Translations under genes and position numbers: made by a program
From: Rubrobacter xylanophilus
Lineage (GTDB): Bacteria; Actinomycetota; Rubrobacteria; Rubrobacterales; Rubrobacteraceae
Direction of reading: 5' to 3'
Assembly: GCF_007164525.1 (NCBI RefSeq)
Contig: NZ_AP019791.1
Coordinates: 2,281,501-2,345,500, forward strand
DNA length: 64,000 nt
The notes under the pieces: model-generated
What the model was told of the DNA's origin: nothing
What the model saw: only the letters and a program-made list of their open reading frames with translations
Databases searched by the model: none
In this document: piece by piece, positions 1-64,000 of the stretch
How positions within the stretch are numbered: position 1 is the stretch's first letter
Layout: the number at the start of each line of letters is the position of its first letter

Positions 1-30
1 CCGGGCCGTTCCTCTGAGGGTCTGTGGAGC

Positions 31-267
31 TCACGCTGCGCCTCCCCCCGACTCGACCTCGTAGCCGAGCAGGTCCAGCCTCTCCCGGATCTCTTTCTCT
101 CCGAGCTCCGCGGAGTCGTACGCGACCTCTATCTTCTGGCTCGTGTGATCAGCCTCCACCTCGCGCACGCCGTCCAAACGTTTCAGCGCCCTGCCGACCC
201 GCTGCTCGCACCCTTCGCAATGGAGCTTCTCTTCACCGATGACGGTGAACTGGATGTTGTCGGGCAT
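31..267 (-). CDS. HMA-domain heavy-metal-binding protein (copper chaperone-like)
   Basis: This 78-residue protein is essentially one heavy-metal-associated (HMA/CopZ) domain. The metal-binding CEGC motif sits at Cys17 and Cys20 in the loop after the first beta strand, followed by the usual beta-alpha-beta pattern (EQRVGRALKRLDGV, then VEV strand). Such proteins carry Cu(I) or other soft metals to P-type ATPases or sensors in the cytosol. The start at 267 is chosen because an AGAAGG box lies about 10 nt upstream; an upstream ATG at 318 would add a non-conserved tail. A MerR-type promoter lies directly upstream, so metal-induced expression is likely. The metal itself cannot be told from the sequence. 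Confidence 0.85.
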   Translation of the reverse strand: MPDNIQFTVIGEEKLHCEGCEQRVGRALKRLDGVREVEADHTSQKIEVAYDSAELGEKEIRERLDLLGYEVESGGGAA

Positions 268-335
268 AGCTCTCTGACCTTCTGTGTATCCGTGGCGGAC
301 CCCTAGGGACCCGCACATCTAGCCTTATACAATTG

Positions 336-366
336 TGTATACACCTTGTAGTTGGTATAAGGTCAA
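336..366 (-). promoter_or_regulatory. MerR-type promoter/operator of the HMA gene, 19-bp spacer
   Basis: On the minus strand a -35 TTGACC (361-366) and a -10 TATACA (336-341) are separated by exactly 19 bp. The spacer carries an inverted repeat of the form ACCTTrTA...TAyAAGGT. Overlong 19-bp spacers with a central dyad are the hallmark of MerR-family activated promoters, and TTGACCTT...AAGGT resembles CueR-type operators. The -35 overlaps the stop codon of the upstream thioredoxin gene. Confidence 0.7.
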
Positions 367-692
367 GTGTCCGTAGCCCGGTCGAAAGTCGTCGTAAGGT
401 CGCTCTCCCGTATCAGGCCGTCGAGGCGCTGTGTCTCTTCGCCGTTTCGCAGGACGAGCACGGTGGGGATGCTCATTACCCCGAAACGCTTGGCCACCGC
501 GAGGTCGCGGTCCACGTTCACCCGGTAGACGGTAAGCCGGTCCACGTACCGCGCGGCCACCTTCTCCAACCGAGGCTCCAGGACGTGGCAGGGCGGGCAG
601 CTCTCCTGGTAGAAGTCGAGCGCCACCGGCCCCGATGCATCGAGCACTCTGGTTGGGATTTCGTTGCCGGTGATGTTCTCTATGTTGGACAA
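363..692 (-). CDS. Thioredoxin
   Basis: A 109-residue single-domain thioredoxin fold. The active site is SCPPC with Cys32 and Cys35, and the conserved cis-proline is in MSIPTVL (Pro76). CPPC is a variant of the classical CGPC and usually gives a different redox potential. The TTG start at 692 has a GAGGAGG ribosome site 6 nt upstream. The gene is divergent from a MerR regulator and upstream of an HMA protein, which suggests it reduces thiols during metal or oxidative stress. It is cytosolic, as no signal peptide is seen. The substrate is unknown. Confidence 0.88.
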   Translation of the reverse strand: MSNIENITGNEIPTRVLDASGPVALDFYQESCPPCHVLEPRLEKVAARYVDRLTVYRVNVDRDLAVAKRFGVMSIPTVLVLRNGEETQRLDGLIRESDLTTTFDRATDT

Positions 693-727
693 TGCCAGCC
701 TCCTCGCTGCTCTCGCGCCGTGCGGAG

Positions 728-758
728 AGGATAGACTCTGTAGTAGCTATAAAGTCAA
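728..758 (-). promoter_or_regulatory. MerR-type promoter/operator of the thioredoxin gene, 19-bp spacer
   Basis: On the minus strand a -35 TTGACT (753-758) and a -10 TATCCT (728-733) flank a 19-bp spacer. A near-perfect dyad GACTyTrTAG-n3-CTAyArAGTC (734-756) fills it. The half-sites resemble CadR/PbrR/MerR operators. Position between the divergent merR and trx genes fits autoregulation and activation by the MerR protein encoded next door. Confidence 0.75.
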
Positions 759-796
759 GGCGGCATCCTGCTGTCACAGAAGGGGGTCATGAACGG

Positions 797-1207
797 ATGA
801 GGATCGGAGAGCTTGCGAAGAGGCTAGACCTGAATCCCCAGACCATCCGCTACTACGAGCGCATCGGGCTTCTGCCGGAGCCGGAGAGAACGGCGGCCGG
901 CTATCGTTCCTACTCGGGCGAGGACCTCAGGAGGCTTAAGTTTATAAAGAGGGCACGGAGTGTGGGATTCTCGCTGGGGGAGATCAAGGAGATCCTGGCC
1001 TTCCACGATCGCAACGAACCTCCCTGCGTCTACGTTACAGAGACCATTGCCCGCCGGGCCGGGGAAATAGAGCGCAGGATAGCCGAGCTGACAAATTCCA
1101 AGCGCGAGCTCGAGCGGCTGTACGAGCAGGCCATAAAGCAGCCGCCCAAGTCCGACGCGGACAGCTACTGCCACATAATTGAGCCGCGCGGCGGACAGCG
1201 TTCTTGA
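797..1207 (+). CDS. MerR-family metal-responsive transcriptional regulator
   Basis: 136 residues. The N-terminal MerR winged helix (residues 1-70) has the signature RIGELAK, IRYYERIGLL and AAGYRSYS. A dimerisation coiled coil (about 80-112) follows, then a short metal-binding tail. Candidate ligands are Cys77 in EPPCVYV and Cys125 with His126 in SYCHIIEP. These match the first and last Cys of CadR/PbrR/ZntR-type sensors; the usual middle Cys near position 112 is missing. The start ATG at 797 has AGAAGGGGG about 10 nt upstream. It faces two MerR-type promoters for thioredoxin and the HMA protein. The inducing metal is not certain. Confidence 0.88.
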   Translation: MRIGELAKRLDLNPQTIRYYERIGLLPEPERTAAGYRSYSGEDLRRLKFIKRARSVGFSLGEIKEILAFHDRNEPPCVYVTETIARRAGEIERRIAELTNSKRELERLYEQAIKQPPKSDADSYCHIIEPRGGQRS

Positions 1208-1384
1208 CGTCGGGTTCCTCGGCTTACCCACAACTTCGATGAGCCCGGGAAATGACCTCGCCGCTGATCCCCCCTCGGGCACAGGCGCTTCGCACACGAA
1301 ACGAGCCACCAGGCGGCCTCAAGAAGCCCAAAAACCCTGCCGATCTGGTTTACATCTCCGAAAAGTCCCGATAGCATCGGGTTT
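1208..1384. other. Intergenic leader before sortase, with a short perfect hairpin
   Basis: I see no gene here. Just before the sortase start a perfect inverted repeat, CCCGAT-AGC-ATCGGG (1367-1381), is followed by TTT and the ATG. It would occlude the ribosome site or serve as an operator. No known riboswitch class could be recognised. Confidence 0.4.
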
Positions 1385-2212
1385 ATGGCGCTGATCGAAA
1401 GCCGGAGGAACACCAAACGTCGGAGGCGCAGGCGTTCGAGGAGTGAATTCACCTTCGACAGGAGACGAGCCGTCAGGAAGCGCCGGAGAAGTCGCGCCGC
1501 GTTTTTCTTTCTGTTCGTGCTTGCGGCGCTCACCCTGGCGGGTCTAGAGGCCATCGGCTCCTCTTCTTTCGGCAGCCTCTCACTGTCCGCTGGCCAGGTT
1601 TCTCTCCAGAAGGTAGAAGCCCCCACCGTTGCGCAAGCCCCGGAGGCGGTGTCCGAACCAGCGGCGGAGGAGAAGTCTCCCGGACGCAAGCGAGCCGAGC
1701 GGGACGGCGAGGGACCGGTTGCACCTCCGCCGGGCGATCCCACCATGTACCTCACGATCCCCAAGCTGGGACTTTACAAGAACACCGTATACAACGATTC
1801 CTCACCGGCGACGCTGGACCTTGGGGCGGCGAAGATCCCTTCGACTGGCTTCCCATGGCAGGACAACGCCAACACCTACATCGCCGGGCACAGGATCGGC
1901 TACGCTGGGACCGAGAGCTACTACCAGTTCTACGAACTGCCGAGCATGCAGCGGGGCGACGAGGTGATCCTGGAAGACGCCAACGGCTCGATCTACAAGT
2001 ACAAGGTCACCGAAGTCTTCGCGGTCATGCCGTGGGAGACTTGGGTAACCAACCCGGTACCTGGCAAGGACATGGTAACGCTGCAGACCTGCGTGGCGAG
2101 CCTCAATGACTGGTGGAGCATAACCCCGGGACTGCTCACCTCTCCACCCGGTCCCGAGACCGCGCGCCTCATAGTCCGGGCCGAGCGGGTCTCGGTCGAC
2201 CCTGCCACCTGA
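1385..2212 (+). CDS. Class E-like sortase (Arg-rich N-terminus)
   Basis: A 275-residue membrane-anchored transpeptidase of the sortase family. A very basic N-terminus (residues 7-37) precedes one membrane segment (about 38-56) and a Pro/Glu-rich linker. The catalytic domain runs from about 120 to the end. The triad is His169 (AGHRIG), Cys236 (TLQTC) and Arg261 (RLIVRAE). TLQTC with a C-terminal RLIVRAE is typical of actinobacterial class E/F enzymes. It would attach proteins with a C-terminal LPxTG-like signal to the wall; no such substrate gene is in the window. It converges on a second sortase. Confidence 0.85.
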   Translation: MALIESRRNTKRRRRRRSRSEFTFDRRRAVRKRRRSRAAFFFLFVLAALTLAGLEAIGSSSFGSLSLSAGQVSLQKVEAPTVAQAPEAVSEPAAEEKSPGRKRAERDGEGPVAPPPGDPTMYLTIPKLGLYKNTVYNDSSPATLDLGAAKIPSTGFPWQDNANTYIAGHRIGYAGTESYYQFYELPSMQRGDEVILEDANGSIYKYKVTEVFAVMPWETWVTNPVPGKDMVTLQTCVASLNDWWSITPGLLTSPPGPETARLIVRAERVSVDPAT

Positions 2213-2395
2213 GCGGGAGTGGCGAAAAGATCAGGGCGAAGCCCATGGCCGGCGCACCGCTGGTGGAGAAGTCACGGCGGATGGAGCCTCCCACCAGGCC
2301 ACTTCCGAGTCTCCGCGGTTCCCAAGGCACAACCTGCCGCCCCACCCGGACCGGCCGGAACGACCTCCTGCCGTTCGCAGCCACGCCCGGCCTGT

Positions 2396-3046
2396 TCAGG
2401 TCGCCCTCGCAAAGTCCACCAGTTCGGCCCGGACGATCAATCGTTTCGAGTAGTCCGGAAGCGTACAGGTCTGGAGGGTAAGAACGTTTCTACCCGGCAC
2501 CGGCTCCGTCACCCAGAGCTCGGTGGGCTTCACGATGAACTCCCTGGTGACCCGGTAGGTATATCTCCTGCCGTCGGCGTCGGTTACGAAGATTTCGTCT
2601 CCCTTCTCAAGCTTGTTGAGGTCGTAGAAGGCCAGGAAGCTGTCGGTGCCGGGGTAGCCCAGCCGGTGGCCGGCCAGGTAGACGTTGGCCTCTCTCTGCC
2701 AGGGAAACCCTGTCCCCCGCAGGTGGATAGCGGCGTTGTTGCGGAGTGCCTCCTCGTCGTCGCCCGCCGCATCGGGCACGGTCGCGTCTTTCACGCGAGC
2801 CATGTCGGGTATCGTAACCGTGAGGGTCTTGTCCTCGGGGCCGCTGACGGCTTGCGAAGCGCCGCCGATGTCGGGTACGTTGAAGCCTCTGGGATTCCCC
2901 TCGTTGGTGGCCGTGCTCCCCGTTCCCAGGAAGAACGCCCCAATCAGGACCACCCCGGCTCCTATGAGAACGAGGCCAAGAAGACCTGATAGTATGCTTT
3001 TGATGCGCAACCTTCGTTTGCCTCCCCTGGAGAGTCCTCCGTACAT
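2396..3046 (-). CDS. Class E-like sortase, second copy
   Basis: 216 residues with a short basic N-terminus, one membrane helix (about 18-40) and a sortase domain. The triad is His127 (LAGHRLG), Cys194 (TLQTC) and Arg202 (RLIVRAE). It shares the FPWQ...AGHR block and the TLQTC block with the sortase at 1385-2212, so the two are clearly homologous, but it lacks the long Arg-rich head and the Trp-rich insertion after the catalytic Cys. The pair is convergent with 183 bp between stops. Different linker lengths suggest distinct substrates or positions in the envelope. No accessory pilin gene is nearby. Confidence 0.85.
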   Translation of the reverse strand: MYGGLSRGGKRRLRIKSILSGLLGLVLIGAGVVLIGAFFLGTGSTATNEGNPRGFNVPDIGGASQAVSGPEDKTLTVTIPDMARVKDATVPDAAGDDEEALRNNAAIHLRGTGFPWQREANVYLAGHRLGYPGTDSFLAFYDLNKLEKGDEIFVTDADGRRYTYRVTREFIVKPTELWVTEPVPGRNVLTLQTCTLPDYSKRLIVRAELVDFARAT

Positions 3047-3116
3047 TTAACCGTGCCGGAGAAGGTTTCTGGCGTCCGGCTCTCGTTGGGCCTCGGACGG
3101 GCGGAGAAAGGGGTGA

Positions 3117-3533
3117 TTAGAGCAGGAAGACCTGGAGTCGGGACTGTGAAGGTGCCCGGGTGAGAAGAAGCATGAAGGCCGACAGAGAAGACCCCAGCGC
3201 GGCGTGAGAGGCTCTGACGAAGCCTGGTCTACGTCTCCGGCCGAGGAGCAGCCTCAGCGCCGCTCCCAAAGAGACCACGAAGAGGGTGGCGGTATACAAG
3301 AGATCGGCCGGACCGTGGCTCCCGAAGCTACCACCGAACGACCCCGCATCCTCCTGAGCGAAAAGCTGGTGCGCCTCATATGGAGTGGAGGCGGTCAGGT
3401 GATGGTAGCCCAGGACTCCACACAGACACACCATGCCGGCCACGAAGATCGGCAAGAGGCCGACGCTGGTCAGCCTAGGGCACAGCACCGTCTCTCTCCC
3501 CCCAAGGCTCTCCGTCTCGAGCGAGCTCATCAA
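3117..3533 (-). CDS. Small membrane protein of unknown function (possible paralogue of 4560-5072)
   Basis: 138 residues that I do not recognise. The layout is a membrane segment with a Cys-containing motif (MVCLCGVLGYHH), an outer loop, two further hydrophobic stretches (LLYTATLFVVSLGAALRLLLG and SSLSAFMLLL) and a C-terminal LQVFLL. The protein at 4560-5072 has the same layout and ends LQVFRL. TTG 3533 and ATG 3530 are both possible starts. Location between sortases and a DUF305 protein suggests an envelope role, but no function is claimed. Confidence 0.55.
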   Translation of the reverse strand: MMSSLETESLGGRETVLCPRLTSVGLLPIFVAGMVCLCGVLGYHHLTASTPYEAHQLFAQEDAGSFGGSFGSHGPADLLYTATLFVVSLGAALRLLLGRRRRPGFVRASHAALGSSLSAFMLLLTRAPSQSRLQVFLL

Positions 3534-3663
3534 TCCGCCCGTACATCATCGCAGGAGATTTTACTACGGCGTATGACGGCGGGAGCGCTACGGAGGAGCC
3601 GGGGAGGGACGCCCGTATCCCGCCCCTCCCGCAACGCCCTTACGTTCATGTCCTCGACTCTCC

Positions 3664-4452
3664 TCAGCCCCGCCGCCCGTCCACGCCGGTCGAGAAAACC
3701 CTGCGAACGGCGTAGAAAGCTGGCGCGGCAAGTGCGGCCGCCAAGACCGCCGAGACGGACAACGAAGGACCACTGGTCTCCGGCAACCGCTTTTCGGGGC
3801 CCATCGCCAACCGCATAGCCGTCTCCATGTCGCCGGACGGCGTCGGCGCCGAGATGCCATGGAGTTCGCGAGCTACCCGAGCGAACCCCTCCTGCTCGGC
3901 GCGCTGGGAGCTGACCATGTTATCAGCCTGGACCAGGATCTCCTGGCTCTGCGCCTTCCGGAGGGCTATCTCTCCCATCCGTATGGCAACCTCGTGGTGC
4001 TCGCGCATCCCCAGCAGAAACATCTTCTCGGCCGTGGCAGGATCGACGTCATTCATCCGTTGGATCATTGAGGGATCCATGGCCATTCGCCGGTCGGGCT
4101 GCACCTCCCGGCCGTACTTCTCCCGGAGAAACTCCGTGAGCTCTTCTATCTCCCGCCGCTGATCCTCGATTATCCTCGCGGCAGCATCGCGCACCCTCCG
4201 GTCGGACGCGCGATCGACCACGGCTTGAGCCATCTCCAGCGCACCCTGGTGATGAGGAACCATCTGGTTCACGTACGCTACCTCGAACTCTTTGCCCTCG
4301 CTCGACTCGAGGTCGGCCAGAGCGTCGTCCATCATCCGCATCTCGTCGCTATCCATCTGCATCGAGTGTCCGTCCGCCGCGGCCATGCTGGGTGCCAGCA
4401 GAGCGAACGCCAGCAGCACGACCAACAACCTCCCAAACCAGAATACGTTCAA
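3664..4452 (-). CDS. DUF305 family exported protein
   Basis: A secreted or membrane-tethered DUF305 protein, a four-helix ferritin-like family often found with copper-resistance genes (CopM-like). Two halves are visible: one with NQMVPHHQGALEMA and one with GMREHHEVAIRMGE, both rich in His and Met that could bind metal. The TTG at 4452 is preferred (263 residues) because GGGAGG lies 6 nt upstream and it places a signal peptide (NVFWFGRLLVVLLAFALLAPSMAAADG) at the N-terminus; ATG 4548 would bury it. A hydrophobic helix near the C-terminus (SVSAVLAAALAAPAFYAV) may anchor it. It shares the island with HMA and MerR genes, which supports a metal role. Confidence 0.8.
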   Translation of the reverse strand: MNVFWFGRLLVVLLAFALLAPSMAAADGHSMQMDSDEMRMMDDALADLESSEGKEFEVAYVNQMVPHHQGALEMAQAVVDRASDRRVRDAAARIIEDQRREIEELTEFLREKYGREVQPDRRMAMDPSMIQRMNDVDPATAEKMFLLGMREHHEVAIRMGEIALRKAQSQEILVQADNMVSSQRAEQEGFARVARELHGISAPTPSGDMETAMRLAMGPEKRLPETSGPSLSVSAVLAAALAAPAFYAVRRVFSTGVDGRRG

Positions 4453-4559
4453 CCCAATCCTCCCAACCTCTCGGAAACAAACCAGAGGACGGTCCGTGAT
4501 TCTGCCGCAACCCGTGGCGTTCTCTTCTGCAGCTTCTTCAGAACGCACGAAGGAGTGGT

Positions 4560-5072
4560 CTACAGCCGGAAGACCTGCAGGTCAGAGATGGTGGGCCTCG
4601 ACGGACGTTGGAGCCTCACCCCTACGGAAGGCTTTCGGGAAGGCGATGTGTGCAGCGGCGTTCCACGTCCCCTTCTACCGTCTTTAAACAGACACCCGGA
4701 AGAAAACATCGAGACGGTGAAGAGCAACAAAGCAACGTGGCGCAAGGCGTCCGTCGCCCCATTCCACACCCCTTCGTCCACCCCAGAATTCATCAGGAAG
4801 GACGGTAGGAGAAGGTCCTGGGCAAGCTCCCCCCGGTCCTCGCTCTCCCCATGGGCCACCTGAGACGGGGCTATATAGATCAGATAGATCAAATGTCCCT
4901 CCGCCGGGGGAACCAGCGCGGTCTCAGCAGACATGGTCTGGTGAACGGCCCCGAAGACCCCGTGGCAGATGAGCAGGACAAGCACCATAAAAGGAGCCAG
5001 GGCCCCTCTGCGTACCATTCCCAGGGCCGGACCAAGCAACTTCCCGACGGCGAAGTTCACCACTTCGCGCAT
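4560..5072 (-). CDS. Small membrane protein of unknown function
   Basis: 170 residues, not recognised. One strong membrane segment (APFMVLVLLICHGVFGAVHQ) contains a CHG motif. A polar outer loop and a second hydrophobic segment (ALRHVALLLFTVSMFSSGC) follow, then a basic tail ending LQVFRL. The layout resembles the protein at 3117-3533. The ATG at 5072 is chosen because the upstream 31-codon frame ends inside it, suggesting translational coupling. It lies 107 bp upstream of the DUF305 gene on the same strand, so co-transcription is likely. ATG 5132 is an alternative start. Confidence 0.5.
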   Translation of the reverse strand: MREVVNFAVGKLLGPALGMVRRGALAPFMVLVLLICHGVFGAVHQTMSAETALVPPAEGHLIYLIYIAPSQVAHGESEDRGELAQDLLLPSFLMNSGVDEGVWNGATDALRHVALLLFTVSMFSSGCLFKDGRRGRGTPLHTSPSRKPSVGVRLQRPSRPTISDLQVFRL

Positions 5073-5152
5073 CCTGTTTCGCGTTGGCCGCCGCAATGCC
5101 TCTCGATGAGCGCCGACCAACGGTAGCTGCATGCCCGGATAAAACGGTCCAT
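5057..5152 (-). CDS. Short Cys-containing peptide, coupled to the next gene
   Basis: A 31-codon frame starting at ATG 5152 with an ideal AAGGAGGA ribosome site 10 nt upstream (5163-5170). It encodes Cys at positions 8, 20 and 28 and a His-Cys pair (ERHCGG). Its stop overlaps the start region of the next gene by 16 bp. It could be a leader peptide or a small metal-binding protein. The main support is the ribosome site, so confidence is modest. Confidence 0.4.
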   Translation of the reverse strand: MDRFIRACSYRWSALIERHCGGQRETGCAKW

Positions 5153-5312
5153 GCGCGGTAAATCCTCCTTGTAGTCGGCGTGATCTGCACGCCCATTCTC
5201 TCGCGATGCACGGATGTAGCGTGGCCCGTCTGCCAGAGTCCCCGAGAGTCTGCCGGCCCTCGCACTCCGGGAAAATGGGGGATCAACAACACGGTGAGCG
5301 CAAGAGATCATT

Positions 5313-5870
5313 TCACGCTCTCTCCTCCGTTTCGCCCGCGACCACCGGTTTCGCCACCGCGCAGCTTCTAGTGGCTGCGAGCCTGACGCGCAGCGAGTAC
5401 GCGAGCAGCCCGATGGAGAGAAAGCCGAGCAGCGGTTGAACGGGGGCGAAGTAGGTGAGAGTTCCGCCCGTCCCGAGCGCCAGCACCACCAGCTTGTTGC
5501 AGACTGGGCACCCCACCGCGAACACCGATAGCAGTCCCCCGCCAAGCACCTTCTTCTCCTGGGAGGCGTCTGAGTACCCGGCATTCAGTACGGGTACGTA
5601 GGTGGCGGCTACGAGCCCCGCCAACAGAGCCGTCACCACCCAGAACGGGTAGTTCCACCACACCACCGGCGTCATGCGCGTAAAGAATGGGGTGTCGATG
5701 ATGTCCGTCGGCACCCCGGAGAACAGGAGCCAGAGGAGTGCAACCGACGCGGCGACCACGTAGTGTCGCACTCCCCAGCCGCGCATGGCCGACAGCACCT
5801 TCATCTGCGTCAGTATAATCTCCAAACGCTTCATCGGAAGTTTGGTAGGTTCAATCTCTGTTAAACTCAT
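5313..5870 (-). CDS. Multi-pass membrane protein with a CPVC motif
   Basis: 185 residues with about five membrane segments. A conserved-looking block GCPVCNKLVVLALGTGG is followed by TYFAPVQPLLG. The CxxC next to a membrane helix suggests redox or metal chemistry, but I cannot name the family. The start at 5870 (MSLTEIEP) leaves out an upstream extension that overlaps the divergent sulfatase gene. It lies upstream of the DUF305 and small membrane protein genes on the same strand and probably belongs to that envelope/metal group. Confidence 0.65.
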   Translation of the reverse strand: MSLTEIEPTKLPMKRLEIILTQMKVLSAMRGWGVRHYVVAASVALLWLLFSGVPTDIIDTPFFTRMTPVVWWNYPFWVVTALLAGLVAATYVPVLNAGYSDASQEKKVLGGGLLSVFAVGCPVCNKLVVLALGTGGTLTYFAPVQPLLGFLSIGLLAYSLRVRLAATRSCAVAKPVVAGETEERA

Positions 5871-5908
5871 CTGCCATCCATAGAGAGAAACGGCGCGCTG
5901 ACCGGCTC

Positions 5909-5944
5909 GAGAGAACGGAGCTTTATGAGAGAACGGAGCTTTAT
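5909..5944. repeat. 18-bp perfect tandem duplication over a start codon
   Basis: GAGAGAACGGAGCTTTAT occurs twice back to back (5909-5926 and 5927-5944). The junction of the copies creates the ATG at 5925 and the first copy supplies the ACGGAG ribosome site. Confidence 0.95.
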
Positions 5945-7814
5945 ACTCGACCGCAGGGATTGGGTGTACCTGTTCGGCCTTCTCGCACCCCTCACCGTCT
6001 ACAATCTGCTCCTGAAGGCTGTTCGGATCGCCTCGCTGCCCGACGAACACGGCTTTCTCGGCTCCCTCGCGTTGATTCGCTCGGACCTTCTCTTTAACCT
6101 CGGATACGCGCTCCTATGGATGGGCCTCTTTGCCGTTGCCAGGAGAGGCTTTCCACGGTGGATGGTCTTGGTGCTCTTCCACGCTTCGGCGGCCACGGTC
6201 GCCCTCATCACGACGGCGTACCACCGGTTCTTCTTAGTCACCGGCTCGGCGCTCGACGCCGACACCGTCCTCTTCTTCCTCTCCTCACCGAAAGAAGTCG
6301 GGGCCGTTGCCCTCAGCGAAGTCACGCTGCCGCTGGTCATCGTGGTGATCATCTCCCTCGCCTACGCGGTCTTCGGCCCCCTGACTCTGGTGCACCTGGT
6401 GTTCCACGGCCGCACCGCGACTGCGCCGGGCGGTGGAACGGTTGAGAGTCCCTGGCTCACCTTCTCCGGCATGGCTCTCCTGGCCTACGCGCTTGTCTCG
6501 CTCTCTCTTCTGCCCGGCGGGGGACCGGCCGGTGCCAGCGAAACCTTCGCCCGGGACGCCTTCGTCAACGTGGCGCTCTCCGAGGTCAAGGGCTCCACGG
6601 CGCCGCTCCCGCCGGTGAATGCCCGGAAGATCCGGGATGGCCTCCCCACCAAGGCGCGGCTGGAGCCGACGGCTCAGGCCAAGCAGCGCAACGTCGTCCT
6701 CATCCATCTGGAATCCACGCGCGCACGCTCGGTCACCCCCTACAACAGGGACATCCGGACGACGCCCTTCTTGAACGAGCTCTCGAAGAAGAGCCTGTTC
6801 GCCGAGCGGGCCTACACCGTAGTCCCGCACACCACCAACGCGCTCGTCGCGGCAACCTGCGGCATAGATCCCCCGGACCGCAGCGGGACGTCTTCCGTGG
6901 GAGACGACATCCCGGCCCGCTGCCTGCCCGAACTGCTGAACGAACAGGGCTACAAGTCCGTCTACTTCACCTCCTCGGTCCAGACCTTCGAGCGGCGCCC
7001 GGAGGTCGTGAAGCAGATGGGTTACAAGGAATTCTACCCGGTAGAGACGATGGACACGGACGGCTTCCAGAAAGCCAACTACTTCGGCTACGAGGACGAC
7101 GTGATGCTGGAGCCGAGCCGCAAGTGGCTCAAGAAGAACGGTGACAAGCCGTTCATAGCCACCTACGAGACGATAACGCCCCACCACCAGTATCTCGCTC
7201 CGGATAAGCGCTACGGGCGCAAGCAGTTTGCCGAAGATGCCGTCCTCAACCGCTACCAGAACACCGTGCGGTACGTGGACTTCTTCGTGAAGAACCTCAT
7301 AGAACAGTACAAGGAGATGAGACTCTACGGGAGCACGATCTTCGTGATCTACGGCGACCACGGCGAGGCCTTCGGCGAGCACGGCCGCTACCAGCACGAC
7401 AATGTGGTCTGGGAGGAGGGGCTGCGCATACCGATGATGATCGTTGACCCCTCGCATCCCGCGCAGCGCATCGGGAAGCCCGTCAACCAGCTGGACATCC
7501 TGCCGACCGTCGTAGATTTGCTGGGCTACAGGATCTCGGGCGGGAAGTACCCTGGCTACTCCATCTTCGATCTGCCAAAGGACCGCACGCTGAAGTTCAG
7601 CTGCTGGTACGAGAAAAAGTGCCTCGCGAGCCTGAAGGGCGCCAGCAAGTACATCTACCACTTCGGCGACCGCTCCGAGGAGCTCTACGACCTCTCGAAG
7701 GATCCGCTGGAGCAGAACAACCTTGCCGGTGAAGCGCCGCCGGAGGAGTTCAGGGAACGGCGCGAAGAGCTGCTCCGGTGGTACGCCCGGGTCAACGCGA
7801 TCTACCCGCCATAG
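5925..7814 (+). CDS. Membrane-bound sulfatase/LTA synthase-like phosphotransferase
   Basis: 629 residues. The first ~200 contain about five membrane helices, followed by an extracellular alkaline-phosphatase-fold sulfatase domain (about 255-600). Metal and nucleophile positions match the LTA synthase group: Glu263 in LIHLEST, Thr303/304 in PHTTNALVA and Asp478-His479 in YGDHGE. Members transfer phosphoglycerol or phosphoethanolamine to lipids or sugars, or cleave sulfate or phosphate esters. A role in modifying envelope polymers is the best inference. The start lies within an 18-bp tandem repeat, so a change in repeat number would alter the start. Confidence 0.85.
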   Translation: MRERSFILDRRDWVYLFGLLAPLTVYNLLLKAVRIASLPDEHGFLGSLALIRSDLLFNLGYALLWMGLFAVARRGFPRWMVLVLFHASAATVALITTAYHRFFLVTGSALDADTVLFFLSSPKEVGAVALSEVTLPLVIVVIISLAYAVFGPLTLVHLVFHGRTATAPGGGTVESPWLTFSGMALLAYALVSLSLLPGGGPAGASETFARDAFVNVALSEVKGSTAPLPPVNARKIRDGLPTKARLEPTAQAKQRNVVLIHLESTRARSVTPYNRDIRTTPFLNELSKKSLFAERAYTVVPHTTNALVAATCGIDPPDRSGTSSVGDDIPARCLPELLNEQGYKSVYFTSSVQTFERRPEVVKQMGYKEFYPVETMDTDGFQKANYFGYEDDVMLEPSRKWLKKNGDKPFIATYETITPHHQYLAPDKRYGRKQFAEDAVLNRYQNTVRYVDFFVKNLIEQYKEMRLYGSTIFVIYGDHGEAFGEHGRYQHDNVVWEEGLRIPMMIVDPSHPAQRIGKPVNQLDILPTVVDLLGYRISGGKYPGYSIFDLPKDRTLKFSCWYEKKCLASLKGASKYIYHFGDRSEELYDLSKDPLEQNNLAGEAPPEEFRERREELLRWYARVNAIYPP

Positions 7815-7820
7815 CCCGAT

Positions 7821-8591
7821 CTAGAAGCTCAAACTTATTATCCCGAGCGCCCACAGGGCGGCGATGAGCACCGGCTGGTGCACCAGGTAGATGAAGAGGG
7901 TGTTCCTCCCGATGAGAGCCAGGGCGGAGACGACGCGCCCGGGCGGCTCCCCGGCCCGGTGCCGCTCCCGCCAGGGCAGGTAGACGGCGTTGCCGCAGAA
8001 GACGCCGAACAGCACCACCCCGAACCAGGGCAACAGCGGCCGGTAGTCCGGCATCATGAGCCCCTCCGGCAACACCCCGAGCGGGGCGAGCAGCACCCCC
8101 GCCGCACCGCCCACCACGAAATCTTTCGCACCCACGTAGGCCCCGAAGGCAATGATGAGGAGGCCGAGGACCAGGTTTGCCCACCGGAGCCGCAGAAACG
8201 GGTAGGCGAGGACGATGGAGACCCCGATGAGGTGCAGGATGCCGAAGATGACGTACCCGTAGTCCAGCAGGCGGAAGACCAGCGTGATAAGCATGCCGTA
8301 GGCGAAGATCCTCATCCCCCGCCCGAGGTACTTGCCGAACGTGGGCCTGGCGGCCCTCCGGTGGCTCAGCGTGAGCGAGAGCCCCGCCAGAAACACGAAC
8401 ATAAAGGCGCTCGCGTCGGCGAAGGCGGCCCAGAAGCCGGAGGTGGACGCTATGGGGTAGCCGCCGAAGTTGTCCAGGTCGAAGACGAGGTGGTAGAAGG
8501 CCACCATGATCATGGCGACCCCCCGGGCGGCATCGACGTCCCAGAAACGGCCCTCCCGCCTCCCCTTCCCCCCGGCCATCCCGAAGAGCAC
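7821..8591 (-). CDS. DUF1624 membrane acyltransferase (HGSNAT catalytic-domain-like)
   Basis: 256 residues with seven or more membrane helices. The N-terminal RFWDVDAARGVAMIMVAFYHLVFDLD block is the hallmark of the heparan-alpha-glucosaminide N-acetyltransferase-like family, with an Asp and His in the first helix. The conserved ending is GRNTLFIYLVHQPVL. These proteins are thought to move acetyl groups across the membrane onto sugars or to act as membrane acyltransferases; the substrate here is unknown. It lies 18 bp downstream of the primosome-like operon and converges with the sulfatase. Confidence 0.82.
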   Translation of the reverse strand: MLFGMAGGKGRREGRFWDVDAARGVAMIMVAFYHLVFDLDNFGGYPIASTSGFWAAFADASAFMFVFLAGLSLTLSHRRAARPTFGKYLGRGMRIFAYGMLITLVFRLLDYGYVIFGILHLIGVSIVLAYPFLRLRWANLVLGLLIIAFGAYVGAKDFVVGGAAGVLLAPLGVLPEGLMMPDYRPLLPWFGVVLFGVFCGNAVYLPWRERHRAGEPPGRVVSALALIGRNTLFIYLVHQPVLIAALWALGIISLSF

Positions 8592-8609
8592 CGCCGGGCC
8601 CCGGAGGCC

Positions 8610-9218
8610 CTACTCTCTTCCCTCGGCGGGGGTGAGGCGGTCTATCCAGGCCTCGGCTTCCTCGCGGGTGAGCTCGGAGAGGGGCTTGCCGATGTGCCGC
8701 TCCAGCCGCTCGACCCCGTTCTCCCCGCGCGCCTCCACCGCGAGCGTCCGCAACAGCTCGAGCTGGCTCTTGCGCACCCTCCCGCCGCGCCGCCGCGCCT
8801 CGGAGCCCTCCTCGGAAGGCGCCTCCTCCACCGGTCGGACCCTGCGGCCCCGGGGCCGGACCTCCTCCACCGGAGGGGATTCCTCCCCGTCGGTGAGCTC
8901 CTCCAGCGCGGTGGCCCCCACGTTCACCGCGTCCCGCAGAGCCCGGGCCTTCGCCCGCGTCTCGGCCATCCGGATGAGGTGCGGCGCTATGGACCGGCCC
9001 ACGTTCTGCGGGTTGGCGTCCCCGAGACCGCTGAAGGTCCGCCCGTCCTCCATCTCAACCCGCGCCCGGACTATGGCGGTCATCCCGTTGGCCTCCTCGG
9101 GGACCTGCAGGAGCTCGGTCTCTATGCTCCTCAAGCCCCGCGCGTGGGCCTCGTCCAGAAGCCCGGCGAAGAGCACGTACTGCCGGCCCTGGCGGGTTAT
9201 GAGGAACTCTTCCCTCAT
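8610..9218 (-). CDS. Putative single-strand annealing (Rad52/Erf-like) protein
   Basis: 202 residues. The N-terminal 110 contain a conserved alpha/beta domain ending in PHLIRMAETRAKARALRDAV, which resembles the AETRAxARAL motif of Rad52/DdrA/Sak-type single-strand annealing proteins. A basic, Glu-rich linker follows, then a small helical C-terminal domain (about 150-200) that may bind partners. The start at 9218 overlaps the stop of the helicase loader gene by 4 bp (ATGA). Operon position after DnaD-like and DnaC/DnaI-like genes supports a role on single-stranded DNA at forks. The annealing activity is inference from motif and context. Confidence 0.6.
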   Translation of the reverse strand: MREEFLITRQGRQYVLFAGLLDEAHARGLRSIETELLQVPEEANGMTAIVRARVEMEDGRTFSGLGDANPQNVGRSIAPHLIRMAETRAKARALRDAVNVGATALEELTDGEESPPVEEVRPRGRRVRPVEEAPSEEGSEARRRGGRVRKSQLELLRTLAVEARGENGVERLERHIGKPLSELTREEAEAWIDRLTPAEGRE

Positions 9219-10081
9219 GCGCCCCGCTCGTTGCGCAGCTTCTCCCGGTAGTCCGGGCCCTCCAGCTCCACGCCCTCGCACATGGCGATGATCCTGCTGG
9301 CCGTCCGCTCCCCGAGCTGCCGGGGGAGCTCCTCGGGTCCGATGTTGGAGGTGAAGATGGTCGGCAGCGTCTCCCGGTAGCGGTGGTTGATGATCACGAA
9401 GAGCCGCTCCCGCACCCACTCGTTTGCCTTCTCGGCCCCGAGATCGTCGAGCAGCAGCAGCTCGGCGTTCTTGACCGCGTCCATCCACTCGTCGAGGTCG
9501 CGTCCCGGGTCGTTGTACGCCCCGCGCAGGTTGTCCAGCAACTCAGGCACCGTGACGAAGAGCGAGGGCACCCGCCGCCGCTGGATGAGCTCGTTCATCA
9601 CCGCCACCGCCAGGTGGGTCTTGCCGGTGCCCACCCCGCCGCAGAAGTAAAGCCCCCGCCCCTGCTCCCGGTTCTCCTCCCAGTTCTTGAGGTAGGACTC
9701 CACCTTCTCCAGCGCCTTGGCCGCCGCCGGGCTCACGTAGGGGTTGAACCCGCTTAAAGTGTAGCCCTTCATCCTGCGCGAGAGCCCGCTGCGCTCGCGC
9801 AGCGCCGCTATCCGCGCGTCGCGACGCATCAGCTCCCACTCCTTGCGCTCGTTCTTCCGCTCGCACTCCGGGGTGCAGGGGTGGTAGTACCACTCACCGG
9901 GGCGGCCGAACTTCCGCTGCAGGGCGGGCGGGAACTCCACCCACTCGGCCTGCAGCTCGCGGCCGCAGTGGGGGCAGATGCGGTCGTCCAGCCGGAGCGC
10001 CTCGTTCCGGCGGCGCCTACTCCCCGAAGAACCAGCGGTAATCTTCCCGGCGTCGGGCAGCAGGTTGTCTATGCGCTCCAT
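9215..10081 (-). CDS. DnaC/DnaI-like helicase loader ATPase
   Basis: 288 residues. The N-terminal zinc finger (CPHC and later CTPEC, about residues 36-74) is followed by a AAA+ ATPase domain with Walker A GGVGTGKTH and Walker B LLLLDDLG. Sensor and arginine-finger regions are seen in TSNI and RTASRI. This is the architecture of Firmicutes DnaI, which loads the replicative helicase. The start at 10081 overlaps the upstream DnaD-like gene by 65 bp; a later start would remove part of the N-terminal tail, not the zinc finger. It probably loads DnaB helicase with its neighbours. Most actinobacteria lack such a loader. Confidence 0.85.
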   Translation of the reverse strand: MERIDNLLPDAGKITAGSSGSRRRRNEALRLDDRICPHCGRELQAEWVEFPPALQRKFGRPGEWYYHPCTPECERKNERKEWELMRRDARIAALRERSGLSRRMKGYTLSGFNPYVSPAAAKALEKVESYLKNWEENREQGRGLYFCGGVGTGKTHLAVAVMNELIQRRRVPSLFVTVPELLDNLRGAYNDPGRDLDEWMDAVKNAELLLLDDLGAEKANEWVRERLFVIINHRYRETLPTIFTSNIGPEELPRQLGERTASRIIAMCEGVELEGPDYREKLRNERGA

Positions 10082-10736
10082 CTTCCACCCCCTCTCGGGC
10101 TCTCTCCGCCGGGGACCCGCCCTGCTGAACGAGCCGCAGCCGGCGGTCCTGTTCGAAGCGCTCGACGTCCTCGACGGTCTTCACGCCGCGCTCGACCCAC
10201 CGCTCCAGGATGCTCCGGACGTAGCCGACCCTGCGGGCGTCCCGCTCGCTGGCGATGCGGAGCGCCTCGCGCACCACGTCGGGCGACATCCCATCCCGCT
10301 CGCAGTAGCCGTTGAGGAAGTCCAGGATGTGCGGGGAGGGCAGCGAGCCCATGTACTTGAAGTAGTCGTCGGCCGAGACGCCCTCGTCGGAGGCCCGGAT
10401 GACCTGTATGTCGCGGGCGGGACGCCCGGGCGCGTGCCGGCCGCGCCCGGGGGCGGGGGGAGGGCCTGCGACCTCTACCCACCCGTCCCGCTGCACCAGA
10501 AAGCCGTTTCTCTCCAGCGTCTTGAGGGCGCCGCGCACCCCCTCGGGGGTGGAGCGCAGCAGCTCCGCGAGCTCGGCCACCTCCACCTCGTCCAGCCCGA
10601 CCTCGGGGAGGAGGCGCAGCAGCTCGTAGAGAGCCACGGCCTCGGCGCCCAGGTGGGGCATCCAGCGGATGTAGAGTCGGGCCCGCTCTCCCCGAACGCG
10701 GCGCTCCCCCGGCGGTGTGAGCCTGACGCTGTCCAT
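10017..10736 (-). CDS. DnaD-domain primosomal protein
   Basis: 239 residues. A winged-helix N-terminal domain (about 25-95, with AVALYELLRLLPEVGL and LERNGFLVQRDG) is followed by a proline-rich linker and a DnaD/DnaB2 domain (about 120-195). The diagnostic YVRSILERW fits the YxxxIxxxW motif that binds ssDNA in DnaD. The tail ends YRWFFGE. It is the first gene of a three-gene overlapping operon with the helicase loader and a putative annealing protein. DnaD proteins remodel DNA at replication initiation or restart. Confidence 0.8.
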   Translation of the reverse strand: MDSVRLTPPGERRVRGERARLYIRWMPHLGAEAVALYELLRLLPEVGLDEVEVAELAELLRSTPEGVRGALKTLERNGFLVQRDGWVEVAGPPPAPGRGRHAPGRPARDIQVIRASDEGVSADDYFKYMGSLPSPHILDFLNGYCERDGMSPDVVREALRIASERDARRVGYVRSILERWVERGVKTVEDVERFEQDRRLRLVQQGGSPAERAREGVEDGAHRQPAARRREDYRWFFGE

Positions 10737-10806
10737 GCCCGGGGGTCAGTATACTGCCCGACCGGCCGGCTCTCCACGCCCCGGAGAGTGGCTCTCCGGC
10801 ATCGGC

Positions 10807-10812
10807 TATAAT
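10807..10812 (+). promoter_or_regulatory. TATAAT -10 box 9 nt before a GTG start
   Basis: A perfect TATAAT is followed after 9 nt by the GTG at 10822, which predicts a transcript starting at or just before the initiation codon. No clear -35 is seen. Confidence 0.6.
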
Positions 10813-10821
10813 CGACTTCTC

Positions 10822-12225
10822 GTGAGGTTCGAGCGGAAACTGCCGGGGGCGAACGAGGTCTTCATGCCCGACGGCACGCCGCGCCCGGTCTACGTTCAGC
10901 TGCTGGAGGAGCTCGAGGCGACAGGAGCCGACCGCTGGCAGAGGAGGCTCGAGAAGGCCCGCTCCCTGCTGCTCGAGGAGCAGCGCTCCTTCGGCATCCT
11001 GGAGGGCGACAGGACCCACCCCACCGACTGGTTCCCCAGGATCGTCTCGGCCTCCGACTGGGAGCGCCTGGAGCGCGGCATCGCCCAGCGGATGCGGGCG
11101 CTGAACGCGTTTTTGCTGCGGCTGGAGGCCGGGAAGGAGGAGGTCGTTCCAGAGGAGGTGCTCAAGAGCAGCATCCTCTACGACCCCGACACCCCCAACC
11201 GCTTCGGGCCGGTCCCGGTGCGGCAGGTGGCCTTCGACGTGGTCGCCGTGGAGGACGGAAGCGGCGGCTGGGAGTACGTGGTCATCGAGGAGAACGCCAA
11301 GATGCCCGTCGGGCTCGCCCCCATGACCCGCCGGCGGGCGATGAGCGAGAGGCTTTTCTTTCCTGAGACCTACCGGAAGCTCGGGGTACGGGGGCTCGAC
11401 GGGTGGCTCGGGCGGCTCGGGGAGGCCCTGCGGGCGGCCTCGCCCAAGGGGCGGGAGGCCACGCTGGCCGTCGTGAGCGGCGGACCCGGGGATCAGTTCT
11501 ACCTGGACCATCACATCTACGCCAGCGAGATGGGGGCTCTGCTCGCCGAGCCCCGGGAGCTGAGGGTGGACGGGGAGGGTTACCTGGTGCACCTTCCCTC
11601 GGGACGCAGGGTGGACGTGGTCTACGAGCGGGTGGACGAGGACCGGCTCTACGCCGAGGTGCCGGGTCTCCTGCGGTGCCACTTGGAGGGCAAGGTGCAC
11701 GTGCTCTTCGCCCCCAACTCCGAGGTGGTGGACGACAAGGGCGTCTACCCCTTCGTCCCGGAGATGGTGCGCCGCTACCTGGGGGAGGAGCCGGTCCTCA
11801 AGAACGCCCGCACCTGGTCGCTCGCCGTCGCGGAGGACCGCCGCTACGTCATGGAGAACTTCGGGCGCCTGGTGGTCAAGAGCCGGGGCGGCTACGGCGG
11901 CAAGGAGGTCATGATCGGGCCGGAGGAGACAGAGGAGGGCGTGGAGCGGTTCCGCCGGATGGTGGAGAGCAACCCGGTCGAGTACGTCGCCCAGCCCCCC
12001 CTGGAGTTCTCAACCCACGTGCTGTGCGGCGTGGAGGGCGGGGAATTCGTGCTGCGCGACTCGTATGCGGACTACAGGGTCCTCGCGCTCGCCCCCGATC
12101 CGCAAGACCCGGAGGTGGTAGAGGTCGTCCCCGGGGCCCTCGCCCGGGTGGCGGCGCCGGGGCGCAGGATCACCAACATCTCCAGCGGGGGCAAGATGAA
12201 GGACACCTGGGTGCCAGGGCGTTGA
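10822..12225 (+). CDS. Circularly permuted ATP-grasp family protein
   Basis: 467 residues. The sequence matches the circularly permuted ATP-grasp family (DUF404/DUF407), with FMPDGTPRPVY near the start, YVVIEENAKMPVG in the middle and VVKSRGGYGGKEV plus RITNISSGGKMKDTW near the end. Family members are ATP-dependent carboxylate-amine ligases of mostly unknown substrate, often in peptide-forming operons. The GTG at 10822 is chosen because a TATAAT box sits 9 nt before it; ATG 10717 would place that promoter inside the gene. The next gene overlaps by 4 bp, implying coupled translation. Confidence 0.82.
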   Translation: MRFERKLPGANEVFMPDGTPRPVYVQLLEELEATGADRWQRRLEKARSLLLEEQRSFGILEGDRTHPTDWFPRIVSASDWERLERGIAQRMRALNAFLLRLEAGKEEVVPEEVLKSSILYDPDTPNRFGPVPVRQVAFDVVAVEDGSGGWEYVVIEENAKMPVGLAPMTRRRAMSERLFFPETYRKLGVRGLDGWLGRLGEALRAASPKGREATLAVVSGGPGDQFYLDHHIYASEMGALLAEPRELRVDGEGYLVHLPSGRRVDVVYERVDEDRLYAEVPGLLRCHLEGKVHVLFAPNSEVVDDKGVYPFVPEMVRRYLGEEPVLKNARTWSLAVAEDRRYVMENFGRLVVKSRGGYGGKEVMIGPEETEEGVERFRRMVESNPVEYVAQPPLEFSTHVLCGVEGGEFVLRDSYADYRVLALAPDPQDPEVVEVVPGALARVAAPGRRITNISSGGKMKDTWVPGR

Positions 12226-13118
12226 GCTACGGGGATCTCATCCGGGACGCCTTTCGCACCGTATGGCGCAACCGGTTTCTGTGGTTCTTCGGCTTCTTCG
12301 TGGCCGGGAGCGGCTTCTCGTTCAACGTTCCGGGCGGGCCTCCGGGAGGTCTGCCGGACTCGCCGCGGTGGTCCGGGGAGAACCTGGTCCTCCTGGTGGC
12401 CGCGGCGGTGCTGCTCGCGCTGGTGCTGCTGCTGGTCTACCTCGTGCTCGGCATCATCTCCGCCGGGGGGCTCGCCTGGAGCGTCGCCGCCATGGAGCGT
12501 GGTGAGCGGCCGGGCTTCTCCTCCACCTTCCGGGCCGGGGTGGGGAACTTCTGGAGGGTGCTCGGACAGGCGCTCCTGCTGCTGCTCATCGGGGTGGGGC
12601 TCGCGCTGCTGGTGTTCGTGGTGGTGGGGGGGCCCTTCGCCCTGCTGTTCGTGCTGACCGAGTCCGTGGGGGCCCGGGTGATCTTCGGGGTGCTGCTGGG
12701 GCTGCTAGGGGTCGTGCTGCTGGTGGCGCTCTACGTGCCCTACGCGGTGGTGGGACAGTTCGCGCTGCGGGAGCTCGTCGTGGGCCGCCGGGGGGTGGTG
12801 GAGGCCATCGGCGGGGCCTTCGGGCTCTTCCGGCGCAACGCGGGCCGGAGCATCCTGGTCTGGCTCATAAACCTCGCCCTCTCCATCGGCGTGGGGATCG
12901 CCGCCGCCGTCGGGTTCGTCCTTCTGGGGCTGGTGCTGTTCCTGCCCGCCATAGCCCTAGGGGCCGCAGGATACGAGGCTGCGGCGATCGCCGCGGGGGT
13001 GGCCGCCGGGATCGTCCTGTTGCCGCTGCTGCTGGTGGTGACCGGGGCTATCGGGGCCTTCTTCCACGCCTACTGGACGCTGGCCTACCTGCGGATCTCC
13101 GGGGAGGCCGGGGGTTAG
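12222..13118 (+). CDS. Multi-pass membrane protein of unknown function
   Basis: 298 residues, starting at a TTG that overlaps the upstream stop (TTGA). A short cytoplasmic start (SYGDLIRDAFRTVWRNRFLW) precedes about six long hydrophobic segments with two amphipathic breaks (GLAWSVAAMERGERPGF and FALRELVVGRRGVVEAIGGA). The repeated layout suggests an internally duplicated membrane domain of the kind seen in families flanking transporters. I cannot assign a function. Coupling to the ATP-grasp gene suggests they work together. Its stop overlaps the convergent DUF1385 gene by 4 bp. Confidence 0.65.
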   Translation: MSYGDLIRDAFRTVWRNRFLWFFGFFVAGSGFSFNVPGGPPGGLPDSPRWSGENLVLLVAAAVLLALVLLLVYLVLGIISAGGLAWSVAAMERGERPGFSSTFRAGVGNFWRVLGQALLLLLIGVGLALLVFVVVGGPFALLFVLTESVGARVIFGVLLGLLGVVLLVALYVPYAVVGQFALRELVVGRRGVVEAIGGAFGLFRRNAGRSILVWLINLALSIGVGIAAAVGFVLLGLVLFLPAIALGAAGYEAAAIAAGVAAGIVLLPLLLVVTGAIGAFFHAYWTLAYLRISGEAGG

Positions 13119-13957
13119 GCCGGCACCCGCGCCGCCTCCTTCCCGGCGCGCTCTTCTTCGGCCCTGAGCAGTTGCCGAAGCGACTCTACCGCCACCTCCA
13201 GTTCTTCCCGCCGGGGCTCGGTGGTCGTGAAGTAGCGCTGCAGGAAGTTGCCCACCGCTATGGAGGGCCGGCTCTGGCCGAGGACGAACCAGGCCTCGGA
13301 GATCAGGACGAACTGCACTACGGAGTAGCCCCACCACCCGATGAACGGGTCGGCGAGGGCGGCGAGGATGATGTAGAGGAGGATGTTGGTTCCGCAGCGG
13401 GGGTGGATCCTGCTGCTCGCCCGCGCCTTCTCCAGCGTCACCTCCCCGTAGCGCTCGTAGGCGGCCACAGCCTTGTGTTCCGCGCCGTGGTAGCGTCCCA
13501 CGGGGGTGAAGCGCATCGCGGCGAAGAAGAGCGCGAGCACGGGCAGGATGGGAAACTCGGCCATAAGCCCGAGGAGCGCACCGAGAAGCCCGCCGGAGGC
13601 GTCCTGGCCCACCTCCAGCAGGCTCACCAGGAGCCACAGCGCCCCGAGCGTGGCGGCGAAGAAGACCAGGGTCCACACCGAGCCCACCACCTGCAGCACG
13701 AGCCTGCCCCAGAAAAAGAGCGAGCGGACGACCGGCAGCCGCACCAGGTGTTGCACCGCGGGGCTCCGCGGCGGGCGCAGCCGCGAGGGTTCGACCCGGA
13801 CGTGGATCTCACCGTCCCTCCGGTAGGCGACGCTCATGAAGTTGGGGCCGTAGAGGTCCAGCCCGTCCCAGCGAGCCATCCCCCCGAAGGTCAGGCGCTC
13901 CTTGCTCGCTCCGGCTGCCAAAGCCCCCTCTCTCGGCGCTCGCGTAGTACGGTGCAT
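13115..13957 (-). CDS. DUF1385 family membrane protein (YqhQ-like)
   Basis: 280 residues. The central block RYHGAEHKAVAAYE, followed by HPRCGTN, is diagnostic of DUF1385, predicted metal-dependent membrane proteins. Four membrane helices are visible. The His/Glu/Cys-rich cytosolic segment is the likely metal site. The gene is 31 bp downstream of accC on the same strand and could be co-transcribed. A TATCTT box immediately before ATG 13957 suggests that the true start may be further in, for example ATG 13879 (MARWDGL). Function is unknown. Confidence 0.75.
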   Translation of the reverse strand: MHRTTRAPREGALAAGASKERLTFGGMARWDGLDLYGPNFMSVAYRRDGEIHVRVEPSRLRPPRSPAVQHLVRLPVVRSLFFWGRLVLQVVGSVWTLVFFAATLGALWLLVSLLEVGQDASGGLLGALLGLMAEFPILPVLALFFAAMRFTPVGRYHGAEHKAVAAYERYGEVTLEKARASSRIHPRCGTNILLYIILAALADPFIGWWGYSVVQFVLISEAWFVLGQSRPSIAVGNFLQRYFTTTEPRREELEVAVESLRQLLRAEEERAGKEAARVPA

Positions 13958-13988
13958 AAAGATAGCACGCCGGCCCTCTCCGGGAGCC

Positions 13989-15380
13989 TCAGAGCGAGGA
14001 GGGCGCCCCGGCCCGCAGCAGCCGGAGCATCCCGCCCTCGCTCGCGAGGCGCCGCTCCTCCAGAAACCGGGTGGGAACCCCGCCCCGGCGGAACTCCCCG
14101 TCCTCCAGGATCGCCAGGTGCAGCGGGAGGGTGGTCTCTATCCCGGAGACGGCGAACTCGTCCAGGGCCCGCACCCCGCGCCGGATGGCTGCCTCCCGGC
14201 TCTCGCCGTGGACGATCAGCTTGGCCAGCAGCGAGTCGTAGTGCGGGGGTACCCTGTAGCCCGCGTACAGGTGGGAGTCCACCCGGACCCCGGGGCCGCC
14301 CGGCGGGTTGTAGAACTCCACGGGGCCGGCCTGGGGCATGAAGTTGCGCCGCGGGTCCTCGGCGTTGATCCTGAACTCGATGGCGTGCCCCTGCGGGGAG
14401 AAGGCGGACTCCGGCAGCTCCAGCTCCTCCCCGGAGGCGACCTTTATCTGCTCGGCGACGAGGTCCACCCCGCACACCGTCTCGGTGACCGGATGCTCCA
14501 CCTGCAGCCGGGTGTTCATCTCGATGAAGTAGAACTCGCCCTCGCTGTAGATGAACTCCACCGTCCCCGCGCCCACGTACCCCAGCGAGGCGGCGAGATC
14601 CCGCGCCGCGGAGAGCAGGTCGTCCCTCACGCGCTCCGGCAGCCCCGGCGCCGGCGACTCCTCTATGAGCTTCTGGTAGCGGCGCTGCACGGAGCAGTCC
14701 CGCTCCGGGAAGGCGACCACGTTCCCGTGGGTGTCGGCGAGAACCTGCACCTCGACGTGGCGCAGCGGATCCAGGTAGCGCTCCACGTACAGGGAGCCGT
14801 CGCCGAAGCTCGCCCCGGCCTCCCGACCCGCGTCCGCGAAGGCGGCCTCGACCTCCTCCTCCGAGCGGACCACCCGCATCCCCTTACCCCCGCCGCCGGC
14901 GCTGGCCTTGATGACCAGCGGGTAGCCGACCTCAGCCCCCACCCGCTTGACCTCCTCGACCCCGGAGCACAGCCCGTCCGAGCCGGGGGTGATCGGGACC
15001 CCGGCCTCCTCGGCGGCCCGGCGGGCGGCGGCCTTGTCCCCCATGCGCGCGATGACCCCGGAGGATGGACCGATGAAGGTGAGGCCGACCCGCTCGCAGA
15101 TCTCCGCGAAGCGGGCGTTCTCGGCCAGAAAGCCGTAGCCGGGGTGCACGGCGTCGGCCCCGGTGAGCTCGGCGGCGGAGATTATGGCCGGGATGTTGAG
15201 GTAGCTGCCGGCGGCCTGCGGGGGGCCGATGCAGACCGCCTCGTCGGCCAGCATCCGGTGCAGCGACTCGCGGTCGGCCGTGGAGTAGATCGCGACGCTG
15301 CGGATCCCAAGCTCCCGGCAGGCCCGGATGACGCGGAGGGCTATCTCCCCCCGGTTGGCGACCAGAACCTTCCCGACCAT
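13989..15380 (-). CDS. accC: Acetyl-CoA carboxylase, biotin carboxylase subunit
   Basis: 463 residues, the normal length for AccC. It begins MVGKVLVANRGEIALRVIRA, has the ATP-grasp glycine-rich loop KASAGGGGKGMR, the metal-binding EMNTRLQVEHPVTE block and an intact C-terminal biotin carboxylase domain. It carboxylates biotin on the BCCP using ATP and bicarbonate, the first step of fatty acid synthesis. It follows accB after 3 bp, so the two are one transcription unit. Carboxyltransferase genes are not in the window. Confidence 0.95.
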   Translation of the reverse strand: MVGKVLVANRGEIALRVIRACRELGIRSVAIYSTADRESLHRMLADEAVCIGPPQAAGSYLNIPAIISAAELTGADAVHPGYGFLAENARFAEICERVGLTFIGPSSGVIARMGDKAAARRAAEEAGVPITPGSDGLCSGVEEVKRVGAEVGYPLVIKASAGGGGKGMRVVRSEEEVEAAFADAGREAGASFGDGSLYVERYLDPLRHVEVQVLADTHGNVVAFPERDCSVQRRYQKLIEESPAPGLPERVRDDLLSAARDLAASLGYVGAGTVEFIYSEGEFYFIEMNTRLQVEHPVTETVCGVDLVAEQIKVASGEELELPESAFSPQGHAIEFRINAEDPRRNFMPQAGPVEFYNPPGGPGVRVDSHLYAGYRVPPHYDSLLAKLIVHGESREAAIRRGVRALDEFAVSGIETTLPLHLAILEDGEFRRGGVPTRFLEERRLASEGGMLRLLRAGAPSSL

Positions 15381-15383
15381 CGC

Positions 15384-15875
<492 letters not shown>

Positions 15876-15884
15876 AGGTTAGGG

Positions 15885-15890
15885 ATTCTA
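15885..15890 (-). promoter_or_regulatory. TAGAAT -10 box before accB
   Basis: TAGAAT on the minus strand ends 9 nt before the accB ATG. A second TAGAAT on the plus strand (15925-15930) ends 13 nt before the mutL ATG, so two divergent promoters share this 68-bp gap. Confidence 0.5.
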
Positions 15891-15943
15891 CACCTCCTGC
15901 GGTGGGAAAACCTGCCCGCGCCTGTAGAATTGACTGGTTGTAT

Positions 15944-17716
15944 ATGGGCATAAGGATACTCGACCCTAAAGTAGCCCAGCAGGTGGCCGCCGGAGAGGTG
16001 GTGGACCGCCCGGCCTCCGTGGTGAAGGAGCTGGTGGAGAACTCTCTGGACGCCGGGGCCTCGCGCATCGAGGTGGAGCTGAAGGAGGGCGGGACCGCCA
16101 GGATACTCGTCCGGGACGACGGTTCGGGGATGGACCCCGAGGACGCCCGGCTGTGCGTCCTGCGCCACGCGACGAGCAAGATCCGCTCGGTGGAGGACCT
16201 GGAGGCGGTGAGCACGCTGGGCTTCCGGGGGGAGGCGCTGCCCTCCATAGCCAGCGTCTCGGCCTTCCAGCTCGTCACCTCGACCGGAGAGGGGCCGGGC
16301 ACCCGGGTGGCGGTGGACGGGGGATCCGAGGCTCGCCTCTCCCCCGCCACCCATCCCCGGGGTACGACGGTCCTGGTGGACCGCATCTTCTACAACGTCC
16401 CGGCGCGCCGGGCCTTCCTGAAGGGACCGCGGACGGAGAGGGCCGCGATCGTCGAGCTCCTCACCCACATGGCCGTCGCCCACCCGGAGGTCTCCTTCCG
16501 GGTCGTGGAGGGAGGCCGGGAGTACCTTTCGCTACCCACCGCGACGGACCTGCTGGAGCGGCTGGCCCAGATCCACGGGGTCGCCCGGGCGCGGGCGCTG
16601 CGGCGGGTGGAGTACGAGGCCGGGGCGTTCCGGGTCGAGGGGTACGCGGCGCTGCCCAGCCTGACGGAGAGCAGCCGCGCGCACCAGACGGTGGCGGTGA
16701 ACGGGCGTTGGGTGCGGGGAGAGAACCTACACCGGGGGCTCGACGACGCCTACCGGGCCACGGTACCCGCCGGGCGCTACCCGCCGGTGGCGCTGCGAAT
16801 CTCGGTGGACCCCCGCAGGGTGGACGTGAACGTCCACCCGACCAAGCAGCTGGTGCGCTTCTCCGACGAGCGGGCCGCCCGGGAAGCGGTCGCCGCCGCG
16901 GTGCGCTCGGCGATAGAGTGGCGTCCTCCCTCTCCGGCCTCCGCCCCGCCCCGCCCGGTCGTCCGGGGCTTCGTCCAGGAGCGGCTCTCCCCGCCGCAGC
17001 GGGTGGCCGAGAGCCGCCCGGCCTACGCAGCGCCGCCCCCGCGGGATCTGCGGGCGGTGCGCGAGGAGATCTCCCGGGCCTCACGGCCCCTGCCGGAGCC
17101 TCCACCGGCCGCGCCGGAGGAGCTGCCGGGGCGCGGGGCGCTGCCGGACCTGAACGAGCTGCGGGTGATCGGTCAACTCGGCGCGGGCTACATCCTTCTT
17201 GAGGACCCGGAGGCCCTGTGGATCGTGGACCAGCACGTGGCCCACGAGCGGGCCATCCTGGACAGGCTGCGCGACGCCGGGAGCCCGGCCCCGGTGCAGA
17301 GCCTGCTGGTCCCGGAGGTGGTGGAGCTCTCCCCGGCGGAGGCGGAACTGGCCGCGGAGAGCCTGGAGGAACTCGCGGTCTACGGCTTCGAGGCCGAGCC
17401 CTTCGGCCCCCGCTCGGTGCGGATCACGGCCGCCCTCTCCACGCTGGCGGAGGGCGGGGACGTCGCCGGGGCCTTCAAGGACGCGCTCGCGGCCATCTCC
17501 GGCACGGAGCCCGGACACCGGCGGGAGGACCGCATCCTGGCCACCATCGCCTGCCATTCGGCGGTGAAGATGGGAGAGAGGCTCTCTCTGCAGGAGATGG
17601 AGTCGCTGGTGAGCGACTGGCTCACGAGCCGCCTGCCCGCGACCTGCCCGCACGGCCGCTCCATCTGCTACCGGATGTCGCTGGCCGAGATCGGGCGCAA
17701 GATGGACCGCCGCTAG
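15944..17716 (+). CDS. mutL: DNA mismatch repair protein MutL (endonuclease type)
   Basis: 590 residues from ATG 15944. The GHKL ATPase domain shows AGEVVDRPASVVKELVENSL, DDGSGM and GFRGEAL. The C-terminal domain keeps the metal-endonuclease motifs: DQHVAHERAILD (last Glu replaced by Asp), ACHSAVK and CPHGRS. This is the MutL class that nicks DNA itself, acting with MutS in mismatch repair. The upstream ATG at 15902 would include the promoter and is rejected. Most studied actinobacteria lack MutL and use NucS, so its presence is a lineage clue. Confidence 0.94.
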   Translation: MGIRILDPKVAQQVAAGEVVDRPASVVKELVENSLDAGASRIEVELKEGGTARILVRDDGSGMDPEDARLCVLRHATSKIRSVEDLEAVSTLGFRGEALPSIASVSAFQLVTSTGEGPGTRVAVDGGSEARLSPATHPRGTTVLVDRIFYNVPARRAFLKGPRTERAAIVELLTHMAVAHPEVSFRVVEGGREYLSLPTATDLLERLAQIHGVARARALRRVEYEAGAFRVEGYAALPSLTESSRAHQTVAVNGRWVRGENLHRGLDDAYRATVPAGRYPPVALRISVDPRRVDVNVHPTKQLVRFSDERAAREAVAAAVRSAIEWRPPSPASAPPRPVVRGFVQERLSPPQRVAESRPAYAAPPPRDLRAVREEISRASRPLPEPPPAAPEELPGRGALPDLNELRVIGQLGAGYILLEDPEALWIVDQHVAHERAILDRLRDAGSPAPVQSLLVPEVVELSPAEAELAAESLEELAVYGFEAEPFGPRSVRITAALSTLAEGGDVAGAFKDALAAISGTEPGHRREDRILATIACHSAVKMGERLSLQEMESLVSDWLTSRLPATCPHGRSICYRMSLAEIGRKMDRR

Positions 17717-17723
17717 GGAGGCC

Positions 17724-18596
17724 GTGGCCGTCCGGGAGCTCCGGCTGCGGGTGAGCGGGATGGGGGTCCGCTGCCTGGCCTCCGGAGAGGGGGAGCCCGC
17801 CGCTCTGTTGCTCCACGGCGCGAGCCTGGACTGCGCCGAGCTTTCCTTCGGGCACCTGATCGGACCGCTCTCCGAGCGCCGCCGGGTCTACGCCCCGGAC
17901 TGGCCGGGCTACGGCGGGAGCGACCGTCCCCGGGGGGCTCCGTACGACCTCGGGTTCTACGAGGGATTTCTGGAGCGGCTGCTGGACGCGCTGGGCCTCG
18001 CGCGCGCCGACCTCGTCGGGCTCTCGCTCGGCGGCGGGGTCGCCCTCTCCCTGGCGCTGCACCGGCCCCGGAGGGTGCGGCGGCTGGTCCTCATCGGGAG
18101 CTACGGGCTCGGCCGGAGCGTGCCCTGGGGTCTCCTCGGCGTGGTGCTCGGCCGCTCGGGGCTGGCGGCCCGCACGGCCTACGGCCTCGTGCGCCGCAGC
18201 CGCCGGGCGCTCCGGCTGGGGCTGCGCAACGTGGTCTGCGACCCGGCGGCCATCGACGACGGGCTCCTGGAGGAGCTCGCCCGGCAGGCCGCCCTCCCCG
18301 GCGCCGGGAGGGCCTTCCTCTCCTTCCGCAGGAGCGAGGTGGGATGGAGGGGGCTGAGGTCGGATCTCTCGGGGAGCCTGCCCCGGCTGGAGGTTCCCAC
18401 GCTCCTCGTGCACGGCTCCCGCGACAGGATAGTCCCGGTGGATTGGGCGGTGCGGGCGCACCGGCTCATCCCCCGCTCGGAGCTCGTGGTCCTCGAGGGC
18501 TGCGGACACTGGGTGCCCCGGGAGAGGCCCGGGGAGTTCATCCGGGCCGTCGAGAGGTTTCTGTCGCGCCCCGGCCCAGCAGAGCGTCCACGCTGA
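17724..18596 (+). CDS. Alpha/beta hydrolase
   Basis: 290 residues with a canonical alpha/beta hydrolase layout. The oxyanion region is LLLHGASLD, the nucleophile elbow GLSLGG has Ser101, the acid is in HGSRDRIVP and the catalytic His in GCGHWVPRERP. A lid region of about 70 residues after position 120 is Arg-rich and would set substrate choice. No substrate can be named. The GTG start is 8 bp after mutL, so co-transcription is likely. Its 3' end overlaps the convergent MauE-like gene by 59 bp. Confidence 0.85.
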   Translation: MAVRELRLRVSGMGVRCLASGEGEPAALLLHGASLDCAELSFGHLIGPLSERRRVYAPDWPGYGGSDRPRGAPYDLGFYEGFLERLLDALGLARADLVGLSLGGGVALSLALHRPRRVRRLVLIGSYGLGRSVPWGLLGVVLGRSGLAARTAYGLVRRSRRALRLGLRNVVCDPAAIDDGLLEELARQAALPGAGRAFLSFRRSEVGWRGLRSDLSGSLPRLEVPTLLVHGSRDRIVPVDWAVRAHRLIPRSELVVLEGCGHWVPRERPGEFIRAVERFLSRPGPAERPR

Positions 18597-19053
18597 AGCG
18601 CCCCGGCGGGAAGAAGGCCGCGTGCAGACCCAGGGCGAGCAGGCCGAGGTCGCGCAGGAGATCCAGCCACAGGTTCGAGGGCTCCGAGGAAGGTCCGAAG
18701 CAGCCGCAGGAGATCTCCAGCCCCCGCACGGCCGCCTGCAGGATCGCCAGGATAAAGACGCACATCAGGGCGTTCGCCGTCCAGGCCGCCAGCCGGGTGA
18801 AGAGGCCGGCCATCAGGTAGAGCCCCAGCAGCACCTCCAGGTAAGGCAGTCCGTAGGCCGCGAGGGAGACGAACCACTCCGGAAGCCCGAGGCCGTAGGA
18901 GCGGATCGCGGCGGCGAAGAGGCCCGGATCGGGGATCTTCGCGGCCCCCGCGGCGACGAAGACTCCCCCGAGGACGAGCCTGCTGGTCAGCACCGCGTAC
19001 GGGCTGGCCAGCAGCCGCGTCAGGGCCTGCCTCTCGCTTTGACCTCCATCCAC
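18538..19053 (-). CDS. MauE/DoxX family membrane protein
   Basis: 171 residues with four membrane helices. The block RLVLGGVFVAAGAAKIPDP is typical of DoxX/MauE proteins, and the SCGCFG motif between helices 3 and 4 is typical of the MauE type, which supports disulfide formation or maturation of periplasmic proteins. It is divergent from a TlpA-like thioredoxin with a 58-bp shared promoter region (TATAGT on the minus strand at 19064-19069), so the two probably form a membrane redox pair. The C-terminal 19 codons are antisense to the neighbouring hydrolase gene. Confidence 0.82.
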   Translation of the reverse strand: MDGGQSERQALTRLLASPYAVLTSRLVLGGVFVAAGAAKIPDPGLFAAAIRSYGLGLPEWFVSLAAYGLPYLEVLLGLYLMAGLFTRLAAWTANALMCVFILAILQAAVRGLEISCGCFGPSSEPSNLWLDLLRDLGLLALGLHAAFFPPGRFSVDALLGRGATETSRRPG

Positions 19054-19111
19054 GGCAGCGGCTACTATATCATTCTCGGGTTCGCATCACGATAGAAGAG
19101 GTCGTTCTCGC

Positions 19112-19717
19112 ATGACACGCAACACCCCTTCCGGAGGCAAGAAGCGGGGGGCGAAGGCTCCCCGGGGGAACCGGCCCCTGGTCCTGGCGCTCGCAGGCTT
19201 CACCGCGCTGGCCATCGTCGTCATAGCCCTGCTGGCGGTGTTCTCGGCCCGGGACGGGGAGACCGGCAACTTCACGCCCAACGACCAGGGGCTGCTCCCG
19301 GTAGGGAGCCGGGCACCGGAGTTCACCACCGAGACCGTGGGCGGCGAGCGCATCTCGCTGCCCGAGGGGCGGGCCGCGATGCTCGTCTTCTTCGCCACCT
19401 GGTGTCCCCACTGCCAGAACGAAGCCCCGACCATAGCCGAGTTCTCCAGGGAATACGAGGATCTGCGGGTGATGATGATCAGCGTGGCCGACGAGAACTG
19501 GCCCGAGACCGACACGCCGCAGGAGGTGCGCCGTTTCGTGGAGGCGTACGGCATCCGGGGTCCGGCCATCTACGACCCGGCTTTGGGCAGGACTTACCGG
19601 GTCACCGGGACGCCGACCGTCTACGTGGTGGACAGGAGCGGCGAGATCGTCGGCGCGCACTCCGGCGAGGCCCCGAGGGAGGTTTACGAGGGCTGGATCC
19701 AGGAGGCCCTCGGGTAG
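19112..19717 (+). CDS. Membrane-anchored TlpA/ResA-like thioredoxin
   Basis: 201 residues. A basic N-terminus and one membrane helix (about 22-45) anchor it with the thioredoxin domain outside. The active site is FFATWCPHC with Cys98 and Cys101, and the cis-Pro is in VTGTPTVYVV. The AhpC/TSA-like start (VGSRAPEFTTETVGGE) and the insertion after the active site fit TlpA/ResA proteins, which reduce disulfides outside the membrane, for example in cytochrome c maturation. It is divergent from the MauE-like gene and 38 bp upstream of the glutamate-cysteine ligase-like gene. Confidence 0.88.
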   Translation: MTRNTPSGGKKRGAKAPRGNRPLVLALAGFTALAIVVIALLAVFSARDGETGNFTPNDQGLLPVGSRAPEFTTETVGGERISLPEGRAAMLVFFATWCPHCQNEAPTIAEFSREYEDLRVMMISVADENWPETDTPQEVRRFVEAYGIRGPAIYDPALGRTYRVTGTPTVYVVDRSGEIVGAHSGEAPREVYEGWIQEALG

Positions 19718-19755
19718 GGAGGCTGCTCTCTGCGGAGGTAAAGGAGGAGCTCTAT

Positions 19756-20886
19756 ATGCCCGTGGAGTTCAAGCCCGGCAACTCGGGCTATACCCTGGGG
19801 GTCGAGGAAGAGTTGTGCATCGTCGACGCGTCCACCGGCGAGCTCGTGCCCAAGATCGAGGAGATCATGAGCCGCCTGCCGGAGGATCTGGCCGACGCCG
19901 TCTCCTACGAGCTGTTCCAGTCGGTGCTGGAGATAAAGACCCCCGTCTGCCGCACCGTCGGGGAGGTCGAGCGGGTGCTGCGGGAGCTGCGGGGGCGCGT
20001 CGGCTCCTGGACGGCGGCCTGCGGGGCCTCGCTGGCCTCCGCCGGCACCCATCCCTTCAGCCGCTACCGGGACCAGAAGGTCACCGAGTACGAGCGCTAC
20101 CGGCAGGTCATAGAGGAGCTGCGCTGGGTGGCCACCCGGGAGGTGATCTTCGGCCAGCACGTCCACGTGGCGGTGCCGGGTCCCGAAGAGGCGATCCAGG
20201 CCCACAACCGGCTGGCGGAGCAGGCACCGCTTTTGCTGGCCCTCTCGGCCAACTCCCCCTACTGGCAGGGGATGGACACCGGTTTCGAGTCGAGCCGGGT
20301 CCAGATCTTCGAGACCTTCCCCCGCGCCGGGATGCCCCCGGCCTTCCCGGACTACGCCGCCTTCGAGGCCTACGTGGATCTCATGGTGGAGTGCGGGGCG
20401 ATGTCCGATTACACCTTCTGCTGGTGGGACGTGAGGCCTCACCCGAAGCTGGGCACCATAGAACTGCGGATCCTCGACTCACAGACCCACCTGCGCCACG
20501 CGGTGGCGCTGACAGCTCTCACCCAGTGCATCGTGGCCAGCTCCCTGGAGGACGAAGACACACCCCGGGGCCCCTACCACCGGGACATCGCCCTGGAGAA
20601 CAAGTGGCGCGCCTCCCGGAGGGGGCTCGACGCCGCCTTCTTCGACGTGGACGAGCGCAGGAACGTCCCGGCCCGCGAGCTGGCCCGCGCGGCCGTCGAG
20701 CGCCTGCGGCCCCACGCCCAGCAGCTCGGCTGCGAAGAGGAGCTGCTCGGCGTGCTGGAGATAGTAGAGAACGGCAGCGGCAGCCGCCGGCAGCGCGAGA
20801 TCTACGAGAAGAGCGGGGACTTCCTCGACGTAGTAGCCTTCCTCATCGAGGGCACCCGCCCAGCGCTGGCCGGGGAGCCCGGCTAG
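19756..20886 (+). CDS. Glutamate-cysteine ligase family 2 (YbdK-like carboxylate-amine ligase)
   Basis: 376 residues, the usual length of the GCS2/YbdK family. Signature blocks are YTLGVEEELCIVD, GTHPF, FGQHVHVAV and a central WWDVRPHPKLGTIELRILD. These enzymes join glutamate to cysteine or another amine with ATP; true gamma-glutamylcysteine synthesis is not proven for all members. A strong AAGGAGGAG (19741-19749) precedes the ATG at 19756, fixing the start. A membrane thioredoxin lies just upstream, suggesting a low-molecular-weight thiol theme. The stop overlaps the convergent AsnC-like gene by 4 bp. Confidence 0.86.
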   Translation: MPVEFKPGNSGYTLGVEEELCIVDASTGELVPKIEEIMSRLPEDLADAVSYELFQSVLEIKTPVCRTVGEVERVLRELRGRVGSWTAACGASLASAGTHPFSRYRDQKVTEYERYRQVIEELRWVATREVIFGQHVHVAVPGPEEAIQAHNRLAEQAPLLLALSANSPYWQGMDTGFESSRVQIFETFPRAGMPPAFPDYAAFEAYVDLMVECGAMSDYTFCWWDVRPHPKLGTIELRILDSQTHLRHAVALTALTQCIVASSLEDEDTPRGPYHRDIALENKWRASRRGLDAAFFDVDERRNVPARELARAAVERLRPHAQQLGCEEELLGVLEIVENGSGSRRQREIYEKSGDFLDVVAFLIEGTRPALAGEPG

Positions 20887-21173
20887 CTGGCCTCCTCCTC
20901 AAAACCCAGCGACCACAGCCGGTCGAGGTCGTAGTTCGAGTAGCACCGGAAGGCAACCATCGTCTCGGTGCGGGCTACGCCGGGCACCTGGGCGATCTTG
21001 CCCGGCACGATGTCCGCCAGCTTCTCGAAGTCCTCTATCCGAACCATCACCGCCAGGTCGTAGGGCCCGGTCACCGAGTAGGCCTCGGTCACCCCCTCGA
21101 TGTCTATTATCGCCTGGGCCGCCTCCTGCACCCGCTCGCTCTCGGTGGTCACCAGGACTATCGCGGTCACCAT
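20883..21173 (-). CDS. Lrp/AsnC ligand-binding (RAM) domain protein without HTH
   Basis: 96 residues that form a single RAM/ACT-like domain: an early strand AIVLVTTE, then GVTEAYSVTGPYDLAVMVR and a final strand with TMVAFRCYS. The usual N-terminal helix-turn-helix is absent. Such stand-alone domains bind amino acids or modulate partner regulators. It lies 18 bp downstream of the membrane protein at 21192-22175 on the same strand and its stop overlaps gshA-like by 4 bp. A role in amino acid sensing is inference. Confidence 0.8.
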   Translation of the reverse strand: MVTAIVLVTTESERVQEAAQAIIDIEGVTEAYSVTGPYDLAVMVRIEDFEKLADIVPGKIAQVPGVARTETMVAFRCYSNYDLDRLWSLGFEEEAS

Positions 21174-21191
21174 GCTGCTGGCCCTCCCCTC

Positions 21192-22175
21192 TCACATCCC
21201 GAACGTCACCGTGCCGGTCAGCGTGTTGTTCTGAACGTAGTCCTCGTACTCCACAGGCCCCACCTCGACCGTCACCTCGGCCGTCTCGTCGAGCTCGCCG
21301 GGCCTGAACCCCGAGACCTCAACGGTCGCCTGTCCCCCGCCGGGCTCTATCCGCTCGATGGTGACGTTCCTGGCCTGCCGCTCGGCCTGGGTGTTCAGGA
21401 TCACCTCCACGGGCACGGCGGTCTCGGGCACCTCGCCCCCGTTGGCGACGGTGACGCTGAAGACGGGCTCATCTGAGCCGGAAAGCACCACGTTGCCGCC
21501 CGGGTACAGAGGCTGCCCGGCGACCGTGACGGAGACTATCTCCACCCCGTGCAGGGCGTTGGGGTCGTCCCGGGCCGGGACGGAGGTTCCGGCGCCAGCG
21601 TCGAAGCCTATCTCCCCATAGTCCATGAAGGGCCTGGGCTCCTCCAGGTAGACCCTGTCCCGCCCGTGCCCGGCCTCCTGCAGCGCCTCGCCGACGGCCG
21701 GCAGGTAGTGGTTGCGGACGATGCCGTCGCTGATCCTGAAGCTCTCCACCGCCTCGGCCAGCGCCGGCTGGAAGTTCCCGCCGCCGGCCGCCGCCTCCAG
21801 CCGGGCGGTTGCCCGGGCCCGGATACCCAGAGCGCTCACCAGGTAGTGGTGGGCGCCGTCGAACTCAGGGGGCACCTCCTCGTTCTCCAGCGCGCGCAGG
21901 TAGAGATCCTCCGAGCGGTCGGCGACCCTGGAGATCACCCCCCGGTCCACCTTCCCGGCGTCCCCCCCGGCCCGCTCCAGCGCCGGCTGCAGCTGGCCGT
22001 TGCCCAGCTCAGAGGAGTCGCTCAGGAGGCTGTCGGCACCCGTTACGTACTTGCGGATCTGGGTCGATTCCTGGGTCGCTATGCAACCGCGGGCCACCAG
22101 AAAGATGAAGGCCAGCGCCACGAAAAGGAAAAAAACCGAGCCCAGCAACGTCAGCCAGGCCGGAAGAACCCGCAT
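21192..22175 (-). CDS. Membrane-anchored extracytoplasmic protein of unknown function
   Basis: 327 residues. One membrane helix at the N-terminus (TLLGSVFFLFVALAFIFLVA) is followed by a helical region (about 40-185) and a C-terminal Ig-like or CARDB-like beta domain (about 205-325) with SVTVANGG and alternating VEV strands. The likely orientation is outside the cell. The reading frame continues upstream of ATG 22175 as an Arg-rich stretch without ATG; an unusual start there cannot be excluded. No family function is recognised. Confidence 0.65.
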   Translation of the reverse strand: MRVLPAWLTLLGSVFFLFVALAFIFLVARGCIATQESTQIRKYVTGADSLLSDSSELGNGQLQPALERAGGDAGKVDRGVISRVADRSEDLYLRALENEEVPPEFDGAHHYLVSALGIRARATARLEAAAGGGNFQPALAEAVESFRISDGIVRNHYLPAVGEALQEAGHGRDRVYLEEPRPFMDYGEIGFDAGAGTSVPARDDPNALHGVEIVSVTVAGQPLYPGGNVVLSGSDEPVFSVTVANGGEVPETAVPVEVILNTQAERQARNVTIERIEPGGGQATVEVSGFRPGELDETAEVTVEVGPVEYEDYVQNNTLTGTVTFGM

Positions 22176-22280
22176 CCTCCGCTGCCGGGGACGTCTTGCG
22201 GGTCGAGCGCGGCGCTGTCTCTGGGCAGGTCTGCGGGCTCTGCTGCGTTCCGCTATCTCCGGAAACCCCCTCCGCGGTGT

Positions 22281-22363
22281 GGGCGAGGGGGGACTCGAAC
22301 CCCCACGGCCTCTCGGCCACTAGACCCTGAACCTAGCGCGTCTACCAATTCCGCCACTCGCCC
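22281..22363 (-). tRNA. tRNA-Leu (anticodon CAG)
   Basis: On the minus strand an 83-nt cloverleaf begins GGGCGAGTGGCGGAATTGG and ends with the T-arm GGGGGTTCGAGTCCCCC. The acceptor stem GGGCGAG pairs with CTCGCCC. The anticodon loop TTCAGGG sits on a CTAGG/TCTAG stem, and a long variable arm (GGCCGAGAGGCC) marks it as class II, Leu. No CCA is encoded. Confidence 0.95.
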
Positions 22364-22482
22364 ACGGGCGATCCTGCGAGATCGCTCAAGATTGTATCAG
22401 GTGGCGGGCGATCGGGCTAACCCGCCCTCCCGTGCGGGCGACCATCCGGGCGCCCGATGGCTTACAATGTAACCTTCGAGCC

Positions 22483-24075
22483 GTGGCCGAGACTCGCTAC
22501 ATCGAGGGGCAGCAGCGCTACGTGCTGACCGAGATGGTCGGACGCGGCGGCTTCGCGACGGTGTGGCGGGCCCGCCCGGCGGACGGCTCGCCCTTCGGGC
22601 GCGGCGACGACGTGGCGATAAAGGTAATCCCGGTCTACAGCGCCGCCGAGCGCTCCCGGGCGCTGCGGGAGGGTCAGATCGCCGAGGGCCTCCACCACCG
22701 CAACATCGTGAAGACCCTGGAGGTGATCCCCGGCGAGCACGAGGTCTACCTGGTGACCGAGTTCGTCCACGGGATGCCGCTGGACGAGGCCGCCCGCTAC
22801 TATGGCCCCACAGAGATAGTGGACGCCCTGGCCCAGATCCTGGAGGCGCTGGACTACGCCCACGCCCAGGGGATCATCCACCGCGACATAAAGCCTCAGA
22901 ACGCCCTGGTCGACCGCAGCGGGCTGGTGAAGCTCACGGACTTCGGCGTCGCCTACCGCGCCGGGGACACCCGGCTGACCCGGGTGGGCTTCGCCGTCGG
23001 AACCCCGGGCTACATCGCCCCGGAGATCCTGGACGGCGCCGACCCGACGGAGCTCACCGACATCTACGCGGTCGGGGCCACCGCCCGCACCCTGCTCTCG
23101 CGGCTCCCCGACGAGCCGCCGCCGCAGCTGCAGGAGTTCGTAAACCGGGCCACCTCCCCCAACCCGTCCCACCGGCCTCAGAGCGCCCGCGAGGCGCTCC
23201 GGCTGCTCGCCGGGAGGCGCGCCTCCTCTCCCGTCTCCGCCCGGGTCTCCTCCGGCGCCCGGTTGCGGGGCAAGGAGCGCCTGCCGGGCGGGCTCGTCGA
23301 GCGGGGCCTGCGGGCGACCAACGGCGCGCTCGCCGCGGGCCTCGGCTACCTGCTGGCGAGCGACCTGCTGCTGATGAACGGGGCCCAGGCTCTGGGGATC
23401 GCCGCGGGCCTGTGCGTGGCTGGCTACCTGCTCCCGCGGCTCGCGGCCCTCGGGGTCATCGTGGCGCTGGCGGTCGCGCTCCTGCAGGGCGGGACGGGGT
23501 TGGGGCTCGCGGTGCTCGTCCCGGCCGCCGGCGGCCTGTGGGCGGTGGGGGCCGGGCACCTGCTGCGGGGGGCCGACAGGCTCCCTTTAGGTCCCGCGCT
23601 CGCCGTTCCCGCGGCGCTGGCCGGGCTCGGGGCTGGTTTCCCGCTGCTGATCGGGGCGCTCATGCGCCCGGTGGCGGCGGCGCTCTCTTCGGCGGCCGGG
23701 GCGCTGGTGCTGGTCCTCTACGAGCTCACGCTGGGCGACGGGAACATCCCCTTCGTCGGGGGGCCTTTCCGGCAGATGCCCCGGGACATAGGCCCCGGGG
23801 AGATGATCGGGTGGATGGAGCGGGTGCTGACGCTCTACCCTGAGACCCTCTTCCTGGGGATCGTCTGGGCGGCGAGCGCTGCCGCCGTCTCCGCCGGGGA
23901 GCGGGCGGGACATCCCTTCGCCGGGCTCGCCGCGGCAGCCGGCGGGGGAGCCTTGGGATACGTGCTCGCGGTCTCAGACACCCCCGCGCTCAGGGTCGAC
24001 GCTGTGATATCCCTGCTGCTGGCGGCTATAATGTACGCTGTGTTGCGGTATCTCGTTGCGAGGGCGCGTGGGTAG
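22483..24075 (+). CDS. Ser/Thr protein kinase with polytopic membrane C-terminus
   Basis: 530 residues from GTG 22483. The kinase domain (about 10-265) has the glycine loop VGRGGFATV, Lys47 in AIKVI, catalytic Asp135 in HRDIKPQN, DFG at 153 and the APE-like IAPEIL. The activation loop carries several Thr. After a basic linker, about residues 290-530 hold seven to nine hydrophobic helices and no PASTA domains, unlike classic PknA/PknB. It heads the fhaA-fhaB-pstP-rodA-pbpA-pknB cluster in a PknA-like role. TACAAT (22463-22468) inside the longer ATG-like frame argues for the GTG start. Confidence 0.85.
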   Translation: MAETRYIEGQQRYVLTEMVGRGGFATVWRARPADGSPFGRGDDVAIKVIPVYSAAERSRALREGQIAEGLHHRNIVKTLEVIPGEHEVYLVTEFVHGMPLDEAARYYGPTEIVDALAQILEALDYAHAQGIIHRDIKPQNALVDRSGLVKLTDFGVAYRAGDTRLTRVGFAVGTPGYIAPEILDGADPTELTDIYAVGATARTLLSRLPDEPPPQLQEFVNRATSPNPSHRPQSAREALRLLAGRRASSPVSARVSSGARLRGKERLPGGLVERGLRATNGALAAGLGYLLASDLLLMNGAQALGIAAGLCVAGYLLPRLAALGVIVALAVALLQGGTGLGLAVLVPAAGGLWAVGAGHLLRGADRLPLGPALAVPAALAGLGAGFPLLIGALMRPVAAALSSAAGALVLVLYELTLGDGNIPFVGGPFRQMPRDIGPGEMIGWMERVLTLYPETLFLGIVWAASAAAVSAGERAGHPFAGLAAAAGGGALGYVLAVSDTPALRVDAVISLLLAAIMYAVLRYLVARARG

Positions 24076-24084
24076 GACTTCTCC

Positions 24085-24927
24085 TTGGGCATCCTGAAGC
24101 ACATCGAGAAGAGGATGGAGTCGCTCGTGGAGGGGGTCTTCGGGCGGGCCTTCCGGCGCAGGATACACCCCGTCGAGATCGCCAAGGGCCTCACCAAGCA
24201 GATGGACGAGGGTCGGATGGTCAGCATCTCCCGCACCTACGCGCCGAACGACTTCACCATCCACCTCTCCAAGGAGGACGCGGAGGCGATCTCCGCCTAC
24301 GAGGACTCCCTAAAGGAGGAGCTCATCCAGTACGCCTCCACCCACGCCGAGAACAAGGGCTATCACCTCATGACCCCGCCCAAGGTCCGCTTCGTCACCG
24401 AGGAGAGCCTAAGGTTCGGCGAGTTCGGGGTGACCGCAAAGCTCACCGGCGGTGACGGACCACGGGAGAAGGGTGCACCCTCCGACACCTCGGGGCAGAC
24501 CAGGATCTTCCGGACCCAGGAGGCGGGACGGGGGGCGATCGGCGAGGGAACGGCGGCCATCTCCCCCGAGGACGCCCGCCGCCACGGGCTGGCCCGGGAG
24601 GTGGTGGAGCTCGTCGTCGACGACAGGTCCTACCCGCTGGAGGGCCGGGGTCCCTGGACGGTGGGCCGCTCGCAGGAGAACGACATAGTCCTCCCCGACC
24701 CGAACGTCTCCCGCAGGCACGCCCGGATACTGCGGGCCGAGAACGGCTTCGTCATAGAGGACCTCGGCTCCACCAACGGCACGCTCCTCGACGGGGCGCC
24801 CATAGACCGCGAGCGGATAGAGAGCGGCGACGAGCTGACCTTCGGGCAGACCACCGCCCGCTTCGTCCGCCGCATAGAGGCTCCGGAGGAGACGCCGCAG
24901 GGCGGTCGGAGCTACGGGAGAGGCTAA
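24085..24927 (+). CDS. fhaA: FhaA-like protein (DUF3662 plus FHA domain)
   Basis: 280 residues. The N-terminal DUF3662 domain (about 1-125, GILKHIEKRMESLVEGVFGRAF) is joined by a variable linker to a C-terminal FHA domain (about 175-265) with GRSQENDI, SRRHARI and LGSTNGTLL. FHA domains bind phosphothreonine, and in mycobacteria FhaA docks on MviN and kinases to tune peptidoglycan precursor export. The TTG start is 9 bp after the polytopic kinase gene, and the order kinase-fhaA-fhaB-pstP matches other actinobacteria. Confidence 0.9.
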   Translation: MGILKHIEKRMESLVEGVFGRAFRRRIHPVEIAKGLTKQMDEGRMVSISRTYAPNDFTIHLSKEDAEAISAYEDSLKEELIQYASTHAENKGYHLMTPPKVRFVTEESLRFGEFGVTAKLTGGDGPREKGAPSDTSGQTRIFRTQEAGRGAIGEGTAAISPEDARRHGLAREVVELVVDDRSYPLEGRGPWTVGRSQENDIVLPDPNVSRRHARILRAENGFVIEDLGSTNGTLLDGAPIDRERIESGDELTFGQTTARFVRRIEAPEETPQGGRSYGRG

Positions 24928-24931
24928 CCGC

Positions 24932-25405
24932 ATGCTGGAGTTGCAGGTGCCGCTGCTGGCGGCGAAGGCCCTTCTCTTGCTTCTGCTCTTCGCCTTCGTC
25001 TACGCGGTGGTGCGCCGCGGGGTGGGAGACCTGAGGAGCATCCCCGAGGACGAGTCCTTCCAGCCCGGCGCCGCCGGGAGGAAGGAGGGGCAGGCCCCCA
25101 AGAGGGGGGTCTCCGAGCTGATGGTGGAGGAGTCCGAGGTGCTCGCGCCGGGGACGGAGTTCCCGATCGGCAACGGGACCACCACCATAGGGCGCTCCTC
25201 GGCGAGCGACATCGTGCTCAAGAGCGACGACTACGTCTCGGGCCGCCACGCCCGGCTCACCCGCCACGGGGGGCTGCTCTACGTCGAGGATCTCGGCTCC
25301 ACCAACGGGACCTTCGTCAACGGCAGGAAGACCGTCGGGGCCACGCCCCTGCGCGACGGGGACCGGGTGAGGGTGGGCTCCACGACCTTCAGGTATCTGG
25401 AGTAG
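24932..25405 (+). CDS. fhaB: FhaB/FipA-like FHA-domain membrane protein
   Basis: 157 residues. One N-terminal membrane helix (LLAAKALLLLLLFAFVYAVV) is followed by a linker and an FHA domain (about 65-155) with GRSSASDIVL, SGRHARL and LGSTNGTFVN. It keeps the Arg, Ser and Asn that hold phosphothreonine. Mycobacterial FhaB/FipA links FtsZ and FtsQ in a kinase-dependent way at the septum; a similar role is inferred. It starts 4 bp after fhaA and lies 3 bp before the phosphatase gene. Confidence 0.9.
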   Translation: MLELQVPLLAAKALLLLLLFAFVYAVVRRGVGDLRSIPEDESFQPGAAGRKEGQAPKRGVSELMVEESEVLAPGTEFPIGNGTTTIGRSSASDIVLKSDDYVSGRHARLTRHGGLLYVEDLGSTNGTFVNGRKTVGATPLRDGDRVRVGSTTFRYLE

Positions 25406-25408
25406 CCG

Positions 25409-26548
25409 GTGGCGGCCATGCTCTTTCTGGAGCCCTTCGGCATCACGGACGCAGGTCGGGTAAGGCAGAACAACGAGGACGCCCTGCTCGTCGGCGAGGG
25501 GAAGGACGAGACGCTCTTTGCGGTGGCCGACGGGATCGGTGGTTTCGAGGCAGGAGAGGTGGCGAGCTCCATCGCCATAGAGGTTCTGAAGGGGATGGAC
25601 CCCGGCGACTCCTTCGAGGAGGCTCTCAAGGAGGCCAACCGCCGGATAAGGGCGACGGCCCGGGGGGACGAGCGCTTCGCGGGAATGGGGACCACCGTCG
25701 TGGCCGTCCGCTTCGGGCAGCGGGACGGCCGCCCGGTGGCCGAGGTGGCCCACGTCGGCGACTCCCGGGCCTACCTGATGCACGGAGACGCGCTGCGCCC
25801 CGTCACCGAGGACCACTCGCTGGTGGCCGAGCTGGTACGCAGCGGGGACCTCAGCCGGGCCGAGGCCGCCGAGCACCCGCAGAGAAACCTCATAACCCGG
25901 GCCCTCGGGGCGGAGGAGACCGTGAACGTGGATACCGCCGTCTTCCCCGTGGAGGCCGGCGACAGGGTCGTGTTGTGCTCCGACGGTCTCTCGGACATGG
26001 TGCCGGAGGCGAGGATCTCGGAGATCCTCGCCCGGCACCGGGAGGACCCAGAGACCCCGGCGCGCAGGCTCCTGGAGGCGGCGCTGGAGGCCGGGGGTAC
26101 GGACAACGTCACCGTCGTGGTGGTCGACGTGAAGCAGCGGCGGGAGGAGCGGCGGGAGGAGCACGGTGGCACCCGCGAGATGCCCCCGGTAGCTCCTCCC
26201 CCTCCGAAGCCCCGTTCCTCCTCCCGGAGGAGCGGGGGCAAGCGGCGCTCCTCCCGGCTGCTCGGCCGGCTCCTGCGAGGGCTCGTCGGGCTCGTGGCGG
26301 TGGTCGTGCTGCTCACCCCGGCCTATCTCTGGGGATCCAGCCGGTACTTTCTCGACGCGCGGGGTGGGGAGGTCGTCGTCTACCGCGGGCTCCCCTACGA
26401 GGTGGGCGGGGTACAGCTCAACGAGGAGTGGCGGAGGACCGGGCTCAGGCTCTCCGAGGTGCGCCGGCCATACCGAGAGCCCATAACGGAGAGGAGGCTC
26501 TACACCAGGGATGAGGTCGAGCGGGTCCTGAGGGACCTCGAGAGGTAG
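25409..26548 (+). CDS. pstP: PP2C-family Ser/Thr phosphatase (PstP-like)
   Basis: 379 residues. The PP2C domain (about 1-240) has GRVRQNNEDALL, the metal-binding VADGIGGFEAGE, HVGDSRAYL, CSDGLSDMV and GGTDNVTVVV. A basic linker, one membrane helix (about 292-312) and a roughly 65-residue outer domain follow. This is the sole-phosphatase architecture of actinobacteria that reverses kinase signals on wall synthesis proteins. GTG 25409 is used; ATG 25418 is equally possible. It lies between fhaB and the rodA-type gene. Confidence 0.92.
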   Translation: MAAMLFLEPFGITDAGRVRQNNEDALLVGEGKDETLFAVADGIGGFEAGEVASSIAIEVLKGMDPGDSFEEALKEANRRIRATARGDERFAGMGTTVVAVRFGQRDGRPVAEVAHVGDSRAYLMHGDALRPVTEDHSLVAELVRSGDLSRAEAAEHPQRNLITRALGAEETVNVDTAVFPVEAGDRVVLCSDGLSDMVPEARISEILARHREDPETPARRLLEAALEAGGTDNVTVVVVDVKQRREERREEHGGTREMPPVAPPPPKPRSSSRRSGGKRRSSRLLGRLLRGLVGLVAVVVLLTPAYLWGSSRYFLDARGGEVVVYRGLPYEVGGVQLNEEWRRTGLRLSEVRRPYREPITERRLYTRDEVERVLRDLER

Positions 26549-26556
26549 CGCCTATC

Positions 26557-27849
26557 ATGACCCAGCGCGCCACCACGCCGATGATCCTGGCCCTGCTGGT
26601 GAGCACCCTGGGGTTCGCCACCCTCATCTTCGTGCAGGAGGCCACGAGCCCTCCGCTCATCTACGGGGCCTATTACGCGGGGACGCTGTTTGCGCTCTAC
26701 CTGGCGGTGCGCGTAATTCTCCCCCACTCCGACGTTTTGCTCCTGCCCATCGTGACCCTGCTCACCGGCATCGGGCTGGTCATGATCTTCCGGCTCACCT
26801 ACGACGTGGAGGGGGTCGAGAACCTCGCCATAACCCAGGCGGTCTGGATCCTCATCGGCAGCGGGGCGCTGCTGCTCATCGTCCTCCTCTTCCGCGACTA
26901 CGAGCGCCTCTTCGACTACAAGTACCTCTTCGCGCTGGCCGCGGTGGCGCTCATCTGCCTCACCTTCACCCCGCTCGGCTACGAGGTAAACGGGGCCCGG
27001 CTGTGGGTGCGGTTGGGGCCGGTCAACTTCCAGCCCTCGGAGTTCGCCCGGATAGCGCTCATCATCTTCTACGCCGGGTATCTGGCGGAGAAGCGGGATC
27101 TTCTGGCGGCCACCAGCAGGAGCGTGCTGGGCGTCCAGATCCCCTCCCCGAAGTACTTCGGGCCGGTCGCCCTGGTGTGGGCCGTCTCGCTCGGGCTGCT
27201 GGTCTTCGAGCGCGACCTGGGAAGCAGCCTGCTCTTCTTCGCCGTGCCGTTGTTGATGCTCTACGTGGCCACCGGACGTCTCGCCTACGTCATCATCGGG
27301 GGGCTCATGTTCTCCGGCGGGGCCTTCGCCACCTACCTGCTCTTCGACCACGTACGGGTCCGGGTGCAGACTTGGCTCGACCCCTGGCAGAACCCCGACG
27401 CCGAGGGCTTCCAGATCCTGCAGAGCATCTTCAACATCGCCGACGGCGGCATCACCGGCACGGGCCTGGGGGCCGGCTTCGCCCAGACCATCCCCGAGGT
27501 CCACACCGACTTCATCTTCAGCGCCATCGCCAGCGAGCTGGGACTGCTGGGGGCCACGGCGGTGCTTTTGGCCTTCCTGGTGTTCGTCTACCGGGGGATC
27601 AAGATCTCCCTCCTCGCCGGGGACGACGCCTCGAAGCTGCTCGCCTTCGGGCTCACCACCATGTTCGCCCTGCAGACCCTCATCATCGTAGGGGGTGTGA
27701 CCCGCCTGATCCCGCTGACCGGCATAACCCTGCCTTTCGTCTCCTACGGCGGCTCCTCGGTGGTCGGCAACTTCATCCTGACGGGGCTGTTGCTGGTCGT
27801 CTCCGAGAAGGCCGGCCGACGCGGGCCGGGGAAGGGAGCCGCCAGGTGA
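26557..27849 (+). CDS. RodA/FtsW-type SEDS peptidoglycan polymerase
   Basis: 430 residues with about ten to twelve membrane helices. SEDS signatures are GARLWVRLGPVNFQPSEFAR, the catalytic-region loop with ERDLGSSLLFF, and the C-terminal RLIPLTGITLPFVSYGGSS. SEDS proteins polymerise lipid II with a class B PBP partner. The partner PbpA-type gene begins inside its stop codon (GTGA), which is the usual cognate arrangement. By position this is the RodA paralogue of the pstP-rodA-pbpA cluster, but RodA and FtsW cannot be told apart with certainty here. Confidence 0.92.
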   Translation: MTQRATTPMILALLVSTLGFATLIFVQEATSPPLIYGAYYAGTLFALYLAVRVILPHSDVLLLPIVTLLTGIGLVMIFRLTYDVEGVENLAITQAVWILIGSGALLLIVLLFRDYERLFDYKYLFALAAVALICLTFTPLGYEVNGARLWVRLGPVNFQPSEFARIALIIFYAGYLAEKRDLLAATSRSVLGVQIPSPKYFGPVALVWAVSLGLLVFERDLGSSLLFFAVPLLMLYVATGRLAYVIIGGLMFSGGAFATYLLFDHVRVRVQTWLDPWQNPDAEGFQILQSIFNIADGGITGTGLGAGFAQTIPEVHTDFIFSAIASELGLLGATAVLLAFLVFVYRGIKISLLAGDDASKLLAFGLTTMFALQTLIIVGGVTRLIPLTGITLPFVSYGGSSVVGNFILTGLLLVVSEKAGRRGPGKGAAR

Positions 27850-29378
27850 ACGCCCACGTCCGGCGCACCTTCTACCTCTTCGTCGCGGGCTTCGTGGCCC
27901 TCATCGGGATGCTGGCCTACTGGCAGGTCTACGCCCGGGAGTCGCTGGCCAACAACCCCGAGAACGGGCTGCAGACCCGCAGGGCCATAGAGAGCCCGCG
28001 CGGCCTCATCTTGGCCCGCGACGGGGAGACGGTCCTGGCCCGCAGCGTAGAGCGGCCCTCCGAGAGCGGCAACAACCCCACCTACGAGCGGGTCTACCCC
28101 CAGGGGCCGCTCTACGCGGGGGTCGTCGGCTACTGGAGCACCCGCTACGGGGCCACCGGGATCGAGATAGCCGAGAACTCCAACCTCTCCGGCAACGCCG
28201 ACCCGGCCACCCTCGACGAGCTGATCAACCAGATCTCCGGCGGCCCCCGCCCCGGCAACAACGTCACCCTGACCATAGACCCGCAGCTGCAGCGCCTGGC
28301 CTACGAGCTTTTGGCGGCGAGCAACACCGGCCGGGGCTCGGTGGTGGCCGTGGACCCGAAGACGGGGGAGATCCTGGCGCTGGTCTCCCACCCCTCCTAC
28401 GATCCGAACAACATAGACGACCGTTTCCGGGAGCTGCAGCAGGACCCCTCCCAGCCGCTGCTGAATCGGGCGACACAGGGGCTCTATCCCCCAGGATCGG
28501 TCTTCAAGGTGGTGACCGCCGCGGCCGCCCTCAAGAGCGGGGTCTCACCGACCGCCGTCTTCTTCGACGACGGGACCTACGAGCAGCCCGGCTACACCGT
28601 CACCAACTACGGCGGGGCCTCCTACGGCCGGGTGACCTTCGCCCAGGCGCTCGCGCTCTCCATAAACACCGTCTTCGCCCAGATAGCGGTCGAGGAGGTG
28701 GGCCGGCAGCTGCTCTACGCCACCGCCCGGGACTTCGGCTTCGGCTCCTCCTACGAGGAGTTCCCGCTGGAGATCTCCGCGAGCCGGCTCGGCGAGGGGA
28801 ACCTGGCCCAGATCGCCTTCGGCCAGGATACCGTGCTCTCCAACGTCTTCCAGATGGCGCTCGTCGCGGCCACGGTCGCCAACGACGGCACCATGATGGA
28901 ACCGCACCTGGTGAAGGAGGTGCGCTCCCCGGACGGGATCATCATAGAGCGCGCCTCCCCGCAGAGGGAGCGCGAGGTGCTAGACCCGCAGACCGCCGCC
29001 ACCCTTAAGGAGATGATGGTCGGGGTGGTGGAGAGCGGCTCGGCGACGGCGGCGCAGATAGCGGGGGTCGAGGTCGCCGGGAAGACCGGAACGGCCGAGG
29101 TCCCTCCCAACGCCCCCCACTCCTGGTTCATCGCCTTCGCCCCCGCCGACGACCCCCGGATAGCCGTGGCCGTGCTGGTGGAGAACGGCGGCGACGGCGA
29201 GAAGCAGGCGCTGCCCATAGCCCGGCAGCTGATCGCCTCCTACCTCGATCTGCCCTCCCGGACCGCTCCGCAACAGAACCCCGCAGCCCCCAACCTTCCC
29301 GAAGGGCTGCCGCAACAGCTCCCCGGCGAGCTCCAGAACCTGCCGCAGCGGCTCTTCGGGGAGAACGGGAGGCCCTAA
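27846..29378 (+). CDS. pbpA: PbpA-type class B penicillin-binding protein (transpeptidase)
   Basis: 510 residues from a GTG overlapping the rodA stop by 4 bp. One N-terminal membrane anchor (about 8-27) precedes a short pedestal and the transpeptidase domain (about 145-470). Active-site motifs are SVFK (Ser218, Lys221), SIN (Ser272, Asn274) and KTGT (Lys413). The short N-terminal region fits PbpA rather than larger PBP2/3 proteins. It crosslinks peptidoglycan with its SEDS partner. The C-terminal tail is Pro/Gln-rich with repeated LP and NLP units, probably extended into the wall. Confidence 0.93.
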   Translation: MNAHVRRTFYLFVAGFVALIGMLAYWQVYARESLANNPENGLQTRRAIESPRGLILARDGETVLARSVERPSESGNNPTYERVYPQGPLYAGVVGYWSTRYGATGIEIAENSNLSGNADPATLDELINQISGGPRPGNNVTLTIDPQLQRLAYELLAASNTGRGSVVAVDPKTGEILALVSHPSYDPNNIDDRFRELQQDPSQPLLNRATQGLYPPGSVFKVVTAAAALKSGVSPTAVFFDDGTYEQPGYTVTNYGGASYGRVTFAQALALSINTVFAQIAVEEVGRQLLYATARDFGFGSSYEEFPLEISASRLGEGNLAQIAFGQDTVLSNVFQMALVAATVANDGTMMEPHLVKEVRSPDGIIIERASPQREREVLDPQTAATLKEMMVGVVESGSATAAQIAGVEVAGKTGTAEVPPNAPHSWFIAFAPADDPRIAVAVLVENGGDGEKQALPIARQLIASYLDLPSRTAPQQNPAAPNLPEGLPQQLPGELQNLPQRLFGENGRP

Positions 29379-29381
29379 ATG

Positions 29382-29387
29382 TATAAT
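29382..29387 (+). promoter_or_regulatory. TATAAT -10 box 8 nt before the pknB start
   Basis: A perfect TATAAT lies in the 17-bp gap between pbpA and pknB, followed after 8 nt by the GTG at 29396. pknB therefore probably has its own leaderless transcript besides cluster read-through. Confidence 0.65.
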
Positions 29388-29395
29388 CCAGCACC

Positions 29396-31366
29396 GTGCA
29401 GCAGCTCGTGGACAACCGCTACCGTATCGTACGGCGGCTGGGCAGCGGGGGGATGGCGGACGTCTACCTCGCCCACGACGACGTCCTGGACCGGGACGTG
29501 GCCCTGAAGGTCCTGAGCAGCCAGTACGCATCGGACGCCGAGTTCGTCGAACGCTTCAAGCGGGAGGCCCAGAGCGCGGCCGCCCTCGCCCACCCGAACA
29601 TCGTCTCCATCTACGACCGGGGGGAGGCCGAGGACGGCACCTACTACATCGCCATGGAGTACCTGCCCGGCGGGACGCTGAAGGACAGGATCCTCCGCAA
29701 GGGGCCCCTCCCGCCGAAGACGGCGGCCGCGGTGGCCCTGCAGATAGCCGAGGCGCTGAAGGCCGCCCACCAGCGCGGCGTCGTCCACCGGGACATAAAG
29801 CCGCACAACATCCTGATCACCGAGTCCGGTGACCTGAAGGTCACGGACTTCGGGATCGCCCGGGCGGCCTCCTCCTCGACGATGACCCGGACCGGAGCGG
29901 TGCTCGGCACAGCCCACTACATCTCGCCCGAGCAGGCGATGGGCGAGCCGGTGGGCCCGCCGAGCGACCTCTATTCTTTAGGGGTGGTGCTCTACGAGAT
30001 GCTCACCGGACGGCTCCCCTACGATGCCGACACCCCCATAGGCATCGCCATGAAGCACGTCAACGGCCACCTGCGGCCGCCGAGGGAGGTGAACCCGGCC
30101 GTGCCGGCCGGGCTCGACGCCATAACGAGTCGCCTTCTCGCCAAGGACCCAGAGGACCGCTACCAGAGCGCCGACGAGCTCATGGAGGACCTGGAGCGCT
30201 TTTTGCGGGGGGAGGATCCGACGGCGGCCGCCCCGACGGCGGTGATGGGCCGGATCGGGCGGGACGAGACCGCCCCGACCCGCGTCCAGCCCGCCGTGGC
30301 CCGGGAGAGAAAGCGGCGGCGCTGGCCGTTCATCGCCCTGCTCTCGCTGGTGCTGCTCGCGCTGCTCGGGTTCGGCGGCTACCAGCTGCTGCAGGAGCGG
30401 GCGGGCGGCGAAGCCACCCCGCCGAGAATAGCGGTCCCCGACCTCCAGGGGATGCGCCTGGAGGAGGCCAGGTCTGAGCACGGGGACGACTTCGAGATCG
30501 TCGAGGGGGAGCGGCGCGACGGTCCCCGGGAAGCCGGGACCATCCTGGAGCAGGATCCCCCGGCCGGGGAACGGCTGGAGCGGGGCTCGGAGATCTCCGT
30601 GGTCGTGGCCAGCGGAGAGAACGAGGTCCCCGAGGTGGTGGACAGCCCCGAAGACGAGGCCCGAGCCGCGCTCTCGGAGGCCGGCTTCGAGGTGAAGGTC
30701 GAGGAGCGCGAGAGCAAGGAGAGCGAGGAAGGCCTCGTACTCGAGCAGAGCCCCGGGGGAGGCAGCACCGCGGAGGTGGGTTCCACCGTGATCATCACGG
30801 TCGGCACCGGGGTCCCCATGGTGGTGGTGCCGGACATCCCCTACGGATACACCGCCGAGCAGTCCAGACAGGTGCTGGAACAGGCTGGCCTCAGGCTCGG
30901 CAACGTCGGCTATGCCCCGAACGACCAGGTCGCCGAGGGCGGCATCATTGACCAGAACCCGCCGCCGGGCACCGAGGTGGAGGAGGGCAGCGCGGTGGAC
31001 ATCGTGCTCAGCTCCGGCCCGCCACAGACCGAGGTGCCGGACGTGGTCGGCCTCGACGTGAACGTGGCGGTGCAGCGGCTGAGCCAGGCGGGGCTGGGAT
31101 ACAACTTGATAGAACGCCAGAGCCGCAGGCCGGAAGGAACGGTGCTCGCCACGAGCCCGCCCGCGGGCTCCACGGTGGATCAGGGGACCGAGGTGCAGGT
31201 GGCCTACAGCGTCGGTCGGCCGGAGGAGACCACAACCCGGCCTCAGGAGAGCGCCGGCAGACAGGGAGCGGGCGAGAACCGCCGGCGCGAGGAGACCCAG
31301 CGGCAGAACCCCTCGGGAGGTCCGGGCGAACGCCGGCCGCCGAACCGGGAGGAAGAAGGCGACTGA
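29396..31366 (+). CDS. pknB: PknB-like Ser/Thr kinase with four PASTA domains
   Basis: 656 residues. The kinase domain (about 8-270) has LGSGGMADVY, Lys38, HRDIKPHN with Asp133, DFGIAR and GTAHYISPEQA; the Thr-rich activation loop (STMTRTGAVLGT) suits autophosphorylation. One membrane helix (about 304-324) leads to four PASTA repeats (about 340-610), each ending near DPPAG or SPPAGS-type turns, then a polar tail. PASTA domains sense muropeptides or lipid II. It ends the wall cluster and would phosphorylate FHA-bound partners, with PstP reversing it. Confidence 0.95.
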   Translation: MQQLVDNRYRIVRRLGSGGMADVYLAHDDVLDRDVALKVLSSQYASDAEFVERFKREAQSAAALAHPNIVSIYDRGEAEDGTYYIAMEYLPGGTLKDRILRKGPLPPKTAAAVALQIAEALKAAHQRGVVHRDIKPHNILITESGDLKVTDFGIARAASSSTMTRTGAVLGTAHYISPEQAMGEPVGPPSDLYSLGVVLYEMLTGRLPYDADTPIGIAMKHVNGHLRPPREVNPAVPAGLDAITSRLLAKDPEDRYQSADELMEDLERFLRGEDPTAAAPTAVMGRIGRDETAPTRVQPAVARERKRRRWPFIALLSLVLLALLGFGGYQLLQERAGGEATPPRIAVPDLQGMRLEEARSEHGDDFEIVEGERRDGPREAGTILEQDPPAGERLERGSEISVVVASGENEVPEVVDSPEDEARAALSEAGFEVKVEERESKESEEGLVLEQSPGGGSTAEVGSTVIITVGTGVPMVVVPDIPYGYTAEQSRQVLEQAGLRLGNVGYAPNDQVAEGGIIDQNPPPGTEVEEGSAVDIVLSSGPPQTEVPDVVGLDVNVAVQRLSQAGLGYNLIERQSRRPEGTVLATSPPAGSTVDQGTEVQVAYSVGRPEETTTRPQESAGRQGAGENRRREETQRQNPSGGPGERRPPNREEEGD

Positions 31367-31372
31367 CGCAAC

Positions 31373-31639
31373 CTACTCCCGACCAGAAGAGAGAAGCTCC
31401 CGCCCGACGTATCCGCGAAGCTCCCCGGCCTCCAGCTCCCTGGGGGGCCTCACCTCTATGAAGTCGTGGCGGCCTATGGCGTTCTCGTAGACCCACCCCT
31501 CCTCCACGGGCTTCGACCGTCCGAGGTCGTAGCCCGTCTCGTGGTAGGCGGCGCACAGCTCGCCGGAGGGAAGCTCCAGGATCAAGATGGGATGCCTGCC
31601 GGGGGAATAGGCTCGTATCTTCACCCTCGCCTGCTCCAC
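31373..31639 (-). CDS. Small hypothetical protein
   Basis: 88 residues, not recognised. It is a compact beta-rich sequence (KIRAYSPGRHPILILELPSG, HETGYDLG, HDFIEVRPP) without a signal peptide or membrane segment. It converges with pknB (6 bp between stops) and is divergent from the beta-CASP gene. GC-rich codon positions like its neighbours suggest it is real. A nearby upstream GTG or TTG start is possible. Confidence 0.5.
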   Translation of the reverse strand: MEQARVKIRAYSPGRHPILILELPSGELCAAYHETGYDLGRSKPVEEGWVYENAIGRHDFIEVRPPRELEAGELRGYVGRELLSSGRE

Positions 31640-31732
31640 ACCAGAAGTCTACAACGGGCGGCCGCCCGTAGGAAGGGCTCCGAGGGGACAGGATTTTTGC
31701 CATGCTAAAATTTCCTCGAGATGAGCCATATA

Positions 31733-31748
31733 TGTCATATACATTACA
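31733..31748. promoter_or_regulatory. Palindromic operator candidate before the beta-CASP gene
   Basis: TGTCATATACATTACA has the form TGTnATnTAnATnACA, an imperfect 16-bp palindrome in an unusually AT-rich stretch (about 31700-31750). It sits 19 bp before the start at 31767 and just before the AGAGGAGG ribosome site. It looks like a repressor site; the cognate protein is unknown. Confidence 0.4.
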
Positions 31749-31766
31749 TCTCCAGAGGAGGTCGCC

Positions 31767-34205
31767 ATGTCAGATATCACACCCGACGGTGGAGACGTTA
31801 GAGACACACAAAAGAAGCCCCCGCCGCAGGGGCCCCCGGAGAACCTGCCCGAGGAGTTTTTGCGGCGGCGGCTCGGCAGGATGGACACCCGCAGGGCGCT
31901 TGCGGAGCTGTGCAAGAGCGTACCGGGTTTGGAGGAGGCATTGCTCCCCCCCGGCATTCAGGCTGACGCTCTAACCCGTCGTTCCGGGAGCTCCCAGATG
32001 CTTCGCAGCGTCGCGCGCAGGATAAAGCAGGACGCCGCGGCATGGAGCGCCTTCAGGACGGCGGTGGTGGAGCAGATCCCACCGGAGACCTCTGAGGCGG
32101 TGGGGCGGCTCTCCGATGAGAACCTCGACGAGCTGCGCGAGGCCCACACCACGGAGGGTCTGCTGCTGGCCGCGCTCGTCTCGGAGGAAGGGGTGGAGCC
32201 CGGCCTTCTGGAGACGCTGGTGAAGCGCTGGGAGGAGGAGAACCGGCAGGAGGAGAAGAGGGCCCACCAGGACGCTAAAGTAAAAGAGCTCGAATCCCGG
32301 CTGGAGGAGCTCAAGAAGGACAACGAGCGTCTCTCCTTCGCCTCCCGGGTAGCCAACGAGCGGGCCGAGTCTCTCGCCGAGGAGGTGCGGCTGCTGACCG
32401 GCGAGCGGGAGAGCGCTTCGGCCAGGGTCAGGGAGGCCGAGGAGCGGGCCCGGGCCGCGTTGAGCGTCCGGGAGCGGCTCGATGAGAGGATCTCCGAGCT
32501 CGAGCGGCGGGGGGCCCAGCTGGAGCGGGCTCTCGAGAGCGAGCGGCAGGCCTACGCCCGAGCCGCCGAACGCCTGGAGGAGCTGCACGCCGAGTTCGAG
32601 CGGGTGGTGGCGGAGAGGGATCAGATCCGTGACGCGCTCCAGCATGCCCGGTTCACCGACGAAGGTTTCGGCGAGCTGCTGGTGCGGGCCATCAAGAACG
32701 AGGTCGAGGCCCTGCCGGATACTCTGGAGGCTACCGCTCACACCGCGCGGCTTTTGGAGTTCATGAGCAGAGTGCTCCAGGCCCACGCAGATCTGCGCGG
32801 GGACAGGGGGGGCACCTCTCCTTCCGCGCGCGAGGAGGAGGGCGAAGAATCGGAAACAGGCTCCCGGGCGGGCCGGCCGGAGCCAGCGGCAAAGAGCGAA
32901 GTCCTGCGGCCCGTCCGGGTGAAGTCACGGCCGACGCTGGCGTTCAGGGCGCTCGGCGGGGCCGGAGAGGTCGGCGGCAGCAGCCACCTCCTGGACTTCG
33001 GAAGCACCCGCGTCCTGGTGGACGCCGGCATAAAGCCTGACGGCCGGGGACAGCTGGCGCCGGACTTCGAGGGGCTCGGTCGTCTGGACGGAGCGATCAT
33101 CACCCACGCCCACCTGGACCACTGCGGGGCTCTGCCGCTGCTGGTCAGGAACCGTCCCGACCTCCCGATCTACTGCACACCGCCCTCCGCGAAGCTCATC
33201 ATCAGCGCCCTCAACGACCACGCGGCGATGGGCGGCGGGGTTCCGGGCGGCGCCCCGATACACGAGGTGAAAAGGCGGCTCGTGCCCGTTCCCTTCGGCA
33301 AGCCCTTCGAGGTGGGCGGCGCGACGGTGACCCTCACCGAGAGCGGGCACATCCTGGGCGCGGCCAGCGTGCTCCTCAAGAGCAACTCGGCGATGGTCTT
33401 CCACACCGGGGACATCTGCATGGAGGACCACTTCTCCATCCCCTCGGCCCGGTTGCCGGAGGTCAGCGGCATAGATCTGCTCATCATGGAGGCCACGCTC
33501 GCCGACCAGCGCCCCCAGCCGTTCAACGAGTCGATAAAGAAGATGGTGCGGGTCATAAACGAGACCACCCTCGACCGGGGCGGGACGGTCCTGATCCCGA
33601 CTTACGCGCTGGGGCAGGCGCAGGAGATAATCCTCGGCCTGAAATACTTCGGCAGGGAACACGGACTGGAGCGCGACGTGTTCATCTACGTGGACGGCTC
33701 GGTGGTCACCACCTCCGAGCGCCTCTACGCCGAGCAGCTGCGCTACATGAAGCCCTACCTGCAGCACACCGACCCGCGGGAGCTGTTCTTCGGCGAGAAC
33801 ATCCGGGCCGTCGCCAACGACGACCGGGCGCGGGAGCGGATCCTGGCGAACCCCTGCGCGATAATCGCCTCACCGGTCACCATGCAGGGTGGGGCGAGCG
33901 CCTTCTACCGCCGGAGGCTGGAGGGGAGCGAGCGTAACGCGGTCATCCTCCCGTCCAACGCCGCCTCTTCCTACGGCACCCACCGGGCCGTCGGCGAGGG
34001 CAGCAGCTGGCGGGTGGAGCGGGTGAGTTTCGCCGCCCACTGCACCCAGGAGGAACTTTTGGGGATCACGGAGAAGCTCTCGCCGCGCCAGATCATCCTG
34101 ATCCACGGCTCCAGGCGCCGCATCAGCGACCTGGCCTTCCGGCTGGCGCCGAAGCACAAGATCCACACCCCAGAGGTGGGCGAGACGGTGCGCACGGTAC
34201 TCTAG
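31767..34205 (+). CDS. Coiled-coil / beta-CASP metallo-beta-lactamase nuclease fusion
   Basis: 812 residues. Residues 1-150 are a helical domain rich in Arg and Leu, 152-295 a long coiled coil, 300-385 a linker, and 390-812 a CPSF-type MBL/beta-CASP nuclease. The nuclease has THAHLDHCG (447-452 region), GHILGAA (His528), HTGDI (Asp549), MEATLAD and a final LIHGSRRR, so metal ligands appear intact. Such enzymes are RNA endo- or 5' exonucleases. The ribosome site AGAGGAGG precedes the ATG. A small winged-helix gene follows after 4 bp. The long N-terminal fusion is unusual for bacterial members and may dimerise or scaffold it. Confidence 0.8.
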   Translation: MSDITPDGGDVRDTQKKPPPQGPPENLPEEFLRRRLGRMDTRRALAELCKSVPGLEEALLPPGIQADALTRRSGSSQMLRSVARRIKQDAAAWSAFRTAVVEQIPPETSEAVGRLSDENLDELREAHTTEGLLLAALVSEEGVEPGLLETLVKRWEEENRQEEKRAHQDAKVKELESRLEELKKDNERLSFASRVANERAESLAEEVRLLTGERESASARVREAEERARAALSVRERLDERISELERRGAQLERALESERQAYARAAERLEELHAEFERVVAERDQIRDALQHARFTDEGFGELLVRAIKNEVEALPDTLEATAHTARLLEFMSRVLQAHADLRGDRGGTSPSAREEEGEESETGSRAGRPEPAAKSEVLRPVRVKSRPTLAFRALGGAGEVGGSSHLLDFGSTRVLVDAGIKPDGRGQLAPDFEGLGRLDGAIITHAHLDHCGALPLLVRNRPDLPIYCTPPSAKLIISALNDHAAMGGGVPGGAPIHEVKRRLVPVPFGKPFEVGGATVTLTESGHILGAASVLLKSNSAMVFHTGDICMEDHFSIPSARLPEVSGIDLLIMEATLADQRPQPFNESIKKMVRVINETTLDRGGTVLIPTYALGQAQEIILGLKYFGREHGLERDVFIYVDGSVVTTSERLYAEQLRYMKPYLQHTDPRELFFGENIRAVANDDRARERILANPCAIIASPVTMQGGASAFYRRRLEGSERNAVILPSNAASSYGTHRAVGEGSSWRVERVSFAAHCTQEELLGITEKLSPRQIILIHGSRRRISDLAFRLAPKHKIHTPEVGETVRTVL

Positions 34206-34209
34206 GGAC

Positions 34210-34581
34210 ATGGAGCGTCCCGTGATCCCGGAGGTGATCCGGCTCCGCGACGCCCGCGGGAAGCGGCCGGAAGGAGCAGCCGGGGCCGGGGACTTCTGGT
34301 ACGACCCGGCGATCTGGCGTCTGCCCCTCTCCCCCGCCGCCCGGGTGCTCTACGCAGGCATCTGTGCCCACGCGGGACACGGCGAGATCAACCGCCAGGA
34401 CCTGCGCAGCCTGCTCAAAGGACAGCCCGACGGCGCGGTCGCCGCGGCCCTCTCGGAGCTCGCCGAGGCGAACCTCCTGGTCCCCGCGGGCGGCGACGAG
34501 CGGATCGCGGACCGGGAGATCCGGCCGGTCTCGGACTTCAGCCGGGGATCCTCAGCCGAACGGGGTAGGGCCGCCCGCTGA
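34210..34581 (+). CDS. Small winged-helix-like protein
   Basis: 123 residues. The central part (about 28-98), WYDPAIWRLPLSPAARVLYAGICAHAGHGEI followed by LKGQPDGAVAAALSELAEANLL, looks like the helix-turn-helix domain seen at the N-terminus of plasmid and phage replication initiators and DnaD-like proteins. It starts 4 bp after the beta-CASP gene, so they are probably co-translated. No other domain is seen. The 3' end overlaps the convergent gene by 44 bp. DNA or RNA binding is inference. Confidence 0.55.
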   Translation: MERPVIPEVIRLRDARGKRPEGAAGAGDFWYDPAIWRLPLSPAARVLYAGICAHAGHGEINRQDLRSLLKGQPDGAVAAALSELAEANLLVPAGGDERIADREIRPVSDFSRGSSAERGRAAR

Positions 34582-35158
34582 GCCTGTCCCGCAGGCTGTA
34601 GGGCCCCTCGTCCCACCTCCTCCCCACGCCGTCGGTGAGCGCCGCGAGGTCTATGAGCCTCCCCACTATCCGCAGGCAGAAACCGTGCACCGCCTCCTCC
34701 GGGTCGTCCACCCTCCCCCGCGACCGGGTGACGAAGAGCCCCTTGGTCTTCCAGACCCCGTCGCGGTAGACGGCGAAGATCTGGCATGGCTCCTCCCCCG
34801 CGGCCGGGCTCCAGCCCAGGATCCGCCCCGAGTAGCCGGCGGGGTCGAGGCTGTAGTGGCTGAGCTCCTCGTGCATGAGATCCTCGTCGGTCTCCGCGGC
34901 GGCGCCCCGCAGGAGCGCGAAGGCCACCGAGGCCTCCTCCGTCTCCCGGACCCGGAGAGAGATCAAACCCTCCGAGCGCTCCGCCGAGACCTCGAACCCC
35001 GCCCGGCGCGCCAGGGCGGATACCCGCTCCAGCCCGGAGAACAGCCGCCCGGAGAACTCGCGGGCCCGCTCCTCGGCCTCAAGGACGAGCCCCGCCGCAC
35101 GGTCGGCCTCCTCCCGGTAGCGCCGCAGCCGTGTAAGCGCCGCCTCCTCGAAGCCCAC
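34538..35158 (-). CDS. Hypothetical protein
   Basis: 206 residues, not recognised. The first ~50 residues form a predicted amphipathic helix or coiled coil (LTRLRRYREEADRAAGLVLEAEERA), followed by a mixed alpha/beta domain with HYSLDPAGYSGRILGW and CQIFAVYRDGVWKTKGLF. It lies 6 bp downstream of the SDR gene on the same strand. No signal or membrane segment is seen. Its C-terminal coding end is antisense to the winged-helix gene for 44 bp. Confidence 0.55.
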   Translation of the reverse strand: MGFEEAALTRLRRYREEADRAAGLVLEAEERAREFSGRLFSGLERVSALARRAGFEVSAERSEGLISLRVRETEEASVAFALLRGAAAETDEDLMHEELSHYSLDPAGYSGRILGWSPAAGEEPCQIFAVYRDGVWKTKGLFVTRSRGRVDDPEEAVHGFCLRIVGRLIDLAALTDGVGRRWDEGPYSLRDRLSGRPYPVRLRIPG

Positions 35159-35164
35159 CGCCCC

Positions 35165-35947
35165 CTACCCTTTCGCCCAGCTCCGCAGCACCCGGTCCGC
35201 CAACCCGGGCAGCAGCGTGACCGCCCCCACGAACAGCCTGTCCAGCGGCCGCACGTAGACGTCGCGCGGCCCCCGCTCGGCGGCCCGGGCTATCTTCTCG
35301 GCCACCCTCTCCGGAGGGACGCCCTTCGGCCTCCAGCCGCGCTTCTCGCCGCCGGTCCTCCGCGAGTTCTCCCGGAAGGCGGTGCGGGTAGTCCCCGGGT
35401 AGACGCTGGTGACGGTGATCCCCGCCCCCGCGACCTCGACCCGCAGGGCATCCGAGAGGGCGTTCATGGCGGCTTTCGTCGCGCAGTAGGCCCCGACCAT
35501 CGGGATGGAACGCTTCCCGATCACCGAGGAGACGTTGATGATCCTGCCCCCCGGCCTCATGTGCGGCAGCGCCTCCTGGATGCAGTTGAGCGCCCCGATC
35601 ACGTTGACCTCGAAGACGTAGCGGAGATCCTCGGGGCGCACCTCGGCGATCCTCCCGGAGAGGCCGAGCCCGGCGTTGTTGACGAGGATGTCTATCCGAC
35701 CGAACTTCCCCACCGCTTGCTCCACCATCCGCCGCACCGAGTCCCGCATCGCCACGTCGGTCCTCACCGGCAACGCCCGGCCTCCCGCCGCCTCTATCTC
35801 CCGACGCAGCTCCTCCAGGCGCCCCTCGTCCCGGGCGGCGAGCACCACCGTCGCCCCCCTGCGGGCCAACTCCCGCGCGGTGGCCGCCCCGATCCCGCTG
35901 GAGGCGCCGGTCACCACGGCGACCCTCCCCGCCAGCTTCCGCTCCAT
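35165..35947 (-). CDS. Short-chain dehydrogenase/reductase
   Basis: 260 residues from ATG 35947, a normal classical SDR length. The NAD(P) motif is TGASSGIG, the structural NNAG is present, and the catalytic Ser (NVSSVIG), Tyr and Lys (YCATKAA) are intact. ARDEGR after strand 2 suggests NADP(H). The substrate is unknown. An upstream ATG at 36004 would include a TAACTT -10 box, so the inner ATG, 7 nt after that box, is preferred and implies a leaderless mRNA. It is divergent from the RDD gene. Confidence 0.88.
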   Translation of the reverse strand: MERKLAGRVAVVTGASSGIGAATARELARRGATVVLAARDEGRLEELRREIEAAGGRALPVRTDVAMRDSVRRMVEQAVGKFGRIDILVNNAGLGLSGRIAEVRPEDLRYVFEVNVIGALNCIQEALPHMRPGGRIINVSSVIGKRSIPMVGAYCATKAAMNALSDALRVEVAGAGITVTSVYPGTTRTAFRENSRRTGGEKRGWRPKGVPPERVAEKIARAAERGPRDVYVRPLDRLFVGAVTLLPGLADRVLRSWAKG

Positions 35948-35954
35948 GCGGATA

Positions 35955-35960
35955 AAGTTA
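35955..35960 (-). promoter_or_regulatory. TAACTT -10 box 7 nt before the SDR start
   Basis: On the minus strand TAACTT ends 7 nt before ATG 35947, with an AT-rich stretch upstream (35961-35980). This predicts transcription starting at the initiation codon. Confidence 0.4.
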
Positions 35961-36054
35961 GCAGAAAAATACGTACTTTGAGCTATGGCGCAGCCTCCGA
36001 CCACACGGGATCATCGCAACAGTACGCGCAACCCAGAGAGAGGAGACAAAGATC

Positions 36055-36504
36055 GTGACCACCCACGCTGCGGGATCCGCGGCCGCGCCGCAGATCCACG
36101 TGACCGGCCGGAGGATCCTGGCCACCCTCGTCGACGGCCTGCTGATTGCGGCTCTCTTCTTCGTCGTGGCCCTGCTCTCGGGCGACGCCTCGGCCACGGG
36201 CTCGGGTGTCAGCGCGGCGACGGGACCGGTCGGCACCCTGCTGATGCTGGCGCTGGTCTTCCTGTACTATACACTGCTGGAGGGCTACTTGGGACAGACG
36301 GTGGGCAAGATGCTCCTCGGGATCCGGGTGATCCGGGAGAGCGACGGAGGGCGCCCGGGACCGCGGGCCGCGTTCATCCGCACTCTACTCCGGCTGGTGG
36401 ACGGGTTCCTGTGGTATCTGGTGGCCTTCGTCACCGTCCTGATCTCGGACAAGAACCAGCGCCTCGGCGACATGGCGGCCCATACCCTGGTGGTGCGGGC
36501 CTGA
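36055..36504 (+). CDS. RDD family membrane protein
   Basis: 149 residues. The RDD signature is visible as RRILATLVDGLLI at the start, GQTVGKMLLGIRVI in the middle and NQRLGDMAAHTLVV at the end, with three to four membrane helices. RDD proteins are integral membrane proteins of mixed or unknown function, in some cases ion transporters. The GTG at 36055 has AGGAGA about 10 nt upstream. It is followed after 34 bp by the CoaC-like flavoprotein gene, which has its own -10 box. Confidence 0.82.
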   Translation: MTTHAAGSAAAPQIHVTGRRILATLVDGLLIAALFFVVALLSGDASATGSGVSAATGPVGTLLMLALVFLYYTLLEGYLGQTVGKMLLGIRVIRESDGGRPGPRAAFIRTLLRLVDGFLWYLVAFVTVLISDKNQRLGDMAAHTLVVRA

Positions 36505-36525
36505 GCGACGAACCGCCCGCTCCTC

Positions 36526-36531
36526 TATACT
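36526..36531 (+). promoter_or_regulatory. TATACT -10 box 7 nt before the flavoprotein start
   Basis: TATACT is followed by seven C residues and the GTG at 36539. This predicts a leaderless transcript. Confidence 0.55.
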
Positions 36532-36538
36532 CCCCCCC

Positions 36539-37108
36539 GTGGGAGAGAAGGGCAGCGGAAGGGTCCTGGTCGCCGTGACCGGCGGCATCGCCGCCTACAA
36601 GATCCCCGGCGTCATCCGGCGGCTGCGGGAGGCCGGCTACGAGGTCGAGGTCGCCGCCACCCCCTCCGCCCTGCGGTTCATCCCGGAGGAGACCCTCGCG
36701 GTCGCCGCCGGGCGCAGGGTACACACCGACGAGACATGGTGGGAGGAGTCGGGCAGGATAGAGCACATAACCCTGGCCCGCTGGGCGGATCTCGTCCTCG
36801 TGGCCCCCGCCACGGCCGACGCCCTGGCCCGGGCGGCCATCGGGCTCGGCGACGACCTGGTCTCCGCCACCATCCTGGCCGGCGCCCGCAGGGTGCTCTG
36901 GGCTCCGGCCATGAACCCGGAGATGTGGCAGAACCCCGCCACGGCCCGCAACGTCGAGACGCTCAAGGGATGGGGACACCGCTTCGTCGGGCCGGAGGAG
37001 GGAGCCATGGCCTCCACCGAAGAAGAGCCCGGGCTCGGGAGGCTCGCCGGGGAGGAGGCGATCGTCGCGGCCGTCCGGAAGACGCTCGCCGAAGACCCGC
37101 CCCCCTAG
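36539..37108 (+). CDS. Stand-alone CoaC-like flavoprotein (PPC decarboxylase family)
   Basis: 189 residues. The HFCD flavoprotein fold is marked by VAVTGGIAAYK at the N-terminus, the catalytic His in IEHITLARWAD, LVLVAPATADAL, and the PAMNPEMW motif. In CoaBC this domain decarboxylates phosphopantothenoylcysteine in coenzyme A synthesis and is fused to CoaB. Here CoaB is missing: the protein ends after the CoaC domain and no coaB lies next to it. It is either a separate CoaC or a related decarboxylase. It converges with the Nudix gene. Confidence 0.82.
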   Translation: MGEKGSGRVLVAVTGGIAAYKIPGVIRRLREAGYEVEVAATPSALRFIPEETLAVAAGRRVHTDETWWEESGRIEHITLARWADLVLVAPATADALARAAIGLGDDLVSATILAGARRVLWAPAMNPEMWQNPATARNVETLKGWGHRFVGPEEGAMASTEEEPGLGRLAGEEAIVAAVRKTLAEDPPP

Positions 37109-37118
37109 GGGCTCTCCG

Positions 37119-37616
37119 CTACCGGAGCAGGTAGTCCTTGAGCGCCTGTTCGGTGCTGGGGAAGGCCAGCGCGTCCCAGGGCAAGCTCCCGCCGGGAAAG
37201 CTCCTGACCTCCAGCGTCTCGTCGAGCGGCGCGGGCTCCCCGGCGACGGCCCGGGCGGCGAAGACGGCGATGGCCGGAACCTGTCCCTCGTAGGTGTAGA
37301 GCCCGACGATTCCTTCGACCTCCACCCGCACCCCCGTCTCCTCCAGGGTCTCGCGCTCGGCCGCGGCTTCCGCTCGCTCGCCGCGCTCCACGAAGCCCCC
37401 CGGGAAGGTCCATCGGCCGTAGCCAGGTTCGATGCCCCGCCGGACCAGCACTATCCCACCGTCCAGCTCGAAGATGGCGCCCGCGACCAGCTTCGGTCCC
37501 AGGTAGAAGACAAAGCCGCATTCCCTGCAGACCGGCCGCTCGGGTTCCCCGAGCTTGAGGGGTCTGCTCTCCAGCCTACCGCCACACCGGGGGCAGAAAC
37601 TGTACCCGTCCATCAC
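37119..37616 (-). CDS. Zinc-ribbon Nudix hydrolase
   Basis: 165 residues. An N-terminal zinc ribbon (CPRCG and CRECG, about residues 8-38) is followed by a Nudix domain whose box reads GGFVERGERAEAAAERETLEETG (split over about 73-95), with the key REx2EE acidic residues present. The layout resembles NudC/NADH pyrophosphatase-like and ADP-ribose hydrolases that split nucleoside diphosphate links. The substrate is unknown. The start is GTG 37616 or the adjacent ATG 37613. Confidence 0.85.
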   Translation of the reverse strand: MMDGYSFCPRCGGRLESRPLKLGEPERPVCRECGFVFYLGPKLVAGAIFELDGGIVLVRRGIEPGYGRWTFPGGFVERGERAEAAAERETLEETGVRVEVEGIVGLYTYEGQVPAIAVFAARAVAGEPAPLDETLEVRSFPGGSLPWDALAFPSTEQALKDYLLR

Positions 37617-37656
37617 TTTCTCACACCCAAGGCTCGCAGCGCACCGGGCGTCGTGG

Positions 37657-37662
37657 TAAAAT
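37657..37662 (+). promoter_or_regulatory. TAAAAT -10 box of tRNA-Gly
   Basis: TAAAAT lies 11 nt before the mature tRNA 5' end, placing the start of transcription a few nucleotides upstream of it. Confidence 0.5.
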
Positions 37663-37673
37663 AGCCGGGCCTT

Positions 37674-37746
37674 GCGGACGTAGCTCAGTTGGTAGAGCGC
37701 CAGCTTCCCAAGCTGGAGGTCGCGGGTTCGAAACCCGTCGTCCGCT
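37674..37746 (+). tRNA. tRNA-Gly (anticodon CCC)
   Basis: A 73-nt cloverleaf with acceptor stem GCGGACG/CGTCCGC and D-arm AGCTCAGTTGGTAGAGC. The anticodon loop TTCCCAA sits on a CAGC/GCTG stem, and the T-arm is CGGGTTCGAAACCCG. No CCA is encoded. A run of five T follows at 37748-37752 and may serve as terminator. Confidence 0.96.
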
Positions 37747-37760
37747 CTTTTTATCGCCCT

Positions 37761-38570
37761 CTAGCGACGACCGTTCCTGCGGCCCTGGATCTTGCGCATC
37801 AACCAGCGGGCCGGGTCGTAGTACTCGTCGGCGACCCGCTCCTTCAGCGGGATGATGGAGTTGTCGGTGATCTTGATCCCCACCGGGCACACCTCGGTGC
37901 AGCACTTGGTGATGTTGCAGTAGCCGATGCCGTTCTTCTCCTTGAGATCACCCAGACGGTCGGCCTCGTCCAGCGGGTGCATCTCCAGCCACTGGTTGCG
38001 CACGAAGAAGCGCGGCCCGGCGAACTCCGGGTGCTTGTGATGGGTGCGCAGCACGTGGCAGACGTCCTGGCACATGAAGCACTCGATGCACTTCTTCGGT
38101 TCGTAGAGGCGCTCCACGTCCTCCTCGTACATCGTGAAGGGCGCCTTCTGGCTCGTGGTGAACGGCGTGATCCTGCTCGAGACCTCGTAGTTCCAGGAGA
38201 CGTCGGAGACGAGGTCCTTGATCACCGGGAAGGCCCGCATGGGGCCGACGTGGATCTCCTTCCCCTCGAACTCCTCGACCCGCGTCTTGCACATCAGGCG
38301 CGGGATGCCGTTTATCTCGGCGCTGCACGAGCCGCAGTGCGCCGCCTTGCAGTTCCAGCGCACCGCCAGATCGTTCGCGTGGTGGGCCTGGATGTAGAGG
38401 ACGGCGTCGAGTACAACCATCCCCTCCACCAGGGGTATCTCGTACTCCACCTCCTCGCCGCCGCTTGCGTCCCCGCGGAAGATCTTGAGCTTAGCCGTCC
38501 TTCCGGTCCCCCCGAGCTCCTCCTCGCCGACCGGCGCGTGGGCCCTGGAGGTAACGTTGCCGTCGCTCAT
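37761..38570 (-). CDS. sdhB: Succinate dehydrogenase/fumarate reductase iron-sulfur subunit
   Basis: 269 residues. The N-terminal ferredoxin domain ligates the 2Fe-2S centre with CKAAHCGSC and a later CKTR. The C-terminal domain carries CIECFMCQDVC and CNITKCCTEVCPVG for the 4Fe-4S and 3Fe-4S centres. It passes electrons from the flavoprotein to the membrane anchor. The start overlaps sdhA by 4 bp. The spacing of clusters and the short, anchor-first operon resemble mycobacterial Sdh1. Confidence 0.93.
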   Translation of the reverse strand: MSDGNVTSRAHAPVGEEELGGTGRTAKLKIFRGDASGGEEVEYEIPLVEGMVVLDAVLYIQAHHANDLAVRWNCKAAHCGSCSAEINGIPRLMCKTRVEEFEGKEIHVGPMRAFPVIKDLVSDVSWNYEVSSRITPFTTSQKAPFTMYEEDVERLYEPKKCIECFMCQDVCHVLRTHHKHPEFAGPRFFVRNQWLEMHPLDEADRLGDLKEKNGIGYCNITKCCTEVCPVGIKITDNSIIPLKERVADEYYDPARWLMRKIQGRRNGRR

Positions 38571-40339
38571 ACCTTGGCCTTCTCCTCCTTGAACAGCGCA
38601 GCCAGGTGCTCCGGCAGCGGCGGTATCTCCCGCCGCTCGATGCCGACCTCACCCTGCTCGGTCTTCTTGACGACGAAGTTGATCTTGCCGTACTCCTCGA
38701 CGAGCTCGTCGCAGTCGAGCCGCCACTGGGCGCCCCGCTTCTCCCTGCGCTCGAGCGCACAGCGGATGATGATCTCGGAGATCTGGGTCAGGTAGCGCAC
38801 GTCCTGCGCCGTGTGCCACCCCGGGTTGAACATCCGGGTGCCCCCCACCTTTACGTTGGAGAGGCGCCGCTTGATGGAGAGCACCTTCTCGAGCCCCTTC
38901 AGGAGCGAGTCCTCGTCGCGCATCAGGTTGGCGTGCTCCATCATGGCCTCCTGCAGCTCCTCCTGCAGCAGGTAGGGGCTCTCGTCGCCCTCGCGGGCTG
39001 GCCTCTCCAGCGGCTCGAGGACGCGCTGGATCTCCGCCTGTATCTCCTCGTCCGGGACGCCCGCGGCGTGCACGCTCTGCTCAATGTAGTCCGCAGCCCC
39101 ATCCCCGGCGCGCCGGCCGAAGACCAGAAGGTCCCCGAGCGAGTTCCCGCCGAGCCGGTTGGCACCGTGCAGACCGCCAGCCACCTCTCCGGCGGCGAAC
39201 AGCCCCGGCACCGTGGTGCTGGCGCAGCTCTCGGGCTCCACCTTTATCCCGCCCATGTTGTAGTGGACGGTCGGGAAGACCTCCATGGGCTCCCTGGTGA
39301 TGTCCACGTCGGCGAGCTTCAGGAACTGCTCGTACATGGTGGGCAGCTTTTTGAGGATCTTCTCGCGCCCGAGGTGGGTGATGTCCAGGTAGACGCCCCC
39401 GTGCGGCGATCCCCTCCCCTCCTGCACCTCGGTGTAGTTGGCCCGCGCCACGACGTCCCGGGTGGAGAGCTCCTTCCGCTCGGGGTCGTAGCGCTCCATG
39501 AAGCGCTCGCCGTTGGCGTTGCGCAGGATGCCCCCCTCTCCCCGGACGCCCTCGGTGACCAGGATACCCCGGACCCCAGGCGGCCAGACCATCCCCGTCG
39601 GGTGGAACTGGACCATCTCCATGTCCACCAGCTCCGCCCCGGCGTCGTAGGCCAGGATCACGCCGTCCCCGGTGCCCTCCCAGGAGTTGGAGGTGACCTT
39701 GTAGATGCGCCCCCAGCCCCCGGTGGCCATGATGACGGCCTTGACCTTGAAGAACACGAACCTGCCCGACTCGCGGGTGTAGGCCAGAGCGCCGGAGATA
39801 CGCCCCCGCTCGTCCTTGAAGAGCTTGGTCACCGTGGTCTCCATGTAGACCTCGGCCTCGGTGGCGAGCAGCTTCTCCTGCAGGGTCCGGATCATCTCCA
39901 GCCCCGTGCGGTCGCCGACGTGCGCGAGCCGCCGGTAGGTGTGCCCCCCGAAGGGCCTCTGCGAGATCTTACCCTCCGGCGTCCGGTTGAAGAGCGCCCC
40001 CCACTGCTCCAGCTCTATGACCCCCGCCGGAGCCTCTTTGGCGTAGATCTCGACCTTCCGCCAGTTGTTGAGGAACTTGCCGCTCTTCATCGTGTCGACG
40101 AAGTGCTGCTCCCAGCTGTCGTCGGGATCCACGTTGCCGAGCGCCGCGGCGATCCCTCCCTCCGCCATGACGGTGTGGGCCTTCCCTAGAAGGCTCTTGG
40201 TGACGACCCCCACGGACAAGCCCCGCTGCGCCGCGGCTATCGCGGCCCTCAGGCCCGCGCCGCCTGCCCCGATGACCAGCACATCGTGCTCGCGGACCTC
40301 GTAGTCCTCGCGCCTGCCGTTGGTCTCCACTGCCACCAC
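38567..40339 (-). CDS. sdhA: Succinate dehydrogenase/fumarate reductase flavoprotein subunit
   Basis: 590 residues. The FAD-binding motif is VIGAGGAGLRAAIAA, followed by the HTVMAEGGIAAALGN block that contains the FAD-linking His region, the capping domain with QFHPTGM, and the active-site HYNMGGIKVEP plus GLFAAGEVAGGLHGANRLGG. It oxidises succinate in the TCA cycle or reduces fumarate. It directly follows the membrane anchor gene and overlaps sdhB by 4 bp, giving the order anchor-A-B. Confidence 0.95.
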   Translation of the reverse strand: MVAVETNGRREDYEVREHDVLVIGAGGAGLRAAIAAAQRGLSVGVVTKSLLGKAHTVMAEGGIAAALGNVDPDDSWEQHFVDTMKSGKFLNNWRKVEIYAKEAPAGVIELEQWGALFNRTPEGKISQRPFGGHTYRRLAHVGDRTGLEMIRTLQEKLLATEAEVYMETTVTKLFKDERGRISGALAYTRESGRFVFFKVKAVIMATGGWGRIYKVTSNSWEGTGDGVILAYDAGAELVDMEMVQFHPTGMVWPPGVRGILVTEGVRGEGGILRNANGERFMERYDPERKELSTRDVVARANYTEVQEGRGSPHGGVYLDITHLGREKILKKLPTMYEQFLKLADVDITREPMEVFPTVHYNMGGIKVEPESCASTTVPGLFAAGEVAGGLHGANRLGGNSLGDLLVFGRRAGDGAADYIEQSVHAAGVPDEEIQAEIQRVLEPLERPAREGDESPYLLQEELQEAMMEHANLMRDEDSLLKGLEKVLSIKRRLSNVKVGGTRMFNPGWHTAQDVRYLTQISEIIIRCALERREKRGAQWRLDCDELVEEYGKINFVVKKTEQGEVGIERREIPPLPEHLAALFKEEKAKV

Positions 40340-41089
40340 CTACCCTATGATCGTGAGGTCGGGGATAACGCCTGCCGCTATGAGCCTCAAGTATATATCC
40401 GTGAAGAGAACGGAGAAGAGGCTGAGCCAGGCCCACGTCGGATGGTGGGCGTTCTGGCGGCTCACCGCATTGTACAGCCTCCGCCGCGCATTTCCGCCCC
40501 GGATGCAGGTGTAGCAGTCCTTGTTGCCGCCAACCACGTGCCGCATGGAGTGGCAAGAGAAACTGTACATGGAGAGCAGCACCACGTTGGCCAGCCACAA
40601 CAGCGAACCCACCTTTACCTGAAATCCACCGTCCGGCGGGAAGAAGGTGAGCGCCGTGTCGTACCAGAGAAACGCCAGGATCACCCACGAACCGTACAGA
40701 AAGTACCGGTGGACGTTGTTGAGTACGAAGAGCGCCCGCTCGCCCCGGTAGTTCTCGGCTCTCCGCGGCTCCCTCTTCTGCGCTCCGGCCAGACACGCCG
40801 GAGGATCCCAGAAGAAGGCCCGGTAGTAGGCCTTGCGGTAGTAATAGCACGTGGCCCGGAACCCCAGCGGTATCCACAGCACGAACATCGGCGCCGTGAT
40901 AAAGCCCGGCACCCACTCCGGCAGCCCCACCTGCGGCGAGTAGAACGGCGAGAGATACTCCTGGTACTCACCGTCGTAGAGCAGGATGACCGTGAACGAA
41001 TAGACGCCGAAGATGACTAGTACGGCGGCGACGGTCATCGGCTCGACCCACCACGGCAACCTCTTCCATGCGGCAGAAATACTGGCCAA
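40340..41089 (-). CDS. sdhC: Succinate dehydrogenase membrane anchor (Sdh1 type)
   Basis: 249 residues from TTG 41089, or 273 from ATG 41161. Five to six membrane segments are present, with His residues suited to haem ligation (NNVHRYFLYG and CHSMRHVVGG). An unusual CYTC block (NKDCYTCIRGGN) lies between helices. The TTG is preferred because GGGAGAG precedes it and a TATACT box lies inside the longer reading frame. The single large anchor matches mycobacterial Sdh1 (Rv0249c-like) rather than split SdhC/SdhD. Confidence 0.75.
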   Translation of the reverse strand: MASISAAWKRLPWWVEPMTVAAVLVIFGVYSFTVILLYDGEYQEYLSPFYSPQVGLPEWVPGFITAPMFVLWIPLGFRATCYYYRKAYYRAFFWDPPACLAGAQKREPRRAENYRGERALFVLNNVHRYFLYGSWVILAFLWYDTALTFFPPDGGFQVKVGSLLWLANVVLLSMYSFSCHSMRHVVGGNKDCYTCIRGGNARRRLYNAVSRQNAHHPTWAWLSLFSVLFTDIYLRLIAAGVIPDLTIIG

Positions 41090-41197
41090 TCTTTCTCTCC
41101 CTCTCTTCCGGAAAAGGCGTTTGTGCTTGAAGCAATTTGCCCGCAGTATAGAGCATCGCAAACCTCTCTTCTGTGAAAAGATTCGGAAGAGAACGTA

Positions 41198-41627
41198 GCG
41201 GCCGGGCCGCCCCGTAAGCCGGATTCTGTTCTATCCCGCCATCCATCTCCGGAGGGCTCTCACACCCCCCGGGCCCCTCTCGGAGGGGCCGCGCCTACCA
41301 TGCCCGGGAGATCCCGGACAAATTTGGCTTGCTCGCACCGGTAGTTTACCTGGCCGGCCCCCTTACGGGGTACCGCCGGTGGGCTCTTACCCCACCCTTT
41401 CACCCATCACCTGTGCCGGAACATCGGTTCCGGCCATCGGCTGGTCTGCTCTCTGTTGCACTTGACGTGGCGGCGGGCTTGCGCCACACCGCCCCCTGGG
41501 TTATTAGCCCAGGCGGCCTTTCCGGACCCGGACCCTCCTTCGGGGATCCGAGCCCTCGCGAGTCCGGACTTTCCTCTGCGCCCCCGTGGGGACACAGCGG
41601 CGGGTCGGGCGGCCCGCGCCGCAACGC
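41198..41627 (-). ncRNA. rnpB: RNase P RNA (type A-like)
   Basis: On the minus strand, AGAGGAAAGTCCGGACT (P4 and CRI) follows the 5' P1 helix, and the 3' end has CAGAATCCGGCTTACGGGGC. The terminal GC-rich segments (about 41612-41627 and 41198-41211) can pair as P1. It is the catalytic RNA that trims tRNA 5' ends with RnpA, which is encoded at 54296-54640. A TATAAT box at 41633-41638 sets the 5' end near 41627. Length of about 430 nt is within the usual range. Confidence 0.93.
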
Positions 41628-41632
41628 ACCAG

Positions 41633-41638
41633 ATTATA
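41633..41638 (-). promoter_or_regulatory. TATAAT -10 box of rnpB
   Basis: TATAAT on the minus strand lies 6 nt before the inferred 5' end of RNase P RNA and only 2 bp from the stop codon of the upstream gene. No good -35 match is seen. Confidence 0.6.
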
Positions 41639-41640
41639 CC

Positions 41641-42009
41641 TCAGCCGCTCTTTGGGCTACCCTGCTTGCGGCGGAGGACTATCCGCTTGGGCGTCAGGCG
41701 GATCTCGACTCTCTCCGCCCCGCTCCAGGCCTCCTTCCAGCGGGGATCGTCCTGCACCCCGGGATCGAACCAGAGACCCACCCTCTCGCCGCGCTCCACC
41801 ACCCCCTCGTAGGCGGCGTAGTCCTCGGGATCCCGCAGCACGGGAGCGGCACCGCGCCGGTAGATGCCGTTGCGCGAACGAAAGGACTGGACCGACGAGG
41901 CGCTGGTGCCCAGCGCGCTGGCTATCCACTCGTCGCTGCGGCCCTCCTCGACCCAGCGCTCGATGTCGTCCCTGAATTTCCTGAGCGATACCCGCTGGTT
42001 GATGCCCAT
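41641..42009 (-). CDS. Small HTH-containing protein of unknown function
   Basis: 122 residues. Residues 8-50 look like a helix-turn-helix (LRKFRDDIERWVEEGRSDEW, then ALGTSASSVQSFRSRNGI), as in Trp-repressor/homeodomain-like folds. The C-terminal half has alternating strands (VGLWFDPGV, VEIRLTPKRIVLRR). The start ATG 42009 has GGAGG about 13 nt upstream and a TATACT box (minus strand, about 42042-42047). It abuts the rnpB promoter. DNA binding is inference. Confidence 0.6.
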   Translation of the reverse strand: MGINQRVSLRKFRDDIERWVEEGRSDEWIASALGTSASSVQSFRSRNGIYRRGAAPVLRDPEDYAAYEGVVERGERVGLWFDPGVQDDPRWKEAWSGAERVEIRLTPKRIVLRRKQGSPKSG

Positions 42010-42104
42010 GTCTCTCTATCGCCTCCAGTAATGCGGAAAGTATACTTTAAACTCCTTCTCTGGACCAGCGAGGGCACGCTTTCGCGTGGTATGCGGGGTT
42101 GTTG

Positions 42105-42110
42105 TAGACT
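42105..42110 (+). promoter_or_regulatory. TAGACT -10 box before a small membrane protein gene
   Basis: TAGACT ends 6 nt before GTG 42117 and 9 nt before ATG 42120, predicting a leaderless transcript. Confidence 0.45.
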
Positions 42111-42116
42111 CTTGGG

Positions 42117-42410
42117 GTGATGGAGACGGTCGTGGGCATCATCGCGGGGGTTCTTCAGTACCTTCCGGGGGTTCTGGTCTTCTACGTCCCGGCGCTGTTC
42201 GGCACGGTGCTCTGGCGGGAGCGCGGCGAGGGATACCGCCTCAAGGCCGGGCTGTGGTTCGTGCTGGGGTTCGGGAGCATCGTCGCGGTGCACATCATGC
42301 TGCGCAGCGTCTCGGCGGAGCAGGTGGCCGCTCTGGTCGGCATCTCCCTGCTCCAGATAGCGGTGGCGCTGGCGCTGGCCCGGTTGACCGTCTACCGGCT
42401 GGCCGACTGA
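42117..42410 (+). CDS. Small three-helix membrane protein
   Basis: 97 residues, not recognised. Three hydrophobic segments (VVGIIAGVLQYLPGVLVFYV, AGLWFVLGFGSIVAVHIML, VAALVGISLLQIAVALALA) are separated by short polar turns. GTG 42117 or ATG 42120 may start it. It is divergent from the HTH gene and convergent with the NYN gene, overlapping that gene's end by 19 bp. Confidence 0.55.
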   Translation: MMETVVGIIAGVLQYLPGVLVFYVPALFGTVLWRERGEGYRLKAGLWFVLGFGSIVAVHIMLRSVSAEQVAALVGISLLQIAVALALARLTVYRLAD

Positions 42411-43558
42411 GCGGCGGCCTCAGCGGCGCCGTCGAGGATGTTCCGCACCTGTCTGCTCTGGGCATCCAGGGCGTAGAGCGTCATGTCCGCCTTCGCCTGT
42501 TTGTATGGTCGGGCGCGCACGGGGTTGAGGTATCCTGCGTCGAGGAGGGCTTCGACGACTTCCACCCTCTCCTCGCGGGAGAGCTCCAGCTCTCCCCGCT
42601 CGTCCAGCTCGCGCAGGCGGCTGAGGATCTCCACCATCGAGGCCGGCTGGCGGAGGTCGGCTATGCTCCGGCAGATGGTACGCAGCTCGTAGGGGGTGAG
42701 GTCCTCGGTGAGATCCAGACCCTCGCCGTCCCTCCCGCCGCCGTCCCGCTGGGGTTCCTCGGAGGCCAGGTCCGCCACCAGCTGCTCCGGGATCTTCTCG
42801 TCCGGCAGGTAGACGTGCAGCTCGAACTCCTCGTCGACCGTCTTCACCAGACCCCGGCGCTCGGCCTCCACCACGAAGTCCTTGAACTTCTTGAAGCCGT
42901 GGTCCCGCTCGTCGAAGGAGCCCATCTGCACGATCATCTGCTGCTTCACCTGCCCGAGCACCCGCGTCTTGTCGCCCTTCTTCAGGGCCTCCACGGCCCG
43001 CACCAGCTCGCGGAACGGGTCTACCTCCTTCTTCTTCGGCTGGCGCTCGCGGTCGCGGGCCGCCCGGTCCTCCTCCAGCAGGGAGGCGTAGGAGACGAAG
43101 TGGTCGGCGGACTCTATCAGGTGGTAGGAGGTGGCCTCCGAGACCCCGATGACGACCACCACCTTGCCCCGGCTTCTGAGCAGGTTCACCAGCGGGATGA
43201 AGTCCCCGTCGCCGGTCACCAGCACGTAGGTGTCCACCTGCGGGTGGTTGTGCAGGAAGTCCACGCACTCCACCGCCAGCATGACGTCTATGGAGTTGGT
43301 GCGGCGCTTCTGGGACTTGCCGCCCGGGAAGTAGCGGGCGGAGATGTAGCGCGGGGAGATCCCGTTGGAGTACAGCGTGGGCGGGGCGTCGCGGAACTCC
43401 CCGTCGGTCCAGTCGGCGTAGGCCGTGGCCGAGACGATCCTGCCGTACTCCCGCGCCTTCTCCAGGATCGCCGAGACGTTGGGCTTCGCGCCGTACTCGC
43501 TGACCGTGGAGATGTAGATGTTCTCCCAGTCTATGAAGATGGCCAGATCTTCAGGCAT
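42392..43558 (-). CDS. NYN (LabA-like) RNase domain with OST-HTH/LOTUS-like domain
   Basis: 388 residues from ATG 43558. The NYN/PIN-like nuclease domain (1-160) has Asp10 in IFIDWENI, Asp91 in NSIDVMLAVE and the TGDGDF acidic pair (117, 119). Residues about 180-252 resemble an OST-HTH/LOTUS domain (FDERDHGFKKFKDFVVEAERRGLV). A further helical domain (about 280-375) follows. LOTUS domains bind RNA or G-quadruplexes, so an RNA-cleaving or RNA-regulating role is inferred. The longer upstream frame is not conserved-looking and is left out. Confidence 0.8.
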   Translation of the reverse strand: MPEDLAIFIDWENIYISTVSEYGAKPNVSAILEKAREYGRIVSATAYADWTDGEFRDAPPTLYSNGISPRYISARYFPGGKSQKRRTNSIDVMLAVECVDFLHNHPQVDTYVLVTGDGDFIPLVNLLRSRGKVVVVIGVSEATSYHLIESADHFVSYASLLEEDRAARDRERQPKKKEVDPFRELVRAVEALKKGDKTRVLGQVKQQMIVQMGSFDERDHGFKKFKDFVVEAERRGLVKTVDEEFELHVYLPDEKIPEQLVADLASEEPQRDGGGRDGEGLDLTEDLTPYELRTICRSIADLRQPASMVEILSRLRELDERGELELSREERVEVVEALLDAGYLNPVRARPYKQAKADMTLYALDAQSRQVRNILDGAAEAAAQSASR

Positions 43559-43611
43559 GGTGTGCTTGCTCCCCCGGTTCAGCGGAGGACCGGCCCTTGC
43601 CAGACCTCCTC

Positions 43612-44026
43612 TCAGACACTGTAGCGGTCGTGGAGCCTGATCGCCGTCTGCGAGAGCGTCTCCTCCTCGAGGACCGCCTCCACCCAGAGGACCCGGTCGC
43701 CGTCGTCGAAGTACTCCTCGGGCAGATCGAAGGCGGCGACCACGGTGAACGGGTCGTCCGTGCCGTCGAGCCACACGGAGTACTCCGGCGACTCCATGAG
43801 CACCTCTCCGTCCTCGTCGGAGATCAGGATGCGCGCCTTCCACTCCCGGTCGGTGGCGTGCTCGCAGCCCTCGAACTTGGCGTAGACCACGAAGGAAGTG
43901 TTCCCCTCCGCAGCGGGCCTGAGCTCGTCCAGAACACCGAAGAGCGTCAGCTTGCCGTCAAACTCGGTGCAGCTCTCCGCGAGGACCAGCGCCGTGCACT
44001 CCACAACCCCTTCGCAGAAATCGCCG

Positions 44027-44034
<8 letters not shown>
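43612..44034 (-). CDS. Conserved-looking hypothetical protein (DUF6941-like)
   Basis: 140 residues. The pattern [22 protein letters not shown] followed by a beta-rich domain ([30 protein letters not shown]) resembles the DUF6941 group; this assignment is tentative. No signal or membrane segment is present. The start overlaps the gyrA stop by 8 bp, so it is probably translated from the gyrA transcript. Its function is unknown. Confidence 0.6.
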
Positions 44035-48572
<4,538 letters not shown>

Positions 48573-48598
48573 TTAAAAACGTAGCTTTGCACCCCGAG

Positions 48599-48627
48599 AT
48601 TGTAACACAACCGTTGCCCCTCCCCAA
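48599..48627 (-). promoter_or_regulatory. Promoter of gyrB-gyrA
   Basis: On the minus strand, -35 TTGGGG (48622-48627) and -10 TACAAT (48599-48604) are 17 bp apart. The leader to the gyrB start is about 80 nt. Confidence 0.5.
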
Positions 48628-48674
48628 CGCCACCCAGGGTGCGTTTTGCGCTTTTTCATGCGGTTTTCCGGTCC

Positions 48675-49799
48675 TTACCGACTGTTGTCTACACTACTTT
48701 TTGTAGTCTGAGATATCGATCCACCGGATATGCTGAGGATCCGGGCCCGGCGCAGCACTCCGGGTTCGAAGTAGCGGAGGTTGGTGGTGGAGATCACGGC
48801 CTGGGTGCTCTCCAGAAAGCATCTGGCCAGGTAATCTCTCCGGCGCTCGTCGAGCTCGCTCATGACGTCGTCGAAGAGCAGCACCGGATCCTGACCGGTG
48901 GCGTTGCGGATATAGTCCCGGGCGGCGAACTTGAGCGCGAGGGTGGCCAGGCGCTGCTGGCCCTGTGACCCGTAGGTGGTGAGGTCGATGCCGTTCAGCA
49001 GGATCCTGAGGTCGTCCCGGTGAGGCCCCACCGAGGTGGTGCCACGCTCTATGTCGGCGCCGTGAGCCTCTCTGAGAGCCTCGGCGTAGTCTTCGGGGGT
49101 CGCACTATGGGAATAGCTCACGGAGGCCTTCTGAGGGCCGTACAGGGCGCTCATGGCGGCTCCGAAATGCTCGTCGAGGGGTCCTGCGGCGGCCGCGCGC
49201 CCCGCGAGCAACTCGAGCCCCAGTTCCACCACCTTCCGGTCCCAGGTGGCGAGGGTGCGTTTGGAGGAGAGTCCGTCCCGAATGCGTCGCAGCAGCTGGT
49301 TGCGCTGCTGGATGGCCTTCGAGTACTCGGCCACCGCCCGGGCGTAGGCCGGACGCAGCGAGGAGAGCAGGGCGTCCAGAAACGTCCGACGGTCTGCGGG
49401 AGCCCCCTTGACAACCCGGATGTCGTCGGGGAAGAAGGTGACCGCCCTCACCCCGACCGCCCCGGCGGCGTAGCGGGCGAGCGACTCCACCGGCGCGCCG
49501 TCCACCGTGAGGCGCTTTTTGCTGCCGGGCGCATACCCGACGGCCACCCGGCGCTCATGCTCTCCATCGGCGATGCGGGCCTCCACCCGCACAAAGGACT
49601 CTCCCCAGCGGACGACCTCGGAGTCATTGGGGGTCCGGGGAGAGGAGCCCGCGACGACGAAGGCCAGGGCCTCCAGGAGGTTCGTCTTTCCCTGGGCGTT
49701 CTCCCCGACGATGACGTTCAGGCCCGGCGAGAGGAGGGCGGTCGCGCCGGCGTAGTTCCGGAAGTTCACGAGCCGGACGGCCCGGACGTAGGCGCTCAA
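48675..49799 (-). CDS. recF: DNA replication and repair protein RecF
   Basis: 374 residues. Walker A is VGENAQGKTN, the ABC signature region reads YGSQGQQRLATLAL and Walker B is DPVLLFDDVMSELD. RecF loads RecA at gaps with RecO and RecR. It starts inside the stop of the S4-domain gene (4-bp overlap) in the dnaN-S4-recF-gyrB order. Confidence 0.95.
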   Translation of the reverse strand: MSAYVRAVRLVNFRNYAGATALLSPGLNVIVGENAQGKTNLLEALAFVVAGSSPRTPNDSEVVRWGESFVRVEARIADGEHERRVAVGYAPGSKKRLTVDGAPVESLARYAAGAVGVRAVTFFPDDIRVVKGAPADRRTFLDALLSSLRPAYARAVAEYSKAIQQRNQLLRRIRDGLSSKRTLATWDRKVVELGLELLAGRAAAAGPLDEHFGAAMSALYGPQKASVSYSHSATPEDYAEALREAHGADIERGTTSVGPHRDDLRILLNGIDLTTYGSQGQQRLATLALKFAARDYIRNATGQDPVLLFDDVMSELDERRRDYLARCFLESTQAVISTTNLRYFEPGVLRRARILSISGGSISQTTKSSVDNSR

Positions 49800-49993
49800 G
49801 AGGCCTCCAGCCGCTCTCTCCCCACCTCCACGACGTCACCGGGGCGCAGCCTGCGGCCGCGCCGGGTCTCCACCTCGCCGTTCACACGCACCTCTCCGGA
49901 TTGGATCACGAGCTTCGCCTCCCCGCCGGAGCCCACGACCCTCGCCAGCTTGAGGGCCTGGCCGAGCGTTATGCCGGCCGGAACCTTCACCAC
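49796..49993 (-). CDS. S4-domain RNA-binding protein (YaaA/RlbA-like)
   Basis: 65 residues, one S4 domain: VPAGITLGQALKLARVVGSGGEAK then GEVRVNGEVETRRGRRLRPGD. In many Gram-positive genomes this small protein sits between dnaN and recF, as here (2 bp after dnaN, 4-bp overlap with recF). It probably binds structured RNA, possibly in ribosome assembly. The gene is too short for more assignment. Confidence 0.88.
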   Translation of the reverse strand: MVKVPAGITLGQALKLARVVGSGGEAKLVIQSGEVRVNGEVETRRGRRLRPGDVVEVGRERLEAS

Positions 49994-49995
49994 CG

Positions 49996-51123
49996 TCAGG
50001 TGCGCGCAGGGTCTCTCATCGGCATGATCAGGTAGCGAAAGTCCGGCTCCTCCTCCCCGTTGGGGACGATGAGCCCGGGCTTTAGCGGCTCGTTGAACTT
50101 GAAGACCACCTTCTCGGTGTCGACCGCGGAGATGCCGTCCAGCAGATAGCCGGGGTTGAAGGAGATCGTAAAGTCGTCCTCGCTGCTGGCCGGTATGCGC
50201 TCGTGGGCCTCGCCGACCTCGCCGCTGCGGACCACGACCTCCACCGAGCCCTCGGAGAAGACGAGGCTCACCGGCACGGGCGGCGTCTGCCGCTGGGCGA
50301 AGAGGTTGACCCGCCGGAGGCTGCCCACGATCTCGTCGCGATCCACGGAGATCTCACGCTCAAAGCTCGCCGGGATGAGCCTGCCGTACTCGGGGAAGTT
50401 CCCTGCTATGAGCCTGGTCCCGAGCAGCACGTCTCCTATGCGGAACAAGGCCTGACTCTCGGAGAGCTGCACCTCTATCCGTTCCTCGTCGGAGCCCGAG
50501 AAGATCCTCCCGACCTCCTGCATCGCCCGGGCCGGGATTATGGCCTCCCGCTTGCCCTCGAAGGTGGTGGCGAGCTCGGTCTCCTTTATGCTGAGCCGGT
50601 AGGAATCGGTGGTGACCATCCTGAGCCGGGAGTCCTCGAAGCTTATGAGGATGCCCGTGAGTACGGGACGCGTCTCGTCCCGCGAGTAGGACCTGGAGAC
50701 CTTCTCCACGGTCTCCACGAGCGCCTCGCCGGAGACTTTAAAGGATCCCTCCGCGGAGAACTCCGGCAAAGCCGGAAATTCCTCCGCAGCGTAAGCCCGA
50801 ATCCGATACTCGTTCTCCCGGGAGCGGAGCACCGCAACGCCTTCCCCGACGTCGTGCTCCAGCACCAGCATCCCATCCGGCAGCGAACGCACCACATCAT
50901 TGAAGATGCGCGCGGGTATCACCAAACGTCCCGGTTCCTCAACCTCCGCCGGCGAACGGGTCCGGATGGAGAGCTCCATGTCCGTCGCCGAAAGCTCCAA
51001 CCTCTCCCCCCGAGCCTCCACCAGAACCCCGCTCAGCACCTGCTGCGGAGACCTGGTGGCCACCCCACGCGATACCAGACCGAGTTTTCCTCCGAGAACA
51101 CCGATGTTGCAAACGGCCCTCAC
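49996..51123 (-). CDS. dnaN: DNA polymerase III beta sliding clamp
   Basis: 375 residues, full length, with three clamp domains. Signatures are the central YRLSIKETEL and SYSRDETRPVLTGILIS and the C-terminal YLIMPMR. It forms the ring that tethers polymerase III. The GTG start at 51123 follows GGAGGT. Its upstream region is the AT-rich end of oriC, so its transcription passes out of the origin. Confidence 0.96.
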   Translation of the reverse strand: MRAVCNIGVLGGKLGLVSRGVATRSPQQVLSGVLVEARGERLELSATDMELSIRTRSPAEVEEPGRLVIPARIFNDVVRSLPDGMLVLEHDVGEGVAVLRSRENEYRIRAYAAEEFPALPEFSAEGSFKVSGEALVETVEKVSRSYSRDETRPVLTGILISFEDSRLRMVTTDSYRLSIKETELATTFEGKREAIIPARAMQEVGRIFSGSDEERIEVQLSESQALFRIGDVLLGTRLIAGNFPEYGRLIPASFEREISVDRDEIVGSLRRVNLFAQRQTPPVPVSLVFSEGSVEVVVRSGEVGEAHERIPASSEDDFTISFNPGYLLDGISAVDTEKVVFKFNEPLKPGLIVPNGEEEPDFRYLIMPMRDPART

Positions 51124-51621
51124 GCTACCTCCACTTCGAGCTTATTATTATTCTCCATACATATATCTATTGGATTAATAATAATAATAAGGGCTGTGGA
51201 TATGTGGATAACCTCCTGATTTCCCCTTATCCAAGCCAAAAACTCCCAGCAATCCCTGTGGATAAAGTTGTGGATAACCCTCGTCTTTTTGTGGATAACC
51301 TGTGGATAAATCCACCACTTATCCACAGGTCCAGGCTGTCCACAAAATTATCCACAGACTTATCCACAGATCTTACCCCTCTTGTCCACAGCTTTATCCA
51401 CAGGTTATCTACAATAGTATGCTTGTTTCCGGGTAGGTGTCGCAGATTTATCCACAAATCGGGTCGTTTATCCACAATTTCTGTGGATAAGTCGCAGGTT
51501 CTGTGGATGGATATTTGCGGGTTATCCACAGGTAGGACGACGCCTGTGGATAACGTGTGGATAGATCTTGGCTCTGGAGGGGGGATCGGTGTTACAATCT
51601 CCCTCCCCTGAGGGCAGGGGG
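51124..51621. other. oriC: oriC: DnaA-box array with AT-rich element
   Basis: This 498-bp gap between dnaN and dnaA holds 14 exact TTATCCACA boxes in both orientations, at 51203, 51257, 51269, 51290, 51301, 51319, 51348, 51360, 51394, 51448, 51468, 51482, 51532 and 51545. About six one- or two-mismatch boxes are also present (for example 51195, 51382, 51405, 51556). The dnaN-proximal end (51136-51191) is A/T-rich with TTA/TAA triplet runs and is the likely unwinding element. No open reading frame here has coding character. Confidence 0.97.
51141..51191. repeat. AT-rich perfect inverted repeat in the unwinding element
   Basis: CTTATTATTATT (51141-51152) and AATAATAATAAG (51180-51191) are perfect 12-bp inverted arms around a 27-nt AT-rich loop. 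The right arm ends 4 bp before the first DnaA-box-like sequence. It also overlaps the 5' leader of dnaN. Confidence 0.9.
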
Positions 51622-52974
51622 TCATCGCTTGCTTTTTATATGGTAGGTGATCTCATGTATCTGGTTGAAGGTATCGCGGTCGCTGTTTATGAGGTTTGCG
51701 ATCTTATTGGTGGCGTGCATCACGGTGGAGTGATCTCGGCCGCCGAAGGCCTTGCCGATTTTGGGCAGTGACTCGTCGGTGAGTTCGCGGGAGAGGTACA
51801 TGGCCACCTGCCGGGGGTAGGCGAAGGCCTTGGACCTGCTGGTGCCCACGAGATCTTCCTTAGAGATACCGAAGTACCGGCAGACTTCGTGCTGGATGAG
51901 CTCGATTGGGATCTCACGGTAGTCCGAGTCGGGGAGGATGTCGCGCAGGACCTCCTCGGCGAGCGCCACGGTGACCTGTCTGCCGTAGAGCGAGGCGTAG
52001 GCCAGGATGCGCACCAGAGCCCCTTCCAGCTCACGGATGTTGGTTGAGACCTTGGAGGCGATAAAGGTGAGGACCTCGTCGTCGACCTCGAGCTGGTCCA
52101 TCATGGCCTTTTTGCGGAGTATGGCGATCCGGGTCTCCAGGTCGGGGGGTTGTATGTCGGTGACCAGGCCCCACTCGAAGCGGCTGACGAGCCGGTTCTC
52201 GAGGGTCTGGAGGTACTTGGGGTGCCGGTCGGAGGCTATGACGATCTGTTTGTTCTCCTCGTAGAGGGCGTTGAAGGTGTGGAAGAAGGCCTCCTGGGTC
52301 TCCACTTTGTTCTCGAGGAATTGGATGTCGTCTATGAGCAGGACGTCGTTTTCTCGATACCGCTTCTGGAACTCCAGCGGGGCGTTATCCCGCATGGAGT
52401 TGATGAAGTCGTTGGTGAACTGCTCGCAGGTGACATAGCGGACCTTCATGGTGGGGTCTTGGTCCTCCACGTAATGTCCCACGGCCCGCAAAAGGTGCGT
52501 CTTGCCGAGGCCGACCCCCCCGTAGATGAAGAGTGGGTTGTAGACCACGCCGGGATTTTCGGCCACGGCGAGCGCTGCGGCGTGGGCGAAGCGGTTGCCG
52601 GCGCCTATAACGAAGGAGTCGAAGGTGTATTTGGCCTTGAGCGAGCGGGGAATCCGGGCACCGAGTACCGACTCGGCCCCCGCCTCCCCGCTGTCGCCCT
52701 CCGTAGGGGGGGGCTCTACCCGCCCGCCCACGCTCACGATTATCGAGGTTTCCCCCTGGCCCAGGATGCCGTCGAGGGCTTCCTCCAGAAGCGGTCGGAA
52801 GCGGCTCTCGATGTACTCCTTGGCGAAAGTGTTGGGGACGGAGATCTCGAGCCCGTCTTCGTAGAGCCTCACGGGCCGGGTTCCCTCGAACCAGACCTTC
52901 AGCGAAGGAGCATTTATGTGCTCCGAGACGCGATCGAGTACCTCATTCCAGACCTCTTCTGCTCTGCTCTGCAT
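51622..52974 (-). CDS. dnaA: Chromosomal replication initiator DnaA
   Basis: 450 residues. Domain I (about 1-85) binds partners. The AAA+ core has Walker A GGVGLGKTHLL, Walker B LLIDDIQFL and the YVTCEQFTNDFI initiator-specific region. Domain IV ends with the box-recognition motif GGRDHSTVMHA. The start lies 6 bp after the stop of the GHKL-HTH gene, so dnaA is probably transcribed with it. DnaA boxes flank dnaA at both ends of this two-gene unit, which would allow autoregulation. Confidence 0.97.
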   Translation of the reverse strand: MQSRAEEVWNEVLDRVSEHINAPSLKVWFEGTRPVRLYEDGLEISVPNTFAKEYIESRFRPLLEEALDGILGQGETSIIVSVGGRVEPPPTEGDSGEAGAESVLGARIPRSLKAKYTFDSFVIGAGNRFAHAAALAVAENPGVVYNPLFIYGGVGLGKTHLLRAVGHYVEDQDPTMKVRYVTCEQFTNDFINSMRDNAPLEFQKRYRENDVLLIDDIQFLENKVETQEAFFHTFNALYEENKQIVIASDRHPKYLQTLENRLVSRFEWGLVTDIQPPDLETRIAILRKKAMMDQLEVDDEVLTFIASKVSTNIRELEGALVRILAYASLYGRQVTVALAEEVLRDILPDSDYREIPIELIQHEVCRYFGISKEDLVGTSRSKAFAYPRQVAMYLSRELTDESLPKIGKAFGGRDHSTVMHATNKIANLINSDRDTFNQIHEITYHIKSKR

Positions 52975-52980
52975 ACAGGA

Positions 52981-53787
52981 TCACTTCACCCAGGTGTCTA
53001 TGAGCGCCTCCACGTAGTCTCTGCCGAGCGGTGAGATCAGGCGCTTCCCCGACTCGTCGCTGACGACCAGCCCGTTCTCCTCCAGAGAGAGGAGATCCCG
53101 GTAGGCGGTGCTGACGCTTATCTCCAGCATCTCGGCCACGGTGGACGGCCCGACCTCCCCACACTCCAGAACGGTTACGAGAACTCGCTGCTGCCGCTCG
53201 GAGATGTCGAGCCGGGGAACACCGTCCGGATAGCGCTTCCCGACCCTCCCCTCTCCCCCACTCCTCGTCGCCGCGTTCTCGTCGGCGTCTTTGCGACTCG
53301 TGGCGGCGATGGTGACGACCGTGCCTCCGCCCAGGTTGTCCTCGACGGTGATCGTCCCCCCCCTCTTCTCCGCGGCGGCCCGCGCTATCCCGAGCCCGGC
53401 CCCGATACCTCGTATCTCGCTCAACGTTTCTGGCGTAGCCCCGGAAAACCCGAACTCCAGCGCCCGGCGCTTGTCCGCTATCCCCGGGCCCCTGTCGGAG
53501 ACCCTCACCTTGTTTCCTCCCTCCAGAACGGAGACGACCACGCCGCGGTACCCGGCATGGATCAGGTTCTCGATGACCTCCCTCACCGCCTCTTCCGGAA
53601 CCCCTCCCCGGCTCTCCCTGACTTTCTCCATGACGAACCGGGTGAACTTGACAGTCGCCGAGCGTGGGTTGGAGGCCGAGATCTCAGTAATCTCCGGTTC
53701 TCCCTCTTCGGGATAGACGGCAACCCGGACGGAAATCTCCGCCCGATCCCTCCCGGCGCTTGTCCTCTGCGGATGGATCATCCCCAC
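52981..53787 (-). CDS. GHKL ATPase-winged helix protein upstream of dnaA
   Basis: 268 residues. Residues about 35-165 form a histidine-kinase-like ATPase domain with an N-box EVIENLIHAGYRG, G1 box SDRGPGIAD and G2 box GIGAGLGIARAAAEKRGG. There is no phospho-acceptor His domain. After a polar linker, residues about 193-266 form a winged helix (RQQRVLVTVLECGEVGPSTV, then STAYRDLLSLEENGLV). It thus looks like an ATP-dependent DNA-binding regulator. It lies between two DnaA-box clusters and 6 bp upstream of dnaA, so a role in replication control is plausible but unproven. Confidence 0.75.
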   Translation of the reverse strand: MGMIHPQRTSAGRDRAEISVRVAVYPEEGEPEITEISASNPRSATVKFTRFVMEKVRESRGGVPEEAVREVIENLIHAGYRGVVVSVLEGGNKVRVSDRGPGIADKRRALEFGFSGATPETLSEIRGIGAGLGIARAAAEKRGGTITVEDNLGGGTVVTIAATSRKDADENAATRSGGEGRVGKRYPDGVPRLDISERQQRVLVTVLECGEVGPSTVAEMLEISVSTAYRDLLSLEENGLVVSDESGKRLISPLGRDYVEALIDTWVK

Positions 53788-54156
53788 TAGAAATCTAACG
53801 CACCCCAGCTACAGACGCCAGATCCATAGAGACGAAATACCGCTTTTGCAGGATATTTATAATTTTATCCACAGTTTTATCCACAAGCTGTGGATAAAAA
53901 CGTTGTTAGCTCGGGTGATATGGCTTCTATAATCCGGGTACGCTGTGCGTGCGGGGTGCGGGAGTGGGGTACTGGATGTTGGTTTTGCAGCTATTTCCCT
54001 GATGAACAGACTTTGAGGTGGCGTCAGTAAGTGGTCCGGAGACGAACCGTTTTGGGCGCTGGATGGAGGGTCGGGGGTTGGATATACTCTTCTGGCTATC
54101 ATCCGGAAGGATGAGCGACGCCCTGGACGCAAGACCGACCGAAGAGGAGCGACCGT
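53788..54156. other. Second origin-side intergenic region: three DnaA boxes and rpmH leader
   Basis: Three exact DnaA boxes at 53865-53873, 53877-53885 and 53889-53897 sit beside an AT-rich stretch (53854-53866). The last two are inverted with a 3-bp spacer. A TATAAT at 53928-53933 and a TATACT at 54083-54088 are candidate -10 boxes for the rpmH operon. No gene is seen. With the main array this gives a two-part origin around dnaA, as in Bacillus. Confidence 0.85.
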
Positions 54157-54291
54157 ATGAAGCGCACCTATCAGCCGAATCGCAGGAAGAGGGCGAAGAC
54201 CCACGGTTTTCGCAAGAGAATGAGCTCCGTGGGAGGACGCAGGATCATAGCTGCTCGCCGCAGACGCGGGCGCAAGCGTCTGGCCGTTTGA
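54157..54291 (+). CDS. rpmH: 50S ribosomal protein L34
   Basis: 44 residues starting [20 protein letters not shown] and ending GRKRLAV, the full bL34 sequence pattern. GAGGAG lies 8 nt before the ATG. It heads the conserved rpmH-rnpA-yidD-yidC-jag order and is 4 bp before rnpA. Confidence 0.97.
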
Positions 54292-54295
54292 GACT

Positions 54296-54640
54296 TTGTC
54301 GAGGGGCAGGCGCACGCGCCTTACGGACTCGCCGGAGTTTGAGAGGGTCTACCGCCAAGGGAAGGTCTACCGAGGGCGACTTTTCTCGGTGCACGTCTTT
54401 CCCAATGGGCTCGGGCATCCGAGGCTGGGCCTTTCGGTGTCAAGAAAGGTGGGCGGCGCAGTGACCCGCAACGCCGTACGTCGGAGGCTCAGGGAAGTAT
54501 TCCACGGCTCCGTGGGGGACGAGCAGGGAGGGGTGGATTTCGTAATCTCCGCCCGCCCTGCTGCCTCGGAGGCTTCTTTTCACGACCTCAAGGAGGAGTT
54601 CGAGCGGGCGTTGCGCAGGCTGGAGGTGGGTGGAGGTTGA
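54296..54640 (+). CDS. rnpA: Ribonuclease P protein component
   Basis: 114 residues. The signature [25 protein letters not shown] is present across two segments, with the N-terminal [19 protein letters not shown]. It binds the RNase P RNA encoded at 41198-41627 for tRNA 5' processing. It begins with TTG 4 bp after rpmH. Confidence 0.95.
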
Positions 54641-54852
54641 TCTTGCGCCGGGCGGTCCTCCTAACGATCCGGGCCTACCAGCGGTTGGTCTCTCCGCTCT
54701 TTCCTCCTTCCTGTAGGTTCACGCCGAGCTGCTCGCAGTACGCCATTGAAGCTATAGAACGCTACGGCCTCCTGAAAGGCGGCGCGATGGGTGTCTGGAG
54801 GTTGTTGAGGTGCCATCCTTTCTCGAGAGGAGGCGTGGATCCGGTAAGGTGA
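54637..54852 (+). CDS. yidD: Membrane protein insertion efficiency factor YidD
   Basis: 71 residues with the family hallmark [20 protein letters not shown] and [14 protein letters not shown]. The TTG start overlaps rnpA by 4 bp. YidD assists YidC in membrane insertion. It is a small basic membrane-associated protein. Confidence 0.93.
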
Positions 54853-54862
54853 AGTTCGTCTG

Positions 54863-55699
54863 ATGCAGTCCCTCGCCAATGCGATAGCCGACTTTTTCGC
54901 CCGGATCTTCGATCCGATAGTCGACGTGCTGGGAGCCGTGCTCCGTTTCTTCCACTATGACCTGGGAGCGGAGTGGTGGCTGAGCATAGCACTTCTCACG
55001 GTGGTCGTGAGAACGTTGCTCTTCCCTCTGACTTTGAAACAGATGAGGAGCATGCGGGCCATGCAGGAACTGCGGCCCGAGATACAGCGGATCCAGCGTC
55101 AGTACCGCAACAACCCGCAGCTCCGCAACCAGGAGATCATGAAGCTCTACCAGGAGCGGAACGTAAACCCGCTTGGCGGTTGCCTGCCCCTCTTGGTCCA
55201 GATGCCGATCTTTATCGGCATCTTCTACGTGATCCGCGAGTTCGGCGGCTACAGCTACGGCGGGAGGGTGGTGGAGCCGAGCGAGCCGACATTCGAGACG
55301 GGGGGAATCCTTTGGTTCCAGGACCTCTCGCAGATGGACCCTTACTATTTGCTCCCGATCTTGTCGGCGCTGACGATGCTGGCGGGGACGGAGATCTCCG
55401 CGAAGTACATGGAGCCTCAACAGCGCTGGATCATGCGCATCGTCCCGTTCGCGATCACGTTGTTCCTCTGGAATTTTCCCGCCGGGCTGTTCGTGTACTG
55501 GATATCTAATAACTTGGTGACGATCGCCCAGAACTACTTTATCTACAACTATGGGCCGGGCAGGCGCTCGGAGAAGGATGCCGGGAAACCGGACGCGCAG
55601 GATCAGAATCCACAACCATCCGCGCAGGCTCGGGAAGAGGACCCGCAGAAGCGGGCAGCTAAGGCAGCGAAGAGGAAGCGGAGAAAGAAGAAGAGATGA
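54863..55699 (+). CDS. yidC: YidC/Oxa1 membrane protein insertase
   Basis: 278 residues, the short Gram-positive type without the large periplasmic domain. The conserved core WWLSIALLTVVVRTLLFPLT, the basic Arg in that helix, and FLWNFPAGLFVYWISNNL mark the insertase fold. The C-terminal tail is very basic (AKAAKRKRRKKK), suited to ribosome contact. It ends overlapping jag by 4 bp. Confidence 0.94.
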   Translation: MQSLANAIADFFARIFDPIVDVLGAVLRFFHYDLGAEWWLSIALLTVVVRTLLFPLTLKQMRSMRAMQELRPEIQRIQRQYRNNPQLRNQEIMKLYQERNVNPLGGCLPLLVQMPIFIGIFYVIREFGGYSYGGRVVEPSEPTFETGGILWFQDLSQMDPYYLLPILSALTMLAGTEISAKYMEPQQRWIMRIVPFAITLFLWNFPAGLFVYWISNNLVTIAQNYFIYNYGPGRRSEKDAGKPDAQDQNPQPSAQAREEDPQKRAAKAAKRKRRKKKR

Positions 55700-56391
55700 T
55701 GGAAGACCGAGAGTTTCACGCTTCTAATGTGGAGGAAGCCGTTCGTGAGGCGGCAAAGTCGCTGGGCGTCTCGCCAGAGGAACTCCGGTACGAGGTGCTG
55801 GACGAAGGGAGTGAGGGGTTCCTCGGAATCGGAGCGAGGGACGCCCGGATCCGGGTGATCCAAGAGGAGGGAGGCGACTCCATGCCTGAGGAGCCCGTCG
55901 ATCTCGAAGACGGAACACCAGAGGAGATCGGAGAGGTTCCCGAAAACCTCCTGCAGGAGATCGAACGTCTCACCAGCGAGATCGTGAACGCGATGGGGCT
56001 GGGCGGCCGGGTAGACGTGTATGACGCGGGAGAGTACATCGCCGCGGATGTCGCCACGGATCACACCGCAATCTTGATCGGCCAGAAGGGCGAGACGATC
56101 GATGCCCTCCAGTTCTTGATCAACTCGGCGGTCTACCGCAATAGACCGTTCGTGAAGCGCATCATCCTGGACTCCGAAGGATACCGCCAGCGCAGAATAG
56201 AAGCCATCCAGGGAATCGCCCACCGAAGCGCCCGCAGAGCCATCCGCGAACGTCGCTCCATCAAGCTTCCCCCCATGAGCCCCGCCGAACGCCGTATCGT
56301 GCACGTCTACCTCAAGGATAATCCCCGTGTTACCACCTTCAGCGAGGGAAGCGGTCCAAACCGCAGGGTCACGGTCGCGCCAAATCTGTAG
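55696..56391 (+). CDS. jag: Jag/KhpB RNA-binding protein (Jag-N, KH, R3H)
   Basis: 231 residues. A Jag-N domain (about 1-55; EEAVREAAKSLG and GFLGIGARDARI) is followed by a linker, a KH domain (about 95-165; LIGQKGETIDALQFLINSAV) and an R3H domain (about 170-225; PPMSPAERRIVHVYL). In Firmicutes it works with KhpA as a global RNA binder affecting cell division. It is coupled to yidC. Confidence 0.93.
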   Translation: MMEDREFHASNVEEAVREAAKSLGVSPEELRYEVLDEGSEGFLGIGARDARIRVIQEEGGDSMPEEPVDLEDGTPEEIGEVPENLLQEIERLTSEIVNAMGLGGRVDVYDAGEYIAADVATDHTAILIGQKGETIDALQFLINSAVYRNRPFVKRIILDSEGYRQRRIEAIQGIAHRSARRAIRERRSIKLPPMSPAERRIVHVYLKDNPRVTTFSEGSGPNRRVTVAPNL

Positions 56392-56392
56392 G

Positions 56393-56408
56393 CGTTTCAC
56401 GTGAAACA
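56393..56408. promoter_or_regulatory. parS: parS site between jag and rsmG
   Basis: CGTTTCACGTGAAACA differs from the universal TGTTTCACGTGAAACA by one base. It starts 2 bp after the jag stop and is a ParB-binding nucleation site. Confidence 0.92.
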
Positions 56409-56486
56409 TAACCCCGAGCAGTACAACGGGATTTGCGACACAGGTGTGCATAGGCAAACTTTTGTCGTAAACTGCTGGCTAGGTGT

Positions 56487-57242
56487 ATGGGCGACCGGGT
56501 GTTTCACGTGAAACACGAGGTGCGGAACCGCGTGGTGCGGCAGTTGGAAGGGTGGGGGGTAGAGGTTTCCGGCGAGCAGCTGCGGCTGTTGGAGCGCTAT
56601 GCGCTGTTGCTGGCGCGGTACGAGAGGGCTAACGTCATAGGGACGAGGGACGTTGAGGAGATTCTGAGGGAGCATGTTCTTGACTCGTTGAGTTGTTTGC
56701 TCTTTGGGCCTCTATTGCGGGCGCGGCGGATCGTCGACGTGGGAAGCGGCGGGGGATTGCCTGGAATCCCGTTGAAGATACTTCTTTCGGGGGCTGAGAT
56801 GGTTCTGGTCGAGGCGACGGGCAAGAAGGCGCGGTTTATGGAGCATGCTGTTCGTCAGTTGGGGCTGAGGGGTACGAGGGTGGTGAATGCCCGGGTGGAG
56901 GAGGTGGGACGGGAACTCGAGCAGCGTGCGGCATACGACGTGGCGCTTGCCCGGGCTGTGGCCGCATTACCGGTTCTGGCCGAGTACTGCGTACCGCTCG
57001 TACGCGTCGGGGGGCACGTTCTGGCGATGAAGGGCCGCATCAGTGGGGAGGAACTGCACGCAGGGGGGGCTGCGGCCGGCAGGTTGGGGGCGCGGGTTTC
57101 GGGGGTTCTCGAAGTGTCGAGGTTGCCGGAGGTGTCGGAGGCAAAGCAGCGCAGGATAGTAATCCTGGAGAAGACCGAAGAGACCTCAGAGCGATATCCC
57201 AGAAAAGTCGGCATACCGGCCAAGAGGCCACTTGCGGGATGA
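56487..57242 (+). CDS. rsmG: 16S rRNA (guanine-527-N7)-methyltransferase
   Basis: 251 residues. The SAM-binding motif is VDVGSGGGLPGIPLKI, preceded by NVIGTRDVEEILREHVLDSL. RsmG methylates G527 of 16S rRNA. Its place just before parA-parB is the usual one. The first codons encode VFHVKH because a parS site lies in the reading frame. Its base usage is less extreme than in the wall cluster. Confidence 0.94.
   Translation: MGDRVFHVKHEVRNRVVRQLEGWGVEVSGEQLRLLERYALLLARYERANVIGTRDVEEILREHVLDSLSCLLFGPLLRARRIVDVGSGGGLPGIPLKILLSGAEMVLVEATGKKARFMEHAVRQLGLRGTRVVNARVEEVGRELEQRAAYDVALARAVAALPVLAEYCVPLVRVGGHVLAMKGRISGEELHAGGAAAGRLGARVSGVLEVSRLPEVSEAKQRRIVILEKTEETSERYPRKVGIPAKRPLAG
56500..56515. promoter_or_regulatory. 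parS: parS site within the rsmG coding sequence
   Basis: TGTTTCACGTGAAACA is an exact match to the parS consensus and encodes residues 5-10 of RsmG. It is 92 bp from the first parS site. Confidence 0.96.
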
Positions 57243-57275
57243 TGAAGAAGGAAGGGCCACCGGACACATGATAAT

Positions 57276-58043
57276 ATGCCGGCGGTGAAGGCCGTCGTCG
57301 CCATAGTCAACCAGAAGGGAGGGGTGGGGAAGAGTACCACCGCCATCAATCTGGCTGCCTACCTTGCAGGGAAAGGGGAACGGGTGCTGGTGGTGGACAT
57401 GGATCCCCAGGCCAACGCCACGAGCGGGCTCGGGGTCTCGGCCGAGGGGGGCTGCATGTACGACGTCCTTATAGAGGGACGTTCCCTGCAGGAAGTTGCG
57501 CGGTCCACGCGGGTCGAGAGGCTTGAGGTTGCTCCCTCGACCATAAACCTGGTGGGTGCCGAGGTGGAGCTCGTCTCCAGCCTGGCGCGAGAGTACAAGC
57601 TAAAAAAAGCTTTGCAGAAGCTACCGCAAGAGGCTTACGATCGGGTACTCGTGGACTGTCCTCCTTCCCTGGATCTGCTCACGCTCAACGCCCTTGCGGC
57701 GGCCGACGAGGTACTCATCCCCATCCAGTGTGAGTACTACGCCCTCGAGGGTCTCACCCAGCTCATGCAGAGTATTCGGATGGTCAGGGAGGAGCTGAAC
57801 CCCGGGCTAAGGATAGGGGGAGTGCTTCTCACCATGTTCGATCCCAGGACCAACCTCTCCCGGCAGGTCGTCGAGGAGGTCAGGTCCTTCTTCGGGGACA
57901 GTGTGTTCAGGACCATCATCCCGCGCAACGTGCGTCTCAGCGAGGCGCCCAGCTTCGGGTTGCCCATAGCGCTCTACGCACCGAAGAGCACAGGGGCGGA
58001 AGCATACGAAGCGGTGGCCGAGGAGGTACTGAGCCGTGGGTAG
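57276..58043 (+). CDS. parA: Chromosome partitioning ATPase ParA
   Basis: 255 residues. The deviant Walker A is VNQKGGVGKSTTAINLA, followed by DMDPQANATSGL and the Walker B region VLVDCPPSLDLLTLNAL. ParA forms ATP-dependent patches on the nucleoid that move ParB-parS complexes. A GATAAT box ends at 57275, so GTG 57285 may be the true start on a nearly leaderless mRNA; ATG 57276 directly abuts that box. Confidence 0.95.
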   Translation: MPAVKAVVAIVNQKGGVGKSTTAINLAAYLAGKGERVLVVDMDPQANATSGLGVSAEGGCMYDVLIEGRSLQEVARSTRVERLEVAPSTINLVGAEVELVSSLAREYKLKKALQKLPQEAYDRVLVDCPPSLDLLTLNALAAADEVLIPIQCEYYALEGLTQLMQSIRMVREELNPGLRIGGVLLTMFDPRTNLSRQVVEEVRSFFGDSVFRTIIPRNVRLSEAPSFGLPIALYAPKSTGAEAYEAVAEEVLSRG

Positions 58044-58908
58044 AAGAGGTCTGGGGAGGGGGCTTTCGGCGCTCATCGCGACCGGGGAGAGCGTCGGCGG
58101 GCTCAAGTTCGAGGAGCTGCCGATCTCCGCCATCCGACCCAACTCCTTCCAACCGCGGCGCAACTTCCCGGAGGCGGGGATCCGGGAGCTGGCGGCCTCA
58201 ATTCGCGAGGTGGGGATACTCCAACCGCTGGTGGTGCGCTCCACCGAGCGGGGTTTCGAACTAATCGCCGGCGAACGTCGGCTCCGGGCGGCCAAGGAGG
58301 CCGGGCTCGAACGGGTACCGGTACTCATTCGGCAGGCGGGAACCGACGAGTCCATGGAGCTCGCGCTCGTGGAGAACCTGCAGAGGGAAGACCTGAACCC
58401 TCTGGAGACCGCAGCCGCCTATCAGGCGCTCATGGACAGCTTCGGTCTCACCAAGGAGCAGCTGGCCATGCGGCTCGGCAAGAGCAGAGCGGCCGTCACC
58501 AACACCCTCCGGCTGGTTCAGCTTCCCGAGCGGGTGCGGACGATGCTGCAAGATGGAAAGCTCAGCGAAGGACACGCTCGGGCGCTCCTTAGTCTCAAGA
58601 GCGAGGAGGACATCGTGCGGCTCGCCGAGAGGATCCACGCGGAGAGGCTCTCCGTACGGAAGGTCGAAGAGCTGGTACGCCGGATTCTCTCCGGGGAGGG
58701 AAGGGGGGGGAGGGAAGATGCAGCCTCCAGGAGCGGCCGGGAAGCCCGCGGTGCGGAGGAGGAATACGCAGCGGCGTCGCGCATGATCCAGGAGAAGATA
58801 GAGTTGCCGGTGCGGATAAAGTCCTCGCGGCGGGGCGGGAAGCTGGAGATACGGTTCCATAATCGCGATCAGCTGGAGGCCCTAGTCTCGCTTCTGACCT
58901 CGAGTTAG
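58036..58908 (+). CDS. parB: Chromosome partitioning protein ParB
   Basis: 290 residues. The CTPase/ParB-N domain contains the box GERRLRAAKEAGLERVPVLI, with ENLQREDLNPLETAAAYQ, and the central HTH reads LTKEQLAMRLGKSRAAVTNTLRLVQLP. The C-terminal dimer domain follows a variable linker. It binds the two parS sites 1.5-1.6 kb upstream. It overlaps parA by 8 bp. Confidence 0.95.
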   Translation: MGRRGLGRGLSALIATGESVGGLKFEELPISAIRPNSFQPRRNFPEAGIRELAASIREVGILQPLVVRSTERGFELIAGERRLRAAKEAGLERVPVLIRQAGTDESMELALVENLQREDLNPLETAAAYQALMDSFGLTKEQLAMRLGKSRAAVTNTLRLVQLPERVRTMLQDGKLSEGHARALLSLKSEEDIVRLAERIHAERLSVRKVEELVRRILSGEGRGGREDAASRSGREARGAEEEYAAASRMIQEKIELPVRIKSSRRGGKLEIRFHNRDQLEALVSLLTSS

Positions 58909-59372
58909 GAAATATCCCGGGATGAGGGAGTGGAGAAGGTCTTTCTTCTTTCCGTTCTTTCGCTGATCCTTTGCTCTGCTGCGAGAGCAGTACTCGCCAG
59001 CGAGCCCGGATCGCCGGTCACCGGAAGGCTTCATGAAAATCCATGCCTCTGCAAAAGCCAGAACTATAAACCAGTCATCTATTTGATACAAAAAGCACCA
59101 TATCCGCGATTTTCAGCGAGCGCGTCGGGGTTACGGGGAGGTGGTGAGATCTTATGAGCGGGCTCAGCAGCTGCTACGGGGCGTCTGGCGACGGTTCTCC
59201 CGGGAGCAAGGCGAGCACGGGAGCTCTGGCGTCGCGAGCGACGGTTGACGGCGTCCATCTGCTGGGGGGTGCGGAAGACGGCCCCGGCGAGCGTTGAGGA
59301 GCTTCGCCGGGTGAGCAGCGCATTTCGGGGGGCCTGCCGTCGGAGGGAACGTTGGTGGGCGGCGGGGGGTAA
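58909..59372. other. 464-bp region without a convincing gene
   Basis: Codon usage here is unlike the neighbours and AT content rises (about 59020-59110). A 75-codon GTG frame at 58930-59157 begins with a signal-peptide-like stretch (VFLLSVLSLILCSAARAVLA) but has poor third-position GC and no spaced ribosome site, so it is not called. The stretch 59155-59240 in one frame reads ERAQQLLRGVWRRFSREQGE and may be the decayed front of the transglycosylase remnant that follows. Confidence 0.5.
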
Positions 59373-59622
59373 GGGATCGAGGTGTACTGGCGTGTGCTGG
59401 TTGCCATTGGCAAAGTGTAATACGACAATGAGCGACGGATGGGTCCTTCGGTGGCTAGAGCACTCGGGTCGTGCGATTTCTGCCTGCCGCCTGGCTGCTG
59501 GCCGGGGTGGATGACAACGGGACGGGGGGTCGGACCCATTATCGTCTACGCGACGCCGGTGCTCCCGGAGACTGGCATGCTGGCTCTATGCGTACAACCG
59601 CGATGAGTGGTACATGCGCTAG
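59373..59622 (+). pseudogene. Frameshifted lytic transglycosylase (SLT domain) remnant
   Basis: Fragments in all three forward frames line up in the order of one SLT-type lytic transglycosylase domain: YWRVLVAIGKV (59385-59417) then an in-frame stop at 59418, YDNERR, RFLPAAWLLAGVDDNGTGGR (59474-59533), YRLRDAGAPGDWHA (59540-59581) and LYAYNRDEWYMR with a stop (59584-59622). These match the family blocks AAIGKVE, QFLPATW, GVDGNGDGR, YLRxxGAPxDW and ALxAYNxxxWYV. At least two frameshifts and one nonsense codon make it non-functional. The intact protein would have cut peptidoglycan. Confidence 0.72.
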
Positions 59623-59647
59623 GCACGCCTCCGCGACGAGGCGTGCC
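59622..59647. terminator. Strong GC hairpin between convergent genes
   Basis: GGCACGCCTC and GAGGCGTGCC form a perfect 10-bp stem with a 6-nt loop. It starts at the stop codon of the transglycosylase remnant and faces the 3' end of the TOBE gene, as a shared terminator would. No T-run follows on either side. Confidence 0.55.
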
Positions 59648-59717
59648 GGGCGCTGCCTAATGCCTGAGAGGTCTGTTTCCCTCGTGGGTCAGCGGAGCAT
59701 CCTTGCCAGGGGATCTA

Positions 59718-59936
59718 TCAGCCCGCGCCTTCGTCGGTCAGGATCATGACGTCGGTCGCCTTCACCAGGGCGGTAGCCCGCTGACCGGCTTCGAGTCCCA
59801 GCTCTTCGGCGCTCTCACGGGTTATGAGGGCGACGATGTGGTTGTCGCCGACCTGCAGGGTGACCTTGGCGGTCACGTCACCCTTCTCCACCTCGGTTAT
59901 CGTGCCCGGCAGTCGGTTGCGGGTGCTCAGCCTCAC
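59718..59936 (-). CDS. Molbindin-like TOBE domain protein
   Basis: 72 residues, a single TOBE/Mop domain: STRNRLPGTITEVEKGDVTAKV and LITRESAEELGLEAGQRATALVKATDVMI. Mop proteins bind molybdate or tungstate oxyanions in the cytosol. AAGGAGAGGAAC precedes the GTG start. It lies in a decayed patch next to an IS110 element and a truncated PucR-like regulator; both the Mo link and PucR are common around xanthine dehydrogenase loci, but no such enzyme is present here. Confidence 0.88.
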   Translation of the reverse strand: MRLSTRNRLPGTITEVEKGDVTAKVTLQVGDNHIVALITRESAEELGLEAGQRATALVKATDVMILTDEGAG

Positions 59937-59989
59937 GTTCCTCTCCTTGTATCTTGGTTTCGGTCGTTCACAATGCGGCCAATATGGGC

Positions 59990-61455
<1,466 letters not shown>

Positions 61456-61536
61456 CGGGCCATTCTAAACGGCGCGCCCTGCATCGTGCTAGAAATGGGT
61501 CGTTGGGAGATCCCGCGCGAAGGAGGGTGCGCCGAA

Positions 61537-61872
61537 ATGGAGGCCTCGCGGGTGGAGATGTTCAGGAAGCTGCTGGAGAGGGACCCGGAGAACCCGATGT
61601 TGCTGTATTCTTTGGGCTCTGAGCTGTTCCGGCGGAGGGCTTTCGAGGAGTCGACCAAGCATCTGCGCCGGGCCATACAGAGCAAGCCCGACTACTCGGT
61701 GGCCTATCGGACGCTGGGCCGCGCGCTCTACGAGCTCGGCGAGGACGAGGAGGCGCGGCGGGTCTTCGAGAGGGGGCGGGAGGTGGCCCGGAGGAACGGC
61801 GACCTGCAGACCGTGAAGGAGATAGACGTCTTCATGCGCAGGCTAGAGAAGCGGGCCGCGGGCGGCCGGTAG
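61537..61872 (+). CDS. TPR-repeat protein
   Basis: 111 residues from ATG 61537, with AAGGAGGG 9 nt upstream. Two to three TPR units are visible: LLYSLGSELFRRRAFEESTKHLRRAI, then VAYRTLGRALYELGEDEEARRVFERG. There is no signal or membrane segment. TPRs mediate protein contacts; the partner may be the adjacent unknown protein 4 bp downstream. Confidence 0.82.
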   Translation: MEASRVEMFRKLLERDPENPMLLYSLGSELFRRRAFEESTKHLRRAIQSKPDYSVAYRTLGRALYELGEDEEARRVFERGREVARRNGDLQTVKEIDVFMRRLEKRAAGGR

Positions 61873-61876
61873 ACCG

Positions 61877-62326
61877 GTGGCCGAGGCGTCCATAGCCGTG
61901 TTCGTGGACTACGGGAGCCCGCTCGCCCGCCGGGTGGCGGGCGACATATGGTCCGGGCTCGCCCGGGCGGTGCTGGATGCCGGCTACTCCAGGACTTCGG
62001 CCTTCTGGGAGAGCCTGGAGGAGCCCGAGCTTCCGGCTATCCCGGGCGGTCCGACGGTGCAGATCTTCGTCGTCGGCCAGGACCGGCCCGAGGCCGTGGA
62101 GGAGGTGGGGGAGGCGTCTGAGCCGGGTGTCTCGGGCGTCTACGGTGTGGTGGTCGCCGTCCCGCACCGGCCGAGCCCGCTGGCAGGTTCCCTCCTGTAC
62201 CAGGGGGTGGAGCGGCTCAAAGGCCGGGGGGTCAGGGCCGGCGTCATAGAGCCCGCCCTCCTGCACGCCCTCCCCTCCGAGTGCGAGGCCTACGCCCGCA
62301 GGCTCCTCGGGCACGTCCGGCGCTAG
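61877..62326 (+). CDS. Hypothetical protein in TPR-DUF92 operon
   Basis: 149 residues, not recognised. It appears as an alpha/beta fold starting EASIAVFVDYGSPLARRVAGD, with a beta strand VQIFVVGQDRP and GVVVAVPHRPSPLAG. There is no membrane segment. The GTG start lies 4 bp after the TPR gene. It is probably co-transcribed with the TPR and DUF92 genes. Confidence 0.6.
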   Translation: MAEASIAVFVDYGSPLARRVAGDIWSGLARAVLDAGYSRTSAFWESLEEPELPAIPGGPTVQIFVVGQDRPEAVEEVGEASEPGVSGVYGVVVAVPHRPSPLAGSLLYQGVERLKGRGVRAGVIEPALLHALPSECEAYARRLLGHVRR

Positions 62327-62355
62327 GGGGTGACGGGATAGGGGAGCCGGGAAAG

Positions 62356-63042
62356 TTGGTGGCCGCCGTCGCGGTGACGGCCGTCTTCGCCGCGCTGGCC
62401 TACCGGCTCGGGATGGTAAGCGCGGGCGGGGCGGCGGGGGGTATGGTGATCGGGACGCTCGTCTACGCCGGTCTCGGGGCGCCGGGTTTCGCCGTTCTGG
62501 CGCTCTTCGTGGTCGGGGGGTCGCTGCTCACCCGGCTCGGGTACGAGCGCAAGCGCCGCTCCGGAACGGCTGAGGCCCGCGGCGGGCGGCGCGGGGCGAA
62601 GAACGCGCTCGCCAACGGGGGGGTCGCGGTCGCGTGCGCGCTGCTCGCCTCCGCCACCCCCTATGGGGAGGGGTTTGCGGCCGCTTTCGTGGCGGCGCTC
62701 GGGGCCGCCTTCGCCGACACCGCGGAGTCCGAGATCGGGCAGCTGGCGGGCGGCTCCCCGCGCCTGATCACGACCATGCAGAAGGTCCGGCCCGGCACGG
62801 ATGGGGCCGTCTCGCTTGCCGGGACGCTCGCCGGGGTCGCCGCTGCAGGAATCACCGCGGCCCTCGGGGCCGTGCTCGGGCTCGCTGGCGAGCTGGCACC
62901 GGTGGCGGCCGCGGCCTTCCTCGGCACCGTCGTCGACAGCCTCATTGGGGCGCTCGCTCCCCGGATCGGGAACGAGCTCACCAACGTCTCTGGAACCCTC
63001 GCCGCTGCCGGGGCTGCGTTCGTCCTGATCGGCTGGTTCTGA
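62356..63042 (+). CDS. DUF92 family membrane protein
   Basis: 228 residues with about six membrane helices. Diagnostic blocks are ARGGRRGAKNALANGGVAVACA, ALGAAFADTAESEIGQL, RLITTMQKVRPGTDGAVSLAGT and GTVVDSLIGALAP. The family includes plant phytyl-phosphate kinase VTE6, so a CTP-dependent polyprenol or phytol phosphate role is possible. TTG 62356 is chosen because GGGGAG (62341-62346) is 9 nt upstream; GTG 62359 is equally possible. Confidence 0.85.
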   Translation: MVAAVAVTAVFAALAYRLGMVSAGGAAGGMVIGTLVYAGLGAPGFAVLALFVVGGSLLTRLGYERKRRSGTAEARGGRRGAKNALANGGVAVACALLASATPYGEGFAAAFVAALGAAFADTAESEIGQLAGGSPRLITTMQKVRPGTDGAVSLAGTLAGVAAAGITAALGAVLGLAGELAPVAAAAFLGTVVDSLIGALAPRIGNELTNVSGTLAAAGAAFVLIGWF

Positions 63043-63169
63043 GAAGGGTGCCGGAGGTGATAAGATAAAAACAGGTAGTATGGGTGCTGCAGGGAAAAAG
63101 TCCGCTTTCTTACAGTCTCGACTATAGGTTCCTGCTGCCCCGCACTTCGGAGGGGTTTTCGGGCTCGCG
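63043..63169. other. Leader region before leuS
   Basis: An A-rich stretch (63061-63075) and a GC hairpin-like segment followed by TTTT (about 63137-63158) are present. No T-box specifier or other known leader was recognised. Confidence 0.35.
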
Positions 63170-64000
63170 ATGAAGAACGACCGTGAAGCGGAGGAGTCCA
63201 TCTTGAGCGAGACGTTTACAAAGAGAGCTTCTCGCAGGGGATACGATCCCCGGGCCATAGAGGCGCGCTGGCAGCGGCGCTGGGCGGAGAGTGGTCTGTA
63301 CAGGACCGACGAGGATCCGGGCAAGCCCAAGCACTACGCGCTCACCATGCTGCCCTATCCGAGCGGGGATCTACACGTCGGGCACTGGTACGCGATGACG
63401 CCGTCGGACACCCGGGCCCGCTTCATGCGGATGCGCGGCTACCGAGTTTTCTTCCCCATAGGCTTCGACGCCTTCGGGCTCCCGGCGGAGAACGCGGCCA
63501 TAAAACGGGGTATCCACCCGCGAGACTGGACATACTCCAACATAGAGCGGATGCGGGGCCAGCTGAGGCAGATGGGCACCATGTTCGACTTCGACGCCGA
63601 GGTGGTGACCTGCGATCCAGAATACTACCGCTGGAACCAGTGGTTCTTCCTGAAGTTCTACGAGCGGGGGCTCGCCTACCGGGAGAAGGCCCCGGTGGAC
63701 TGGTGCCCGTCGTGCAACACCACGCTCGCCCGGGAGCAGGTGGTGGGTCCGGACAGGCGGTGCGAGCGCTGCGACACCCCGGTCGTAAAGCGAAACCTGG
63801 CCCAGTGGCTCTTCAAGATCACCGACTACGCCGAGGAGCTCCTGGACTTCTCCAAGATAGATTGGCCCGAGCGGGTCAAGACGCTGCAGAGGAACTGGAT
63901 CGGGCGCTCCGAGGGGGCGGAGGTAGAGTTCGAGATCGAAGGCTACGGGAAGGTCACGGTGTTCACCACCCGGCCGGACACGCTCTTTGGGGCCACGTTC
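63170..64000 (+). CDS. leuS: Leucyl-tRNA synthetase, N-terminal part (runs off the window)
   Basis: The first 277 codons of a class I synthetase are present without a stop. Signatures are [16 protein letters not shown] (HIGH-type motif), [13 protein letters not shown], the zinc-finger region [15 protein letters not shown] with RCERCDTPV, and the start of the editing domain ([12 protein letters not shown]). It charges tRNA-Leu. ATG 63170 and TTG 63203 are both possible; the TTG has GGAGGAG 8 nt upstream and is favoured by its ribosome site, while ATG has only a distant one. Confidence 0.95.

Follow-up and report, generated by a model that had tools for sequence, protein, structure and literature searches.

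A single ORF in the window (the whole 64,000-nucleotide stretch analysed here, positions 2281501-2345500 of a 3.02-Mb single-contig genome) encodes a protein in which a helical N-terminal half is joined to a metallo-β-lactamase (MBL)/β-CASP/RMMBL nuclease. This fusion is present in all 39 genomes of the class Rubrobacteria, covering all 13 genera, as judged by a profile of the N-terminal half. A coiled-coil/β-CASP fusion had been proposed in a sequence-only reading of this DNA, and it proves to be real, with intact metal motifs. No description of the protein was found in the literature searched. The chemistry of the nuclease appears ordinary, while its architecture, conservation and leader appear unusual.

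Architecture and distribution of the fusion protein

The fusion gene and its parts are as follows.

31767-34205, + strand: coiled-coil/β-CASP fusion protein, 812 aa, a single ORF
31842-32186, + strand: N-terminal helical domain, aa 26-140, of no known family and found only in Rubrobacteraceae
32199-32642, + strand: long coiled coil, aa 145-292, one predicted 148-residue helix
32661-32798, + strand: short helical segment, aa 299-344, strongly conserved in alignments A1/A2, with low model confidence
32931-34202, + strand: MBL + β-CASP + RMMBL nuclease, aa 389-812, from Pfam matches above cut-offs and alignment to structural relatives
31373-31639, − strand: divergent conserved ORF, 88 aa, sharing the intergenic region

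A clear ribosome-binding site, AGAGGAGG, lies 5′ of the fusion-gene ATG. Where the earlier reading counted almost 390 helical and coiled-coil residues ahead of the nuclease, we find about 385 that are predicted to be mostly helical; these comprise a globular part, then the 148-residue coiled coil, and after it a short pair of helices and a linker. In an AlphaFold2 model built from 33 family sequences, residues 1-28 form a disordered tail that is followed by helices at 29-138, and the linker after the helical pair runs to about residue 388, with the nuclease starting next. Confidence in the full-length model is low (mean pLDDT 62, pTM 0.39), and the relative placement of its parts is unreliable; within the N-terminal helical domain, pLDDT is mostly 58-86 and falls below 50 at residues 60-74. 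The 148-residue helix would most simply be part of a coiled-coil dimer spanning about 20 nm. The short helical segment carries a conserved RFTDxGFGELLVRAVKNEV stretch.

Searches of Pfam, NCBIfam and the PDB with the N-terminal half gave coiled-coil or sub-threshold matches only and no credible Pfam family, and the long coiled coil itself matched only generic coiled coils in Pfam and the PDB. Foldseek with the full-length model recovered the nuclease part alone among its best 50 matches. Known homologues of RNase J or CPSF do not share the N-terminal region. Within the titled genome collection, every homologue of the N-terminal half belongs to Rubrobacteraceae or to an actinobacterial MAG that would fit this family, and a GTDB-wide scan of 84,980 species returned 35 loci, all within this group and none outside it. 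The nuclease half is 76-96% identical within Rubrobacteraceae and at most about 37% identical to CPSF-type proteins from other actinobacteria. Such proteins were detected in 12 of the 180 genomes sampled outside the family. The earlier description of the arrangement as rare in bacteria is thus right for the N-terminal half and too strong for the enzyme type.

The N-terminal profile matches once in 34 genomes and twice in five. In three of these five (G005, G202 and G214), the two matches belong to a single broken-up gene, split in G005 by a frameshift in a run of C; the less complete assemblies G213 and G216 each contain two copies. At loci with enough flank, the fusion gene stands behind ftsW, a penicillin-binding protein gene and the PASTA-type kinase gene pknB, with the penicillin-binding protein gene undetected at one locus (L052). 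The divergent 88-aa ORF in between, which has no Pfam or NCBIfam match, occupies the same place in 23/23 family loci examined. The fusion gene is retained throughout the class and is syntenic at every locus examined, which makes it a core gene, probably with a core job. Searches of the class found RNase Y but no RNase E/G, which leaves room for a further RNase; a separate RNase J-like gene is also present.

The nuclease half and its altered motifs

Pfam places three domains at residues 414-798, each above its cut-off: Lactamase_B_2 (62.5 bits versus 27), Beta-Casp (40.8 versus 27.7) and RMMBL (36.0 versus 21.6). Alignment to PH1404, MTH1203, Mm0695 and Cas14 assigns motifs 1, 2, 3, 4, A, B and C to D419, HAHLDH 447-452, H528, D549, E575, H758 and H780, respectively, with residue roles as described for MTH1203 (PMC3095777). 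The ligands H447, H449, D451, H452, H528, D549, H758 and H780, together with D419 and E575, are invariant or nearly so in 33 relatives. The closest solved relatives are the aCPSF1 enzymes (PH1404, E 1e-38), Cas14 of type VII CRISPR, TTHA0252, Ysh1 and Int11, with RNase J structures being far weaker matches. By sequence, too, the nearest families are RNA nucleases, namely aCPSF1/FttA, TTHA0252, CPSF73, Int11 and Cas14. The nuclease is a divergent CPSF/TTHA0252-type enzyme, and the RNA-processing role suggested by the earlier reading is supported as probable.

Rubrobacter includes radiation-resistant species. This tolerance, together with the generic SMC/Rad50-like matches of the coiled coil, would fit a DNA-repair nuclease whose coiled coil bridges DNA ends. 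We judge this reading improbable: motif C is a histidine (His780), the extra ligand of RNA-type MBL nucleases that is absent from DNA-type enzymes (PMC8450076), the nearest families are RNases, the coiled-coil matches are compositional, and the compared neighbour genes are not repair genes.

The nuclease has the domains and ligands that define CPSF/TTHA0252-type β-CASP RNases and departs from further bacterial motifs of that type (GR.Q, SGM..GGR, GxQAxGTxGR, SAHAD and HGE). When compared to eight unfused CPSF-type proteins from other actinobacteria, the Rubrobacteraceae sequences have LADQ for YGDR, GQAQ for GR.Q, SPVTMQGGA for SASGM..GGR, AAHCT for SAHAD and HGS for HGE, and they lack the GFQAxGTxGRxL stretch along with roughly 11 residues. 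These substitutions are fixed or nearly fixed throughout the family. With these motifs altered or lost, the substrate groove may differ or activity may be lost; we consider the metal chemistry intact and the groove probably rebuilt. A further reading is that this is a catalytically repurposed β-CASP protein, which retains the two-metal site but, with its RNA groove remodelled, acts on another phosphodiester or functions mainly as a structural or regulatory subunit. The family-wide fixation of the lost and replaced motifs favours such repurposing, whereas the near-invariance of the metal ligands and both positioning acids would be unusual for a dead subunit, and RMMBL and Beta-Casp still score above their Pfam cut-offs. 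We hold repurposing to be rather unlikely.

The leader, its overlapping ORF and the winged-helix neighbour

The following features flank or overlap the start of the fusion gene, or follow its end.

31703-31711, + strand: extended −10 element TGCTAAAAT, conserved as TGnTARAAT
31721-31801, + strand: candidate upstream ORF of leaderless type, 26 codons and a stop, which shares the nuclease gene's first 35 nt
31733-31748, no strand assigned: imperfect palindrome TGTCATATACATTACA, 6/8 symmetric pairs
34210-34581, + strand: predicted winged-helix protein, 123 aa, a putative accessory partner, from a structural model and HTH_36 matches in relatives

The extended −10 element lies about 50-60 nt 5′ of the fusion-gene start codon. 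The TGnTARAAT sequence was present in 36/36 upstream regions examined and is invariant in alignment A6 (31/31), and no conserved −35 element was seen in the aligned upstream regions. The ATG of the upstream ORF is likewise invariant in 31/31 aligned leaders, 5-11 nt after the −10 element, with most neighbouring positions varying. With the transcription start placed from the position of the −10 element, this ATG sits at the predicted 5′ end of the transcript. It is mostly 43, 46, 49 or 52 nt 5′ of the main ATG, so indels preserve the frame of the upstream ORF.

In 27/32 loci, the upstream ORF is 25-26 codons long and stops exactly 35 nt inside the nuclease gene, at a TGA or TAG built from differing main-frame codons. 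Under synonymous recoding with the nuclease gene's own codon usage, a stop at +35 is expected in about 4% per locus, a figure to be read with the loci being related to one another and the counts not independent. Sequence variability climbs directly after this stop. Within the overlap, Ser2 is TCA and Asp3 is GAT in 29/29 sequences each, with the lowest codon entropy among all conserved serine and aspartate columns; TCA accounts for 4% of serines, and control starts from the same loci (ftsW, the penicillin-binding protein gene, pknB and o206) show ordinary codon variation. Codon-position periodicity is weak in the non-overlapping part of the ORF. In the R. marinus clade (L066-L068), the frame is changed and the stop lost with TCA GAT retained, and the stop is also lost at L080.

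The conservation of the upstream ORF suggests translational control of the nuclease gene, and from it we infer that the ORF is translated and inhibitory, the simplest reading being a competition between its translation and initiation at the start of the nuclease gene. The stop lies in a frame that would allow a programmed frameshift into the main frame, but this idea was rejected: the pre-stop codon varies (AAC, AAT, ACA, CGT or GAA), and there is a good ribosome-binding site ahead of the main start. As for structure in the leader RNA, RNAalifold gave only an unconvincing 4-pair stem, and no Rfam family was found in the leader.

The sequence-only reading had instead placed a palindromic operator in the promoter, with a winged helix that may guide or repress and the coiled coil acting as scaffold. 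The palindrome does exist; its position is 3′ of the conserved −10 element, within the part of the leader predicted to be transcribed. A palindrome as good occurs in 17% of shuffled leaders, or about 1 in 6 by chance, it is not retained in homologous leaders even within the same genus, and a genome search that tolerated up to one mismatch found no second copy. An operator role was rejected on the shuffles, the relatives and the whole-genome search, and regulation looks translational instead.

The 123-aa ORF starts 4 nt after the fusion-gene stop codon and is modelled as a winged helix (pLDDT 84.6). Foldseek with this model returned no close solved structure and nothing at E <0.5. The nearest Pfam family, HTH_36, matches 4/21 relatives (best E 3e-4) and does not match the 123-aa protein itself. 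The pair is conserved: the winged-helix gene lies directly behind the nuclease gene in 17/24 family genomes, usually overlapping it or within about 20 nt, with wider gaps of about 450-510 nt at L064 and L074. In most genera the two genes are translationally coupled. In three genera (g5, g8 and g13), the winged-helix gene is missing at the locus; relocation was rejected, as whole-genome profile searches were also empty. These genera retain the nuclease and its promoter, which argues against an integral guiding or repressing role for the winged helix and points to a coupled but dispensable accessory. Adjacency with start/stop coupling in most genera and the presence of an imperfect palindrome are what speak for a winged helix that binds the palindrome to repress or guide a scaffolded nuclease; given a palindrome at chance level, unconserved and single in the genome, and a partner absent from three genera, we give that reading very little credence.

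Proposed function and comparison with known systems

The reading we favour, with moderate confidence, is a housekeeping RNase dimerised by its coiled coil and docked through its N-terminal domain, with an optional winged-helix cofactor and upstream-ORF control. The enzyme would belong to the CPSF/TTHA0252 branch of β-CASP proteins, cut RNA in a metal-dependent way and be restricted to Rubrobacteria. The long coiled coil would form a homodimer and keep the N-terminal domain and the catalytic core some 20 nm apart; the N-terminal domain may dock the enzyme on a partner such as the ribosome, RNA polymerase or RNase Y, and the coupled winged-helix protein may serve as the cofactor. Expression would begin at the extended −10 promoter, and ribosomes entering at the 5′-terminal AUG would translate the upstream ORF and thereby lower initiation at the nuclease's own ribosome-binding site. 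The RNA substrate, the dimerisation and the docking and cofactor roles are inferred. The housekeeping reading is favoured by the complement of RNases in the class, with no RNase E/G found and RNase Y and an RNase J-like gene present. It is further favoured because TTHA0252, the closest bacterial relative to have been characterised, alters mRNA levels globally in Thermus (PMC4229858) and the activity of MTH1203 is raised by dimerisation (PMC3095777). The main doubt comes from the groove: it has probably been rebuilt, and the enzyme could then have another substrate. More tentatively, and with about the same reserve as repurposing, the protein may be a class-specific hub, in which a helical docking domain on a coiled-coil stalk brings the remodelled nuclease to RNA polymerase or the ribosome in a role like that of RNase E or FttA, at a level set by the upstream ORF.

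Rubrobacteria, where RNase E/G was not found, all keep a β-CASP nuclease with an architecture not previously reported. Should it act as a docked general RNase, this would be one more way in which RNA-processing scaffolds are built, and the unusual groove would lend itself to asking which β-CASP residues RNA cutting requires. In turn, the upstream ORF with its overlap can be tested as an instance of leaderless translational control beyond mycobacteria. Its pattern fits that of the overlapping leaderless small ORFs described in mycobacteria, which have an AUG at or near the transcript 5′ end and an end inside the downstream gene (PMC4633059); the Rubrobacteria ORF differs in being predicted from sequence, with a predicted transcription start.

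Among MBL/β-CASP RNases, RNase J differs from the fusion in domain layout, and the RNase J models score far below their cut-offs (TIGR00649, 41.9 versus 400 bits; NF047419, 35.3 versus 820 bits). The Cas14 equivalog likewise scores 134.2 versus 800 bits, and no cas genes are among the compared neighbour genes. TTHA0252 of Thermus thermophilus (PDB 2dkf) shares the MBL/β-CASP/RMMBL core and all metal motifs at about 26% identity and, like the Rubrobacteria enzyme, is bacterial and distinct from RNase J. Unlike the fusion, it is a 431-aa protein without an N-terminal extension, and motifs of the SAHAD, SGM and GTxGR type are replaced or lost in the fusion, as judged against actinobacterial counterparts. 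The long actinobacterial NYN ribonucleases (C-terminal PF05991) have the same layout of a small helical N-terminus, a long coiled coil, a linker and a nuclease, but the nuclease is a different one; homology of the N-terminal parts was rejected (hhalign probability 0.4%), with only the coiled coils matching, which is meaningless. Finally, aCPSF1/FttA (PH1404, MTH1203) gives the best NCBIfam (E 8e-54) and PDB matches to the nuclease, although its TIGR03675 model scores 182.9 bits against a cut-off of 580.2. This archaeal termination RNase carries a large extension ahead of the nuclease, as does the Rubrobacteria fusion. In aCPSF1 the extension consists of two KH domains, which have no Pfam match in the fusion protein, whereas in Rubrobacteria it is helical with a coiled coil.

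A candidate overlapping upstream ORF in the nuclease leader

The leader of the 812-aa coiled-coil/beta-CASP nuclease gene contains a candidate upstream ORF, identified by its conservation in an alignment of 31 leaders from Rubrobacteria relatives:

31721-31801 and homologous leaders: candidate upstream ORF of 25-26 codons

In this alignment, the ORF opens with an ATG where the transcript is predicted to begin, and the Ser2/Asp3 codons of the nuclease gene are frozen as TCA GAT. In the window and in most homologous leaders, it overlaps the nuclease start over 35 nt. On these sequence features, we consider it a candidate leaderless regulatory ORF.

Genomic setting and flanking ORFs

The nuclease gene is flanked by the following features:

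26557-31366, +: cluster of ftsW with genes for a penicillin-binding protein and a PASTA kinase, immediately 5' of the locus
31373-31639, -: divergent 88-aa ORF between pknB and the nuclease gene
34538-35158, -: 206-aa ORF downstream of the locus

The 88-aa ORF, which keeps the same place across the Rubrobacteraceae, has no Pfam or NCBIfam match, and its start also looks leaderless, with a -10-like TAGACT lying a few nucleotides upstream. The 206-aa ORF is convergent with the gene for the 123-aa winged-helix protein, overlapping 44 nt of its 3' end; its identity within the family is 51-90%, and a family search returned no significant match. In near-complete relatives, the nuclease locus lies ~20 kb from the contig start, and it is probably near the replication origin.

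Altered loci, and RNase E/G and RNase Y in the class

At one relative's locus (L046, 10700-11570, genome G021), an insert of ~0.8 kb follows the nuclease stop, replacing the winged-helix gene. By eye, its products look like a DUF433-type antitoxin and a PIN-like (DUF5615-type) toxin. After these comes a degenerate copy of the last ~80 bp of the nuclease gene, which corresponds to the search match at G021:C194:29486-29566. At another locus (L053, oriented, about 7795-7830), the N-terminal half of the fusion is split by a frameshift within a poly-C tract. This split occurs in one near-complete genome, G005, and is due either to a mutation that arose recently or to an error in sequencing. Across the 23 Rubrobacteria genomes searched, RNase E/G (PF10150) was not found, while RNase Y (PF12072) is present in all 23.

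Follow-up and report, generated by a model that had tools for sequence, protein, structure and literature searches.

Organization of the locus

The window, i.e., the whole stretch of 64,000 nucleotides that was analyzed, covers the replication origin of a Rubrobacter-like actinobacterium, whose genome consists of one contig of 3.02 Mb. DnaA boxes number 27 in the window versus 2.66 expected, and the GC skew switches at ~54 kb. The minus strand carries, in this order, a gene for a protein with a GHKL ATPase domain and a winged helix (wHTH), dnaA, dnaN, a small S4-like ORF and recF, and the opposite strand carries rpmH, rnpA, yidC, jag, rsmG, parA, and parB; except for dnaA, these neighbors are named after the families to which we take them to belong. 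The relevant features are as follows.

49996..51123, minus strand: dnaN
51195..51564, no strand: main DnaA-box cluster, dnaA/dnaN intergenic region, 14 exact and 4 one-mismatch boxes (box scan)
51622..52974, minus strand: dnaA, 6 bp 3' of the GHKL-wHTH gene
52981..53787, minus strand: gene for the GHKL ATPase - linker - wHTH protein (ORF call and Pfam)
53793..53821, minus strand: pair of promoter-like elements (CTGGCG - 17 bp - TTAGAT) 5' of the GHKL-wHTH gene, conserved in the 22-locus alignment
53834..53859, minus strand: proximal copy (copy 2) of the CTGCAAA box, at 48 bp from the DnaA triad in 22/22 aligned loci
53865..53897, no strand: three exact DnaA boxes (triad) between both CTGCAAA boxes (box scan)
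53973..53998, minus strand: distal copy (copy 1) of the CTGCAAA box, separated from copy 2 by 139 bp
54157..54291, plus strand: rpmH, divergent, other edge of the regulatory interval

The GHKL-wHTH gene is flanked by a 3-box DnaA cluster on one side and an 18-box cluster on the other, which, together with the 6-bp gap to dnaA, matches the arrangement that an earlier note had described from the sequence. The gene and dnaA probably belong to the same operon. A strict sigma-70 scan of the promoter region upstream of the GHKL-wHTH gene gave no match.

Domain architecture and conservation of the protein

The protein comprises 268 amino acids if translated from GTG, or 266 if translation begins at the ATG at 53781, the start that relatives share. 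The GHKL domain occupies residues ~14-160 and is followed by a linker (160-190) and the wHTH (190-266). The same note had read this ORF as a GHKL ATPase fused to a winged helix, and both parts were matched above the curated cut-offs of Pfam, namely HATPase_c (PF02518, E 1.1e-12) and the TrmB-type wHTH (PF01978, E 4.1e-9, 36.6 bits vs. a cut-off of 25.6). In a domain survey of 27 orthologues, PF02518 was found in all 27 and PF01978 in 22, and the NifL model matched four of them. The HATPase_c_2 model reached 15.5 bits, below its cut-off of 27.4, and none of the NCBIfam matches listed exceeded the cut-off. No receiver domain was matched in the window protein or in the 27 orthologues, nor was an N-terminal AlbA_2 domain matched by Pfam in the protein, which begins ~14 residues ahead of the GHKL domain. 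Profile searches of the 27 orthologues detected no HisKA/DHp domain in any of them, and the sole near-invariant histidine over 131 aligned rows is H75, located in the ATP-binding N-box; the view that this is not a normal sensor kinase is therefore upheld.

In the 131-row alignment, about ten rows of which repeat a genome, the ATP site is almost completely conserved: D96, G98, G100, G125, G127, G129, and G142 occur in 131/131 rows, and E68, N72, and H75 in 130/131, the sole miss being a fragment. In the recognition helix and wing of the wHTH, R228 and R247 were each found in 127 rows and T225 in 124. Between the window protein and that of a congener, the differences at the first, second, and third codon positions number 33, 23, and 91; the linker is just 39% identical, whereas the wHTH is 95% identical with no second-position change in 78 codons and is the best-conserved part, above the GHKL domain. 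These patterns support strong constraint on the ATP site as well as on the DNA-binding domain. The length of the linker ranges from 9 to 207 residues across the orthologues (median 25). In the Coriobacteriia-type loci L170, L171, L177, and L033, it is long and of low complexity, with many Pro, Gln, Gly, and Tyr residues, and the recognition helix and wHTH of these four proteins are diverged.

Structure prediction gave a pLDDT of 79 for the full protein and a pLDDT of 89.5 with a pTM of 0.86 for the GHKL domain alone with 79 sequences. Among the matches listed, the fold closest to the GHKL domain was DIP2311 (3lmm_C; Z 14.2, rmsd 3.1, 152 residues aligned, 13% identity) and the second-best was SpoIIAB (1til; Z 12.0, rmsd 3.1, 128 aligned, 23% identity); the kinase catalytic domain of CpxA was matched with Z 11.7 (rmsd 2.6, 116 aligned). 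The wHTH is predicted to adopt a MarR/TrmB-like fold, as indicated by matches to Escherichia coli MarR (Z 13.7, rmsd 1.8, 77 aligned) and to the plasmid centromere-binding protein AspA (4rs8_A; Z 12.2, rmsd 1.4, 73 aligned).

Distribution and linkage to dnaA

An orthologue was found in 28 of the 36 Rubrobacteraceae genomes searched. The other eight are not counter-examples, because an intact dnaA start is also missing from those assemblies. In the first 30 loci, dnaA is directly next to the gene in 26, and the gene in the other four (L038-L041) lies at the chromosome end with dnaA at the first bases of the chromosome. By a wider scan of contigs, a relative was found to be encoded in 280 stretches; dnaA adjoins the gene in 78 of the best 80 of these 280 loci, and the two exceptions, both of which stop where a contig ends, are L070, a complete R. 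marinus record whose counterpart record begins with dnaA, and L112. Among 20 loci from families with weaker or partial matches, dnaA was next in 17, and in the remaining three the gene lies at the end of a contig that begins with dnaA. It was also next in 30/30 loci from Bacillota and Armatimonadota, about nine of which are genomes counted before. The earlier note had proposed conservation beside dnaA in relatives as a check on its reading, to be refuted if the gene were not so linked; with linkage in 78 of 80 named loci, the reading passes this check, and the linkage is much stronger than was claimed and far wider than the sequence alone could show.

Overall, the orthologue is located directly upstream of dnaA throughout Rubrobacteraceae and in other classes of Actinomycetota, in Armatimonadota, and in Bacillota. 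In terms of presence at E 1e-15, it occurs in 157/396 genomes of Actinomycetota, 38/43 of Armatimonadota, and 26/249 of Bacillota, linkage having been checked in the four sets of loci above. There is one match per genome except in G267, G384, and G483, each with two matches; those of G483, on one contig, look like pieces of a single gene.

One tree was built for 78 orthologues and another for the DnaA proteins encoded at these 78 loci, by a quick method and with several long branches; over six taxonomic groups they required 6 and 5 group changes, respectively, with a minimum of 5. Because both trees keep nearly the same groups, the gene and dnaA have largely shared their descent over a very long period, and the spread of the gene is not explained by recent transfer. 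The DnaA proteins of L170, L178, and L208 sit on exceptionally long branches, each of at least 4 changes per column.

Conserved boxes upstream of the operon

When the intervals between rpmH and the gene were aligned for 22 Rubrobacteraceae, two copies of a box with the consensus gaAAanncCTGCAAAacngnnTTTt were revealed, the other conserved parts being promoter elements and the DnaA triad. Both CTGCAAA-type boxes are present in 22/22 aligned loci and flank the triad, and this phased pair in the Rubrobacteraceae is a new finding. The boxes have no strong palindromy, and they were not found in the DnaA-box cluster between dnaA and dnaN.

The distance from the proximal box to the triad is constant in the aligned loci, as listed above, and is 47 bp in L161; the distal box is located on the far side at 80-81, 90-91, 100-101, or 110-112 bp from the triad. 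The box-to-box distances in 28 genomes fall into five groups, 127-129 (5 genomes), 138-139 (2), 148-149 (4), 157-160 (16), and 170 bp (1), which are ~10.5 bp apart with no values between them. The 12 distinct spacings have a mean resultant length of 0.86 at a period near 10.4 bp, and 0/50,000 random draws from the same range were as periodic; this test takes the distances as independent, and relatedness is allowed for only in the count of changes in the number of turns between the boxes, of which there were at least seven on the tree. A control distance, from the rpmH -10 element to the distal box, was less periodic (0.62-0.68, distinct values). For L017 the aligned copy at 159 bp was used and an additional match at 93 bp was dropped, the spacing of L026 was taken from the alignment, those of L025 and G005 were read by hand, and G007 (158 bp), in whose assembly the protein gene is missing, was left out of the test.

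Such helically phased spacing points to a looped protein complex at the promoter. On the simplest reading, a protein on the distal box would have to face the proximal complex, either in a loop or in a stacked assembly. A regulator site would be expected to show conserved, phased boxes other than those of DnaA, and its placement in 53788-54156 thus appears to be supported indirectly.

The natural candidate for the binding of these boxes would be the operon's own wHTH protein. A matrix was built from 36 Rubrobacteraceae sites and compared with Markov-generated sequence, repeated genomes being dropped from two groups. Two results favor the operon's own protein: the matrix gave z 5.1 in Bacillota (GAAAACCTCTGCTAATATGG type) and z 4.7 in Coriobacteriia-type intergenic regions, both values being inflated by the relatedness of the loci, and the boxes scored no better than chance in six Actinomycetota loci that lack the gene. 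Two others speak against it. For Armatimonadota (z -0.2) and for other Actinomycetota (z -0.5), both of which bear the gene and have much the same recognition helix, the matrix did no better than chance. In addition, the box in its short form, AAWNNSCTGCAAA, has 12 matches in the genome, 2 at the origin and 10 elsewhere, versus 0 for the reversed control; the ten outside the origin possibly reflect a wider regulon or codon bias. Searches by 8-mers and by expectation-maximisation returned mostly promoter elements and lineage-specific motifs, and found no operator common to all lineages. In Coriobacteriia-type loci (L083-L137), TTGAAAA was observed at 92-94 and/or 125-127 bp from DnaA-box-like sites, a fixed distance that hardly varies and is kept in all 21 of the loci holding the element, of 25 listed.

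Proposed function and alternative explanations

The link between replication initiation and the growth or energy state of the cell is open outside a few models. The best explanation of the locus, as yet unproven, is that the GHKL-wHTH protein regulates dnaA, and the interpretation given in the earlier note is partly supported. In the form that we consider somewhat better than evenly probable, the protein would be nucleotide-responsive, would bind DNA, and would regulate its own operon, including dnaA. Binding of ATP or ADP by the GHKL domain, suggested by the intact ATP site, would set the dimerisation or the domain arrangement of the protein, and the wHTH domains would bind the distal and proximal CTGCAAA boxes. 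Once occupied on the same helix face, the boxes would enclose a loop of ~12-16 turns over the fixed DnaA-box triad. This loop, either competing or cooperating with DnaA, would determine how strongly the operon is transcribed, with either sign of regulation being conceivable, and the supply of DnaA, perhaps also the origin itself, would thereby be coupled to the adenine-nucleotide state.

A protein-level switch was considered as well, in which the target of the GHKL domain, by binding or phosphorylation in the manner of SpoIIAB, is DnaA or some other initiation protein, and the wHTH serves as an origin dock only. It would fit the steady linkage with dnaA and not with a regulon, the agreement of the gene tree with the DnaA tree, the nearness of the GHKL fold to SpoIIAB (1til, Z 12.0), and the conserved E68 four residues ahead of N72, which we take to be the layout known for SpoIIAB. 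However, the locus has no sigma or anti-anti-sigma gene, the wHTH is conserved above the GHKL domain between congeners, and the phased promoter boxes ask for a DNA-bound role, so that we regard such a switch as unlikely. The position of the gene between both DnaA-box clusters would also suit a structural protein whose wHTH organises, tethers, or handcuffs the origin and which is no transcription regulator; the fold match to centromere-binding AspA (4rs8_A, Z 12.2) agrees with this, as do the GHKL clamps known in other DNA proteins and a MutL match in the N-box region. Nevertheless, the wHTH matches are unspecific, many MarR proteins scoring above AspA, and the boxes lie directly upstream of the promoter-like site of the operon, with none found in the cluster between dnaA and dnaN, which makes this role quite improbable in our estimate.

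We give little credence to the boxes serving another regulator, such as a nucleoid protein or global factor, with the GHKL-wHTH protein regulating something else and its adjacency to dnaA reflecting conserved origin gene order only. Gene order at origins is indeed conserved in general and the boxes are lineage-specific, but the gene holds its place over three phyla, and the six Actinomycetota loci that lack it score no better than chance for the boxes. Regulation of the operon by its own GHKL-wHTH protein is the preferred reading. A bolder version of it, offered tentatively and with more doubt than confidence, would make the protein an ancestral direct sensor of energy charge: the GHKL domain would read ATP/ADP and the wHTH would write it into DNA, with no phosphorelay, by closing a helically phased loop across the DnaA boxes that sets the supply of DnaA. 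Such a sensor would predate the divergence of Actinomycetota, Armatimonadota, and some lineages of Bacillota; it would have stayed beside dnaA in these and would have been lost or replaced in other bacteria.

Since the same neighbor precedes dnaA in three phyla, it is probably an overlooked replication control protein, and this candidate regulator may combine a sensor and a DNA-binding part in one small protein. The gene is open to study because it is present in cultured genera such as Rubrobacter, and the geometry of the promoter is testable by simple changes of spacing.

Comparison with known systems

A GHKL domain and a wHTH in one small protein beside dnaA were not found described in the openly accessible journal literature that was searched; the earlier note knew of no counterpart, and the paper and family searches agree with it within their limits. 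The available text of the genome paper on Fimbriimonas considers how rpmH and dnaA are ordered and mentions no such gene, and that of the R. radiotolerans paper sets the origin at dnaA with nothing more on it (PMC4072686/PMC4148983).

Several known families share one part or another of the protein. DIP2311 of Corynebacterium diphtheriae (PDB 3lmm) has the GHKL fold in common with it at 13% identity, and presumably also carries a winged helix after the GHKL-like domain, in what we take to be a much longer chain with an extra N-terminal AlbA_2 domain; we know of no position of DIP2311 beside dnaA. SpoIIAB and RsbW are likewise GHKL proteins without a DHp domain, but they are single-domain proteins without the DNA-binding domain that the window protein has. 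Their genes are encoded with sigma and anti-anti-sigma partners, whereas the neighbors here are rpmH and dnaA. A plain anti-sigma factor was rejected, the HATPase_c_2 score being below the cut-off and no partner gene being nearby. Sensor histidine kinases have HATPase_c with the N, G1, and G2 boxes in common with the protein, and were rejected in view of the missing HisKA/DHp domain and conserved acceptor histidine. Membership of the MutL/GyrB/Hsp90 GHL ATPases was also rejected: the transducer (S5-like) domain after the ATPase is absent, and the linker and wHTH are found in its place. The winged helices of TrmB and MarR share the fold and the Pfam match, and none is fused to a GHKL domain among the matches listed; in proteins of this type, other domains sense sugars or small ligands. 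Regulators of the CtrA, MtrA, and WalR kind have a response-regulator receiver domain, in contrast to the window protein.

According to the available text on each, two systems come closest to the proposed mode of action. In NifL of Azotobacter, a GHKL domain binds ATP/ADP without hydrolysis of ATP and regulates transcription (PMC9866876). NifL differs in working through protein contact with the activator NifA, in having PAS domains, and in lacking a DNA-binding domain of its own. In Staphylococcus aureus, the regulator of the WalKR system binds at several sites in the interval from rpmH to dnaA and sets the expression of dnaA (PMC10746227). WalKR, however, is a two-component system with a response regulator and a general regulon, and is not a dnaA neighbor of GHKL-wHTH architecture. 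The protein described here may combine NifL-like reading of ATP/ADP, without a phosphorelay, with WalR-like action in the rpmH-dnaA interval.
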